Shown: positions 1 through 64,000 of the stretch, piece by piece | How positions within the stretch are numbered: position 1 is the stretch's first letter | Layout: each line of letters starts with the position of its first letter | From: Cladochytrium replicatum | Lineage: Eukaryota; Chytridiomycota; Chytridiomycetes; Cladochytriales; Cladochytriaceae | Length of the DNA stretch: 64,000 nt | Reading direction: 5' to 3' | Assembly: GCA_025526935.1 (NCBI GenBank) | Contig: JAHLKD010000064.1 | Span: forward strand, 186,001 to 250,000 | Program-made: the position numbers and the translations under genes | The notes under the pieces: model-generated | Database searches by the model: none | Seen by the model: the letters and a program-made list of their open reading frames with translations, nothing else | What the model was told of the DNA's origin: nothing

Positions 1-1260
1 AAGATTTTTGAGCCCAATGACAAATAGGTGGAATGAGGCACAAAGACCCTTCCCAGATGTGATTGTTTTTAGCTTACAGCAAGAAAAGACCAATGGCAAA
101 GGTGGATGTGGGGAAAAGGGCCATCTAACCTGAATCAGCAAGAAGGGATATGTCCTGTTGCCATATTCTGGTGGTGCTGGGATGAGAAGAGTCTTTGTCG
201 ACCAGCTCACCACAGCCTCTTTGTTTGGTTGCGAAATCCAAGTGGGGCAAGAAGGTTGACAAGACAAATCAACAAAAATCTTTCTCAGGCATCTTAAAAG
301 CAACCATGGAAGTATTTCCAGGTCGCTTGGACTGTTGGGCACCACAGCAGAAATTGAAGTTCTGATTGCTGGAGAAGCAGCAAGACTTTGGGTTCAATCC
401 AGACGTAGCGTGGCGGTCAATTTTGGACTGGATTGCTGCAGACAATCAGGCTTTTACTGTTGTGGAGAACGAGTTCTTTGTCAGCATGCTGCAGACTTTT
501 CAGCCAAGCTTTACACCTCTGAAAAACAGTGAAGCAAAACGAGATGGAGAGTTATGATAAGCAGAAGGAGGTCGTTAAAAGGACTGATTGTTGGTCACCT
601 TTCAAGAGTATCAACAACTGCTGACTGTTGGACAACGAAGAACCAGATTTCTTTTCTTGGAATTACTGCCCACTACATCACGAAAGAATGGGAGCCGCAG
701 GAATTGCTGCTGCAGATGATTTCGATGGATGGAAGTCATGAAGGCGTTGCAGTGACTAATCAGCTTGTCAAATGTCTGGATGAATTTGGCATGCTGACAG
801 GTGACGCTTATTGTGCATTACAACCAACAACGGTTACAACTTTACCATGAGCAAAAAGCTGGAGACTATTGGAAAATAGGGGTATTGAGTGGTCTGATAC
901 CAACAAGGAGGTGGTTCTTGGATTGGATGAGGGCAAGGGCTGGGAGCTAAATACTCAGGTCACAGCCTTAGGGCCGGGAGTGCAACTCAGCTGGCAGAAG
1001 AGGGCACGTCTCTGGAGGACATCAAGGTAGCTGGCAGGTAAGATATCTTTTTCGGGCCGATATGTTCGTATCGCCAAGCAGTTTGAATATTTCCGCCATG
1101 AAGCCGAAAGCAAGTACCTCATGGGATCTGGACAGGAAAATTTCGATAATGTGGCGGTTAGTTGTTCGTTGTAACGATAATATGCTCATGGATTTCTTTG
1201 GTTCGGTTTCTTTTCAGCCGTCCCACAAATTTTCACATGGCCGCAGATGGCGCCCATAAA
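1..1260 (+). mobile_element. Decayed hAT-family transposase remnant
   Basis: Two reading frames carry pieces of an hAT transposase. Around 366-555 there is a W-I-A-A-D-N-Q-A-F-T-V-V-E-N-like stretch, the region before the catalytic core. Around 600-800, in another frame, there is A-D-C-W-T-T-K-N followed by F-L-G-I-T-A-H-Y-I, the conserved block after the first catalytic Asp in BED/RICESLEEPER-type transposases. A shift near 815 then leads to T-T-N-N-G, resembling the usual D-N-A-S-N-N block. At least two frame changes and several stops mean it is dead. I see no terminal inverted repeats or convincing target duplication; the 5' end may lie outside the window. From 900 to 1260 I recognise nothing further. 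Confidence 0.65.
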
Positions 1261-1314
1261 ATTCTTTAAGGCCCCTTCAGCGCTTGAACGAAGAGTCCAA
1301 GACACGGTGATAAA

Positions 1315-1786
1315 ATGCATCTCCACCAAATACTCTGCATTCTCGTCACATTCCTAGCGTGCTTCGGCAACGCCCTTCCGCAAGTCCGCAAGTCTCAGAT
1401 CGACCCTGGCACTATTCGCAACTTGAAATGTGGAAACAAAGCAACGTATGTTTCAGTATCTCTGCTTAAACTGCGTCTTTCTTACATTTCGCAGTAAGAT
1501 TGCCAATAAAGACATTAACAGAGCAATCCTCGGCATCTGCGGCAGCATCGCTGGCAAAATCCAGAAGTGCCAAGGAAACCCCAGGAGCACAACGGGTGTC
1601 CACGGCACCGCTCGTTTCAACCTCGTCGCCGACCAGGCTGGAAACACCATCAACGTCTCCAAGGGCCGCTGGGAACGCTGCATTGCTACCTCGCGCTCCA
1701 TCTGCGGTGACATTCCGTTCACTGGAACTTGTGTGAGCTCCACCACCAACGGGGGCTCCCTCACCTTCTCGCTCTCGCACACTTGA
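1315..1786 (+). CDS. Small secreted cysteine-containing protein, unknown function
   Basis: Two exons, 1315-1445 and 1495-1786, are joined across a 49-nt intron with GTATGT and CAG ends and give 140 residues in one frame. Residues 1 to about 22 form a typical signal peptide (M-H-L-H-Q-I-L-C-I-L-V-T-F-L-A-C-F-G-N-A). The mature part holds about six cysteines and ends in a Ser/Thr/Gly-rich tail, so it is probably exported and disulfide-bonded. I do not recognise the family. Two further genes for secreted or surface proteins follow on the other strand, including a pectin lyase, so a role outside the cell or in the wall is likely. A fungal effector-like protein is possible but unproven. Confidence 0.75.
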
Positions 1787-2035
1787 CCGGATGTGCTATT
1801 CTTGCGTACACCTTTTTTGCGGAGAAAGCTGGAGCACATTATTTTCTTTTTCTAGCTTGTCGTTATGCAGCTCTTGGTTGGATCATAATACACAAATCCG
1901 TTCAACTAAGTGTGCTATTTGAAAGCAAGCTTTTATTAGGCGACTCAGGATAACCAGCGTCTTCTAAACATACTTTATTCAACACACAATTGCCAAGCTC
2001 GGATTTGCGGAGGGTACATAGAAGCGATACAACCG

Positions 2036-4529
2036 CTAAACATTTGACTCTAAACGGAGCGCATCATATTGAACATAGGAAGTTTCGCCATAGGGAAGCG
2101 CAAGCTCGATCCAGTTCCATCCGACCACAAGCACTTTTCCTGAAAACGCAAACAACTGTCGCAGAGTGTAACAAGACACCTGTGATCGCACTCCGCATGA
2201 AGATGAGAAACCGGCGTCGATGCCCCACACAAACGATGGGGCCGTCGAGTTGTTAATCGAGACCGCAATTGCAATGTTGGTGTTATTTGTTCCGATATAG
2301 GTACCCTTTCCATCCGTGGAGTTTGAAGAAATGACTGATCCTTTTGCACCGGCGAGTTGAATGGTGAGTGTGAAGTTGGAAGATGGATCGGGTTGGTGGG
2401 CGAGGTTGAAGTGGATCTTCCATTTGTTGACACCGAAAGAGGCAGTTTTACGAGTGTAGCTTGGTCCAAACATTGCCCAATGTATATAATTCTAGCTCAT
2501 TATGGGTCAGCCAAACATTGACATAATATCCGCCCGTCTACAAACCCAGTCCCGACTCCAGTCTGATTTGCCGACCGTGTAGTTCACACTGTTGGGAAAG
2601 TCCGTTGGGAAATCCCAAGCACTGGATGGAGGATACATCTAAGATCGTTGCCATCAATAGCCGTTGAATCTTACCCCCAATAATTGCGGTACTTTTCCGG
2701 ATGCAACGATTTTGAAAGATCAAGCTCGTACCCGTTTCGGAATTCTCCCGAGGAAAAATCAGGCTGACCGATCCGCCAGAGTTCTTGTCCGTGGCTCTCT
2801 GCCACCCATTTGACAGACAGTGACTTGCTACCACCGGCCGTCACGACAATGCTGTCCTGAACGTATTCTCCTTTTTGAAATAGAATTGGAATAAGAGCAA
2901 ATCAGCGTGCAATTGTTTCTGAAATGTACCGAAGATGCCAAGAGAGTAAACGGTCAAGCGGTATGTTCCTGCAACCACACGCGTGATGTTGAACGTTGCC
3001 GTCAAGCCGTCTGTCGCAACCTTCGCTTTAATGAAATATTGTCGTGCTTTCGAGTCTCCAACGTTGTCCGGGAAGCGCACGCCGTTTTGTGATAGGACGA
3101 CCCAAGTGAGGTCTCCTGACAGAACGTTCAACACAGAAGGATTCTGTAGGGAGATGGTGCCAGTAATGTTTCCACGACTTGAAGTCGGAACTAAACGAGA
3201 GCTTAAGCAACCAATATAGAAATTTATATCATCGATTCAAATCATACAGTAACCAGGAACGTATCTAGCAATGTCGTCATAGAACCGTGCGTTCCATTCA
3301 GGAAACGCAAGCTTTTCTGCATCATTTCGCAACTCGGAGAGGCTATTAAGGCAAATCGAATAAATATTAACCTTTCAAGACCCCCGGCGGCACCGGCGGC
3401 AAGGCTCACCTTTTTCCTTTTCCTGAGTTGAAGTAGAGAAACTGAGGACCCCAGGTTCGTTCCCACCCCTGATATTGCTTTGGGGTCCGTCCACCATAGT
3501 GCGTTGTGCTGTATTTCTACGTTCTGAGGTTTAGGCTTATGATTGTTCGCGATCGAGAGAAAACCCACATTATATATCGAGCCGTCGACTGCCAAATCCG
3601 ATCTAGTGGGACCTCCGAAGTACGTATCTGGCTCAAAGATGGTTAAATTGTGCTGAAATACCCTTGAAATACCAAACCTTTTGTATTTAAAACAAGCCAA
3701 GCGCCGTATGCAGTGCCATTGGTCTTCGTCCCATCCGAATACAGTCCTCTTGCAAGATTCGTCCCGTAATCGGCAGAGAACTGATACTTTGTGAAGTACT
3801 CGCTGAAAGACTGGACATAAGGGTCCGCTGTTGCGTTACCGATATACCAAGTTGCGTCCTTTCAAAAACAACGCCATCAGCACCACATTCAAAATACGTT
3901 CTCGAGGACCAGCAAACCTGCACTTCAATCTCATTTGCGATCGTCGTGGAGAGCGGCAGAGGCGCATAAGTCTTTGAATTCGTCGAAAGATGCGTCCACA
4001 AGTTTCCGCTTCCCGGCCGGAACAAGAAGCGAAACTCACCGATCTGCCCCGCGTTCTCCAGAGTGTCGTTTTGAAACCGGAGACGCACGAAAGAATGGAT
4101 TCCAGTCTCCCCATCGCGAAGGAAATGAAAATGCTGGAACGTTTGGTTTGTGAAGATGGTTTGTGAAATCACAACGCCTCCGAACTGTATGCCTGCCGAG
4201 TCGGTCCCGGTGATAGAGTCATAGGTTGTAGTAATTGGATCACCGCCGACAGTCCAATAGCCTTTTGGCTGGTCGATCACACAATAGCACACTAGGTAGC
4301 CACGCCCATCAGTTTTTGTGTAGGTGCCGAGGAGGTTCGTTCCATCGAGTGCAACGTTGTAGAGGTCACCGGTTGCCTTGCGATATGCAAATGTGACCCG
4401 GTCGTTTGCTATGGTCACCGCCGTAGACGTCGAGGTGACGGTGACCTTCGCTTGGACGCTGGTAGCGATTCCAAGGAGGAACAGCGTAAAGATTGTTGCG
4501 CACAAGGCCATAGAATACGGATCACGCAT
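2036..4529 (-). CDS. Rhamnogalacturonan endolyase, polysaccharide lyase family 4
   Basis: Nine exons give one 680-residue frame: 4529-3918, 3858-3678, 3627-3569, 3516-3410, 3342-3248, 3190-2930, 2870-2675, 2621-2546 and 2491-2036. Residues 1 to about 26 are a signal peptide. The N-terminal catalytic beta-sandwich shows G-E-T-G-I-H-S-F-V-R, then Y-F-G-G-P, H-Y-G-G and G-W-E-R-T-W-G-P-Q-F. A fibronectin-III-like middle domain follows (G-N-I-T-G, then G-T-Y-R-L-T-V-Y), then the C-terminal carbohydrate-binding sandwich with D-W-N-Y-I-H-W and Y-V-Q-Y-D-A-L-R-L-E. PL4 lyases cleave the rhamnogalacturonan I backbone of pectin by beta-elimination, so this points to feeding on plant or pollen material. 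The acceptors of exons 4 and 8 were chosen by homology and phase and are the least certain. Confidence 0.9.
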
Positions 4530-5093
4530 TGAGGGTCACTGCATTTTAAATAAGCTGCTTGCAAATGTGGGCTAGAGAATGGCAAATTTCTGATCGCGAC
4601 ACAAGGTCGATCAATGATGCAATCGGGTTGTGTGCACGTCAGGTTGATGACTGAGTGGTGAATTTTAATCACATCGAACATTATAACAATATGAACAGAA
4701 CGTGGCAAATTCATACCATCCTACCCGCATTTCAGAGCATCATAAATTCAACTTCACTTAGTTCTCACTAGCCGAAACTTTCCCCAAAGTTTCGGGTGTC
4801 TCATCCACACCTGGAACATCTGCATTCCCGGCCCCTCCGCTACGTCTCATTTCTTCATTTCTTTCTGAGTTAGTACGCTTATTGCACAAGTCCTGAAACT
4901 TCAGATATATCAATACAAACTCTCTTTGGGATTGTTGCGCGGACGGTGGCTTGGTATTCTACTAGGTTAGTTATATTACCTTTAACAGACCAACTCGCCG
5001 ATGATCTTTGACGCGATTGAATTTCTGAGAGTTGCAATGTAACTATGTATTGTGTTGTGTCATTAACATTGGGAACAAAAATCGCAGCGTGGG
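4530..5093. other. Intergenic stretch, no convincing gene
   Basis: This holds the upstream region of the PL4 lyase gene and the downstream region of the next minus-strand gene. On the minus strand an open frame extends to 4879 from the last intron of the gene at 5094-5821 and encodes an alternative C-terminus. I treat it as non-coding, because the spliced frame stops at 5094. Confidence 0.5.
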
Positions 5094-5821
5094 TTAAAGC
5101 ACCAGCATGACAGCCAACATCGTAGCCACTAAAGCATGAAGGAGAGTCGGGATCATCGTTGAGGCCGAGCTGACCTTCGATGGGCGGAACACCTAAAGAG
5201 AAAAAAACCAATCAGCTTCTCCAATGCAAAATGCTCTTCCTCAGCTTCACTCACAACTCCATTCAGCGTGATCTCAAACTGCTCAAGCGAAGCCGCCAAC
5301 GGGTAGTTCTTCGCCGCGCACGCGTCGGTAACTGCCTTAGCTTCCGACTTTGCCTGGTCGACATTCACGCCTGGATCGACCACCTGCGCCGCGCAGCGAT
5401 CGAAAGCCTGCACGTATGGCGAGGTCGAGTTCAGTCCTGACAGACAGACGCACTTGGCCCCAGCGACAAAGTATGTGTCCATCGTCGCCTGGCTCGGGGT
5501 GCCCTTGCCGCCCTGCTCAGCTGCGATCCTGTTCACGGTCTGCTTGAGGCATCCCAACTGGATATTGTATATGTAGGAGCGCACGTCCGCGCAAGGGATC
5601 GAAGCAGAGTCGGTGGCGGTGTAGACGCTCATACCCGGCGCGAAGAAGTCGCCTGAGGAGGACTGCCCGCTCAGCGACGAGGCCTTCAGGGACGAGGTGG
5701 TGATTTCCGCGACTGAAGCATCCAGGGTGTCTTTGAAGATATCGCCGAATCCTGAGGATTGGACCATGGTTGGGAGGGTGATGGCAGCCAAAGCGGCGAG
5801 GGAGATCATTTTGATGAACAT
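5094..5821 (-). CDS. Secreted, probably membrane- or GPI-anchored cysteine-rich protein
   Basis: Exons 5821-5255 and 5192-5094 give 221 residues. The ATG at 5821 (M-F-I-K-M-I-S-L-A-A-L) opens a signal peptide; a second ATG lies at 5809. The body holds about six cysteines (S-I-P-C-A-D, Q-L-G-C, K-C-V-C-L-S, D-R-C-A, D-A-C-A) spaced like a small disulfide domain. With GTGAGT as donor and TTTAG as acceptor, exon 2 adds a tail ending in a hydrophobic run and a stop. That pattern fits a GPI-attachment signal or C-terminal anchor. I do not recognise the family. A surface or cell-wall protein is the best guess. Confidence 0.7.
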
Positions 5822-6250
5822 CCTTTGTTTCTTTCTTGTGGAAGATCGCAGGCGGAAAAGCAGCTTTATAGGGCAAAGAAAAGGCTGTGTGGAGCAAATA
5901 AATTTTGGAGTTTTGCACCACACCTGAAGAAAATTTTCGGTGTAGCTCCCAACTTCGAATGAGTGCTAGCGGACGGATAGACGTTGATGGATGGCCTTGG
6001 TACAGACACCTTCGCAGTGAGATGAGACCAGAATGTGAATACAGACTGAATGTCGATGAAGTGGCCTGTATCCGTGACTCCATATCCTCTGTGGGGCTCA
6101 ATTTAGAATTTTACACTATTAGTTATTATGGGTACAAATTTTGTGATACTGCCACTCAACATCTCCGCACTGCCACCAGAAGCGAAAAACTCCAAAACTA
6201 ATAATATCAACTCCAAACAGCCTTTCAAAAGAACAAAAATTACCAAAACC
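5822..6250. other. Intergenic stretch between two minus-strand genes
   Basis: About 430 nt: the promoter side of the anchored secreted protein gene and the 3' flank of the HET-domain gene. On the minus strand, A/T-rich runs sit just upstream of 5821. I see no further gene. Confidence 0.5.
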
Positions 6251-8207
6251 TCAACCAACGACGATCCGCTTCATCGTCACCAAAGAAGATCTGCGTCCAG
6301 CCTTTGTGATCATCCTGCAGTCTGTAATGCAAGTTCCTGTCCTCAACAATTGAATATCGTCGCTCTCTTCGTCGATCTTGGGTCGACCGCACACGAGCGC
6401 CGACACACCGCCCCTGGACGTCTGCCACGTCGGCGGCACAAGCACTCTGTTTTCAAACACTTCTCCTGTTTTCACGCTCGTCTCGAGGAACCCGATCCCC
6501 TTGAGCTGGTGGATCCAGATGACGCGCATAGCGCTCGCATGGACGTTCGTCAAACCCGTATCCGCTGCCTCAGGGTTCCCAAACTCCTCGCCACAGATCC
6601 CCAGAATGATCTTCTTGGTCCCTTCGTTGAGCTCCGTGATCTTGTGCGAGGTTACAGTGGAAAAGTCGCCTGAGAGCGGGGAGTAACCCACACCGCCAAA
6701 GAGCGTACGCGCAAAGACGCGCTCCATGGTCAGGTTGGTCACTTGGTATGATTTGGGCGAGATGAATGTAAACTCGGAGAGGTTGGCTTTGGAAACCGCG
6801 AGCTTGCCGTCGGCGTACTCGATGTCAACGGAGACCTGGGAGCGGTTGAGCTTGATGCAGTCGCAGGCGAACCAGAGGCCGTTGGTGATCAGGGGCCGCA
6901 TCAATGGGGCAGAGTGCGCGCCAATGAGGCCCAGGAGTGAGAGGTCGCCGGCGCGTACGATTGCCGAGAGGACTATGTCGGTGGCGTGGGCGAGGTCGCC
7001 GTACGCTACTTCGATGTTGCCTGAAGTGGCAAAGAGTCCTAGGATGCCGTAAAGCCGGTCCTCTTCGAAACGGCAATCTCGGCGCTGTGCTGCGCGGATG
7101 ACGTCGACGGCGCACATGGTCATGCAGGAGAAGGGGGAGGCTTCGGAAGCGTCAGAGGTGTAGACGAGGTCGTTGAGGTGGCCGGCATCAACGATCTGCG
7201 CGGCGCCGAGTGTCCGGATGGCGGTGATAGAGAGGCGTCCCAAATCCGACATCAAGACCCGCTCGCCCGACATTGAAACCAGCCATGCCTTATTCGCCAA
7301 GAGCATTTCTGTGAATAAAATTGGAATTTAGCGATGTGAAAAGATAAATTATGATCTGCAGCTCACCTTGAAGGGTCCAGACACGGCCGAACCAGGCTGT
7401 CTCGGAGATAATGTCTCTGAAGGCAAGGGCGTTGTCGACGGTCGAGAACCCACGCTCTTCAAAAGCCTTGAAAGCTTCCTGGGATATAGCAGCGGTGTAA
7501 ACCTTGCGGTCGTTGATCAGCTTTTCTTCGGCCATGAGGTCACGGAGTCTGTCGACGGTGGGCTGCTCGACCCAGCAAATGACCTCATCCGCGTAGTAAA
7601 AGTATTTCCCCATGAGCGGGACTTGGGCATATTTCGAGGGGAGGTCTTGGGGCAAGCAAGTAAGGTCGAGCCAGAGGAGCTTCCCCTCCAACCCGGCGTT
7701 CTCGAGGAACTGCTTTGTGAGGCGCATTTTTTCGGGCGAGACCTCCACGACTGAGTTGGGACCGTCAGTGAGGCCGAGGAGGTCGACGTGGGCGTGCTGC
7801 TCGTCGGGATCGACACGACCCCACACATGTGAGATGCAGGTGTAGCGAGGAGGTTCAGAGCCAGGGGGCAAGGTTGAGGTGTCAATAACCTTACGGTTGG
7901 ACCAATCGATGAGGTGGGAAGGCGTGATGGGGGCACCGATGCGCTTGCCGAAGATCTGGCGCACCCATGAGCCCTTTAGCCCGGACTCGAACTCGACCCG
8001 AGTCAAATGGTTGTGGTCGCGGTCGACGTCGGGAGGTGCAACGGGCAGAATTTGGGCCCGTGGATGGTCTGCAGTAGTCGAGTCCTTCAATTGCAGGTTG
8101 GCGAGGTTCTGGTTCAGCGCATTGGTGGAAGTGGATGAAGCGGCATTGACCTTGGCGGTAGACTTTGAAGACCAGGGCCACACACACCAGTCAGAGGAGG
8201 ATTCCAT
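6251..8207 (-). CDS. HET (heterokaryon incompatibility) domain protein
   Basis: Exons 8207-7367 and 7308-6251 give 632 residues; the junction restores W-T-L-Q-E across a 58-nt intron. The first ATG in the open frame is at about 8207 (M-E-S-S-S-D-W). The three HET blocks are present: Y-T-C-I-S-H-V-W-G near residue 120, L-L-W-L-D-L-T-C-L-P-Q near 185, and W-F-G-R-V-W-T-L-Q-E near 275. The remaining 350 residues include a D-C-R-F-E-E-D-R-L-Y-G-I-L-G-L segment, also usual in HET proteins. HET domains are TIR-related and in filamentous fungi trigger cell death on recognition of non-self. The target is unknown here, and no NACHT domain is attached. Confidence 0.85.
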
Positions 8208-8447
8208 GTTCAGCCAGCGAGAGGTAGGCGTAGCAGCGGGTATCAAGCGGCCTTAATACTATACACCGTTGGGGGGCTTCGGCAAGCGGCGTTGTCGACC
8301 AATCAACGAACGGTGGTCGTTGTGAGTGGGTGTGGTGGGTGAAAATTTTTGCATTCTTTTTCTAAAAATTATCGGTGGCGGTGTCTTTGTAGGTGGATCA
8401 GAATGTGAACCACGCATATCGTTTTTCTGCCGCCACTTGTTTCCATG

Positions 8448-9788
8448 TCACTGCTCCAAATCTATCCCCCCCCCCTGTTCATCTGACACCGATCTCACCC
8501 GCTTGGAATCAACCCGCCCGTGCATATCAGCTGCCACTCCGGACCCGAAGCTTCTGTCCTCCTGTCCTTCTCTGCGCACCTTTTGGTTAGGCGATCGGCC
8601 TTTTGATTTTGAACCCCCTCGTCCACCATATACCCGTCGTTGTCCCTTGGTGTCCACTGCTGCTGGTGTTGCGGAGAATAACTCGATGCTACTAAAGTTG
8701 AAGTTGGTTGGGAACATTAAAGCACCCAGAGCCATCTTATCACTGCCCCCCATCAAGCTTAAGCCTTCCATCCTTCCTGGAAGCTTAGCAGACTCGTTTG
8801 GCAAAGATGCTGGTGATTTGTTAATCTCGTCCTTGATTGCCTGTAGACCTTCCTGGTTTTCACGATCCTTTTTGTACTTCCTCCACCAATCCTGCGCTTG
8901 AGAGGTTCCGTTCTCTATCGCCATATCAACCGCCACTTGTCCGAGCTCCACTTCCCACCATTCCAGCATCCGCGCGTGCTCGTTTGTAGCTGCTAACCAG
9001 ATCGCATCCTCATTCCACTTTTTGTCCTCGCCACATTTCCACCACCACTCCACAACCTCTACGTGCCCATTCATGCTCGCCCAAATGATCGCGTTCTCGC
9101 TCCACATCAATGGATGAAGTTCAGACTCTTTCCACCACTCTAGAACCTCAACGTGTCCGTTCCGGCTTGCTTCGTCCAATGCGCTCTCGCTCCACTTCAA
9201 CGGCGACAACCCGCTCGACTCCTTCCACCACTCAAGCGTCCCCACATGTCCCCTCTCGCTCGCAAAGTCCATGGCCCTCTTGCTCCATTTTAACTGCATC
9301 CCACTCTTGCTTTTCCACCACTCCAGCACGGCGACTTGGTTCCTCTTGCTCGCCCAGTCGAGAGCTTTGCGCGTCCACCGCAGCTCAAGTCCACTCGCCT
9401 TCCACCACTCCAGCGAAACAACCTGTCCGTTCATGCTCGCGAGGTCCATGGCGTCAGAGCTATACTTGAGCGTGAGCCCGCTCCGGGATCTCCACCATTC
9501 CAGCACCGCAATGTGTCCGTTCTCGCTCGCAAGGTTCATGGCCAGCGCAGAGTATCGGAGCTTCCGTGCGCTTTCGACGTGCAGTTCGAGAAGGCGCACG
9601 TAGCCAAGGCTACTCGCGCCGTCCATGGTCTGACCAAACTCGTCGGAAATAACGAGGTGGAGAAGACGTGCTTGGATGTGCCACCTGCGTAACTGGCTGG
9701 CGAGCTTGAATGCGAGCTTGGGTTCACCGCCCGAATTAGCCAGTGTGATCAGCACCCGATCAATCAGTTCATAGGGCAGGTCCGGCAT
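8448..9788 (-). CDS. Ankyrin-like repeat protein with E-W-W repeat units
   Basis: A single open frame of 446 residues starts at an ATG at 9788. Residues 1-40 (L-P-Y-E-L-I-D-R-V-L) look like an F-box-type N-terminus. From about residue 60 to 300 there are roughly eight units of about 32 residues with consensus L-x-W-S-x-x-A-x-x-x-A-S-x-N-G-H-V-x-V-L-E-W-W, a tryptophan-rich ankyrin-like repeat. The last 150 residues are basic and of low complexity. The gene at 21844-23379 is a longer member of the same family. Such proteins probably serve as binding scaffolds. The C-terminal part could instead be a retained intron or 3' UTR. Confidence 0.8.
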   Translation of the reverse strand: MPDLPYELIDRVLITLANSGGEPKLAFKLASQLRRWHIQARLLHLVISDEFGQTMDGASSLGYVRLLELHVESARKLRYSALAMNLASENGHIAVLEWWRSRSGLTLKYSSDAMDLASMNGQVVSLEWWKASGLELRWTRKALDWASKRNQVAVLEWWKSKSGMQLKWSKRAMDFASERGHVGTLEWWKESSGLSPLKWSESALDEASRNGHVEVLEWWKESELHPLMWSENAIIWASMNGHVEVVEWWWKCGEDKKWNEDAIWLAATNEHARMLEWWEVELGQVAVDMAIENGTSQAQDWWRKYKKDRENQEGLQAIKDEINKSPASLPNESAKLPGRMEGLSLMGGSDKMALGALMFPTNFNFSSIELFSATPAAVDTKGQRRVYGGRGGSKSKGRSPNQKVRREGQEDRSFGSGVAADMHGRVDSKRVRSVSDEQGGGIDLEQ

Positions 9789-9927
9789 GTTGCCAGGAGT
9801 GCAGTGTGCGTTACTCCGATTTATGTTTTACGTGGCAAATTTTTTCATCTCTTATTATCAAATCAGAAAACGTCAATATGAAAGAATCCATCACAAAAAA
9901 ACAAAAAGTGGGATTATGATTCTACTC

Positions 9928-12125
9928 TCAGCGTGCCTCATGCTTCACAGCGTCCGATTTGGATTCAGATGCCGCCGGAGCTTTGTGTTCGCCTTCGTGT
10001 TTCGCCTCGGACGGTTTTTCAGCTGGCTTTTCCGCCGTGGGCTTATCTGACGGCTTTTCCACGGCCTTCTCTGAGGGCTTTTCGGCTGCTGTAGCTTTCT
10101 CGGAAGCCTTTTCAGCTGGTTTATCAGCGGGCTTTTCCGAATTCTTCTCTACAGGCTTCTCTGCAGGCTTCTCTACAGGCTTCTCTGCAGGCTTCTCTAC
10201 AGGCTTCTCTGCAGGCTTCTCCGCAGGCTTTTCAGGCTTATCGGCAGTTTTTTCGGCCGGCTTGTCCAAATGTTTCTCGACTGCTTTCTCGGCAGGCTTT
10301 TCCGAAGGCTTCTCGCCTGCTTTCTCTGCTTGTTTCTCTGCGGCGGGCTTCTCTGCTGGCTTGTCGGCCGATTTCTCCGCGAGCTTCTCCTTCTCCGCCA
10401 CCTTTTCTGTGGGCTGTTGCTTATCTGCAGGTTTCTCGGCAGATTTTTCGGCCTGTTTCTCCGCGGGTTTCTCCGCGGGTTTTTCAGCTACTTTCTCGGC
10501 AGATTTTTCTGCAGGAGCTGCAGCCTTCTCGGCGGGCTTCTCGGCTGGCTTCTCGGCTGGCTTCTCGGCTGGCTTATCGGCTGGCTTATCGGCTGGCTTC
10601 TCGGTGGACGGCTTTTCAGTAGCTGGAGCTGCAGCCTTGTCGTTTGCTTTCTCCGCAGGTTTCGCTTCCGTGCTCTTGGAAGCATCCTGTATTCGTTGAT
10701 TTGTTGCGATTCGAAACGGATTCGATTGTATATGAAGGATGAATGGATTGTCCAGTGAGTAAATATTGGTAATATCTCTCTCACCTGTGCCGCGCTAGCA
10801 GTCTTTGCTGCATCCTTTGTTTCCGCTTTTGCCTAAAGTTTTGTTAGACGCGAAAAGCACTGTGTCAATGTCGCTGCTGTTTACCTCCGTCGGAGCTGCT
10901 GTAGCAGCCTTTTCTTGCTTATCGGCAGGCTTCGAGTCGCCAGGTTTACTTTCGCTGTGTTTCTATTGGAAAGACGTAAACTCTTGCTTCCTTTCATGGC
11001 AGAGTCTCCTTCTCTCACCGTTTCCGCCTTTTCGGCAGGTTTGTCAGAAGCACCGGGAATGGAGATGTTGTGTTGCTGTTGAGCACGAGAGTATCAGCGA
11101 ATCAAAAGGTAACAACGTTACGCTGGCAAAATCTATCTTTTTACCTTCAGAAGTGCCTTCAATTGTGCAATCTCGCTGTTCTTGGCCTAACGGCGACGCG
11201 GAAAGAACAGGGCATGTGTTAAATAGCAGTTGATCAGAGGGAGACAGGGAAGAAGGAAGTGCAGGTCAATTCCTTGACTTACTTCGATATCTTTCTTGAG
11301 TTGTGCGATCTCCTTATCATTAGCGTTCTGCGAAAAAGAAAAGAATAACGCAAAAATAAAGCAGAACTTGAGATCCAAGACCATGCGTATGTTTGGTCTG
11401 ACGCTTACCACGGGATTCTTTGACGCAGCGGCACTTCCAGGTCTGGACATCCGCGCCGGGGCCGCACCCGCCTCTTTCGCCGGTGGTGCTGCACCGTTCG
11501 CCGGAGCCGCCGCGGCAGCCGGAGCGCTCGCCTTCTTCGACGCCGATGCAGGTCGAGACTTTTGCGCGGCGGTGGCGTCCTTCGCAGGAGCAGCAGCGCT
11601 TGCAGCGTTCCCGTCCTTCTTCTCGTGATTTCCCTCAACCTTCTTCTCTGCACCATGACCACCAGCAGCGTCAGCCTTCTTCTCCGCGCCGCTGCCGCCG
11701 TGGCTAGCATCAGCTTTCTTTTCTGCGGCATCAGCGGCTTTCTTGAGGTTCGTTCTCGACCCGGCTTTAGACCCGGCGATCCCGGAAACCGGCGCAGCAG
11801 CAGCAGTATTCTTGCCGTGGTGATCCGCGCTCTTGTCCGCGAGGTTAGTCTTCGAGCCCGCTTTTGACCCTGCGGGTTTGCCCGCCACGTTTGACTTTGA
11901 GCCCATTTTTGACCCAGCGGTTTTGGAGAGTCCGGTTTTGGGAGCTGAAGATGCGGTCGCGGAGGCTTTGGCGGATCCAGGACGGTTCGGTGCACCTCCC
12001 GAGGCGTCTTTGATAGAGTGGTCGGCGACAATGGGGCCGGTCGGTGCTTTCTTTGCGTCGTGTTGTTGCTGGCCGGTTGCGGCTGCTACAGCGCCGGCCA
12101 CTGCGTTCGTGACTCCCGCTGTCAT
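9928..12125 (-). CDS. Lys/Glu/Pro/Ala-repeat protein with short coiled-coil hinge
   Basis: Seven exons keep one frame of 581 residues: 12125-11409, 11327-11283, 11186-11145, 11075-11019, 10962-10885, 10832-10785 and 10686-9928. Exon 1 encodes a Ala/Lys/Ser/Gly-rich segment with [10 protein letters not shown] units. Exons 2 and 3 encode two matching heptad pieces ([12 protein letters not shown] and [12 protein letters not shown]). Exons 4 to 7 encode repeats of E-K-P-A, including a 24-nt DNA tandem repeat near 10145-10225. No signal peptide or membrane segment is visible. The composition suggests a disordered, charged linker or filament-binding protein, but no family is recognised. Confidence 0.75.
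10145..10225. repeat. 24-nt coding tandem repeat (E-K-P-A-E-K-P-V)
   Basis: About three near-identical 24-nt units, alternating ctacaggcttct and ctgcaggcttct on the plus strand, encode E-K-P-V-E-K-P-A on the minus strand. Looser E-K-P units continue for several hundred bases on both sides. Such arrays change length by slippage. Confidence 0.8.
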
Positions 12126-12578
12126 CGTCGAGCTTTCGGATGTTTAAGCTACGCATGTTGAATCAGTGAAGGCATGAAGAGCTGGTGGGATTCCCACCTG
12201 ATTACGATCTTTTTCTTGCTTTGACTTTTGTTGAGGATGCTTTTCCGCAAAATTGGGAAATGCTGTGCAAATTGTGTAGGGAGCGGTGAGATAGGGCAAA
12301 AAAACGGCGCTGGAACGATTGAATGTTTGTTTATTAAAGTAATTGCCAAAGCAGGCTGCTCTTCCGATCTGCAAACAACCTTTGATCCAAAACAGCACAT
12401 CATCTGCAGAAAATAGTTAAGATCTATTTTGTGTTATTTTAAACCTCAGTGATTGGCACTTGAAACGCACACGCGCTTGTAAAGTCGTTTTTGGAACTGG
12501 TATTTGTGTTTCTTTAGCATGTCATAGAAAAAGGTCATTATTATAATAAAGTTTTTTAGAAGCTGATCTCTGCCGTCT
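12126..12578. other. Intergenic stretch, no gene seen
   Basis: This separates the start of the repeat protein gene (12125) from the stop of the D-lactate dehydrogenase gene (12579). It is A/T-rich, with short open frames only. I see no domain-bearing frame on either strand. Confidence 0.5.
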
Positions 12579-14303
12579 TCACAGCTTCGACTTCTTGGGT
12601 ATCGGAGGTGACGTCGATGCACGCTCATCAATAAGCGTGAATACCTTTCCTGGGTTCAGAATGCTGTTGGGGTCCAAGGCTTTCTTGATCTGCCGCATCA
12701 CCCCGACGGTCTCTGGACCAAGTTCTTTGAGCAAAAGCTCCCGCTTTCCAGACCCTACGAGAATATTAAGAAGGTGTTATTGGTTGAATGAACATTCCAA
12801 ATTACCAATGCCATGCTCCCCGGTCGGAGTGCCGTCGTACTCGATAGCACGATAAGCCATTTTGTCTCGCAGAATCTCGCTCCTACGCATCTCGTCCTTA
12901 TTCGTTCTGTCCAGAACAACAAAGCAGCTGCAAGAAATAGCTATTGAGCTCCACTAACACCAAGAAATATTTGATTCACGCTAGACTCACTGGAAGTTGC
13001 CGTCGCCGGCGTGCGCAACGATGGGAGCAATAAGTTTGAGTTCGGTGATCAACTCCTTGGTATAGTGCAGAATATCGGAGAGTCTCGAGATGGGGACCGC
13101 CACGTCAGTGATCATGATTGTAACCTTATCCTTCGTGAGCTCTGGCCTAAGCAGCTTTGCCGCAAAAAGGGCTTTCTTCCTCACACTCCAGTATTTCTCC
13201 GCTTCCTCGAGGGAGTGTGCAGCCTCCTGATACCCCGAGCTCTTGTACTTTGCAGCAATGTCCGCGCACACTCGTGAGTGCTCAGAGAGCGTTTCAGGCC
13301 GAGTGCCTGCAAACTCGATGAGAACGGTCGTGAGCTCGGGGAGCTTCCACGGTGACGTAAAGTTGGTGGATGTGATGCAAACGTCATCCATGAGCTCGAT
13401 GCGGTGGAGGGATTCTGGACCAGATCTAACGAGCTCATGAACAAAATCGGTGGCCAGCTCGAGGGTCGGGAATTGGACGAGTGAGACGGTGGTTTTTGGT
13501 GGGAGGCGTCGGAGGCGGAGTGTAGCAGAGGAGATGAGACCCAGGGTACCTTCAGACCCGATGAAGAGACGGGTGAGATCGTAACCAGAGGAGGACTTTG
13601 TCACTCGTCCGCGGGTGGTGATCACTCTGCCGTCGCTTAGCACAACTCGAAGTCCAAGGACATTGTCTAGTTATCCAAAAAAAAAAAACGTAGGTTATCG
13701 AAAAGCCTCGGAAGTATATATGTTAAGTGTATATATGATAAGTACCTTTCATTGTTCCGTAACGCCATGCAAGAGTACCAGAGCAGTTGGTAGCACACAT
13801 GCCGCCCACACATGCAGCGGCTCCGGGATCAGGCGGGAAGAACAAATTTGAGTCAGCAAGCTGCCTGTTCAAGTCCATCCAGCCGACACCGGGGCCAGCG
13901 GTGACCGCGAGGTCCTTTTCATGCAGAGTAACCGAATCCATTGCAGAGACATCGATGACGACCGAGTCCTGGTTCGGGAGAGGAATGACATGGCCCTCGA
14001 GAGAAGAGCCGGCAGCGAAAGGGATTACGGAGATCTTGTGATTGTTGCAGATCTTGAGAGCCTGGAAGTGCAAATTGTGTGAGCAATGCAGAAGAACCGA
14101 GAGGTAGTGAGAGAGGGAAAGAGAAGAAGGACACTCACCTTGATGAGATCCAGCTCCTCCTTTGCATAGACCACAGCGACGGGGAATTCTGGGTGGTGGT
14201 ACGAGTTGTCCTTGGAGTAAGGGCGCAGGTCGCCTCTATCTGTGGAGATCTTGTCCTTGCCGAGGGCCGCCAGTAGGTCCTTGATAGCTTTATCTTTGTT
14301 CAT
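12579..14303 (-). CDS. FAD-linked D-lactate dehydrogenase (cytochrome type)
   Basis: Exons 14303-14139, 14061-13746, 13666-12991, 12927-12806 and 12754-12579 give 484 residues. The FAD_binding_4 (PCMH) domain spans about residues 55-230, with P-F-A-A-G-S-S-L-E-G-H and C-V-G-G-M-C-A-T-N. The C-terminal FAD-oxidase domain contains H-A-G-D-G-N-F-H and ends with G-E-H-G-I-G, the flavin-site motif of the D-lactate/glycolate oxidase family, then L-D-P-N-S-I-L-N-P-G-K. It should oxidise D-lactate to pyruvate and pass electrons to cytochrome c or quinone. The N-terminus starts directly at the FAD domain, without the presequence and membrane segment of yeast Dld1. An upstream exon may have been missed. 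Confidence 0.9.
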
Positions 14304-14574
14304 CAACACTGAGAAATCCGAGGTAGCGATTGGATTAGCGTTTGTTGAAGAGGACGCGCAGCTATAAATAGAAGGAGCGAGTATTCAGATCACGGTGAGT
14401 CACGGAGCGGTGAGTCAGGATATCATTTAATATTGCAATGTCTTGGAACTACCAAACATAAGAGAGCTGCAATCGTTGGAGATGCACGATAAATACTATA
14501 ACAAACATGTCAATCAAATTAAGTTGAATACTGACAGTAAATTGATAAACTTAATTAATTTGAACAATATCTTT
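14304..14574. other. Promoter side of the D-lactate dehydrogenase gene
   Basis: This short A/T-rich stretch separates the dehydrogenase start from the 3' end of a LINE copy. A TATAAATA-like motif lies near 14361-14368, read on the plus strand. No coding frame is visible. Confidence 0.4.
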
Positions 14575-15099
14575 ATTTATTTATCGTGCACATACAATGC
14601 ATAACAATAAACAACACCCAAAGTGCCTTACAAGATGGTCATGGACCAGCACATAGGGAAGCGCGCGCAGCATAAGCGAAAAAGCAAACAACGAAAAACA
14701 GAGGAAGTAAACTCAAACGTGTGGCTACCCGTCAGATACTGCAAAGGTGCCAACACTGCTTGCGGGGTGATAAAACAAACATCCAAGACGATACTGCAGA
14801 AGCCTCAACATTGACGAAAAATGGAAGCATGGAGGAGCAATTGCTAGCGCATGAGGGTGGGCAGATGCAAGGGGAGCAAAGCTAGCAGCTATAGAACCAT
14901 AGGCAGATGAGGCTACTTGGTGAAAGTGATTTGCGATAACATCAGAAGGTTTGGGAACTACAACATTTGCAGCCGGGAAGAGGAAGTGATTGTTGAAAGG
15001 GACAGGAGAACAACGAAAGTGCTTTCCCTGGTGAAGAAAGAATGACAACATAGAGTGAACCATATCAGGGGCATCATCATCCAACCAACGTTGAAACAT

Positions 15100-16400
15100 C
15101 TGAAACTGCAGATATTGAAGCCGAAACTGAAGGTCAGGAAACTTAAAAAACAGCAAAACCCCAGCAATTGAAGTGGTAAATGAAAGGCGAAGAAATCGAC
15201 ATAAACTTTGGTGAATAAAAGTCCGAACTGGTTTGCAAACAGCAACAGAGGGAAGAATAAAATATAAACCAAATTCAAGCGTAGGTCAAATAAAAGACCA
15301 AAACAAATGACGAACCAAAACCAGAGAATGAGAACCAAACATCCTTGAAAAAGAAAGCAAAGCAAAAGAAGCTGCACGCGCTTTGGCAAGTCGATGGGAA
15401 ATAGTCAGTGAAACATCAAATCCAGTATCTCCAAAAAAGCAACCCGGATAACGAAATGAAGGCTTGACAGGCCGAGTTTGACCATGGAGAAGCAAAGGCG
15501 AATTAGCAGGAATGGGAATTCTTGTGAGAATCACAGACTTCAAAGGAGCAAACGAAAAACTACGAGCTTGGGCAAACTGTTCACAGAGAGAAGAACCTGC
15601 ATAGCATCCAAAGTAAGTGCAAACAAGGCCAAATCATCTGCAAATAAAAAAGAATTATATCGTGGTTTGGCAGTATGAAAGAGTGTTATAAACTTATAGG
15701 TGGGGCAAATGGTCGGAGGAGCCCAGGTAGAGGATCAAGAAAAGTGATATAGAGAAGTGGACTGAGAACAGAACCTTGAAACAAACCTCTAAACAAATCA
15801 AAAGCGTCTGAAAAACAATTTGCAACAACCACTCTGGAAGAACAAAATCAAACAGAGACTTCAATACAAAAACAAATGGCAATGGTACTCCCCTAGAAAG
15901 AAGCTCAGCCCAAAGAATTGCACGATTTGTTGTGTCATAAGCTGCTTGAATATCTAAAAACCCAGCAACCAAAGGAACCTTGGCATTAGACCCACGGGAG
16001 ATACATGCCTGAAGACCAAAAACACATTCCATTCCCGAGCGGTGTGACTGAAATGCCGCTTGGGCAGCATCAAGTGGGCGTTGAGACGTGATAGCAAAAT
16101 AAAGATGTCGCAACAAAGCTCACTCAAAAATCTTTCAGGCAACACACGAAAGAGTAATGGGGCGAAATTAGTAATGTCACCAAGCGTACCACGTTGCTTC
16201 CAAACTTGGTGTAAAAGCCAAGATTCCATGAAGTGGGTGTAAGACTACTGCGAAAAATGGACTGAGAAAGCTGCAAGAACAATGGAGCAAGAATAGCTGA
16301 AATTGGTCGATAAAGTTCTGCAGGCAGACGATCATGACCCCGGGCAGACTCCAAAGGGCAGTCCCTAATAGCTAGAACAAAAGCTTCAACATCCAATGGC
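15100..16400 (-). pseudogene. LINE reverse transcriptase, broken
   Basis: In order on the minus strand: G-H-D-R-L-P-A-E-L-Y near 16340, then F-L-D-I-Q-A-A-Y-D-T near 15935 (RT motif A region), then Y-N-S-F-L-F-A-D-D-L-A-L-F near 15655-15620 (motif C, with the two catalytic Asp), then F-R-Y-P-G-C-F-F-G-D-T-G-F-D near 15450-15405. These match LINE-type RTs. The pieces lie in different frames with stops between them. Confidence 0.85.
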
Positions 16401-17099
16401 AGCTAAAAATCACACAGAACAATAGAAGGTGAAACCGGGTCAGCAGCCTGAGCATTGTAGACACTAGCAAAATGATCAGCATATTTGGCTAAAGACTGAT
16501 GATCGAAATCTAAACCATTAGCTGAAGTACGAAAGTTAGCACAGTGCCGAGCATGGGACACATGTTTCAGAAGAGAAGGCACTGATGAAGAACTAGGGTC
16601 ATCAAAAAAAATTTTGCTTTTGTCTTACGCCTGTGTGATCTCAGAGCTGATTTGAATGCTTTGTGACTATCACGTTGGCGAGTTCTTAGAAAAGGAAGAA
16701 GAGGGTCAGAAGAATTGTGGTGCAAGAGGGAATAATAGTCACGGAATGCTGAACGAGCCTTACTACCCAACAAAGCAATGCAGGGGGCAGAGGAGTGGTC
16801 GCTGGTGCTCTACGACGAGGTATTGGGGGTCCCAATGTCAGAACTGCTGCTGCCTCAACAAAATCAACTATAATTTGAAATGCGGAATCAATTGCTCCCT
16901 GGGCCACTGCACGAGAAAGAGAAGTCCCCACAGGGACCTGAAGTGGTTCCAATGCTGCTGTTAGCGCCTCTGATGTTGGAGGAAGCAGAATCTTAGCAGT
17001 TTCTCTGTACGACTTACGAATAACTTCATCCTTTAACAATTGGAGATCCAAGAAGGTAGAGGAGGAGGCACAGTGGCCTGAGCATCTGGGCCAGCTAAA

Positions 17100-17880
17100 G
17101 AAAATGAACAAGTCACTGCAAAGTGGTCTGAAGGATGGGGAGCCATAGACTGGGTTGATCATGCACTAAATAAGAGGAAGCTGTCACATTAGTAGGAGCA
17201 AAAAACAAATCAATAATTGAACTCCCTAAGTGGGAATGAAAAGTTGGGCGACGAGCTGAAGAAGAAGCTGGGACAACCAATGAAAGTGAGTGGGCTGTAA
17301 AAAAAGGAAGAAGTGCTCTGGCACGGGCATTAGTAACACGATCACCAGTGCTCTGAGTTCTAAAATTGAAGTCACCCATCAAAACTACTGGTGTATCCGA
17401 ATTCAAAACAAATTGAGGAAAATCAGATAAAGCACCCAAACAGTCTTATGCAGTCCAACGTGGGGAAAATAAAATCCACCAATCACGACCTGACAAAACC
17501 TAAACCACAAACCAAACCCAGAAGGAACTGATGCAATCAACCTAATTGATAAGTACTGCAACGATGCGGGTTAATAAGAAGAGCAACACCAGATGTCAAA
17601 GGAGCATATGGTGGAGGATGAGAATCAAACAAAAAATACTCTAAAGAAACACTGTCTAAAGTTAACTGATGAGTTTCTGTTAAAACTAAAAAATCAAAGC
17701 TGATGAGTAACAAGCCAAGCAAGTAAATCTGAAAAATCCAGGGGCAAACCTCTACAGTTGACGGTTCCAGCAAGAAAAGTCCAAGAACGGGCTAAAGAAA
17801 CAGTAGCTTCAATGCCTGCAGCAGGGAGATCAGAACGAAGATAATGAAAAACTGCAGGATCATGAGTAATTCGCAAGAGG
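17100..17880 (-). pseudogene. LINE APE-type endonuclease, broken
   Basis: The minus strand carries F-D-F-L-V-L-T-E-T-H (near 17690), the first catalytic block of the exonuclease-endonuclease-phosphatase fold. Then come P-V-V-L-M-G-D-F-N-F (near 17385) and S-S-I-I-D-L-F-F-A (near 17220), the later D-x-N and S-x-x-D-x-x-x-x blocks. These domains nick the target to prime reverse transcription. Frames are interrupted between blocks. Confidence 0.8.
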
Positions 17881-19577
17881 TGAGCAAATCTTTTGTGAAC
17901 AGCCTTTGCTACAACAACTTGATGTTGCTCAAGTGATTGAACAGACCCCGAACGAAGCTGCCCAGGGTCAAAAGATCAACAGGCACTTCATCACCTGGAA
18001 AAATGTCTTTGCAGAGCTTGTCAGCACAGTCAGAAGTACAAATAAACTCAGCAGTGTTACGCCCAATAAAACTAATATGGCGAATGTCACGCAAAAATTG
18101 AGGGTTTCCAGAAATTCGATTAATCAGAGACCGGAGCTGATTAAGTGGCTGACTACTAATTTCCTTAAACCTCACAGTAGCAAAACCAGCAGCACAATCA
18201 CGAACAGGCTGAGGAGGATTGATCAAAATTGGTGACTCATCTGGGTAATCAATCACCAATCTGGGCGGCCGTAGTGATCTGCGAGATAAGGGGTCCACTC
18301 CGTGAGCGATAAAGGGCAGGTTGAGCATCAGCATCGGCAGCTTCAATACGAACAATAGCATTTGATGCACGAAAGGCATATTTTGCATTGCTGAAAGGCC
18401 CAGGATTGCGAGTAGCAGGGGCAGGCAGTGGTCAACTAGCACTTGCAACTTGAGGAAGGCATGGCAGAGCCAGCAGCAGGAGGGCTGCTGATGGTTTCAA
18501 CCCACGGAACAACAGCAGTAGTCAATGCAGCAAATGTAGAATTTCGTCGTAGGCAGGTAAGATCAGATAAGAGGTACTTGTTCGATATATTGGAAGCTTA
18601 AGACTCACACCTTTTTATAGGTTCTCCCATTCCCAACAAAGCCTCCCTTAATTTGTCCTTGCCACGTCAGCAGCGGCGCTCTCCTTCCTCCTTTGGTAAG
18701 TCCCCTTCAAGTTTGCTGGTGATCCGGAATTTTCTGGAACGCTGGCTTTTGAAGTTTTCGTCGCAAGAACATGAAGCCGAAATAGAAACAGGAATGAAAA
18801 TTTTGGATAACAATAAAGCTAGCGTCGTGGGTTAAACCACAAGCCATTTAACATCATGTCGCAAGTTCGATTCCGAGGATCAACAATAATCCTGTTGTTA
18901 TCTCAGCTGCTCTTTTTCTTTTGAAGAAAGTAAAAACAAAGAAGGAAAACTTTTATGAACGAAACAACACTCAACAGCAAAGAAGGCAGCCTCGGTTTCT
19001 GGTTCCAACACTGTGAGAAATTGCATTGCACGAGTGAAAGCAGACATCACTAATGGATGAGATCCAGAAGTTTGAGCAGGGGCCAGCACATGCAGAGCAT
19101 CCAAGAATCTGTCACAAGGAGTGGGCAAGGGAGAAGTAGCATGATCAGCTGCAGAGGCATTTGTCTCGACCCTGGCACGAGAGGCAGGTCTTCGAGTCGG
19201 GGGTGATTTTGACGCTCGACATTTCCCTTTGGGGTCAGCATCAGCAGCAGTAAGTGGCATTTCGACAATATCATTCATGTGAACATCAACGACACTTGCC
19301 AGGGATCTTCCTCAAATTCGAGGTGGTAGTGAAGCAGATGACACTTGGTCACGTGATCAGCAGTCACGGGATTTGCGAGGAGAATTCACTTCCCACAGAA
19401 AATTTTCTCCATCAAAGTTGCCGGGCTGAGAGTCAGGAATAATTTCCTGAGGGGCGCAAGGGTGGGACGCAGAGGGAGCACGGGAGTGAGCACGGCCAGA
19501 AACAATGGAAATTTTGGAGGGGGTGCAGCAGGCGGCGCGGCATGCGGCTGCGCAGGCGGAGCGCTGGGAGGCAGCAT

Positions 19578-19583
<6 letters not shown>

Positions 19584-19614
<31 letters not shown>
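19584..19614. repeat. (GA)n microsatellite
   Basis: About fifteen GA units in a row, at the presumed 5' border of the long LINE copy. Confidence 0.95.
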
Positions 19615-19615
<1 letters not shown>

Positions 19616-19634
19616 AGACAAATATTTTATATTT

Positions 19635-20870
19635 TTAACAATATTATTATTTATTTTGCACATACAATGCACAACAATAAACAACACCCAAATTGCCTTA
19701 CAAGATGGTCGTGGACCAGCACATAGGGAAGCGCGCAAGTCGGAGGGCAAAGCGAAATAGAAATCAGAGATCTTGAAACTCATTCCTGTGACTACCCGTC
19801 AGGCTCTGCTCAGGTGTCAAATACAGGTGAGGGATAAAGAAAAGAAAGAACACTCAAAAATGCGAAGAATATAACAGCAAAGAGCAAATCACTGGGTCAA
19901 ACGAAGGTCAGAAGCCGAAATCATCGAGGGGGCATACAATCGAGCGAGATGCAACAGCATAGAATGATGAGACGGATCAACAAGATTGCAGTAGAACAAT
20001 GCAACAGCTGGCTCAGACGTAGTTGCAATTGCCTTGGGACTTCGATGGAGCATAGAGTCATAGCGTTGCAGAGAGTCGGAACTGTCAGTAGACGAAGGGG
20101 GGGACACATCCAAATCAGTGATTTCTCGACCAGGTAAGTGTTTGCGGATCAGATCAGCAGCATAAGAACGACAAAGAAATTCAACAGAATCAGAGCCGAG
20201 AAATGAGATGTAGCGGATTCCATGATAAGCGGTATATGGAAGATCTTTGCGAAGCAACACACGAAGGTACATATTGGGCGACGAGCAAAACCAGAAAATT
20301 GGAGAGTAGTGAAGGATTTGGCACATTCTTTGACAAATTTGAAGCTTCTATGCGAGGTCGGCAGGTCGTCCAAGAGGAAGTGCGCACAAGTAAGCTCATT
20401 CATGGAATCATTGGCAGCAGGTGATGAGGCTGGAGATGGGCTGAGCAGGTGGCTGAACTGTCAAGAGTGGTGGTGAGAGTGTGGGTGGCACCAGGGGCAG
20501 TGCTGGTGGCAGTGTTGATGGCACCAAGAGAAGTGGCAGCGGCGTGTAAATGTGGAGAAGCTGGGAGAGTTGGAAGCAGATCAGGGTTGAGGGTAGCAGG
20601 GGAGAGAGCAGAAAGGGAGCGCAATAGAAGTGCAGAGCACTTTAGGAAGGTCAGGGAACTTGCAAAGTCAGAAGGCAGAGCAGAGGCAAGTGGGAGAGAT
20701 AATGGAAGAGCAGAGAAGTAGCCCCTGCTAGTCAGCAGACTGCTCAGAAGAGAAGCAGGTGAGAGGGTCAATGGAGAGCTAAGGGAGAGAGGAGCAGAGG
20801 TGAAAAGAAGGGCAGCAGGGGTACAAGGCTCACAGTTGCGATGGATAACCGGAGTGAGGTACTAATAATC
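19635..20870 (-). mobile_element. Short LINE derivative: ORF1 part plus 3' end, no RT
   Basis: The low-coordinate end (19650-19845) matches the 3' end of the long copy at 14588-14775, including the shared string ttacaagatggtc near 19696 and 14630. Read on the minus strand, 20326-19889 encodes I-R-Y-I-S-F-L-G-S-D-S-V-E-F-L-C, the counterpart of I-R-H-I-S-F-I-G-R-N-T-A-E-F-I-C in the long copy (18100-18030). No endonuclease or RT sequence lies between the ORF1-like part and the 3' end. This is either an internal deletion or a non-autonomous, half-LINE type of element. Confidence 0.65.
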
Positions 20871-20914
20871 ATCCCGAAGGCTAAAACCAAAAAGTGTCTT
20901 TTTTTATTTTTTTT

Positions 20915-21310
20915 GAATGTTATAACATGTATTGACAATGCTTTTTTTAATCAGTACATGTCACCCATGTGTACTTCAACCAAGATTTGGAATCTTCAGT
21001 ACTTGGGGAGCCATGCCAGCCGTAGGAAAGAGGAGCGAAGGCAAGGGCAAATCGAAGGAGGTGTGGCGCGGTACTTGCATGTGACACGATATTGCGAGAG
21101 ATATAATTTGTAGGAAATTCGAATCCAGTCCCCTATAGGATTCGAACCGCGTGTTTTTTAGTTTTTTTGAACTTCATAATATATATTTATTGTCTAACCA
21201 ATACATATCACCCGCTGGTGCAAAATCCAAATACAAGTGTAAAAATAGACGTAAATTGGCAGCACATGGGGAGCCGTGCGAGCCGTAGGAAAGGTAAAAT
21301 GTTTCAAAAC
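20915..21310 (-). repeat. Two tandem LINE 3'-end fragments
   Basis: 20915-21050 and 21160-21295 are similar to each other. Both run from a T-rich stretch through a-tattgtct/acaatg and a-catgtcaccc-like words to ggggagcc-tg-cagccgtaggaaag. The second also resembles the gcacatagggaagcgcg word of the two LINE copies. They look like short, 5'-truncated 3' ends of a related subfamily inserted one after the other. Confidence 0.55.
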
Positions 21311-21537
21311 ACTAAGGCATATCCGAATCAACAAAAGCAGACAAGATAGAATCAGGAGCTGGAGACAAAACTAGGTCATAACCAAGACAGTTTGACCAAA
21401 TGCAGTTAAGTGCACGAAGAGCAAGAACCCACTGGGAAAAAGCAGGGGAAGGATAAAAAGTCCGTGGTGAAGACATATCCATTGCAATGTAAAGAGGCAG
21501 GCGGGAATACTAAGGCAAAGTCAAATCAAAAGTCCAA

Positions 21538-21610
21538 GCTTCCTTAGCGCAGTCGGTAGCGCGTAGGTCTCATAATCCTGAGGTCGCCAGTTCGATCCTG
21601 GCAGGGAGCA
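21538..21610 (+). tRNA. tRNA-Met (CAT anticodon)
   Basis: A 73-nt cloverleaf. The acceptor strand GCTTCCT pairs with AGGGAGC, with discriminator A at 21610. The A box is tagcgcagtcgg and the B box gttcgatcc, and the anticodon loop holds CAT (ctCATaa). There is no intron. The lack of an initiator-type A1:U72 pair suggests elongator tRNA-Met. It lies directly next to the LINE cluster. Confidence 0.92.
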
Positions 21611-21843
21611 TACCGATTAGTGGTCTAAAGCGATAGTACGGAAAGAACATAGAGTCAATTTTGATAGTAGAGATAGGACATATAAAAATCGATTCACTCT
21701 TAGGATGTTCCATCAATCTAACATCTCTCACTTCCAACCTTCTTACTCCTTCCACACATCATCTCATACTTTACTTGATTCCTTCTGGTTTTCTGTCCTT
21801 CATTATTTATTTCCATTTACTCAGCCATTATCCCCCAAATCCC

Positions 21844-23379
21844 ATGCCAAAGTCGTCCCTCCAAGGCGATGATCGTCCTCGCCCGCCCTCCCCGCCAGTG
21901 CTGCCTATCGAGATTGTCGATGCTATCCTGCTGCTGCTCGCCTCCTTCGCTAACAGGCCCCTCCTCGCTTTCAGGCTCTCGTCTTTCCTAAACCGCCGTC
22001 ACGTCGCTTCCAATCTCGTCGGTCTCATCATCTCGATGGATGAAGCCAGCGCCCGCGGAATCGTTGCACCACTGCAGCTGCACTTCGAGTCCTTGGCTGC
22101 TAACCGTCGCCTCTCACCCTGCACGTACTCCGCCCAAGCTCTGCACCGCGCCAGCGAAAATGGTTACATACACATCCTCGATTGGTGGAGATCCAGTGGC
22201 CTGGAGCTGCTCTACGCCGAGGACGCCGTCGACTTGGCCTGTCGTGGTGGCCACCTCAATGTCTTGCGATGGTGGGCTTCAAGTGGTCTGCAATTACGCT
22301 GGTCTCATCGGGCTTTCGACTGGGCCAGTATGAACGACCACGTCGATGTGCTGGACTGGTTGCAAAGTAACACTCTCGCTGATGCCGTCTGGACACAAGA
22401 CGCAATGGACTGGGCAAGTAAGAATGGCCACGTTCAAGTTTTAGACTGGTGGCACCGGAGCGGGCTCGAACTCAAGTGGACGGCAAGGGCCGTGGGCTGG
22501 GCCAGTAACAACGGTCACCTCCACGTTCTCGACTGGTGGCTCGCTTCCGGCCTCGAGATCCGCTATACCCACCGTGCCTTGGACTGGGCCAGCCACACTG
22601 GCAACCTGCAAATCCTTGAATGGTGGAAATCCAGCGGTCTTTCCCTCAGATGGAGCGACGATGCCATTGACTGGGCCAGCAAGAGCGCGCACATACCCGT
22701 CCTCGACTGGTGGCGTGATCTCCACCTCTGCAGCTCGCTCCCTCTGAAATGGACAAACCGCGCATTAGACTGGGCCAGCCACAACAACCACATCTCAGTC
22801 CTCAACTGGTGGCGAACTTCAGGACTCGAACTCAAGTATCACGACGACGCCCTCGATTGGGCGAGCAAGAACGGCCACCTAGCTGTTCTCCGATGGTGGA
22901 AATGCTCTTCCCTGCAGCTCCGGTATTCGCACCGCGCGATCGACTGGGCGTCCACCCACGGCCACACTGATGTCCTCGAATGGTGGTTTGCCCACAGCAA
23001 CGCACAGCTCGTCTACTCTCCCCGCGCCATCGACTGGGCGAGCAACAACGGCCACGTAGAGGTGCTCGATTGGTGGCTGGCGCACCGAAACCGTCTCGAG
23101 CTTCTATATACCCACGACGCGATGGACTGGGCGAGCCATAATGGATCCGTAGCGATCCTCGACTGGTGGAAACGAAGCGGGCTCGAGTTGAGATGGACGC
23201 ACAGGGCCATGGACTGGGCGAGCCACAATGGACACGTCCAGGTGCTGGAGTGGTGGAGGTCGCAGAGCGGCGATTGCGAGCTTAGGTATACCAACGAAGC
23301 GACGGAGTGGGCGGCGAAGAACGGCCACGCAGATGTTGTGGATTGGTGGAGAGCGAGTGGGATCTTTGAAATGGAGTGA
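21844..23379 (+). CDS. Large ankyrin-like repeat protein with D-W-A-S-x-N-G-H units
   Basis: An intronless frame of 511 residues starts at the ATG at 21844. The open frame extends upstream but without signs of coding. Residues 15-50 (L-P-I-E-I-V-D-A-I-L) resemble an F-box-type start. From about 90 to the end there are some thirteen regular units of 32 to 36 residues with consensus L-R-W-T-H-R-A-x-D-W-A-S-x-N-G-H-V-x-V-L-D-W-W-x-x-S-G-L-E. The regularity and near-identical codons suggest recent internal duplication. It is the larger paralogue of the gene at 8448-9788. A protein-binding solenoid, perhaps a ubiquitin-ligase adaptor, is inferred. Confidence 0.9.
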   Translation: MPKSSLQGDDRPRPPSPPVLPIEIVDAILLLLASFANRPLLAFRLSSFLNRRHVASNLVGLIISMDEASARGIVAPLQLHFESLAANRRLSPCTYSAQALHRASENGYIHILDWWRSSGLELLYAEDAVDLACRGGHLNVLRWWASSGLQLRWSHRAFDWASMNDHVDVLDWLQSNTLADAVWTQDAMDWASKNGHVQVLDWWHRSGLELKWTARAVGWASNNGHLHVLDWWLASGLEIRYTHRALDWASHTGNLQILEWWKSSGLSLRWSDDAIDWASKSAHIPVLDWWRDLHLCSSLPLKWTNRALDWASHNNHISVLNWWRTSGLELKYHDDALDWASKNGHLAVLRWWKCSSLQLRYSHRAIDWASTHGHTDVLEWWFAHSNAQLVYSPRAIDWASNNGHVEVLDWWLAHRNRLELLYTHDAMDWASHNGSVAILDWWKRSGLELRWTHRAMDWASHNGHVQVLEWWRSQSGDCELRYTNEATEWAAKNGHADVVDWWRASGIFEME

Positions 23380-24086
23380 AGTTGACCTGAAAGTGGAGAG
23401 TTGGTTATGAAGGAAGCAGTGGGAAGCGAAAATTGGATTCGGTGCAGACTATGCGAGGATCAAAGACGCCGACGATTGTAATCTTCTTTTACAGTGAGGG
23501 ACCGTGTGCTTTTCGTTGGAGACATCTTTCTGCTATGACGGTGTGCAGATAATGGGTTTTAGTCCTTGGACTCTTTCGTGGTACTCTGTACGTTTATGGG
23601 GTAGAAATTTTTTTGTCGCTTTGTCCAGCTTTTGCTGCAACTGGTCCCTTTTTTTTCTTGTGCGCTATGAGACGGGCGAGTTCCTTTCTTTGTTCGCTAA
23701 TCTAGAGTGTTTCTTGCTACTTCGATTATGGAATTGTTCTGAGCGAAAAGTTTTTATGCTGAAGTGAAGACAGTTCAAAGTTTCAACCCTCGATAATGAA
23801 GGATGACTTTGTTCCTATCGCAATTCCAGGAATCCAACTGCGCTGTGACAAAGCCGTTTTGAAGATGAGAGTTGGAACAACTGCACTGACATGGCACATA
23901 TCGCAGATTGAATCGTTATTCACAGGGTACTGAAGTACTTTCAACCCCAAAAAAGAAATGGTCAAAACCAGTTGACACATGCAACCAAAAAGGCAAAGAC
24001 CAAACAAGATGTGTACAATATATAAAGGTTACAAAAATGGCATATCCGTTTGCAAAGCGTGGGCAAAAGGAAAAAAACGGAAGCCA
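23380..24086. other. Intergenic stretch between convergent genes
   Basis: About 700 nt holding the 3' flanks of the repeat protein gene (plus) and the polyamine fusion gene (minus). T-rich runs occur near 23640-23760. I see no further gene. Confidence 0.5.
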
Positions 24087-25827
24087 TCACTGCAAACTGG
24101 ATGAAGCTTGTGTATCATTGTCATTTAGTTCTTCCTCTTCGTCTTCTGGGACACCGCCAGCTTTCTCTGCCATCCAGAACACACTTCGTCCGCCGTAGCT
24201 GGGTACATACTCTGTCCACTTTGACAACCCGATGAGCCCGGCTTTGGTCCACGTCTTCTCAGCGGCGTTCAAGAAGCCCTTGTAGTCCTCGTGGTCCGTG
24301 TTCATCTGCTGAGTGACCTTTCCACCAGGGACGAGCACGCGGTTGACTTGTTCGTAGAACGACGGGGTGTACAGAACGCGGGCGGCCTCGGCGGACGGGT
24401 CGGTGCAGTCGATGATGACGACGTCCGCGGAGTGCGAGGGGAGGTTGACGAGATGGTCTGGGGCGGAAGCGTGGTGCCATTGCACGCGGGGATCCGTGAA
24501 AGAGTTTGAAGAGCCCGCGGGGGCGAAGAAACGCTGGGTTGTCTTGGGGACGAGCGGGTCGATGTCGACGATCGAGATTGTCAGGTTTGGAAGCCTTGAT
24601 GCGTACGCATCGAGAAGGTACGAAGCGATCCAGCCGTCGCCGCCTCCGATCAGTTGTATGTGGAACGGCGATTGCTGGCCGGCTTGCGGCAACGCAGCTG
24701 GCGCCGAGTCAAGGACCGGGAGGAGAGCGGGGTCGACCATGTTTCTTGTGTAGATGTGGTTGTCGGACTCGCAGAACTGCACGACTCGGTCGAGGAGCAT
24801 GCAGCGTCCAAAGCTCGCGGAGTCGACGACTTCGACGCGCTGGAACTTTGAGCGTTCGTCGAAAAGGATGGTGGTGTTCCGGAGGAGGTAACAGTCGTCG
24901 TCGATGTCGTCGCCGTTGACGCAAATGTCGGCAAGGGAGTTGCCGTAGATGTCCTTGCCGCGGGGGAAGGTGAGGTCGCGCGGGTCGGTGGAGCGGACTG
25001 GAGGGGGAGCGGGAGGGAGAGTACCAGATCCTGACGGCTGGTTCATTCCAGGTTGGTTGTAAGGGACTATATAAGAAAGTCAATTGTGTCAGTAAAACAT
25101 CACCCAACCCCCGTTCTTCAAAACGAAGCTTACATTCGTCGAGATCTTCGTCCTCGTCATCCTCGTCGTCATCCTCATCCTCCTCAGCAGCGAGGCGTTC
25201 CGGCGTCAGAGGACGCTTTCCGCGGAAAGAATGGCGGTTGACACCACGTTCAACCAAAGTCTTCTTTACACTCTCAGGACGCAAGAAGCGCTCAAACATG
25301 TGCACAATCCTTGCTGGCTTGCCGAGACCGCAGGTGTACACATCGATTGCGACGAAGCGGTGCTCTGGCCAAGTATGTATGGAGACGTGCGATTCCGCCA
25401 GCAGGAAGACTGCAGTCACACCTCCGTTCTCGAATTTGTGATACGTGCTGCCGAGAAGCGACATACCGGCAGCCTTGATAGCACCTTTGATTTTGGCAAA
25501 GGAGGGGTCGTCCTCAAGAGTGGCGAGTGCTAGAGAGTTGACGCCAAACATGTCAACGACATAGTGTTTCCCTGTTGGGGGGTGTAGACTTCCAGAGGCA
25601 GAGTTTTGTGGAGAGGGGTTGTGGGCTAGTGATGACGGAGAGAGCGAGAAGGAAGAGTTTGAGTAGAGGGCGAAGAGAGCGAATGCGTTGATGATGAAAA
25701 GCAGGACAAGTAGCTGCCGTGGTCTGCGCTGGTGGAGGATCATTCCGAACGAGGATTTCCACGACGGACTGGAGAGAGAAGGGAGCGACTTGGCGTAGAC
25801 GGGCAGAGTTGAGAGTTGTGGTGCCAT
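24087..25827 (-). CDS. Membrane-anchored S-adenosylmethionine decarboxylase-spermidine synthase fusion
   Basis: Exons 25827-25134 and 25066-24087 give 557 residues. Residues 39-54 are a hydrophobic anchor preceded by Q-R-R-P-R. Residues 87-185 are a bacterial-type (SpeD/SpeH) decarboxylase. E145-S146 is the expected self-cleavage site that makes the pyruvoyl group; H151 and C166 fall at +5 and +20 from the serine, as in the Thermotoga enzyme (S63, H68, C83). An acidic linker (about 214-231) leads to a spermidine synthase domain with G-G-G-D-G at 372-376 and D-C-T-D-P at 451-455. The polyamine-pocket Y-x-E is Y-T-R, so synthase activity is less certain. The fusion could turn SAM plus putrescine into spermidine. 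Fungi normally use a different, eukaryotic-type decarboxylase. Confidence 0.9.
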
Positions 25828-26469
25828 AATTGATACGATATGATTCGCTCCGGGGTGTACCAGCAGCACTTAAGAGGGTAGCGCTACAAAGACAAATTTT
25901 GTTTGTGTTGCGGTAAAGGAAGGGTGCCAAGAATATTATATTTGAATTTACTAAAATTTGTTTTTTGTTTTTGGGGGTTGCGGGCTGCGGCAGGGCGTGA
26001 GGCACGACCAGTGGACGGCGAGCAAGGGTGCCAAGCATATCAATACAATATACAATAGTGGGCTACAATTGAACAGTGGTAGTAGCGTAGCAGTGGTAGT
26101 ATCAGCACTGCTTCTAGCGCGATCCAGCGTGTCTATCTGGCCAGGCAGTGCCCGTTTCAACTTCAGACATAAAATATTGGCTTGTGTGCCTGTGTGCTTG
26201 TGTAGTTCTCCCCGGAAGTTTCCCTGGAACGTTGTACCCCTTCCTGCCCGACACATCTACAAATGGAACCTGATCACCCGTTGGCGATCCCCCCAACCAA
26301 TCATCGTGCAGAGATAAATTTAGCTCCTGATGAAATCAGCAAATTTTGTGTGCCGCAACCCAAAGCCGCTGTTCTCGGATTCTCAAAAGTCTCAGGAAGC
26401 TCTCACGGAAAGCTGAAGGAACATTTTTTGGAGCTGTAGCTGTAGCTGTAGCATTCTTCATCCGTCAGC
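25828..26469. promoter_or_regulatory. Shared intergenic region of the divergent polyamine-domain pair
   Basis: About 640 nt between two ATGs facing away from each other. It contains A/T-rich patches near 25930-25975 and 26040-26060 and no coding frame with recognisable features. A bidirectional promoter is inferred from geometry alone. Confidence 0.5.
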
Positions 26470-29452
26470 ATGCTACAGATTGCTCTGAAGGCAGTCGTGC
26501 GCCGCTCATTCCTCCTTGTCCTTGCTCTCGTCACTCTCGTCACGGTTTCGCTCTCCTTGCGAGCATACTCCCAGTCTGACTTGCAATCCGAGCCCACATC
26601 TGTACAGCCTATTCTCAACCACAATGCTGCTCAACACCACCAACCGCCGCCTCCGACACAACCAAGTCCAGTTCGGGCCGCCGCTGCCGTTCGTGTGAGC
26701 CCTGCAGTCCAGCAGCAAAGTCCAGAATCGAAACACCGAACCGACGATAAACTTCCTCACTTCCTTGCTTCGGGATCAGCTGCCTTCGACACTACAATCC
26801 ACGAGACAAAGTTTTCTCTGGTCCAGTCGGATTCGTCATCTCCGTACGGGATATGCCTAATGACTGCGTCGCCTCCGTCTGCGTCTCCGACGCTCCGTTC
26901 GTGCGCCAACGACGAGCCAATCAACGCCCAAACCCTTGTGCATCCCGCCATGCTTCTACACCCCTTCCCGCGCCGTACCCTCGTGCTCGGCTTTCCCGAA
27001 GGTTCCGTATCCAAAGAACTCCTACGACACTTTACTCTCTCCTCGATCTCATGGCTCCCGTGGAGCTCTGCAGAGTCTGTAGGACAGACGGATAATACGG
27101 GACGCCCGTGGAAAGAATTCGAAAAGATCGCCTCGCGCTTTTCCGCCCCCTACATTAAAGCATCAGGCGAGCACACGGACTATGACGATCTGCTTGACCG
27201 GCTATCCGTCCCCGAAGCCGCTTCAACGTCCTCGTACCTCAGCGCGTCTACTACCGCGACCTTTGATGTAATCTTCATCGACAACGATGCCGTTCAGTTC
27301 CTCCCGCTTGCAAAATCCAAGCTTCGTGCCGGCGGGATTATCGCTATTCCGGGAGGACCCGCAACTTTTTCGTCCAACGGCTTCAAGCTCAATATTGAGA
27401 ATTCCGACTCTCCCGTTCTTGGAGTCGACAATGCACACCACGCAATTTTCTCGACGCTCGTTGCAAGCTTCAAACACGTCCACACCGCTGCTGCCTTCAG
27501 GCCTTCAAAGTCAGAGCTATGGACATACCATTACGCAACAGACTCGGATGCACTTCCCAACCCCACCATGGTGAGTTTTTGAAACATGATTCACATTAAA
27601 TGTATTAATCTTCCGGTATCAGCTCCACCCTCAACTGGTCGACATCTGGATTGGACGCCGCATTACTGGAGACTTGTCGCAATACGATGGCATCACCCAC
27701 GCAAATGCGTTCAGCATCCCCGCATGGCTTCGAGCAGAACTCAAGCACTCGACCTATGTTGGCACCGCCAAGGCTGCGTCCAACCCCGCATCGAATGCGC
27801 AGGCTCCCGCCCGTTCGCACAAAGACGACGACGATGACGACGGTGAAGATAACGAAGAGTACTCCGTGCGGATGTTCGGTCAGACAGTGCTTGCCACGCC
27901 TGACGACATCGTGTACGAACCATTCACGCACCTTGTACCGGACGATCTTCCAGCAATCACTCCTCTCGGCGGCAGCTTCTTCAGCTACGACTTTTTTGGA
28001 TGTTCCCCATCCAAACTCTTGAATGCGACGCTCTTGGAAGAAGCGCTTCGTCAAGGGCTGACTTTTGCTCATGCTTCGGGCATTCACATCTCTCGCAACG
28101 AATATGCGTCCCTTGCGAACGTGACTCTGCTCACGCCTGACGATCTCGAGCCGGAGGATGACGGTGACGAGACTGGTTGGGATCGCGGCCGTCTTGGCGA
28201 GAACGCTCACTTCAACGGCGCTCGTCTGCCCAACGGAGCATTAGGGCGAAAGCCAGCGAAACATCCAGCTGTCTTTTTGACTGCATCGTTTGACGGAGGA
28301 GTCCTGACCGTCGCCGCCTTCCCTTCATTCCGATACCTTGCCGTGGACGCCATGAACGTCAATGCGTGGGTCGCCATCGACGAGGCAGTTGGGTACATGG
28401 GAGACGTTGCGGACTCGTCCAAGACCACCGGAGCGATGCGACGACGTGGTGCAAACATTGAAGGGGGGCGTTTGTTCGATGATGTTGAAGATGGCGACGA
28501 CGAGGACGAAAACGCCCATTCCAACGATAGGGACACTTTCGAGGAGGACAGACTCGACGACCTTCTGGAGTCCAAGTCGGCAGACCACGCCCGTCTCCAA
28601 CGCGTTTCGCCCAAGGACGCCTCTCACAAAGAGCTGAAGCGACTGTGGCGTCTTCTCGTCGACACCTCCACGCATTCCTCCCCCGCGTCCACACGCTTCG
28701 TGCACAGCGCAGCATACACCTTCACGGGAACGTACTGGACTCACCCTCTGATCGCTGCCCGCAGAGAAGGCGCGACCGCCGGCACCGGACAGTTCGCCAC
28801 AGGCCTGATCAAGCAAGGCGAGCCCGTCTTTACCGGCTACATCGAAGAGTCCCTCCGCGCCGGCTCGCTCGAGCTCGTCCGGATCCCGACATGGAAGTCC
28901 GAGTTCCTCGGCCACATGTCCGAGATGGTCGAAGTCGACGTGTACGTCGCCCCCATGCTCTACGAGACCGACGTGTCGTTCTACACTAACCACGGCTGCG
29001 ACCCGACGGTCTGGTACGGCGGCAACCACGACCACGCCGCAGTGAACACGCTCCATGTGCAGCATGCGGACGGGTACACGCCCGAAACGCTCGCGCATTA
29101 CGGGCCCTATGACATCATGACGGCACGGAAGGACATGAACGAGGGCGATGAGGTGACATATGACTATGCTACCGTCGACGCTGACGGGCCTGGTTCAGAC
29201 TTTGTGTGTGGTTGCGGGTCGCCGATCTGCAGACATAAAGTCACGCACAAAGACTGGGACACGCACCCGGAGCTCGTGGAGCGGTACGGGATCGAGCATT
29301 TCATGCCGCATATTTCAAAGCTCATTCGAGGGAAAGAGAGGAGAGGGAACAGAGCTGGGTTGGAGAAGCGGGGTGCAGTTGAGGGAGGCTTTGTAAGGGC
29401 TGCATTCAGGCGCAGAGCGGTGAAAGCCAAGGGTAAAAAGAGGAGGAGCTGA
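26470..29452 (+). CDS. Membrane-anchored SET-domain protein with degenerate spermidine synthase and SAM decarboxylase domains
   Basis: Exons 26470-27570 and 27623-29452 give 976 residues. Residues 13-30 form an anchor after V-V-R-R. Residues 100-350 resemble a spermidine synthase (Y-G-I-C-L-M, L-V-H-P-A-M-L-L-H-P-F-P) but the glycine loop is L-G-F-P-E-G. After an acidic run (435-446), residues 482-625 match the decarboxylase of the neighbour (S-Y-D-F-F-G, then A-V-F-L-T-A-S ... F-R-Y-L-A-V-D), but the cleavage Glu-Ser, His and Cys are gone. A SET domain follows at about 752-884, with G-T-G-Q-F-A, N-H-G-C-D-P (823-828) and T-Y-D-Y (879-882), then a post-SET C-x-C-x4-C (896, 898, 903). It is probably a lysine methyltransferase; substrate unknown. 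Confidence 0.88.
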
Positions 29453-30121
29453 GTGGGGCACACTGGGATTTTGTACATATATTGGTCGAGTCTCTTCAAC
29501 ATCAGCGTTCGGGACAATTCGCCATGGATTAGGGAGTTTTCTTTTTGGCTTTTGATTCACTTTTGGTTCAATACAAGATCACACCAAAACCTGCATTAAA
29601 TGGCTGCTATTGGAACAACACCTACCCATCATTTATTGTTCTCGGTTCTGACTAGAGCAAGCAACAGTCCTGTTTTCGCCGATGTCTCTGACTGTGTCGC
29701 TCAGATGTCTTCCCACCACCCAAGTTGCTGAAGTCGGATCACTTTCAGTCTTTTATCAAATCTGAAAGTCATACACTTTTTTGGGCAAAACAATCTGCGA
29801 CACCTAATCCTCGCACCATAATGAACCGATTCTTTCCACAGTAGAAGCCGGAACCCACTCAAGTGGATTGAACGTGTGGGCACGCACCAACCTTCTTTGA
29901 AGTTTGCGACAAGCATTTGGACTAATCTTTTGCAACTCCTCCATTTTCATAGCAGATGCCAACTACTATTCTGCGAACTTGCTTCAGCTTGATCACCAGC
30001 TTTTGTGAACCAATAGAGTGTCCTATGCAAATTCTTTCCAATTCCTTCCCTAAATTCATAAATTATGGCTAAGATTAACATTTGTAGTTCCCTTATATGC
30101 AGCTTTTCTACGTTTTTATGT
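29453..30121. other. Intergenic stretch between convergent genes
   Basis: About 670 nt, the 3' flanks of the SET-domain gene and the pterin dehydratase gene. Only short frames without domain features. Confidence 0.5.
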
Positions 30122-30533
30122 CTACTTCTCAAAACCCTCGGTGATTCCGTTAATAAATTCAGCCAGCTCGACGTCTTTAGAGCTGAGGCCGTTGCAGTCG
30201 TGAGTGGTGAGGGTAACGGTAACAGAATTGTAAACATTGAACCACCTAAAACGGTGGGAATCAGCAAATGGTGGGGCGGATGTGTAAAAGGATTTCGTAC
30301 TCTGGGTGATGATCCATCTTTTCCGCTTTGATAGCAACACGGGTCATGAACCCAAATGCCTCCCCGAAGTCTTTAAAGACGAGCTTGCGTGAGATTGCGT
30401 CGCGTGAGTAGTCGTGTGCCCAGCCCTTTTTCGCCAACGATTGCAGGGCAGCATTCTTCTGTTGTCCGGAGAGCGCACCGCTCACATTCACAGATGTGGA
30501 AAATCTTGCGATTCCGCGGGAGATGGAAAGCAT
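30122..30533 (-). CDS. Pterin-4-alpha-carbinolamine dehydratase
   Basis: Exons 30533-30301 and 30245-30122 give 118 residues; an earlier in-frame ATG at 30545 would add four. The junction restores K-M-D-H-H-P-E-W-F-N-V-Y, the family signature, and the end holds [11 protein letters not shown]. The histidines of these motifs form the dehydratase site. The enzyme recycles 4a-hydroxytetrahydrobiopterin made by aromatic amino acid hydroxylases, and related proteins act as protein cofactors. The N-terminus ([10 protein letters not shown]) is basic and Ser-rich, so mitochondrial import is possible. Confidence 0.93.
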
Positions 30534-30839
30534 ACGCAACGACATACACTTTTTTTTTGATGATGCACTCAATTGCAAGTGTGGTGGGAGCGGCACAGAG
30601 ATAACGCGTACTTCCATTCTTTCGGTCCATTTTTTTACCTTTTCCTTTACACAGAACAAAAGCAAATGGAAAACCAAGAGCACACCAGCGAGTTTTGTCA
30701 GACTGGTAGACTGGTGTCATAACTTTTGACTTAAGCTTAATTACTCTCACATAGAGATCACAAATACTCCCACATAGACAAAACAAATCAATAAACCAAT
30801 GAATGGATGAACCAATGAGAAATCCGCCCAAATAGTGAG

Positions 30840-32840
30840 TTATGCAATCACTCCTTCAAAATCGCAATATACTTGTCCGCCTGTCGAGCAGACGATGCAG
30901 TGGCCAAACTTTACCCAACTTTTGCCACGAACATCTCTTTTAAGAAGATCGCAAACTGCCACCTTGTGATCATCGCCTCCATCCACACACTGAACCATCC
31001 AGCTGCATTCCGCAATTTGATCGCCTTCATTCTCACTGACCAGTCCAGTAAACCAGCCTCCGTGCACCGTTCCCGAGACCCAAACCATGCGACGGGACTC
31101 ACTCATAAAGCGACCGTGGGTATGTTTGAGAGAATTTGCAAGCTCCGCCATAGACAAGAACTCCTGCTTGCTGTTCTTGCTCATATCTTCAGAAATTGAC
31201 GCTTCGATATATTCCCACTGTGTCCCGACCAGCTTCTCATACTTTTCATCTGACGTTGAATCAATAACGTTCGTCACTTTAACTTCCAGTTGGGAGATCT
31301 GCAGTAACCAGGACTTAACATGAATGCCGACTCCCCGATCATATTTCAGAATTTGCATGACATGCTCTTTCCCCCAAAATGCTCTGACTTCGGCGCCGAT
31401 ATCAGGAACCGCAGATTCGCCGATAGAACTACCAGGTACCAGACCACTCGTGAAGAAAACAGGCCTCTGCGATAGCTGTTCGTTTGCGGCATTTAGAAAC
31501 GTGATCCAAGCTTCCGTTCGTGACATCTGACTGCCCAACTTAATCTCCAAACCAAACATGTTGGCCAGAGAATAGAAATCATCGGAAATGCAGGAAGTGC
31601 GACATTCCAGCAACAGTGTTACATCCATTTGTGGAAACGCGTTGAATATGGCCAATCTTGCATTACGATAAATGTAACTTGCTCGAGAGAGAGAATTGTT
31701 GGAGCGATCGCCATCCGCACGTTCCTTGAAGATTGATCCAATCTCCCCCACAAGCCTCTGGACGAGGAGATTGAATAATGGCGATTCCCCCGTAGGCGTG
31801 TCGACCAGTACTTCGTGGGCAAGAGCAATTTCTTGCAAAGTCTTCCCACGGAAGTAATCTTCTAAGGCTTTTGGTGAAGGGTCTTCATTGTCTTTGGCTA
31901 TAAACGCCACAACATTATCACTCGCAATCTTGTGGCCATTCCAACACTGAAAAATTCCCGCTATGTACATCCAGAAGCTCAGAATTCCGGACCTCCATCC
32001 TCCTACAAGAGCTGATCCTGAATGACGGTTGGAATAGAGTTCAAACACATCAAGCGCGACCTTCTGATCCCGCACAAAAGGCTTCGAACCTGCTTCGTTG
32101 TACATGCCAATGACTCGCCAATTGAAGGAATCGCAGATAGTTCCCGATTTCACCAGATTCATATACTGGACGCCTCCCGCGTTGACGATCTCCTGGAAAT
32201 TCCTGACAGCGACAGTGCCTTCTGTGACCACGCACTCATCCCTCGTGAGCATAAGCAGAAGCTCCAAGGTATGCAGAGTGAAATGTTCAATAATTCTACA
32301 CATTCCCTGAGCTTACGAGAGAATGAGTCGATTGTATCCACTTGGACGAATATCTTTGAACTTACCAAGTACACCGGTGATGTGACTAATGGCGATAGAA
32401 TGATCCACTCTGGCCTTGACAGACTCGTAGACGCTGGTCAGGACGTTGATGATATCCACCGCCTTCTCAATGCCAGACCAAGATCGATCGAAAACATATT
32501 TGCTCCAGATGGACGACACATCGAGGATCGCCAGACGCAAAAGCTTTTTTTGTACCTCTTCGGACAGGTAGTTCTGCTCGCGAAGCACCAAGATACCCGT
32601 GCCATTCGGTAGATCATCCAAGGTCCACCGGACATACTGATCGAGGTCCTTAGTGATCACAAAGTTCACCGAATCGGCAACAACACCAAGTCCGATGGGT
32701 TTAAAGATGACTTCAGAAAGAATCAGTCTCGGAGCACCGTCTTTAAGGGCAGTCCACACGTCACTCCAGCACCGCTTCGGCATGTATCCATGGAGAACTG
32801 CAGTAGCAAACCCGTTTGGACTCTCGGATGCGTGCTGCAT
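30840..32840 (-). CDS. Orphan 648-residue protein
   Basis: Exons 32840-32366 and 32311-30840 join in phase across a 54-nt intron (GTAAGT..TAAG); of the candidate acceptors tested, only this one keeps the frame open. The protein has no signal peptide, membrane segment or low-complexity tract. Composition is that of a globular protein, with several Trp/Cys-containing blocks near the C-terminus (S-W-L-L, G-G-W-F-T-G, A-E-C-S-W-M, V-K-F-G-H-C-I-V-C-S). I do not recognise a domain. A distant relation to fungal HET-type proteins is possible but I cannot show it. Confidence 0.75.
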
Positions 32841-33565
32841 CGATGTGGTTGGTTAGAGTGGGCTTCAGTTCAAAGAATTATAAAGGAAGGCTGGTCTCAT
32901 GGATATTATATAGTCTTTGTTCCCTTTTTGGAAACAACTGAGCGGTGTGGGAAAAAAGCATTCTAGCTTTTGTTGTTGCAGTGGGAATAAAGCATTTTTG
33001 TTGCAATATATCTCTTGGCAATAAATCCAGCAATAAGTTCAGATCCTCAGCAACAAACCATACTGTTCAATGACCTTCTGGTTTTTTCAGTGCATTACTT
33101 GTACTCCACCTGCCTGTGCCGTTGATTGAAGCATACAAATGCTGCGATTGTACCTGTTATCTCAAAAAATTAATAGAACTGGGGCTACTTTCCTGCCATT
33201 ATTTGTGCGAGGTGAACACGCTTCTTTTGTGCTTCAAGAACAGAGATTCTTTTATTTCAGCATATGGCTCTCAAAACATCCAGAATGATGATTAAAGCCA
33301 CCCCATCAGATTAAAGGACTCGCATTGCTGACAAATCAAAAATCACAGAAAGGACTACAACAGTACTTGGAAGCAGATGCCAATTTTTTTTTGGAGAGTC
33401 ATCGGTGTGGTATTGTCAGGAGGCTAACGATTTGGTTTGCGAATTTTTTGATGGCAAAATTGAAACTTTCAGTAAGAAATGAACAAAAAATGAACAAAAA
33501 ATTAGCTCTCCTGGTCTATGATCCGTTTATTTCCTTGGACACTTCGCACAAACTTGAGGGTTGAT
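32841..33565. other. Intergenic stretch, no gene seen
   Basis: About 725 nt, A/T-rich, upstream of the orphan gene on the minus strand. The longest open frames are short and feature-free. Confidence 0.5.
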
Positions 33566-33965
33566 TCATAGATTTCTGGTGGGGAGGACTGCGGTGACCC
33601 AGCCGCGTTCACTCAACCCGAATGCACGCAGCCAATCGACCAGGTCCATCACTCGTTCTCGTGCGAGATCCGGGTCACTAAAGTCTGGCACAAAACCACT
33701 TTCAATAGTCGCCGATTTTGGACCGCGACATCCACTGCAAAAAAGTGTGCCGCCGTAAATTTCTGTCCCGTTGTCTGGCCAAATGACAAGGAGGACATCG
33801 GCGATCAGAACATTCTTCTCGGTCCGCTCCTCGTAAACCTGTGTAGGACGAGGTTAGGAATGTTTTGGACCAAAGTTGATTCGGGTACCTCAGTCGGCGT
33901 CTTACTTTAACGAAATGGTCCCGTCTTCTGCCAATCGGCCTTTTGGATGTATGGAAGTTGCTCAT
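33566..33965 (-). CDS. Small hypothetical protein
   Basis: Exons 33965-33906 and 33838-33566 keep one frame of 110 residues from an ATG to a stop. The second exon looks coding, with L-L-V-I-W-P-D-N-G, then T-L-F-C-S-G-C-R-G-P-K-S and R-V-M-D-L-V-D-W-L-R. The first exon is less sure, because a longer frame overlaps it. A C-S-G-C-R block may bind metal. No family is recognised. It may be the 3' part of a longer gene. Confidence 0.45.
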
Positions 33966-34289
33966 GAATGGCAGCATCCAAGACTAGAAAAGTGACGGCC
34001 GTCAAGATTTCAGATAAATTTGCTCTTCCTGTTGTATTAGCATTGGTCCACACCAGCTCGATCAACGCCAGTCTATGCTCCGGACACCAGTACAAGTTCC
34101 ACCACGATGGTGGGGGTGTGGAAAGAATTGTTGAGAGACAGACACACATACTTCGTGTGTAAAGATCGAGCTAAGTTAAGACTCTCTGAAGTGTCAGGGG
34201 TGGGGACTCTAATCAAAAATCATGTTAAACCAGGAAGCTAACCGAGGAAGATTTCTTTAGGGCAAGATCAGCGCCTTACAAGACAGGAT

Positions 34290-36720
34290 AAAATGCAATC
34301 GTTCGTCCGCGTCGGCAACATCAATCGTGGGAAGCAAATGGGAGGCACCTTGTCGTCGCTTGTAAAGGTCAGGTATGAAGAAAACTTAAAATTCAATGGG
34401 GTTGCGGGGACTTCGAAGTCCATTGCGGCTGGGATGTCGAGGGAACTGTTTCAAAAGCAGGGAGCTCTTTCGGCGTGGTTCTTCTTTAAATACCCCGACG
34501 TTCGCCGCAACACCGTCCATCGAATGATTGCTACAATCAGTTACAGCTTGGTCATGTTTCCCAAACTTACTTGCGAATCGTTGCGACCACTACATACAAG
34601 AACCGTTCAATTCTTACCACGTCTAACATCGTGACAAAGCTCAATGAGTTGCTGTTGAGACCATTATCTTCTTTCCTTCCTTCAGAGCAGCGGAAGATGG
34701 TTGTTCTACTTGATGCAATCGACGAATGTGGGAAGGGCAATCTGGAAAAGGACGACATTATCTACATTATCAAGAACTGGGGCTTGCTACCAAGTTTTGT
34801 CAAATTGATGTTCACAAGCGGACCTGAAGATGATTTTCTGTCTCAGTTAACACGGCTATCTTTCAATCCATTAAGCTTGAAGTCAAAGACCCCCGGCATG
34901 AAGATGACTTGATGTTTTATGCACGTTACTGTTTAAAGGGACTTCGAGACCAGCGGATAGATATGTCTGACTCAGAACTGAGTGAGAACGTTCATCTTCT
35001 TGTCAAATGCTCCCGTACTCTATGTATGGCTCTTTCTTGCGTGTGGACATATTCGAGCGAGTTCATATCCGATCAGTGAGATTCGTACGCTTCTGGACTC
35101 ACAGTTCGAACCTCCTCGAGTCTCCAGTAGAAGCCTTATTTGGGAAATGTAACGTGTATCATTGAAACGAAAAGCTGACCAGAGAAGCCGTGGAGCTAAG
35201 CCAACAAGCGCTAGGAATCATCGTACTTGTCCAAGAGCCGGTATCAGTTTCAACATTGGCCGCCATAATGCAGATTGAGCTGCCAAGCGTTCGTTCGATG
35301 CTTCACCCGCTTCGATCCGTGCTGCTCATTACAGATTATGAAATAGAGGTTATTCACAAATCCTTCGCCCAGTTCCTCCTTTCAGAAAGTGATCCGGATA
35401 ACGAATTTTCGATTGATCAAAAGGCGACGCACTTATTCCTGATCAATGCGCTTTTCAAAATCATGGAGGAACAGTTGACAACATTTTCTTGGCAGCTGGC
35501 GACGGTTAACAACGTTGTTAAGGTGGCCCGGGAATCGCCAGACGCCAACGCTCTATCGCCCACCCTTTGTTACGCCTGCAAATTCCGGATACATCACCTT
35601 CTCTTGAGTGGTGAAGGGGACTCAGACCTCCTCAGCAGCCTCCGAGTTTTTGCAGCCCAGATGCTGGTGAACTGGGTGGAAATGCTTTCAATTCTCGGAG
35701 AGCTTAGGATCGTAATGAATCATACAAGCTCTCTCCTTCAGTGGATGGACAACGTATGACGACACAAGCGTTGGAGCACCCTCACTTCCACGATGAACCT
35801 GTTTTCGGACTTCCGCCGTTTGGTGTTCGAATTTAACCCAGCTATTTGAGGAAACCCCGTGCATGTATATGTGAGCGCTATCACGTTCATTCCGAAGCAG
35901 CTCGAGCTCTCCTGGCTGTACTCTGCTTCTATCGCACTGCCTGTGGAATAATCTTTCTGATTCTTTTCTCCAATCGGTAAAAATTCTGGAGCGTTATTGA
36001 TATAATCGATCAGTACCAACGGAGTAAAGAAATTGACCCGCATGTTGAAAGGCCACACTAATGCGGTTACGGTGCTGGTTGCTCAACGCACTATGTTGCC
36101 TCAGGTTATATTGATCGGCAGGATGAACTGTGGGACCTCAACACAGGTAACTCCTTCAGCTCGTCCGAGCAAGCCGGAGATCTGATATTACAATTAGGCG
36201 ACTGCGTGTACACGATGGAGCACCATAAGTTTGTTTACTCGGTGGCGCTCTGCTGCTGCAGACTGGATTGCATCTGGATCCAAAGATGGGGTAATCAGCC
36301 TTAAGCAAGTCAAGGACTCCGGTGAGCCGTCAATACATCTTTTGTTAAATCGAAGCTTAGGAGCGGCAATCAGAACCTGCCCGAGAGTTGAAAGGGCATA
36401 CTCAGCGCGTCAACCAACTCTGCTTTTCCCGGGATTGCAGTTTCTTAGCTTCTGGATCAGAAGACGGCTCTGCAACCGTATGGAATGTTGACACCGGTAG
36501 GAGTGCCTAATCGTTAGAGAGCCTCCCTCTAATCGTACACAATTCAGGCTGTCACTCATCAGTCCGATTCATACCCGATGGATTATATTTGATGCTGAGG
36601 GCTGGGTTGCCGGATTGTATAACAGCGCTTGTTTTGGATTCCATCGCACCTTCGTGGTTCCTGTTTTGGCTGATGGCGGAAATCGTGTGGTTATCTTTCG
36701 GGCTAGCGGGCTGCCGTTAG
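34290..36720 (+). pseudogene. NACHT-WD40 (NLR-like) protein, decayed
   Basis: Pieces appear in the usual order of a fungal NLR. Near 34390-34440 is the P-loop G-V-A-G-T-S-K-S, with Ser replacing the invariant Gly. Near 34695-34730 is Walker B, V-V-L-L-D-A-I-D-E-C. At 35190-35759 is the winged-helix-type region (I-E-V-I-H-K-S-F-A-Q-F-L). WD40 units follow near 36075-36145, 36215-36320 and 36384-36500 (G-S-E-D-G-S-A-T-V-W-N-V-D-T-G), then an NLR-type tail (E-G-W-V-A-G-L) near 36595. Stops and frame changes at about 34560, 34912, 35078 and 35150, and between WD units, mean it is broken. These proteins act in non-self recognition and cell death. Confidence 0.75.
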
Positions 36721-36973
36721 TGGTTGACATTTCTGTCTCGTACTTGGAAGTTGTGCAGTGATTATTCTTCTGTGGTGTTTTTACACCATTATTCACTATT
36801 TTGCATAATCCACGCATTTTTCACCCACTCAACCACATACGAAAACCCTCTGTGGGCTGCAACATCTGCCGCTGACTGGTGTGCGATTGTCAAGCTCCAC
36901 AGTTCATGATGCTCGGATTTTGCCAACTCATTCCAGGCTTCCCAGGTCCACGCCGACTCTCCAAGAAAAGGTT
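36721..36973. other. Short intergenic stretch
   Basis: 3' flanks of the NACHT-WD40 remnant (plus) and the next minus-strand gene; nothing recognisable. Confidence 0.4.
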
Positions 36974-38069
36974 TTACCCTCCAAACGTCTTCACATCCTC
37001 GCGTGTGCCATAATATAGAAACGGAAAATGGTCTACAGTATTTTGTGTAGCCAACTGGTTATGATCAAGATTGTGGGTCCCAGGGGCCACGAGCTCCGGA
37101 TAGTCATGATAAAACAGAAACTTTAAGTTGTTCAGGTCCCCATTGTGTGCTGCCAAGCGGGCTGCCATCTTCCATGGCCAGACACGTAGTTGAAGACTTG
37201 GTGGATTCGGGTTGGGCTTGAAACAGACAGGAATCAGTGCTTTTGATTGTCCTTCCAGAAGAGGCTCGTCGCAGAAAGGAATAAACGCCCTGAGGACGTC
37301 AATTGTGTTGGGGAAACGACATGCACTTAGCACCCACATTCCAAAGTGGCGACGAGCAAAGGCTCAGTCGGCAGTCAAAGATCCAGGTCTGGATATCGGA
37401 TTTCTTAGTTGTCGCATCCTTTTCCTGCTGCTCAGTGTTGAATTCGATACGGTGATATTCGTTGGATCGAGCCCACGCCGACAAGTACAAAGCTGAAGGC
37501 ATACGGAGTGCAGCAAAAACCTCAAAAGTTCACAGAACCACGAGTAAGTCATCCTTTCGTCTACCCACTACCGCACCTACCGTTAATTTCTTCTCGAAGG
37601 CTCGGAACAAAATATTCTGCTCAATCTCGTTGGGGAGGTGAGACCAGATTTCGCAGTCCAGCACTTCGATGTTTCGTGGGGGAACTTTGACTCGGAAGGT
37701 TTCTATCCCGTAGAATGACCAATAAGCTTTCGGAGATTTCCCCAACGTGGAGTTCTGAGTATGTGCTAACAAAAATATCAGAAATATTTGTTAGATCCCT
37801 ACCGAACCCATACTCAACACAAACAACACAAAGTTTTGATTATCCGAAGATTTTGATTCCCAACAGAATGGTGCGAGGAGTTGGTCATCTTCGAGAAACC
37901 AGTTGCCGAAATAGATTGCCCAGCACCAGGTTGGCCATACAAGAGCACGAGCGTTGCATGCGAGATCATGAAGTTCACCCGCTCTGGTTGTGGTCAAGAT
38001 TTCGAAGTCCGATCGAGCGCTGCTTCCGGTACTTATATAACCACGCTTTAGAATCACGGTCACCAGCAT
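36974..38069 (-). CDS. Ankyrin/F-box-like hypothetical protein
   Basis: Exons 38069-37803, 37754-37581, 37520-37451 and 37362-36974 keep one frame of 299 residues. If translation starts at 37811 instead, it is 213. The part after exon 1 holds W-S-H-L-P-N-E-I-E-Q-N-I-L, an F-box-like start. Further on is M-A-A-R-L-A-A-H-N-G-D-L-N-N-L-K-F-L, an ankyrin-type helix pair, with R-R-H-F-G-M-W-V-L-S-A-C before it. Splice sites were chosen by phase. The layout, with L-P-x-E-I first and ankyrin-like units after, recalls the two E-W-W repeat proteins here, but units are few and degenerate. Confidence 0.6.
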
Positions 38070-38223
38070 TTTGACAGATCGGTGAACAGATCGACACATA
38101 GATATAAGATATCACTTCTCTGTTCCCCAATTTGGCGACATTACAAGCAATTCTGCTTCAATGAACCGACAATGTCATTCATAATTGAAGCATCATTTAT
38201 AAACTAAGTTGATGTGATTGCGT

Positions 38224-39735
38224 TCAAGGTTGCACTACCACAGTTGGATGCTGCAGTGGTGGAATCTTTAAAGCTGCATCACTTGAAGAATTCCATGCCC
38301 ACCGCGCTGATTCGGATATCCTCTTTATTGGTGGGCTGAGCGGAGGACGTTGATTCGCCTCCGAGTTTCTTTGCGGGATCGACGGTGCTCTTGTTCTACG
38401 ACCATTATTGCTGAACTTTGAGCTATTCAAAAGTCGGTTTAGAAGTTAGCGCAGTAGCTAAGAAGTGCTTACCTTGTGACATGTGTATTTTGTGATGTCA
38501 CTCCGGTTGGATAAACCTGCAACTGGCGAGTTTTGTGCTGATCGATGATTCTAAGAAAGTGTGAATGCGGTTCCCGGATCATTAATCTAATACATACGTG
38601 GTGATGCACATCAACCAAACAAGCGTTGGAGCAGCAAAATACACTCCGGCACAGTACATCCCCGATATAAAAGGAATACTCAGGAATAAGGAACGGAAAG
38701 TTGCGTAGCCGAAGATTGTAATGACCGCAACTATCAAAGTAAATGATGTCAGGTATGCAGAGTGCAAAACCTGACAGTTCATCAATGATCGATGAATAAC
38801 ATGGTGAATCCATTCAGCAACCTTTTTCCGTGCCACGTGAAGCTGAAGTACATTGGTATTTGAGTGCCTCACACTTTTGTCTTCCAAAATGGTTGAGATG
38901 AGACAGGAGAATCTTCGTCCAGTATACAATATGCCTGCCGACAGCATCAGGCATAAGAAACTTGGGAAGAGCTGTGAGAGGATTGTGCGGACGTAGAGTT
39001 TCCAATGACATACCACATTCCCCAATACCTTACTGATATAAGAATCTCTGCCGCCTCGTTGTTCCCGTTTTCATATAAGTAGCCTGTCATTCTAGGTTTG
39101 AGGATTTTAGGGCAAATTCTCCAAGCATCCATTATATAGGCTTACGCTGCAGCGGTGAGACCAAATACGAACTGTGTGCCACAGATGGTTGCAATGACCA
39201 CATTGATAACCTTTCCAGACGGCATGTACTTATTCCAGTGATGTTCTGTGTTGTGAGGTAGTGGTGAAGCATAGAATCTTTAAATGGAAGAAATGAGTTA
39301 CTCTTCAGCATCTGATTGCCTCAATGCCTACATTCCAGCAAAGTAAAGCACGTATCCCGACATGAAGAATGACCATCCAATTTCTTGTGCCATCTCCATG
39401 ATAATGACGTCTCTTCCCGGTTGAAACCTTCCCGACAATGCCATGATAATAAAACACAATCGCTCGACCATACAAATCGTTTGAAGTGCAAAGAGCGCCG
39501 GGAGTGGATGCGGTTTAAAGACTCCTTGCTCCAGCCGATAGAAGTAGCTAAGAAATGGATGCCTGTCTCTCCTGTTCCTGTACGGCTTACAGACAATAAT
39601 CCACAATATGTACACCATAGTCGGGATGAGCGTGGCAATAACAACCGCCGTTGCTGTCATGATCGGAGCGGCAAAAGGTGTTGTGTACGCCCATGTTCTC
39701 CAGTCTTCCAGAACTGAGACATTTGTACTGCTCAT
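38224..39735 (-). CDS. Seven-helix membrane protein, receptor-like
   Basis: Exons 39735-39332, 39277-39146, 39091-39034, 38971-38598, 38550-38473 and 38422-38224 give 414 residues. Seven hydrophobic segments follow in order: P-I-M-T-A-T-A-V-V-I, A-L-F-A-L-Q-T-I-C-M, W-S-F-F-M-S-G-Y-V-L, I-N-V-V-I-A-T-I-C-G, F-P-S-F-L-C-L-M-L-S, F-T-L-I-V-A-V-I-T-I and Y-C-A-G-V-Y-F-A-A-P. A hydrophilic Ser/Pro-rich C-tail of about 90 residues completes a GPCR-like plan. I see no DRY or NPxxY motif and cannot place it in a named class. A 51-nt in-frame stretch in exon 4 (38818-38768) could be an extra intron. The start faces the Par-1/MARK kinase gene 134 nt away. Confidence 0.75.
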
Positions 39736-39869
39736 GGCATGTTATGTAGTCACAATAGAATGTGTCGGGCCGAAGCATCGAGACCCAAGATCAGACCCCC
39801 AATCAGCGCCGTGGGAACCCTCTTCCAAACATCACTCGAGTTCTGAAATATCATAAAGGAAAAATAGCG

Positions 39870-42745
<2,876 letters not shown>

Positions 42746-42877
42746 ATAACCATCATATTGGTTGATTATTACTTTGAGCGCGTCCCACAGCAGCCAGGGC
42801 ACTCCCTAAAAGTCTGCGCCACTTCCATCCCATCCAAACTTTTTTCAGCGTCAGCACTCTCAACCCACAAATTCAAC

Positions 42878-43167
42878 ATGGCACACGACGCAGTCTGGTA
42901 CTCCCGCCCCCGCCGCTACGGAAAAGGCTCTCGACAGTGGTGCGTGCTCGTCTAAGACATCTTCAGTGTGGGGCCTTTGCTGATTTGTTGCCCTTTAAAC
43001 AGCCGCGTGTGTGCCCACCAGGCCGGTTTGATCCGCAAGTACGGTCTTGACGTGTGCAGGCAGTGCTTCAGGCAATACGCTGGTGACATTGGCTTCATCA
43101 AGGTACTTATCAACGCCGATCATGTTGTTTGCATTTTGTTCTGAAACTCCGCTGTTAGTACCGTTAA
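42878..43167 (+). CDS. RPS29: 40S ribosomal protein S29 (uS14)
   Basis: Exons 42878-42939, 43003-43102 and 43159-43167 give 56 residues, the usual length. The protein has [14 protein letters not shown] at the start, then the zinc-binding cysteines C-R-V-C and C-R-Q-C, and ends D-I-G-F-I-K-Y-R. It sits in the head of the small ribosomal subunit. The last coding exon is only nine nucleotides (Y-R-stop), and the first junction splits the C-R-V-C cysteine codon. Confidence 0.97.
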
Positions 43168-43374
43168 AGCCGATGCCGCGACGAAACAAAATCCGCTTCA
43201 CAGTCGTCCACCTGAGAATGTCATGTTGTGTTCCACTATATCAACACGCAGTCTCTGCACCCCGATTTGCAATGTTTCGATGCCTCCAAAACTTGCTTAA
43301 CTTTAAATTTCCAAAAATATCTTCCCTTCCCGTGGCTCAGCTCTCGCCGTCCGTCCGTTGACCCGCAGACCGAA

Positions 43375-45169
43375 ATGTCCTCCAGTTCAAGACAAAACAC
43401 AACGTGGGACGCAGAGCCGTCGACCTCGCGCCCTCAGCGTATCAGAACTCGTCCCTTGGTCGGCGCTCCGTCTCCACCGCCTCCCTCACGCTCTGGCACC
43501 CCCACCACTTTCACTCGAACAGCATCACCTGCTCAGTCTGAAACCTTCAGGTCGATGAGTCGCTCAAACTCGGTCGCCTCTATCTCTACTCCCCCTCCTC
43601 CAGGCGTTGCCACTGCACGGCTCGTGTCGCCTTCTCCACCTCCAAACTCTAGCAGGCTAGGAATGTCGTTGGCATCAAACACTGCACGATTACAACAGCA
43701 GCAGCAACAACCCACGCATCATCTACAGCAGCACATTATCTACGTACAACCACAAAGAGTCTATGCGCAACCCACTCCAAATCAGCAAGCATCTAAACCA
43801 CATATGATCGCTTCTCCAACTCCATTGCATGCCAACAACACACCGCACGGCATTCATGCCCCGTCACAACGCACTGAAGGTACTCGCTCAACCCTGTCAA
43901 GTGATGATTACGATGACACTCCCCTGCTGTGTGCTCACTGTCGAGGGACACTTGATCAGGACCAGGAATCTATGCCGATAGAAGCTCAAGCCAACGATAG
44001 AGTTCTTAGAAAGGTAGGTGGTCGAAAATTGTCTGAAAGATTACGATTGTTATGTTGGGTTCATGAACTCTTGCTTACTGCTCTCATTTTGAAAGATTAT
44101 GGATTTAGAAATCTCAAACACGTCACTCATGGCGGTGAACGCCTCCCTAGAAAACACGATCCGAAAGCAAGCGCAGACAATCGAAAAGCTCAGAGCTCGA
44201 ATGCACTCTTCAAACGACGCTCTGTTCAGAAGTGGGAGCTCACTCTCAGGCATCGACGACACCCGATCCGAGCCCGCGCTAAGCAAGTCCCCTTTACCCT
44301 CAAGCTCCCTGAAAAAAAAATCCGACTTCACTCCTTCCGACTATGAACTCCAGCTCGAATTGTCCGATCTTGCAACAGACGATGGATCCCATAGTCTCCT
44401 GACTCCCCTCGATGTTGCAGTGACCGATCAGCCCCCAACTGAAGAAGAACCCTATAATGAGGAAGATGCTTACAATCGCCTCTGTGGGAAGATGCAGCAG
44501 CTAATCGCCGAGGCCTCGGCCGCTATGACAACCGCTCGCATCCCTCTTCCTGACGACGACCTTGAAGACAAGAACGATCCAACGTACTCATCTTCTTACA
44601 CGCGCCATGTATCCGCGCTGTGGCATGACGACGACGTAGTGACTGCCACCAACACCCCCATCTCCCCACGACGAGCATTTCCGTACATAAGCACCTCTTC
44701 CGCCAACGAAAACAGCTTTGGTGATCTCGACTCCCCACACTCCACTCTGGCCACAAAGCTCCAATCGACCCTTTCGAGTGTATTGGAAGTCCGACAACAG
44801 GCCCTCGCCCACGACCGAGTCGTCGCAGGCGTGCAACATAAATCCGAACCCGCTCTCTCGCATCCGATCCCTGCAAGCGATGTTGGATCCAGCGTGACGG
44901 TCTCTCGATTCGTGTATGACCAGATGCTCGAGCTTTTGAACGAGGTCAAGGTCGAAGCGGTTCTGGCTGGTGGGGGAGGGAGCGGGAGCCAAACAAGTGG
45001 GAAGGGGTGGTCGGATCTCGCGGGTGCGAAACCTGCACCTGCTAGGGGAGGAAGTGGGGCACGTGGCGTAAAGACTTCGTCATTGTTAGGTGGAGCTGCT
45101 GGCGAAAAGAGAACACCACCCTCTGGGATGAAGAAGGAACGACTGTTGAAAGGTTATCGGAGAGCGTGA
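43375..45169 (+). CDS. Low-complexity protein with coiled coil, unknown function
   Basis: Exons 43375-44013 and 44096-45169 give 570 residues. The first 200 residues are Ser/Pro-rich with a short poly-Gln run and end in a C-A-H-C pair (L-L-C-A-H-C-R-G). The second exon starts with a coiled coil (I-S-N-T-S-L-M-A-V-N-A-S-L-E-N-T-I-R-K-Q-A), then a disordered stretch, a short helix (Y-D-Q-M-L-E-L-L-N-E-V) and a Gly/Lys-rich basic tail. No family is recognised. The C-x-x-C could be half of a zinc site or a chance pair. Confidence 0.8.
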
Positions 45170-46322
45170 ACGTGATGGTGTAGATTTGTAGATTCTTTGT
45201 TTCGTTTTCTTGTTTGTTTCTTTGTTATAATATAGCAGCCTTATCAGATATCCCGTCTTTCCCCAGACAATTGAGCACTGCGATATGGCATTGCGGCCCA
45301 CGTAGATTCAAAGTTGTTGTTGATGCCTAGCTGATTGAGGTCTGAACTAGGGCAGCACGGAACAACGGTGTGGTTGTGTTCGCCAGGATTAGAGTGAAAA
45401 TGGAGATTTGGGAATTATATTTGGAAAATGTGATAGTTTGTGTGGATGTTCTTTTGATTATCTTTATCCTTGTGTTATTTTTAGACGGTTTACAATTTTT
45501 CAAATGTTCTATTTTTTAATAGGTATTTTGTTTTTGTTGGAGAAATTGGTGGCTGGTGTAATGTTATTGTGGCTAACTTTGTTTGATCTCCACAATTTCA
45601 TGCGAAACGTCTTTTGGCTTGTCTTGATCATTATTTGGCTTGCTATTTGTTTCTGTTTGCAGTTCGGATCGATTGAATGTTTTTCCGGTGTTCTGTTATA
45701 TAAGGGCAAGTGGGTCTTGGGAAATACATCACAACAAAAGGAGCATATTTCACTGGTTATCTACCAACTTGTCAGCTAACGGCCATGGTGTTTGTATGTG
45801 ACAGTGATTTTTGGTGCCCTCAACAAATCGAGTCTTTTCTGCTGATTGACATGGTGATCCCCAGAAGCAGTAGAAGGTTCTCAAGCTCCCAGCGATCGAA
45901 CGTTTAGTTTGCTAAGTTACTGTGTAAGCAAGGCATCTTTCTTCGCGGTAAAACCATCTAGAGGAATAAATACGCGCGACATTGTTGGATTAGGCATTTG
46001 TTTTGTCATTTTTTTCTGGTCTTTTATCATAGATCCATCACTTCATTTCCGAAGAAGTAGAGCTAAAATACATTTTACACCACGCTTAGAGCTTTGAAAC
46101 GCAAAGATCCATCCAAAACAAAAACAGAAGGTCAATCTGTATGAATTGTTGTTGCTACAACGAGCAATGGGGAGCGTGGGGGCGAAGTTACACTAAGTGA
46201 AGCAACCTTCTATACTGCTGATGCCTATGTTAAAAGGTGAATGTGAATCCATAAATGCCAGAAATAGAACCAAACCAGGAAACGAGAGAAGAGTTTGGCA
46301 GTGTACAGTGAAACGTAAGTAC
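45170..46322. other. Intergenic stretch, A/T-rich
   Basis: About 1150 nt between convergent genes. A 123-residue frame at 45408-45779 (plus) is very rich in Leu, Phe, Ile and Trp, as random T-rich DNA would be, and has no other coding signs. I see no gene. Confidence 0.5.
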
Positions 46323-49300
46323 TCAAACACTCAATGCAGTAGTGTGATTCGTCCTGAACTGAATCCTCTCCATGAACCTAGCGACTATTTCCGAAATAGC
46401 CTCCGTTGGTAACTGCAAATAAACCCGTTCCGTAAATATCTCCGATGCGATTCGGGGAGGAAGAGGTGGTATAGGAATAAGTATATCGTCCTCAGCAGTC
46501 TCCGAGCTGCTTCCACTGCTTGTGGTGCCGAAGCTGTTGCTGCTGTCAAAGCGTTTTCCGTACTTTTTCTCATAGAAACGTGCCGCGCTTGCTTTGGTGG
46601 ATTTGACGATCCCTTTCCCAGTGAAGTGAACGAGGTCGAGGGTACCAGATAGGGGTTTCGCAACGGCCATTCCAACACCCTGGACAAACCCTTTGCCGGC
46701 TCCTACTAGACCTTCCGTCTTTGCTCCTTGATAGGGTCTCCAGGCGATCGAGCCAACTTGAAAAGAAAAAGAAAAGCTGTATGATCATAACGGAAATGGT
46801 TACCAATGCAATTTACCTGCGGATAAGCCCTTTCCAAACGATTTGAGTCCCTGCAAGGATGTTGTTTACTTCAAGAAATCCTCCAAATCAAAGGCAACTA
46901 CTTTTTTCTTCCTACCTCTTGCAGACCACTGGCGGCATCTGTGATAATAGGTGCAGGTGAAGCCTGCTTTCCTTCGATTTGTGCTGCGGCGGTACGCATC
47001 GAGTCTGCAAATCGACCGACAAACTTGGCGGACACTGAAATGTTTCAATATAGCACCTCCAGACTCTCACTGCACAGAACGTACCTCTTCCTGGAGTGTT
47101 CGCCACCTTAAGCACCGCCATGCCGCCAGTTGTAAGGCTACCGCTTGGGTTGCTTCTGAGTGTCCAAGCGGCTTTTCCAGTATCTCTGAAGAGGTCCGTG
47201 ATTCCTTTTCCAATCTCCGTCGTGGTTACATTGAGAGTTGTCAGTAGCGACCGAGTCACAGGCTGGCTGCCCTGTGTGTTCCAAAACTTTGAAGCGTACG
47301 GCTTGAGACTTTTCGGATCGATTAAGCCCTCATGAACAAGCACCACTCCCACCACTTCGCTGATTTTCATGTCAAGCTCGCTGGAGTAATACACTGCGAC
47401 GCGGGAAGGATCAATGTCGCAACACATATGCCGCAATGGAAGGCGAGCATGGAAGCTTCGAGCGCCGTTCTTGACACCATCTTCTGTGTTTAGCTTGGCA
47501 CCGATTTTGTGAGCTGCATTGCGCACTTCCGGCGTGAGTGCGTATGTAATTGCCTCGCTCAGGTTGCTTGCGGTAAGGTCCTCGTGTGGGATTGGTGCAG
47601 AACCGACATTCATTTGATGTACCATTGCACCCCAGAACGGCTAACGTTGCAACTTGGTCAGATGAAAAGTATCAAAATAAAGTACTATTACCTGATCCCC
47701 AAAGAACGGGACAATCACAGTTGGCTGCAATATTCACGTATGACACACCATGGTCTCCAAAATTTCAATCAACCCACCTTGCCAGCTCGTAAACCCGCGG
47801 CCGTCGTTCCAGCTCCTCCGTGATGAACAACCGCTCTCACATGCTGGAAGAGCCAGTCGTGTGGTACGTTTCCAATTAAATACACGTTTTCTGGCACGCT
47901 GAGAGACTCGCCGCCAATCCCTCCCCAGCCCTTTGAAAGAATCGCGCGTACTCCTGCTCGCTCGACAGCTTCAAACACCGTTCTGGTAAGTCCATCAGGG
48001 TCATCTACAACAATCGAGCCAAATCCGATGTAGATGGGAGGCGGACCCGCCCGAAGGAAGGCTTCTAGTTCAGGATCTGGTGTGTAATTCGTTGCGAGAT
48101 CCAAAAAGAAGAACCCGCAAATGTCGATGTGAGGTCCCCAATCCTGCAGGCGAGTTAGTCGGAGAACTCTTCTTGGTGAAACTTTCCAAACCTTTGGCTT
48201 TGGTACTAACTCAGGAGACCAAATGTAGGTGTGCGGTACCACTAGATCTTTCAGAAGGAATGGCCCGTTTGTGTTATATAGCCCATCCAATCCAAGAATC
48301 CTCACTCGAAAATCTTTGCGCGGTGCTATTAGCGCATAGCTCGATCGTGTATCACAGAAGTATCATACCGTTGATAATGTCGCCCAGGCCTTGCCAGGTC
48401 ATCATCTCGACCACATCGTAAGAGAGATAGTTGCGCTGTTCCGCATCAGGGCTCTGGGAGAGTGTTGTAATGGGATGTGGGAATGCCTGTTAACGACAAA
48501 TCAACGAAGTTGGTAAAACTGTGAGAATTAAGGCAGTTCTTACAGTCGTGGGCGTGTATGGCATGGTGAAAAAGATATGTAACGGTATCATGAGCTTTTC
48601 AGCGCAGTGAATATGTCCGAACGACACGGGATTAGCGATAATCGCATCTGCAGTGAATGCTAGGACGTTTGCATCATCGGTTTTGACGCACGCATCCCAG
48701 CAGCTCGCAAGGATCGCTCGGATCGTCGTACGTTTCTTTTGGATATCGCCCATCCGAATACTCTCGAATCCCGGTAACAAACCAGGATCTACACACAAAA
48801 GTTCAGATGTGAAAACAACTAATGAGATGGAATCGTTTCTCACTTTTAACCATATAGGCCATAAGCTAGACGGATCATGCAATTATTGAGTGAGAGTTGA
48901 AGAGTACACATGGCAAATAACGTCACCTCCGCTGGGTCGCCTGCCAACGGGTAGAACTCCAGACCGCTGTCATTCACAAATTTGCGGAAGCTTGGAAAAT
49001 TGGGCTCGTTAGGATCTCCGAATGTCCACGATTGAACGAACTCACGTCTCATGAGTCGCTAGCCGAACACGATGTCCATGTTTCAACAGCTCTTGGCCAA
49101 GTGCGATAAAAGGCTGAACATCTCCTCGACTCCCAACGACCAGCATTACAATACTAAGGGCCGGGATTGGAACGGCGTCATCATTCATCATCTCATAAAG
49201 AGATGGTGTATAATCGGTAACGTCGGATTTGACATCCATTTCTAAGCTCTCTTCGTCGCTCGACGTTGACATCGGCGGGCTGTCAGACACCACTCCATTT

Positions 49301-50091
49301 GCTGAAGTCTCACTAAACGCTGGAAGTTCGTTAAATAATATCCTGTGGTTGTGGACTCGAGCCTTGACAGTATTGCGCATGTACATGAGCTTCCTGCGCC
49401 TAACAGATGTACCGATTAATCCAACCAACTGGTGTAATGGCTAAGCGTTCGGTTACCTCCAGGTGATGTATTCGAGAGGAGTAGGAAAACTTCGAACTGG
49501 AGCGACCACAGTGTTACCCGATCGAGCGAGACCGACGCGGCCTTGCCATGCAGGATCATGGGTTACCACCCAAGAAACAAAATTGTCCACAAAAGTGCGG
49601 CAGTTGTCCGCCTAAAAACGACAGTAAATGTGCATAATTTTTGATTCAGATTGGAAAACTCACTATTGGATTGTATAAAGTGTGGGTCTTACCCCATTCC
49701 TGGGTAAACTCGAGCGCAGCAGTTTGAGACTGAGCCGTCCAACCGATTTCATTCAAATCCCACCGTGGACGAGCAGAAAAGTAGTCTTTAAACTTCGACT
49801 GACCTTCCTGGGCGGAACTATATTCGAACATATCCGTGATAATCGAAACCGAGCGAAGAAAGCCCGAGTCTTCTAATGAAGTTTCGTAGCAAACCAGCTT
49901 AGTGTGCCAGAGGATGAATACAGCTGTGTGGTTTGCCCGGTAGTAGCGCGTGACGTAGGCTTCCATCTTGGACAAGTGCTTTCCAATAGCATCTTGCAGT
50001 GGGGCAACCTGTGCGTGCTAAAATGAGCGCATATAAATGTGGTGGGAGAGGCCCGTACGCCGATGTAAACTCTACAAAGAGTTGGATCCAT
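46323..50091 (-). CDS. Sterol/lipid glucosyltransferase with N-terminal papain-fold-like domain
   Basis: Fourteen phase-consistent exons give 1015 residues: 50091-50059, 50008-49664, 49611-49457, 49399-49046, 48990-48927, 48865-48844, 48788-48544, 48486-48369, 48313-47778, 47724-47692, 47640-47085, 47034-46916, 46850-46817 and 46756-46323. Residues 1-178 hold a His (N-H-T-A-V-F, H38) and N-C-R-T-F-V (C130), as in NlpC/LRAT/PPPDE-type papain folds. The GT28/GT1 region begins with [12 protein letters not shown], then G-D-P-A-E-L-M-A-Y-M-V, and has the UDP-sugar motif V-H-H-G-G-A-G-T-T ... P-F-F-G-D-Q-P-F-W-G. The C-terminus ([10 protein letters not shown]) resembles VPS13-type lipid-binding tails. 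It likely glucosylates sterols or other membrane lipids. The true start could lie in an unseen exon. Confidence 0.85.
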
Positions 50092-50753
50092 GTCCACCGT
50101 TAATGCGAAGCAGAATGAATCCAAGCCGTGAGTGATTCAAAGGTTTAAGGTCCAAGTTTTTCAGGTGGAAGATCCGCTGGGACAGCCATACCGCAAAATT
50201 TTAAAAGCTCAGTCCAATCACATCAATTATTAAATAATTGAAACGAGGAATTCAAACTTGAAACCTTTCAAAATTTGACCTTTCGTAATGAGCTTGGATG
50301 CTTGGCAATAAGTGGTGGCCTGATTTGTTCTTGACAAATAATATGCACATGATTAATGGTCCAATATCTGGCATGTCCACTCTGCCTTGCACGGACTCCG
50401 AGAATACCCTTACCTTGCATCTCCCTTCGACGATCCACCAAGGACTAGCGAGACATGCTTGGGGCTCCAGATTCAATTGACTGAAGCATAGAGCGATTCT
50501 AAAATGATCTCTGCGCCTAAGCAGAAGGGATAAGCGACGGGACTTGCTCCATTAACCCTTGTTTGTTATCACCCAAAGGTGTGCTCTATTCACTCCCAGC
50601 TTTTAATGCAGAAGTTCGTTCTTTGTTCGATATTATGACATTATGAAACAGACACAATTTTACTGGAAGTAATGATTCTGATCTGGGGCCACAGGCTGAC
50701 AAATAATAGACAAAATGAGATCAATGCCAAAAAGGAACAGCTAAAAGATTTGT
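50092..50753. other. Intergenic stretch, no gene seen
   Basis: About 660 nt between the glucosyltransferase start and the stop of the next minus-strand gene. Short frames only. Confidence 0.5.
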
Positions 50754-53700
50754 CTACCGCTTTTTCAATGGAGCAGTACGTGAACTTAATGCAAAGAAAT
50801 CGTCATCTTTCTCCTTTACCCCTACGCCGCCAACGCTGCCAGTCCTAAAAACACCCCCTAAGACACCTTTCGAGGCTTTCTTATCCGCCCCAATTACTGC
50901 CGTCCTAGAGCTGCTTGGCATCACAAAATCAGCCGCACTGCTAGCCTTTACACTCCCACCGTTTGTAACGCTTTTCGAGCCCCCCGACATGTTTGACTGC
51001 CACGTCACATCCAACGGATTCGATCCTCCTGTTGACGGGGATCCAAGCATCTGCTCGGCAAATGGATCGCTTGAGCCGGAGCGTACAGATGCACGGTCTG
51101 CATTGGGAGATGTCGCACTTCCTCCAGACATCATCCCACCAGAATTTCCACCCGTGTTAACCCGGATCGGAGCAGTGCGCGTCTGGAAGTGCTTCCAATC
51201 CTCCAGCTTCTTCGCCTTCCGCTGCCGCCGCCGCTCTGCAAGCATTGCGGCATCTCCATCGATCGAGGCCAAATCCTCGCTGTTGACCGAAATGGATGCA
51301 CGGATGCCTAGCCGGTTAAGGTTGCGACTCAAATTCGAAGTCTGACTGAACAAACTCGCGGTGTCCGAATTATCCACAGTCACTATAGCGTCAGGGTTCT
51401 CGGCGGTCTTCTTTTTCCCACCAGAAGCACGCTCCAGTAGCCCGTCCACGTACCGAACCAACGCATTCGCAACCATAGCCGATGTCTCAAGGGGTCCAAC
51501 CCACTCCTGAAGCAACTCCACTGGGCCACTCTCAGATTCCGCTACAGATGACGAATCCGTCGAACGTTTCGACCCGTGACCGTCAAGAATTCTTTCAAGT
51601 GACTCTTGCAACCGTTGAACCTCCCTCTCAATTACAAGTCTCGGAGTGCGATCAGACTGCGGTACGTTCGACCCAATACCGGCCGCAAGCGATGCGCTGA
51701 AAGCCGCCAAAACCTGCTCCATTTCGTTCTCCAGTTGCCCAACCATCGATATGCACAACATGATGGCCTTCCTAATTGTCGGGCTGGTCGCCGGGTTTGC
51801 ACTGCCGCTCGGTGAGGATGGCGTCTCCGATGCCATCCCCGCGTGAGCCATGAACGCATCAAAGACGCCGTTGAAGCTTGCAGCTAGTTTGCGCGCTTGG
51901 GCCTGAAGCCGCTGACGCTTAGCCGCGATGATGGATGGGAGCAGAGAGGCGGGGGGCGGTGAGGCAGGGTCAAGGATCATTTGTGCATAGGCATCCTTCT
52001 GTGCAGTGGCGAGCGCGGTGTCTGGAGGGCTATTGTTGCTTGCGCCGCGGGTCTCCGGGAAGGTCAACGGGTCCAATACGAACGCCCACTGGTGCGCAAT
52101 GTCCGCGAGAGTCTTGTTGGGTTTCAGGACCGTGATGACGCTTTGCGAGCTCGAGGCTTCGGAGAGCTCTGGGATGGAGAACGTCGAGGCCGAGGAGCCA
52201 GTCGGAGGTTGAGGCAATAGGGGCGGTTTAGATCTGAATGGAGGCGGACCTGCCGCTATCACTGGTGCAGGCTGAGGCGGTTCCACCACCGTGCGAGCCG
52301 GAGGAACCGTCAATCCAGGATTTTTTAGTGGAGGCTTCAGAGCTGATCGCTCTTGAATGTTTGATTCCGTCATAGAAAGCTGCAAGTGCAAAGCACTCAC
52401 CAATGCCGCGGTGCCCTTCGGCAATCCATCTGTCCCCGGTGCAGTAGTCCCCACATTTTCTATCGTTGCCGTCCCAACACTCGTAGATTCAAGTGCCCCA
52501 TGCACTGATGAGGCAGATTGCACCACAAGATGCACCACATGCTGCAGCGCGTCCTCAAAAGCGAGAGCCGCGACTCGAAGTTGTCGCGACGGTTCTACAT
52601 TGTTCCCGGCCTGATACACCGCCTGCGCCGCGAATGCAATACCAAAAGCCCTTTCCGAAAGCGTCCTGCATGCCTCTGGGGAGTTTCGACGCACGGCTGT
52701 GACTCTCGCCATGTGCGACACTGTGGCAGCGCTTGGTCGCGCCGCAATGACCCTGAATGCAGCCGTACAATCGTCCAAGTAAGCGAAGTACGCGTCGATC
52801 ATATTCATGAGCCTGTATGCAGAGATCATGAACTGCCCTGTCGCAGCCTTAAGCTCGTGTCCAAACTCCCCGATAGCAAGCGTAGAGGCAGCCGACGAAG
52901 CGCAGTCATGCACGACCCTGAGCTTCTGCAGAATTGCATCAACGCTCTGCGTGATACGGACACTGAGCCTCGAAATGACCGCCCCTGCCCTCTCAACGTC
53001 CGCCGACGGGGCAATGGTAGCGGCCGAAGCAGTCTCTGGGTCTTCTGAAAGCGTGCGCGCCGTGATCCCCAGCACTGTCTGCCGCGAAAAGACGTTGAAG
53101 ATGATCTCAGTCAGATCAACCCGCGCCATGTCCATTGCCTGGAGATGCTTTCTCAGTAGCTCACCCATCCGAATCATTTGTGGATAGTGTCCATGCAGCA
53201 GGGCTCGCTCGCTCGCCTCGCTCGTCGCAACCAACGCCGTGTTTCCGGCATTCGTGTCTGCGGCCATCTCGATCTTAAGAAGTTGCTGGTACTGCGACAC
53301 GTACTGAATGAGCATAGATACTTTCTGCAGAAGCTCGTTCTGTAGGTCCGCGGAGCGCGAGAGTTCCACGGGGGTGGCGTCTGTCGGGAACCCCCCATCG
53401 GGAACGGTTGTGACGGGGCGCTGTTGCGGCTCCCGAATGCTTTTGGAGCAGAGGTAGACTATCTCGATAAATCCAAGGCTCTCAAGGATGGCGGTGCCCG
53501 CAAAGTGTGCAGCGGCGAGCACCCTGTTGGGTGTAGTTGCAGGCAGATTCTCTTCAGTGATCTGCATTGCTTCGTCGACGCCGCTGTCCAATAGTTCGAC
53601 GTGGGTGAGAACCTTATTAGCAAACGTCGAGAAGGGGGACTTTGAAGGTGGTGACGCAGTGGTCGGGGATGAAACGTTCTGTCGGGATTGCTGCTGCTGT

Positions 53701-54275
53701 TGTGCAGGCGAAGTTCCCGGGGGGGTTCTCGTGGGAGTCGTGGCAAGTTGATATGGAGGTGGAGCTTCTGGCAACGAAATCGAAGTGGACAGTACATTCT
53801 TCGCAGTGCTCCCACTCCCAGGTAACGATGATTTGTTGTCTTGGTATACAGGTCGTTGCTGCGGAGTCCATGGACGTTGTTGTTGTGGGGACGGGTATGC
53901 GCTGGAGTGTTGTTGTGGCTGCTGGTAAGTGATGTTAGCGGGGTGACTAGGCGAGCGTGCGGATGGGGAGTGCGGAGAGAGCGGTTGGTGTCCAAGCTGT
54001 ACGAAACTTCCTGGTGGTTTCTGTGGGTTGAACTGAGGCTGTATCGCACCATAATTCTGTTGACTGGAGTAGGCGTATACAGATTGCTGCTGCTGCTGAG
54101 CGTGATATGTATACTGGGTGTGAGGATGGACAATGGATGATTGGACTTGGTTCACAGGCAGGGATCCGGACCGGCTGTGACTAATCTGAGGCGGATAGTG
54201 CTGGTGGAACTGCGAAGCTGCAAAGGGAGCAGCGCCCGAGCCATGAGAAAGCGAACGTTGACGTGAAGCGTCCAT
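50754..54275 (-). CDS. Large scaffold-like protein, 1173 residues
   Basis: One uninterrupted frame from the ATG at 54275. The first 230 residues are Gln/Ser/Pro-rich. A mostly helical middle (about 230-640) contains repeated A-x-x-L/I-type helices, for example I-T-A-R-T-L-S, V-S-H-M-A-R-V-T-A-V and A-A-L-A-F-E-D-A-L-Q-H-V. A second helical part (about 760-1000) begins K-T-L-A-D-I-A-H-Q-W-A. The tail is basic and disordered (R-R-R-Q-R-K-A-K-K). No signal peptide or membrane segment is seen. The layout loosely recalls the fungal Sog2-type RAM-pathway region, but I cannot confirm this. Confidence 0.8.
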   Translation of the reverse strand: MDASRQRSLSHGSGAAPFAASQFHQHYPPQISHSRSGSLPVNQVQSSIVHPHTQYTYHAQQQQQSVYAYSSQQNYGAIQPQFNPQKPPGSFVQLGHQPLSPHSPSARSPSHPANITYQQPQQHSSAYPSPQQQRPWTPQQRPVYQDNKSSLPGSGSTAKNVLSTSISLPEAPPPYQLATTPTRTPPGTSPAQQQQQSRQNVSSPTTASPPSKSPFSTFANKVLTHVELLDSGVDEAMQITEENLPATTPNRVLAAAHFAGTAILESLGFIEIVYLCSKSIREPQQRPVTTVPDGGFPTDATPVELSRSADLQNELLQKVSMLIQYVSQYQQLLKIEMAADTNAGNTALVATSEASERALLHGHYPQMIRMGELLRKHLQAMDMARVDLTEIIFNVFSRQTVLGITARTLSEDPETASAATIAPSADVERAGAVISRLSVRITQSVDAILQKLRVVHDCASSAASTLAIGEFGHELKAATGQFMISAYRLMNMIDAYFAYLDDCTAAFRVIAARPSAATVSHMARVTAVRRNSPEACRTLSERAFGIAFAAQAVYQAGNNVEPSRQLRVAALAFEDALQHVVHLVVQSASSVHGALESTSVGTATIENVGTTAPGTDGLPKGTAALVSALHLQLSMTESNIQERSALKPPLKNPGLTVPPARTVVEPPQPAPVIAAGPPPFRSKPPLLPQPPTGSSASTFSIPELSEASSSQSVITVLKPNKTLADIAHQWAFVLDPLTFPETRGASNNSPPDTALATAQKDAYAQMILDPASPPPASLLPSIIAAKRQRLQAQARKLAASFNGVFDAFMAHAGMASETPSSPSGSANPATSPTIRKAIMLCISMVGQLENEMEQVLAAFSASLAAGIGSNVPQSDRTPRLVIEREVQRLQESLERILDGHGSKRSTDSSSVAESESGPVELLQEWVGPLETSAMVANALVRYVDGLLERASGGKKKTAENPDAIVTVDNSDTASLFSQTSNLSRNLNRLGIRASISVNSEDLASIDGDAAMLAERRRQRKAKKLEDWKHFQTRTAPIRVNTGGNSGGMMSGGSATSPNADRASVRSGSSDPFAEQMLGSPSTGGSNPLDVTWQSNMSGGSKSVTNGGSVKASSAADFVMPSSSRTAVIGADKKASKGVLGGVFRTGSVGGVGVKEKDDDFFALSSRTAPLKKR

Positions 54276-55868
54276 GTAAATTCAGGTGAGATCTGAAAAA
54301 GGTCACTATTCATGTTGAAGATTAGATCAGGGCACGTTCACGTACATCGAATGGGGACGAGAGCAGCAGCAGCAGCGCCAGGCTCTGGGTTGCCGAGAGG
54401 TTCTTTTGGAGATCAATTGGAGGAGATTAGAACCGCCGGGGGTAATCAAGTTGGCACATCAATCGCAGCTGCAAAAATTTGATCGAGATAAGCGAGATAA
54501 AATTTATATGTGGGTCGTGCATGGTAATACCAGATAGATAGCGACATCTGATAATCAGTAAATATTGAATACTGGCTGCTGAATACGGATCAACGGAGAG
54601 AGTCGTACGGCAGTTGACACAAGTACCCGTTCTTTATGCTTAGGTGACCTCGTTCTTGATGCTAGCAGACCTGCGCCTTTGGCCCCCCCAATCAAATATT
54701 GCTGCTTGCTTATTTGGTGATGTTGCGTTTGTAATTGAACAATCCAGTAGATGTGTGGGCCTCTTCATCGTCGTCGCGCACGACTTTACGGTATGTCAAA
54801 CGATATAGTGTGCAATCACATAAGACTGCGTATTTTAAACGTCCTCCTCGTTCGATATTCGCCACCTGACCCTCAACTTATTGGTTTACTTCTCGTAGAA
54901 AATGAAAACACATGGACAATAGCTCAATAGCTCCCTTCTCATAGATACTGGATACAAAGCATGAATCCCCGGTAAGACTGCTGAGCAAAGTTGAAGGGCT
55001 GGTTGTGTTAGCCCGATCCGCTGTAAACTTCCTCATTAATGTGGAGGTACGCTCCTGTTTTCAATCGAATCCCCACTGTTTTGCCGAATAGCGAGGAATG
55101 TTTTGAAATCCTGCGTGGTCCGGAGCTGAAGCCGTACGAAATAGTGATCCGGCTTCGAACATTCACAAGTCCTCGGCTCAAGAAATGCAGAATTCTCAGT
55201 CATCCCACAACCCTCGTCTATGGCCACAACAGCAACACCAGCTGCTAAAGGTAGCGAAAACTCTGGAAGCCAGGATGCGGTTGGGGGATCCAGTGAACAC
55301 GTGCTCAATGTGGACCTCAACCAGGTGAACCCAGCAGGGGTAAGCAGCTACAGCAGCAGCAGCACAGGCTCCCTCACATCACAGTGATCACACCTTCTAT
55401 GCACGTTGAAGAAGTTATGTCGCTTGTGCAGCGTTTCCCTTGCTTGCACTCTCTCTTGAGACATGGGCAATCCTTAACGAATTCAAACCGCTACCAGACG
55501 AGGACACGTGCCGATTGATTGTTGCAGTAAGTTGACCCCTTTCTGCCACGCCCCGCGAAGAAAAATGCCCTTGGAGTTGAATACCCATTCAGCGGCCGAA
55601 ATAGGACACTAAATTTCATACTTAAGTGAATCCCGAAGTTTCTAGCCGAGAAATGTAACAGAACACGTTGGATGTGAACACAGCTGCTCCATTATAATAC
55701 AGTGTGGAAAATTTATATCTTTTTGTCTTTAACACTCTTATTGTCGGGTTACTAAAATACAGGGTGAGAAAGACTCGTACTCAAAAGGGAAATCTTATTA
55801 CTCCTGACACATTTGCCAATCAGTTATTCAGTTGCTTGATTACATGGGATATGATCTCCTTCTTGTGC
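54276..55868. other. Long intergenic stretch with small open frames
   Basis: About 1.6 kb. Two small plus-strand ATG frames overlap: 55039-55248 (69 residues; R-N/E-rich middle P-Y-E-I-V-I-R-L-R-T-F-T-S) and 55220-55387 (55 residues; Ser/Ala/Thr-rich). The first has a slightly protein-like middle, so a broken or intron-split small gene is possible, but I cannot join it to anything. The rest shows nothing. Confidence 0.35.
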
Positions 55869-58078
55869 CTAGGAAATGTTGAGATAAACTGGCCAGCCAT
55901 AACACAGTGAAATCAATTCATACCAATATGTAAAGTGGGCACGCAATCCCAAAAGGTACTGATGCATCACATTGTATGTCACAGCATCTTCGATACAATA
56001 GTCGAGTCTTTCCTCTGGCGGCTCAGGCTCTTCCCTCACCTTAGAATCACCATCTGTTCGTCGTTCATGATTGACCAAATTCACTCCTCCATCCTTCACA
56101 ACATCATCCAAATCATCGTGGTTTGCTTGGTCCCAGCCATCTAGGCCGTCATGCACTTCATCGTGACTCTGCACGCCAGACATGCGCCGTATCATGGGAT
56201 CGACAACGCTGCGCGCGAGCCTGCTTGCCATTTCAACCATGGAAGAAGGAAGGAGCGAATACAGTCCCGCCGCGGTCGTATCCGGTTGCAAATCGTCGCT
56301 GTCATCGACGTGCGTTGGTGATGTACCACTCGGTCCTGTTACTTCACTCACGGGGAGGGAGTCAGGCGACGAGGCGCGACGTTTGCGCGATGGAGTGGAA
56401 TCGCAATTTTGAGAGTATAACGGTTCGAAGTTCGTCATTTTGGCAAAATCGGTGTTTTCAACAGTGTCGAAAGCAGTCAATTCGGCGATCAACGGATTTT
56501 CTGCCATCTCGCTCTCATCTGGTTCGTTCCACCCTTCTATCTTTGGCCTTTTCCGCGGCCTCTCCTCGAGCTCTTCGTCTCTAGCATCATTTGTCACACC
56601 GTCTCCATTGCCGACCAAGCTGACAACTGTGGTTGGGAGGTAGAAAACAGCATCTAGCATTCCGCTGATAGCCTGGAATGCTGCGTCCCAAGTCGGAACG
56701 GCGAAATTAGGGCGAGGGATCGATGGAAGCACAGAACGTAAAGACACACTCCGAGCAGGAGCAATGTTCAGCAGGGTTTGGTAGAAGGAGGAAGGGCCAG
56801 GAAAAGATCTTGGCTGAGTCATCATTACTGGGGCAACTTCTCTGTAGCGGGGATCGATCAACGGTTCGGTCCTATAGCTCAGGGGGTCAAAGACGTTAAA
56901 AATGTTGTGATATCGACAATTGGAAGGTAGCTTGTACGTATTATAATCCTAAACAAATCAGAATCATCCAAACCTCGCAAATATGCAAAAAAAAATCAGC
57001 ATTGTATACCTGCCCCCGCATGACGAGTACAGCACTGAAAGGGGATCCCAAGGTGAAAAGGAAGCTGGGCTGAAAATCAAGGATGGGATAATCGACTCCA
57101 GTGATTGCTTTTGCTGATATGAATGAGTCTGGTTGCTCCGTGAATGGTCGAGGTTGGTTTGCTATGATATCGTACGCAATGATTCCACCAAGTGAGTGAG
57201 CCATGATGGCGACTTTACCATTCGCATTAGGGTTTCGTTCACGGAACCTATCATAAGCGGAGTTAAACAGCTTCGTGACGATTGAAATGATCTCTTGTCC
57301 GTGAAAGCGAGTAAAGTAGTAAAGGACGTCCGCCAGTGTCTCGTTATTAACACTGCGGAAGCTCGCGCAAGTTGGAAGGGTGATGGTGCGCATTCGAGCA
57401 TCAACCGTCTCTAGCTGGTGCAGAACCTGATACCACTCAACCCCGATGACCTTCAGGAAGTCAACATTGAATTTTGGAACGGAGTCATTACTTGTCACTC
57501 ACCTCAACACTCAAGTCAGGTGAATTATGAAACTCGTCTTTAAGAGCTTCTTTCATGTTGTGACGGGTCAATTGGACTGAAGAGGAGAGATGATCGTCAG
57601 CAAACTGTGCAGAAATCAGCCGCCCTGTGACGAGTCTACCGTATTTTTCAAACTGGTGGTACGAGTTGCCCATTCCATGGGTGATTATAAGCAAATGGTT
57701 CGCTGGTGCAGCATCTTCGTCATCGTCGAGCAACAGCGGCGGCAGGTCCGCGGGCGAAGGAGCGCTGGCATCAACGTTGGGAGCTGGCGAGTTCACCCGC
57801 ATCGCACAGCCACGCGTTTCCCACGTGACAGCGAAATACTCCACAGACACTAATAAGAGTGTTCTATAGTCACATTTCAACAGGTCGGTCTTTTGGCCGC
57901 CAGGCGTACTAGTTTGCTCCGTGTTACCCAGCACGCAGAGACGAGCAAGGAAAAGTGATTGCTCTTTTTCTTCAGCGTTCTGTCGATTTTCATTGACATT
58001 CGCTGCATTTATTTCTGTTAACATTAATGCCCCACACTTTTTCCCAGGCCCAGATTTTCGATCCATCTGAGTGGCCAT
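55869..58078 (-). CDS. DDHD-domain phospholipase (intracellular PLA1 type)
   Basis: Exons 58078-57503, 57450-57010 and 56948-55869 give 698 residues. L-L-I-I-T-H-G-M-G-N (the oxyanion/His-Gly block) lies near residue 130, and the nucleophile motif A-H-S-L-G-G has Ser at 278. The DDHD domain begins with Y-H-N-I-F-N-V-F-D-P-L-S-Y-R and ends with R-L-D-Y-C-I-E-D-A-V near 640 and H-F-T-Y-W-Y-E. A long acidic, disordered insert lies between. Family members remove an acyl chain from phosphatidic acid or other phospholipids and act at ER, Golgi or mitochondria. The insert contains R-K-R-P-K, a possible nuclear-type signal. The nucleophile elbow has Ala where Gly is usual. Confidence 0.9.
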
Positions 58079-58849
58079 GGTTGAGTATCGTTTTGCAGCT
58101 ACGTTTCACAGTATTCCCATATATCAAAGTTTGCTTGTGCCAGTTAAACACTGTGAAGTGAAAGAAAAACAATATATTCCAGAGCTGGTGCCACAGAAAA
58201 TGCTGCTCACACATTTGATCTGATCTATGATCATAGCAGTGGCCCATCTGTCGTTGTTCCAAAACCAACCGGTCATTCGTCTGGAAGAAACTCACGTTAG
58301 TCTTAAGCTCAAGAAGTGATCTTACCTCGCCCCTGCTATCAGTTTGCGCACATCAATTTTGCAGACTTCAAGAAAGTTACCGACTTCTACTAATAGTCTA
58401 ATACATTCACGGGAATTGTCATCAACCTGGCATACTGAGGGATCAAAGTGGATGATCAAGAGCGCATTGTGAGGATCCTGGATAGGTCAGAGAATATAGT
58501 ATCTATTGAGTACATGACAGGATATATTAGAGATCTAGTTACGTGGATGGGTTAGAGAATATAGTAATTGCACTAAGTTCTCTTCTATCCAGGAGGAGTC
58601 TTGTGGGAAATTGCAATGGTCTTGTGGGAAATTGGGATGGTCTGTGCTCTAGCCTCAGCCTTTGAGCCACTGATCAGACTAATCATTGTAATCCAAGTGA
58701 TAAAGAAGGATAATAATAATGACAAAGGAAAATGTAAGAAGTAATCAAGAAGGGAATAATTGGACAGTTGAAGTGGAGTGACAAAGGAAATTGTAAGAAG
58801 TAATCAAGAACAGACAGTTGGAGAGTTGAAGGTGGAGTCCCTTACACTC
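58079..58849. repeat. Repeat-rich non-coding stretch
   Basis: Short direct repeats: ggaaa[a/t]tgtaagaagt in copies near 58728 and 58788, gagaatatagta near 58491 and 58555, and tcttgtgggaaattg near 58599 and 58619. The composition and position before retroelement-like frames suggest LTR-type or internal-repeat debris. No gene is visible apart from the promoter of the DDHD phospholipase. Confidence 0.45.
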
Positions 58850-61440
58850 ATTGACAAGACTCTGCTTGACCTATTGGCATCTCAAGCTCATTTTGTTCAG
58901 AGAGCTCATCAAAATACTCATGGTGGCAGAGCAGCATGAAACAGTTCGGATTCAGGCTACTACCGGTTCAGAAAACTCAGCTTTACCCATTCCTAAAGCT
59001 CCAGCAGATCCTGTTAAATTCTGTTTATCCTTGGAGGGCTACCCATTATTTTGCGCAATAGGTTTTTTCTCATGGGCTTGAAAGTTTTTTATGCAATTGC
59101 TTGATTTATGCTTTGGGCAGTCATGCTGTTTATTTTCTTTATTGTCACTGTTGAATGTTCTTGTTATGGTGTGAATTTCTGTGTGGAAATGTACTGTGTG
59201 GGAATATTTGCTGCAGGTGTGAGTGGCTTGTTGCTTGAGACAGTGGAACAAACCAAACACTCACACACCACAGTCTTCCTGGTTAAGCAATCCCAGCCTT
59301 ATTTTGTATTAGCCACAGAGTGCTTGTGTGCAACAAGGGAATTTTGCTTTATCATCACCCCATATTCAACTGGGCCAAGTGACGGAACCTGGAGCTGTTG
59401 TGCTAGCTAAAGTACAGCTAAAAACACCCTACTGCTGCTAGGAGAAACACTTGGCTTTTAACAGGTGGTGGTTTCATCCAGGACCCACCATTTTTGCTCT
59501 TTTTGTGCGTTCACTCAGGAACCTATTACTGGTTACACAAACACTTCCCTGATTACTCAGAATTACAGGTGATCAGTTTCGATTATTTTACACATTTTTC
59601 TGAGCACAATATGTCAACAACTTCGAGGGTTCAGGATCGCTTGGCGAGGGCTCATGTTGGACAGCTTTCGAACCTTGGGAACGATTGCGGCATCTTGTGG
59701 AGCGCTTGGAGGAACTTTGCGATGTGTGGAAGAATGAGTTTTGTTGATGTATTCATTGGAGGATGTTGCTGGATTTTTGGCCAGTGTTGGATCTGGCCAG
59801 ATCACTGTCCCAAATGCACTTGTGGATTTGCTAAACCATGCGCGTGAAGAAGGACGTGCCGAATCGGCTTTATTGCTCGAGCAGCTTAAAATCGAGAACG
59901 ATGCACTCACTATGCAGTTCGCGGCGCTTGCGGATAACTTGGTTCTGGCGTTCCTGATGTCGAGGACAATGGAGAGAAGCGTTGGACTGATTCTCAGACC
60001 CAGACCGATTTTTTGGATGCTGATTTATTGAATCATGATGGAATTAGCCAAAACTTCGCAGATCTGCAGCAGGAACTGGCGAGAGCTTGTCAAGAGCTTC
60101 CCGTTGCACAGGAGAATGCAGCGGAAGCACGGCGCAAGGCAGCCAGCGCTTCAGCAGAGCTAAAGACAGCTTTGATCGGCGGAGGTAAAGCGAGTTTCAG
60201 CTCTGGATGACTTGGTCCAGTTGAAGTCATCCCAAGAGCTTGCCAGCCAACTCTGCATCGAGGCCAAATTGCTAGAGGTCGAACTGGCCTCAGTGAACGC
60301 TGGTGGAGCCAGTCTTTGCGCTCGTTTGGATTGCGACAACATACGCGACGGCGAAATGGCGCAGCAGAACAGGCGTGGGAGCAAGGTCTCCTCACAAACC
60401 AAAAATGGACCTCCAACATTGGCAGATCAATTTTTGTGGTCTGTGGTGAGCAGAATGCAAGGCCAACCACAAATTGCGAGAAGCTTTGGATTAATCAATT
60501 GCTGAATGTGACAGATTCAAGAGGGATCGTGATCAGATTCTAGCATTACTTGCAGTGTCATCATCATCTAACGATCAGCACTCCGATGTGCAAGAGGACC
60601 GAAGGACTTGGCATCACAACAAGCTTCCCCAGTTTTGCCATCTGCCCAATTTGTTTTGAAAGATGCAGCTGTACCAACAGTGAAAACACTCAGAACTAGT
60701 GATTATCATGGACCTACGGCGGATGTTTTCCAGAGCTTTCCAGTTGGCCAATCTTCCCCTCTACAGGGAAATATTTGACTGGAAATTGTTTCAGCACTCC
60801 AACAAACTGGGCTTCTCACCAAACGATCAGAGAGTTGGACCAGAATGCTCTGAACATGTTGAACAAAGCTGTGTAGGTTGTGTGGGTCAATTCACAGAGT
60901 AATGATAATATGAGATGAATAAAGAAGATTGCAAGTTGAACAAAAGCTGTGGTCTGGATCCTCAGGTTATGTGTGTCGATTTATGGGTTAATGATAATAA
61001 GAGATGAATAAAGAAGATTGCGAGTCACAAGTGCTGGCGCAAGAGAATGCTCCTTGTGTGTATCGCCACAGGCTCCTTAAATAAGTGTACTGTCGTTTTG
61101 GCTTTTCCTTCTGGAAGCTCTGGATCGCAGCGATAAGGTTTGACTTTAATATCTTGACCAACCTCAACCAATTGGTCCAACTCAACGTCACTATGGATGC
61201 CGGTGGGACAAAGAGGGCCATGCGGGCAAAGGCAAAGGCGAAAGCGAAAGCCAAGGCTGCGAAGTTGGAGGATATTTGTACCTTGCATCCGAACTCGTCT
61301 CACACCAATGCTCAATGCCGTAAGCAGGGTGCTCAGGTGGCTCAGGCAGTGGCGGTGGGAGTAGCAGTTCCACTGGGACCAAGCAGCAGGGTCTGCCACG
61401 AGTCAAATTGTTTATTATTTGCGCGAGTCAAATCGAGGGG
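58850..61440 (+). mobile_element. Retroelement debris, gag-like
   Basis: Broken frames in gag-like order: L-L-D-L-L-A-S-Q-A-H-F-V-Q-R near 58860, P-V-K-F-C-L-S-L-E-G-Y near 59010, and a coiled-coil stretch in two frames at about 59770-60330 (L-L-L-E-Q-L-K-I-E-N-D-A-L and A-D-L-Q-Q-E-L-A-R-A-C-Q-E-L). At about 61270-61330 is I-C-T-L-H-P-N-S-S-H-T-N-A-Q-C-R, which resembles a retrotransposon zinc knuckle. A repeat unit, agatgaataaagaagattg, is present near 60911 and 60999. Nothing is intact. Confidence 0.5.
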
Positions 61441-61724
61441 AGCTCCCTGATTTGCTCAAATCTGATTTGAGCAAATAGGGGTGCCAATTTGTCAAATACA
61501 AATGGTACCTACCTATTTGGCAAATGGGCCGCAAGGCTTGGGCAAACATTTGTCGAATATTGTGTGTGTTATAATATGTTTCCAGACCACCCAACATTAA
61601 TACTCTTACACTCCTGATTCCCCTTAAACAGTAACTTGGACTTTCATTGATTGTTCTTGTAATTTGAGGTAGACATCAAGCAAATGCCAAAAGAAAAAAG
61701 GAGGTAAGGAATTTCAGGCTTGTA

Positions 61725-63000
61725 ATGACTTACCTAGGATACAGGTCAAAGAGATCGAAACAACAACAAAATAAGGGCAACGTCTACAATGAAGAACCAG
61801 AGGATATTGATAAAAGTTCATCAACATCTTCACAGCTTGAAAGTGAGAGGGAAACCCAGAACAACTCCCGCAATCGTAAACAACGCAAGTTGAATACTTC
61901 ACGCAGATCATTTCAAGCTCAGCACAAGCAGTTGAGGGTGAGGGGGAGGCTAATAGCCAGGGCTCTTTTACTGCAGCAGAACCAACTTCTGAACTCGGCA
62001 TGGCCCAAGATGCTGCCAGAGTCGGGACTGAGACAAGATTTTCATCGAGTATCCACAGCTACAATAAACGAGAGAAGCAAATGGAGGGTGGTGTTGAGGT
62101 TGAGTACGACGTTTGCATCAAATGCCAACAAATGACGAAGATGGTGCGCTACAAGGTTATCAGTAGTTTGACAACAAATCAGAGGGTAAGTCTTGCAACT
62201 TTAAATGCTGCCTCTTGCTCTGTTTTTTTTAACCAATGCTTTGAAGTGACATCTTCGCGCTAGGCATTCCATTGACCTTGATGAAATTGATAAAGGGTTG
62301 AAAAGTCCAAATTGACTGTGGCGCAAATGCTTCAAGTGCAGAGTGGGAAGCACCGCATAAGTCTGGAATTGAATGAGTTTACCTCATTACTCACAATCTC
62401 TGCAGGGGTCATTCAAGCAAAAAGTAGCAAACAGATTGCTCATTGAGGCAATTGTCTGCGATGGCCTCTCTTTTAACCTGTCATCCTGGATCCACTTCCG
62501 TTGGTTTTTGTCATAATTGTGCCCAGAGTTTGTTCATCACTCACCTCAGACAACCAAACGGCTCCTCATGAAGATCTACTCTGCTGAACTTAGGCAAGTC
62601 AAAAGGAAAATTTCAGGTAAGCACAATTCAGTTTTGACAAATATCCATGAATTAATGTCATTGCTTATGCTCAATAATTCTTCCCCTAGGTCTTGTTCCA
62701 GGGAGGATGTCATTTACATGTGGACGAGCAAGTCAGGGAAACCTTTCATTGGAGTCAACGGCCACTGGATTGATTCAGATTGGAAACTTTGTGCTTGTGT
62801 TCTTGGTTTCAAGGAGGCCATACAGGCAAAGCAATTCAGGATGCATTTGTGTCCATTATCGATGAATATAATCTTTTTTTTGAAAAGGTAAGATTTCCTT
62901 GACAGCTCAACTTTCGATCATGATATCCTTACAGTTTGTTTATTAGATCGGCTGGATCACAGCAGATAATGCTGTTAAGTATTTCGATTGATGGACTTGG
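61725..63000 (+). mobile_element. hAT-family transposase remnant, second family
   Basis: After a basic, Ser/Gln-rich start (61725-62000) comes a C-I-K-C pair (62110) like a BED zinc finger. At 62700-62870 is D-V-I-Y-M-W-T-S-K-S-G-K-P-F-I-G-V, then H-W-I-D-S-D-W-K-L, the catalytic-core block of hAT transposases, followed in another frame by A-F-V-S-I-I-D-E-Y-N. An intron-like gap (62886-62947) precedes G-W-I-T-A-D-N-A-V. Frames are broken. It differs in sequence from the element at 1-1260. Confidence 0.65.
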
Positions 63001-63121
63001 CCAATCCAGTCATTGATAGTACAAAAACACAAACGCCCGATATACAGAAATGTCACTCTTCACTGAGCAACATTTCTAACTATTGAACTAAAGCATATAG
63101 ATGATGATCTATTACGAGTTT

Positions 63122-64000
63122 GGATACCGTTGCAGACGAAGAAATCGATGAGGATATAAACGACGACCCCATATATTACCGCTTAGAAGAAGCCGGTGAC
63201 ATGCATGTTGTTGAACATTTACATGGACTAGACGATGATGACCCAGACGATGCTGATTATGATCCAAATGCTGATTTATCGACTCCACAATCCATTACTG
63301 AAGAATCTCCGAATTTGTCTTCCGTATCTCCTGTAGAGGAATATGATGCACAACTCGAAAGTGATCTTCAATTCATTGGAGAAGATGTCGACGAAGCATA
63401 TGCAGCAAGAAAACGAAAACGTCAAGCAAGTGCAAATTTGTCGAACGCCAAAAGGAAACAAAATTCCTTGTTTACCCGGTCCGTTCCTAATATCGATTGG
63501 ACCCTGAAGGCCGATTCCTCATATCCAACACAACCAATTGCGAATGGAAATATACGGACTGCACCAAAGACTCTTCGTGAGGCTTTATCACGATCCGATG
63601 AGGCTCCATTCTGGTTAGCGGCGATGAAGGAGGAAGTTACACAACTAGTCGGCAACAATACTTGGGCCGAAACGTTTTTACCTGATGGACGGAATTTATT
63701 ATCGGGCAAATGGGTTTTCACATATAAGCTTGACGAACATGGCAATATTACTCGATTCAAAGCACGTTGGGTCGTACGAGGATTTTCACAGATTGAAGGA
63801 TTGGATTTCGATGAAACCTATTCTCCAGTTACGAAAACGTCCACGATCCGTTTTCTGATTGCATTAGCAGCATTAGTCGGCATGATCATATTCCAGTTTG
63901 ATATCAAGGGTGCATATCTCAATGCGATACTGGAAGAAGAGAACTACGTCGAACTCCCTCATGGTTTCGGACGAGTAGATTTCCAGAATCGACCCATCGT
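63122..64000 (+). mobile_element. Ty1/Copia-type polyprotein, RT start, runs off window
   Basis: An open frame with no stop runs to the right edge. An acidic stretch and a nuclear-signal-like K-R-K-R lead to the Copia RT block: T-L-R-E-A-L-S, W-L-A-A-M-K-E-E-V, G-K-W-V-F-T-Y-K-L, F-K-A-R-W-V-V-R-G-F-S-Q, Y-S-P-V-T-K and Q-F-D-I-K-G-A-Y-L-N. Integrase and gag sequences are absent upstream within the window, because the hAT remnant ends just before. The element is therefore 5'-truncated or its 5' part lies elsewhere. Confidence 0.85.

Follow-up and report, generated by a model that had tools for sequence, protein, structure and literature searches.

Two adjoining genes of the fungus Cladochytrium replicatum (Chytridiomycota), A on the minus strand and B on the plus strand, each appear to combine a membrane anchor with the folds of two polyamine enzymes, AdoMetDC and aminopropyltransferase (APT), and B adds a SET domain. 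Judged by its motifs, A looks able to make polyamines alone, and B looks like a dead copy of polyamine-making machinery carrying SET. Our best reading, to which we give a probability of about 0.42, is that A is a bifunctional AdoMetDC-APT and B a SET methyltransferase on a dead scaffold, and that the two share one amine or protein as their target, apart from the cytosolic pathway. The window, which is the whole stretch of DNA analysed and to which all positions below refer, comprises 64,000 nt (assembly GCA_025526935.1, contig JAHLKD010000064.1, positions 186,001-250,000 of the forward strand).

The genes read outward, their starts facing away from each other across a 642-nt intergenic region (25828..26469, assigned to neither strand), and re-checking of the coordinates confirmed that the pair is real; the original prediction had described a head-to-head pair with a separation of 640 nt. 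Splice sites are a GT..AG reading with open frames, made from the sequence alone. Within the intergenic region, a scan with bacterial promoter models, which are uninformative for a fungus, found nothing above shuffled sequences. Matches to the ordinary enzymes are present elsewhere in the genome, namely a eukaryotic AdoMetDC (PF01536, at C7) and spermidine synthase (SpdSyn, at C35 and C59), so that the A/B pair is an addition to them. Chitin synthases and IFT57 are also present in the genome of this flagellated fungus.

Gene A (24087..25827, minus strand; exon 1 25827-25134, intron 25133-25067, exon 2 25066-24087, stop included) encodes a protein of 557 aa in which an anchor is followed by a class-1b AdoMetDC domain and an APT domain, both enzymes retaining their motif residues. 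The hydrophobic segment (aa 39-57, 25657..25713) has a 19-residue hydropathy mean of 2.14 with five K/R and no D/E upstream, and may be a type II anchor or a signal; the anchors of both A and B were called by a hydropathy script, not a dedicated predictor. The AdoMetDC domain (aa 88-195, 25243..25566) keeps ESHVSIHTWPE at 145 and YTCG at 164 and matches Pfam AdoMet_dc (PF02675; E 1.3e-26, 93.4 bits against a cut-off of 25) and TIGR03330 (99.6 bits, above its cut-off of 75.65). Alignment to 2iii and 1tlu indicates that the Glu-Ser, His and Cys, which we take to be the cleavage-site and active-site residues of the decarboxylase, are all kept. An acidic linker (about aa 215-231, 25135..25185) was read from the sequence.

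The APT domain of A (aa 298-533, 24162..24869) keeps GGGDG at 372, DIDP at 399 and DCTDP at 451 and lies over the Pfam cut-off (Spermine_synt_N, E 1.2e-9; Spermine_synth, E 2.6e-15). It misses the SpeE equivalog cut-offs (116.6 against 260 bits and 84.6 against 249.55 bits), suggesting that its substrate may not be putrescine; A is thus predicted to be an APT by Pfam and motifs but is not assigned as a SpeE equivalog. The domain order of A is that of the speD and speE genes of alphaproteobacteria (Microvirga, Azospirillum; 4-base gene overlap), and a DNHIY stretch is common to Microvirga SpeE, A and its paralogue A'. The identity of A as an animal-type spermine synthase found no support, the match of its profile to 3c6k being no better than E 0.44. 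Nor is the APT of A supported as a duplicate of a native SpdSyn: the pair of A and A' and the pair of native SpdSyns (each with 100 percent bootstrap) do not join in a tree with several long rows, where the branch of A measures about 3 changes per column and its position is uncertain.

Gene B (26470..29452, plus strand; exon 1 26470-27570, intron 27571-27622, exon 2 27623-29452, stop included) encodes 976 aa in the order anchor, APT-like, AdoMetDC-like and SET/post-SET, the reverse of the AdoMetDC/APT order of A. Its hydrophobic segment (aa 14-32, 26509..26565; 19-residue hydropathy mean 2.23, three K/R and no D/E upstream) may be an anchor or a signal peptide; alternatively, the anchors may each consist of a mitochondrial presequence with a membrane segment after it. 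The APT-like domain (about aa 95-410, 26752..27751) spans the intron; the best solved match of exon 1 is thermospermine synthase 6bq2 (E 5.7e-11, or 7.3e-13 with paralogue B' added). Motifs of active APTs are absent in B and B', with GFPEG standing for GGGDG/GGGEG and a shortened catalytic loop lacking DxxDP. The AdoMetDC-like domain (about aa 483-640, 27968..28441), which contains an acidic insert, is a tentative assignment and the weakest domain call in B. The sole Pfam match of this region is AdoMet_dc (E 0.031); its first half matches a 72-sequence AdoMetDC profile (hhalign E 2e-6, with none of 200 column shuffles as high) and its second half alone does not do so significantly (7 of 200 shuffles as high). 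The active-site Ser, His and Cys, and the E-S pair, are not kept at the aligned positions. Derivation of B from A found no support, the APT domains matching at an hhalign probability of 0.8 percent (E 0.068) as two-sequence profiles; the two appear to have no detectable mutual relation beyond family, and shared folds need not mean that one was copied from the other.

Both polyamine-enzyme sites of B are therefore degraded, and its SET motifs are intact. The SET domain with its C-terminal extension (28703..29329) carries AGTGQ at 753, NHGC at 823 and EVTYDY at 877, and the post-SET cysteines (29207..29230) lie in CGCGSPIC from aa 896. The GxG, NHxC, ExxxDY and post-SET CxC...C motifs are all present and, with the post-SET cysteines, intact in B and B'; we presume that they have their SET roles in B. 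A Pfam scan of the whole of B returned one family only, SET, at 17.7 bits against a cut-off of 22.4, and the SET region alone scored 22.3 bits (E 1.8e-4); B' scored 19.7. No match to exon 2 of B was found in NCBIfam or PHROGs, and the second part of B' reached phrog_23913 (unknown function) at E 0.12. A short membrane anchor in each protein, both polyamine-enzyme folds in opposite order, decarboxylase residues kept in A and a SET domain in B had all been predicted, and each is borne out or supported, the anchors as one hydrophobic segment per protein and SET by its region match and intact motifs, just below the Pfam cut-off. The predicted loss of decarboxylase residues from B also holds, with the correction that its APT active site is lost too.

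Each gene has one diverged, intron-bearing paralogue, A' and B', on separate contigs (C114 and C102), and intron positions match in A/A' (within one residue) and in B/B'. By tblastn, A was not found in 29 kb around B' nor B in 20 kb around A', and no other gene was seen to be common to the two surroundings. Both genes are thus kept in duplicate and adjacency is not, which implies that in one set, if not in both, a shared 642-nt control region was dispensable or has been lost. Frames are intact in A, A' and B; that of B' is broken by a frameshift, which may mean that one B copy is dead or a misassembly. Conservation within B is highest in SET (178/208 identical to B') and the dead APT core (46/53), and since the core is as well kept as SET and the N-terminus (31/84) much less so, both are under constraint. 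In the paralogue comparison dN is 0.08-0.19 for SET, APT and the AdoMetDC of A, and dS is saturated. One N-terminal hydrophobic segment, with 3-6 K/R and no D/E upstream, is found in each of A, A', B and B' (in B' up to the frameshift). That the pair is more than chance is argued by the existence of diverged paralogues with introns, in which the domains have changed far less than the N-termini and linkers. The architecture in the original prediction stands; coupling of A and B is inferred from layout only, and their cooperation rests on adjacency in one of two gene sets, the paralogues being unlinked.

Relatives were also sought in prokaryote, virus and plasmid collections. Genome-contig scans with A (590 stretches) and with its AdoMetDC domain (38 stretches) gave none related, each scan using two short peptide patterns, so that the result does not show absence. 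None was related in contig scans with the APT of A (47 stretches) or exon 1 of B (151 stretches), and one of 49 stretches was related in a scan with the SET of B. Relatives made up 93 of 99 stretches in a viral-contig scan with A, and 80 were kept; at these loci seven ORFs matched the APT of A, none matched both AdoMetDC and APT at E 1e-3, and none matched the parts of B. In plasmids, A found 47 records, none covering 80 percent, and B one record, for its SET part only.

Under the best reading, the AdoMetDC domain of A would self-cleave to a pyruvoyl enzyme that converts SAM to decarboxylated SAM, and the APT domain would then move the aminopropyl group to an amine, which may be putrescine, spermidine, a longer polyamine or a lysine side chain. 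B would be a SET methyltransferase anchored in a membrane, its first two thirds made up of a dead APT and a dead AdoMetDC as a scaffold, which may bind a polyamine-type ligand, form dimers or pair with A. Its target may be the amine or protein on which A acts, or it may regulate A, and the site of both would be an internal membrane, separate from the usual polyamine pathway of the cytosol. Whether A is active, whether B transfers methyl groups, which side of the membrane they face and whether they touch are all matters of inference. This reading is supported by the AdoMetDC and APT motifs of A, its TIGR03330 score and speD-speE order, by constraint on both the APT core and SET of B, by hydrophobic segments in all four proteins and by the separate ordinary enzymes; it is weakened by the missed SpeE cut-offs, a SET score just under the Pfam cut-off, non-adjacent paralogues, the B' frameshift and possible mitochondrial presequences. 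A bolder form of it, which we consider doubtful, makes A and B an anchored fungal machine of the endomembrane system that aminopropylates and then methylates one amine (free or protein lysines), SET methylating while the dead APT-AdoMetDC body cradles the substrate, as a counterpart of the long-chain-polyamine machinery proposed in diatoms.

B might instead be a protein lysine methyltransferase unrelated to polyamines, its dead halves binding a protein target and its neighbourhood with A an accident of two horizontally acquired genes. The unlinked paralogues agree with this, as does a profile built from the SET domains of B, B' and a Streptomyces protein, which best matches histone methyltransferases (7u5v, E 9.3e-8; EHMT2, E 1.6e-6), but it would be strange for chance to place a chain with APT and AdoMetDC folds next to a gene that also has both, and we hold this reading rather unlikely. 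Methylation of a small molecule by B, of a polyamine nitrogen or of methionine to S-methylmethionine, has a precedent, for the latter reaction, in BurB, described as a SET enzyme acting on methionine (PMC12542666, as far as its available text goes). The same profile does match BurB (9l4t, E 3.6e-4), yet the match spans just 42 profile positions and 20 histone methyltransferase chains rank above it, making this very improbable.

It is also conceivable, though unlikely, that the dead APT-AdoMetDC half of B complexes with A and switches it on or off, SET adding methyl-based control, so that the level of SAM, decarboxylated SAM or polyamine is sensed. In the available text of the sources, trypanosome AdoMetDC owes its activation to a paralogue that has lost catalysis, the prozyme (PMC5201418), and a dead AdoMetDC domain is retained in animal spermine synthase, where it serves dimerisation (PMC12803844); B, however, is no paralogue of A at a detectable level, and its AdoMetDC similarity is weak. 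Wrong gene models, bacterial contamination or a decaying locus would fit the B' frameshift, gene models read from the sequence alone and SET and AdoMetDC matches of B near detection limits, but not the introns at matching places, the low dN against saturated dS or the open frames of A, A' and B, and such an error is most improbable.

Should the pair work as in the best reading, a single membrane would be the site of three uses of SAM, namely decarboxylation, aminopropyl transfer and methyl transfer, with a bearing on how eukaryotes make long-chain or methylated polyamines and lysine modifications, and B would be a pseudo-enzyme in which the dead core is no less conserved than the live domain. 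Fusions of AdoMetDC and APT are established in bacteria and have been proposed for diatoms, and none is described in fungi or joined to SET in the portions of the literature consulted. Those of Ca. Pelagibacter, deltaproteobacteria and Ca. Krumholzibacteria resemble A, on the text available, in an N-terminal class-1b AdoMetDC with catalytic residues and a C-terminal APT (PMC11107197, PMC12803844), whereas A is eukaryotic, with introns, a membrane anchor and an acidic linker. A plasmid SET protein of Streptomyces sp. NBC_01445 (L109, 5749-6255) shares 39 percent identity with B over the aligned SET and C-terminal extension, but is stand-alone, unanchored in the stretch read and without an APT or AdoMetDC part. 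The trypanosomatid prozyme is like B, as an idea, in being the dead partner of a live AdoMetDC (PMC5201418, in part), but involves another AdoMetDC class, and B has no detectable paralogy to A and an added SET. Animal spermine synthase (PDB 3c6k) likewise has a dead AdoMetDC-derived domain, which stands N-terminal to a live APT domain (PMC12803844, in part); in B the order is reversed, the APT is dead too and SET is added, while A keeps its AdoMetDC site. For diatom SET-domain proteins, biosilica proteins or polyamines are the supposed substrates (Nemoto 2020, via PMC11554505); they differ from B, compared by description only, in that no polyamine-enzyme fusion is mentioned in the available text of PMC11554505. 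The closest published parallel of the pair, within the sources as available, is the diatom AdoMetDC/APT fusions, uncharacterised and proposed for long-chain polyamines, with methylation proposed in the title of a FEBS Lett 2011 paper on them, as given in a reference list (PMC6356823, PMC12803844). Like A, these are eukaryotic, bacterially derived AdoMetDC-APT fusions beside an ordinary pathway; compared by description only, the fungal case differs in that the part resembling a methyltransferase, a SET domain, belongs to a second fusion, B, which is otherwise dead.

The two genes are divergently oriented, with 642 nt separating them; on splice sites read from the sequence, gene A (557 codons) and gene B (976 codons) each contain one intron. 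The window corresponds to C64:186001-250000 of the source genome (50.5 Mb, 198 contigs), which encodes IFT57 and has many chitin synthase matches (22 places), in agreement with a flagellated fungus. Downstream of A, a 580-codon open frame at 21637-23376 (+) carries many WW..SGL...A.DWAS.NGH repeats that appear ankyrin-like by eye. A spliced-looking gene at 9959-12120 (-), in which no N-terminal signal was seen by eye, ends in a long PAEK-type lysine-proline repeat of 12-base tandem units.

Gene A encodes an AdoMet decarboxylase (AdoMetDC) domain (AdoMet_dc, aa 88-195, E 1.3e-26) followed by the Pfam domains Spermine_synt_N and Spermine_synth of an aminopropyltransferase (APT). The decarboxylase scores above the TIGR03330 cut-off, and the residues ESH...IHTWPE...YTCG are present when it is aligned to solved class-1b enzymes. 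The APT retains the GGGDG, DIDP, and DCTDP motifs and falls under both SpeE equivalog cut-offs, so its designation stays at the APT level and a SpeE product is not assumed. On alphaproteobacterial plasmids speD and speE, which overlap by 4 bases, lie in the order of the A domains, and a DNHIY stretch is common to Microvirga SpeE and A; together these features make a bacterial origin of A likely, although a phylogenetic tree gave no placement of A. In viral contigs, an AdoMetDC match followed by a separate APT-matching ORF was detected in 7 of 80 loci (L037, L054, L057, L063, L078, L092, and L097).

Only two places in the source genome match PF02675, A and its paralogue A′ (C114:2400-4134, L020), which has an intact frame and a second intron within the APT domain and lies close to the contig end. 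A search with B exon 2 matched only B itself and, in two pieces, B′ (C102:156093-159053; L021, L022, and L004), which is frameshifted near C102:157858. Intron positions match between the paralogues. A and A′ share 377/539 residues (AdoMetDC 90/121, APT 225/277, N-terminus 35/80), and B and B′ are identical at 345/540 residues before the frameshift and 290/378 after (APT domain 224/305, its core 46/53; AdoMetDC-like halves 43/66 and 36/47; SET 178/208; N-terminus 31/84). Since the SET domain past the frameshift is so well conserved, the frameshift either arose recently or reflects misassembly. Synonymous sites are close to or beyond saturation, and no age is therefore given. Searches covering 20 kb of C114 and 29 kb of C102 detected neither A nor B near the other's paralogue. 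A tblastx comparison of these stretches with the complete window yielded 72 pieces, 70 of them within A or B and the other two, of 28 bits, elsewhere.

Exon 1 of B is similar to thermospermine synthase (6bq2, E 5.7e-11). The APT-like domain of B, like that of B′, has the sequence GFPEG at the nucleotide loop and a shortened catalytic loop. The first half of the AdoMetDC-like part resembles that of AdoMetDC (hhalign E 2e-6; 0/200 shuffles as high). By itself, the second half scores unremarkably (7/200), and the halves joined without the loop give E 1.1e-5 (0/200); the decarboxylase residues are missing. The C-terminus comprises a SET domain, which scores 22.3 bits (Pfam cut-off 22.4), and post-SET cysteines; this region is 39 percent identical to a stand-alone SET protein at 5749-6255 of a Streptomyces plasmid record (L109), which carries no annotation. 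A profile including the Streptomyces protein matched 52 chains, among them 7u5v (E 9.3e-8) and BurB (E 3.6e-4).

In each of A, A′, B, and B′ (the last up to its frameshift), a single N-terminal segment reaches a mean hydropathy of 2.0-2.58 over 19 residues; the sequence before it contains 3-6 K/R but lacks D/E. This composition agrees with type II anchors or signal peptides; alternatively, the segments may be mitochondrial presequences.

PF01536 matches lie separately on C7 (five pieces) and, weakly, C72, and spermidine synthase matches with the usual motifs on C35 and C59, so A and B are additional to the ordinary polyamine enzymes. The C35 and C59 genes (L024 and L025) are near-identical, suggesting broader duplication in this genome. 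Weak APT places at C23:167496-167696 and C10:22394-22585 might represent the membrane protein-APT fusions named for fungi, including chytrids, in the fungal section of PMC12803844.

We infer activities for A and B, and any contact between them, as follows: A would form decarboxylated SAM and then apply it to an amine, and B would methylate the same amine or protein, or control A, its dead body (active-site motifs degraded) serving as a cradle. A literature search, with subscription journals mostly outside its coverage, returned no paper about an APT-AdoMetDC-SET protein or the A-B pair, and the fungal section of PMC12803844 mentions neither an AdoMetDC-APT fusion nor SET. Bacterial AdoMetDC-APT fusions are described as active in PMC11107197 and PMC12803844, and diatoms carry such fusions, which are uncharacterised (PMC6356823; PMC12803844). 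For a dead AdoMetDC part that matters, there are precedents in animal spermine synthase (PMC12803844) and the trypanosome prozyme (PMC5201418).
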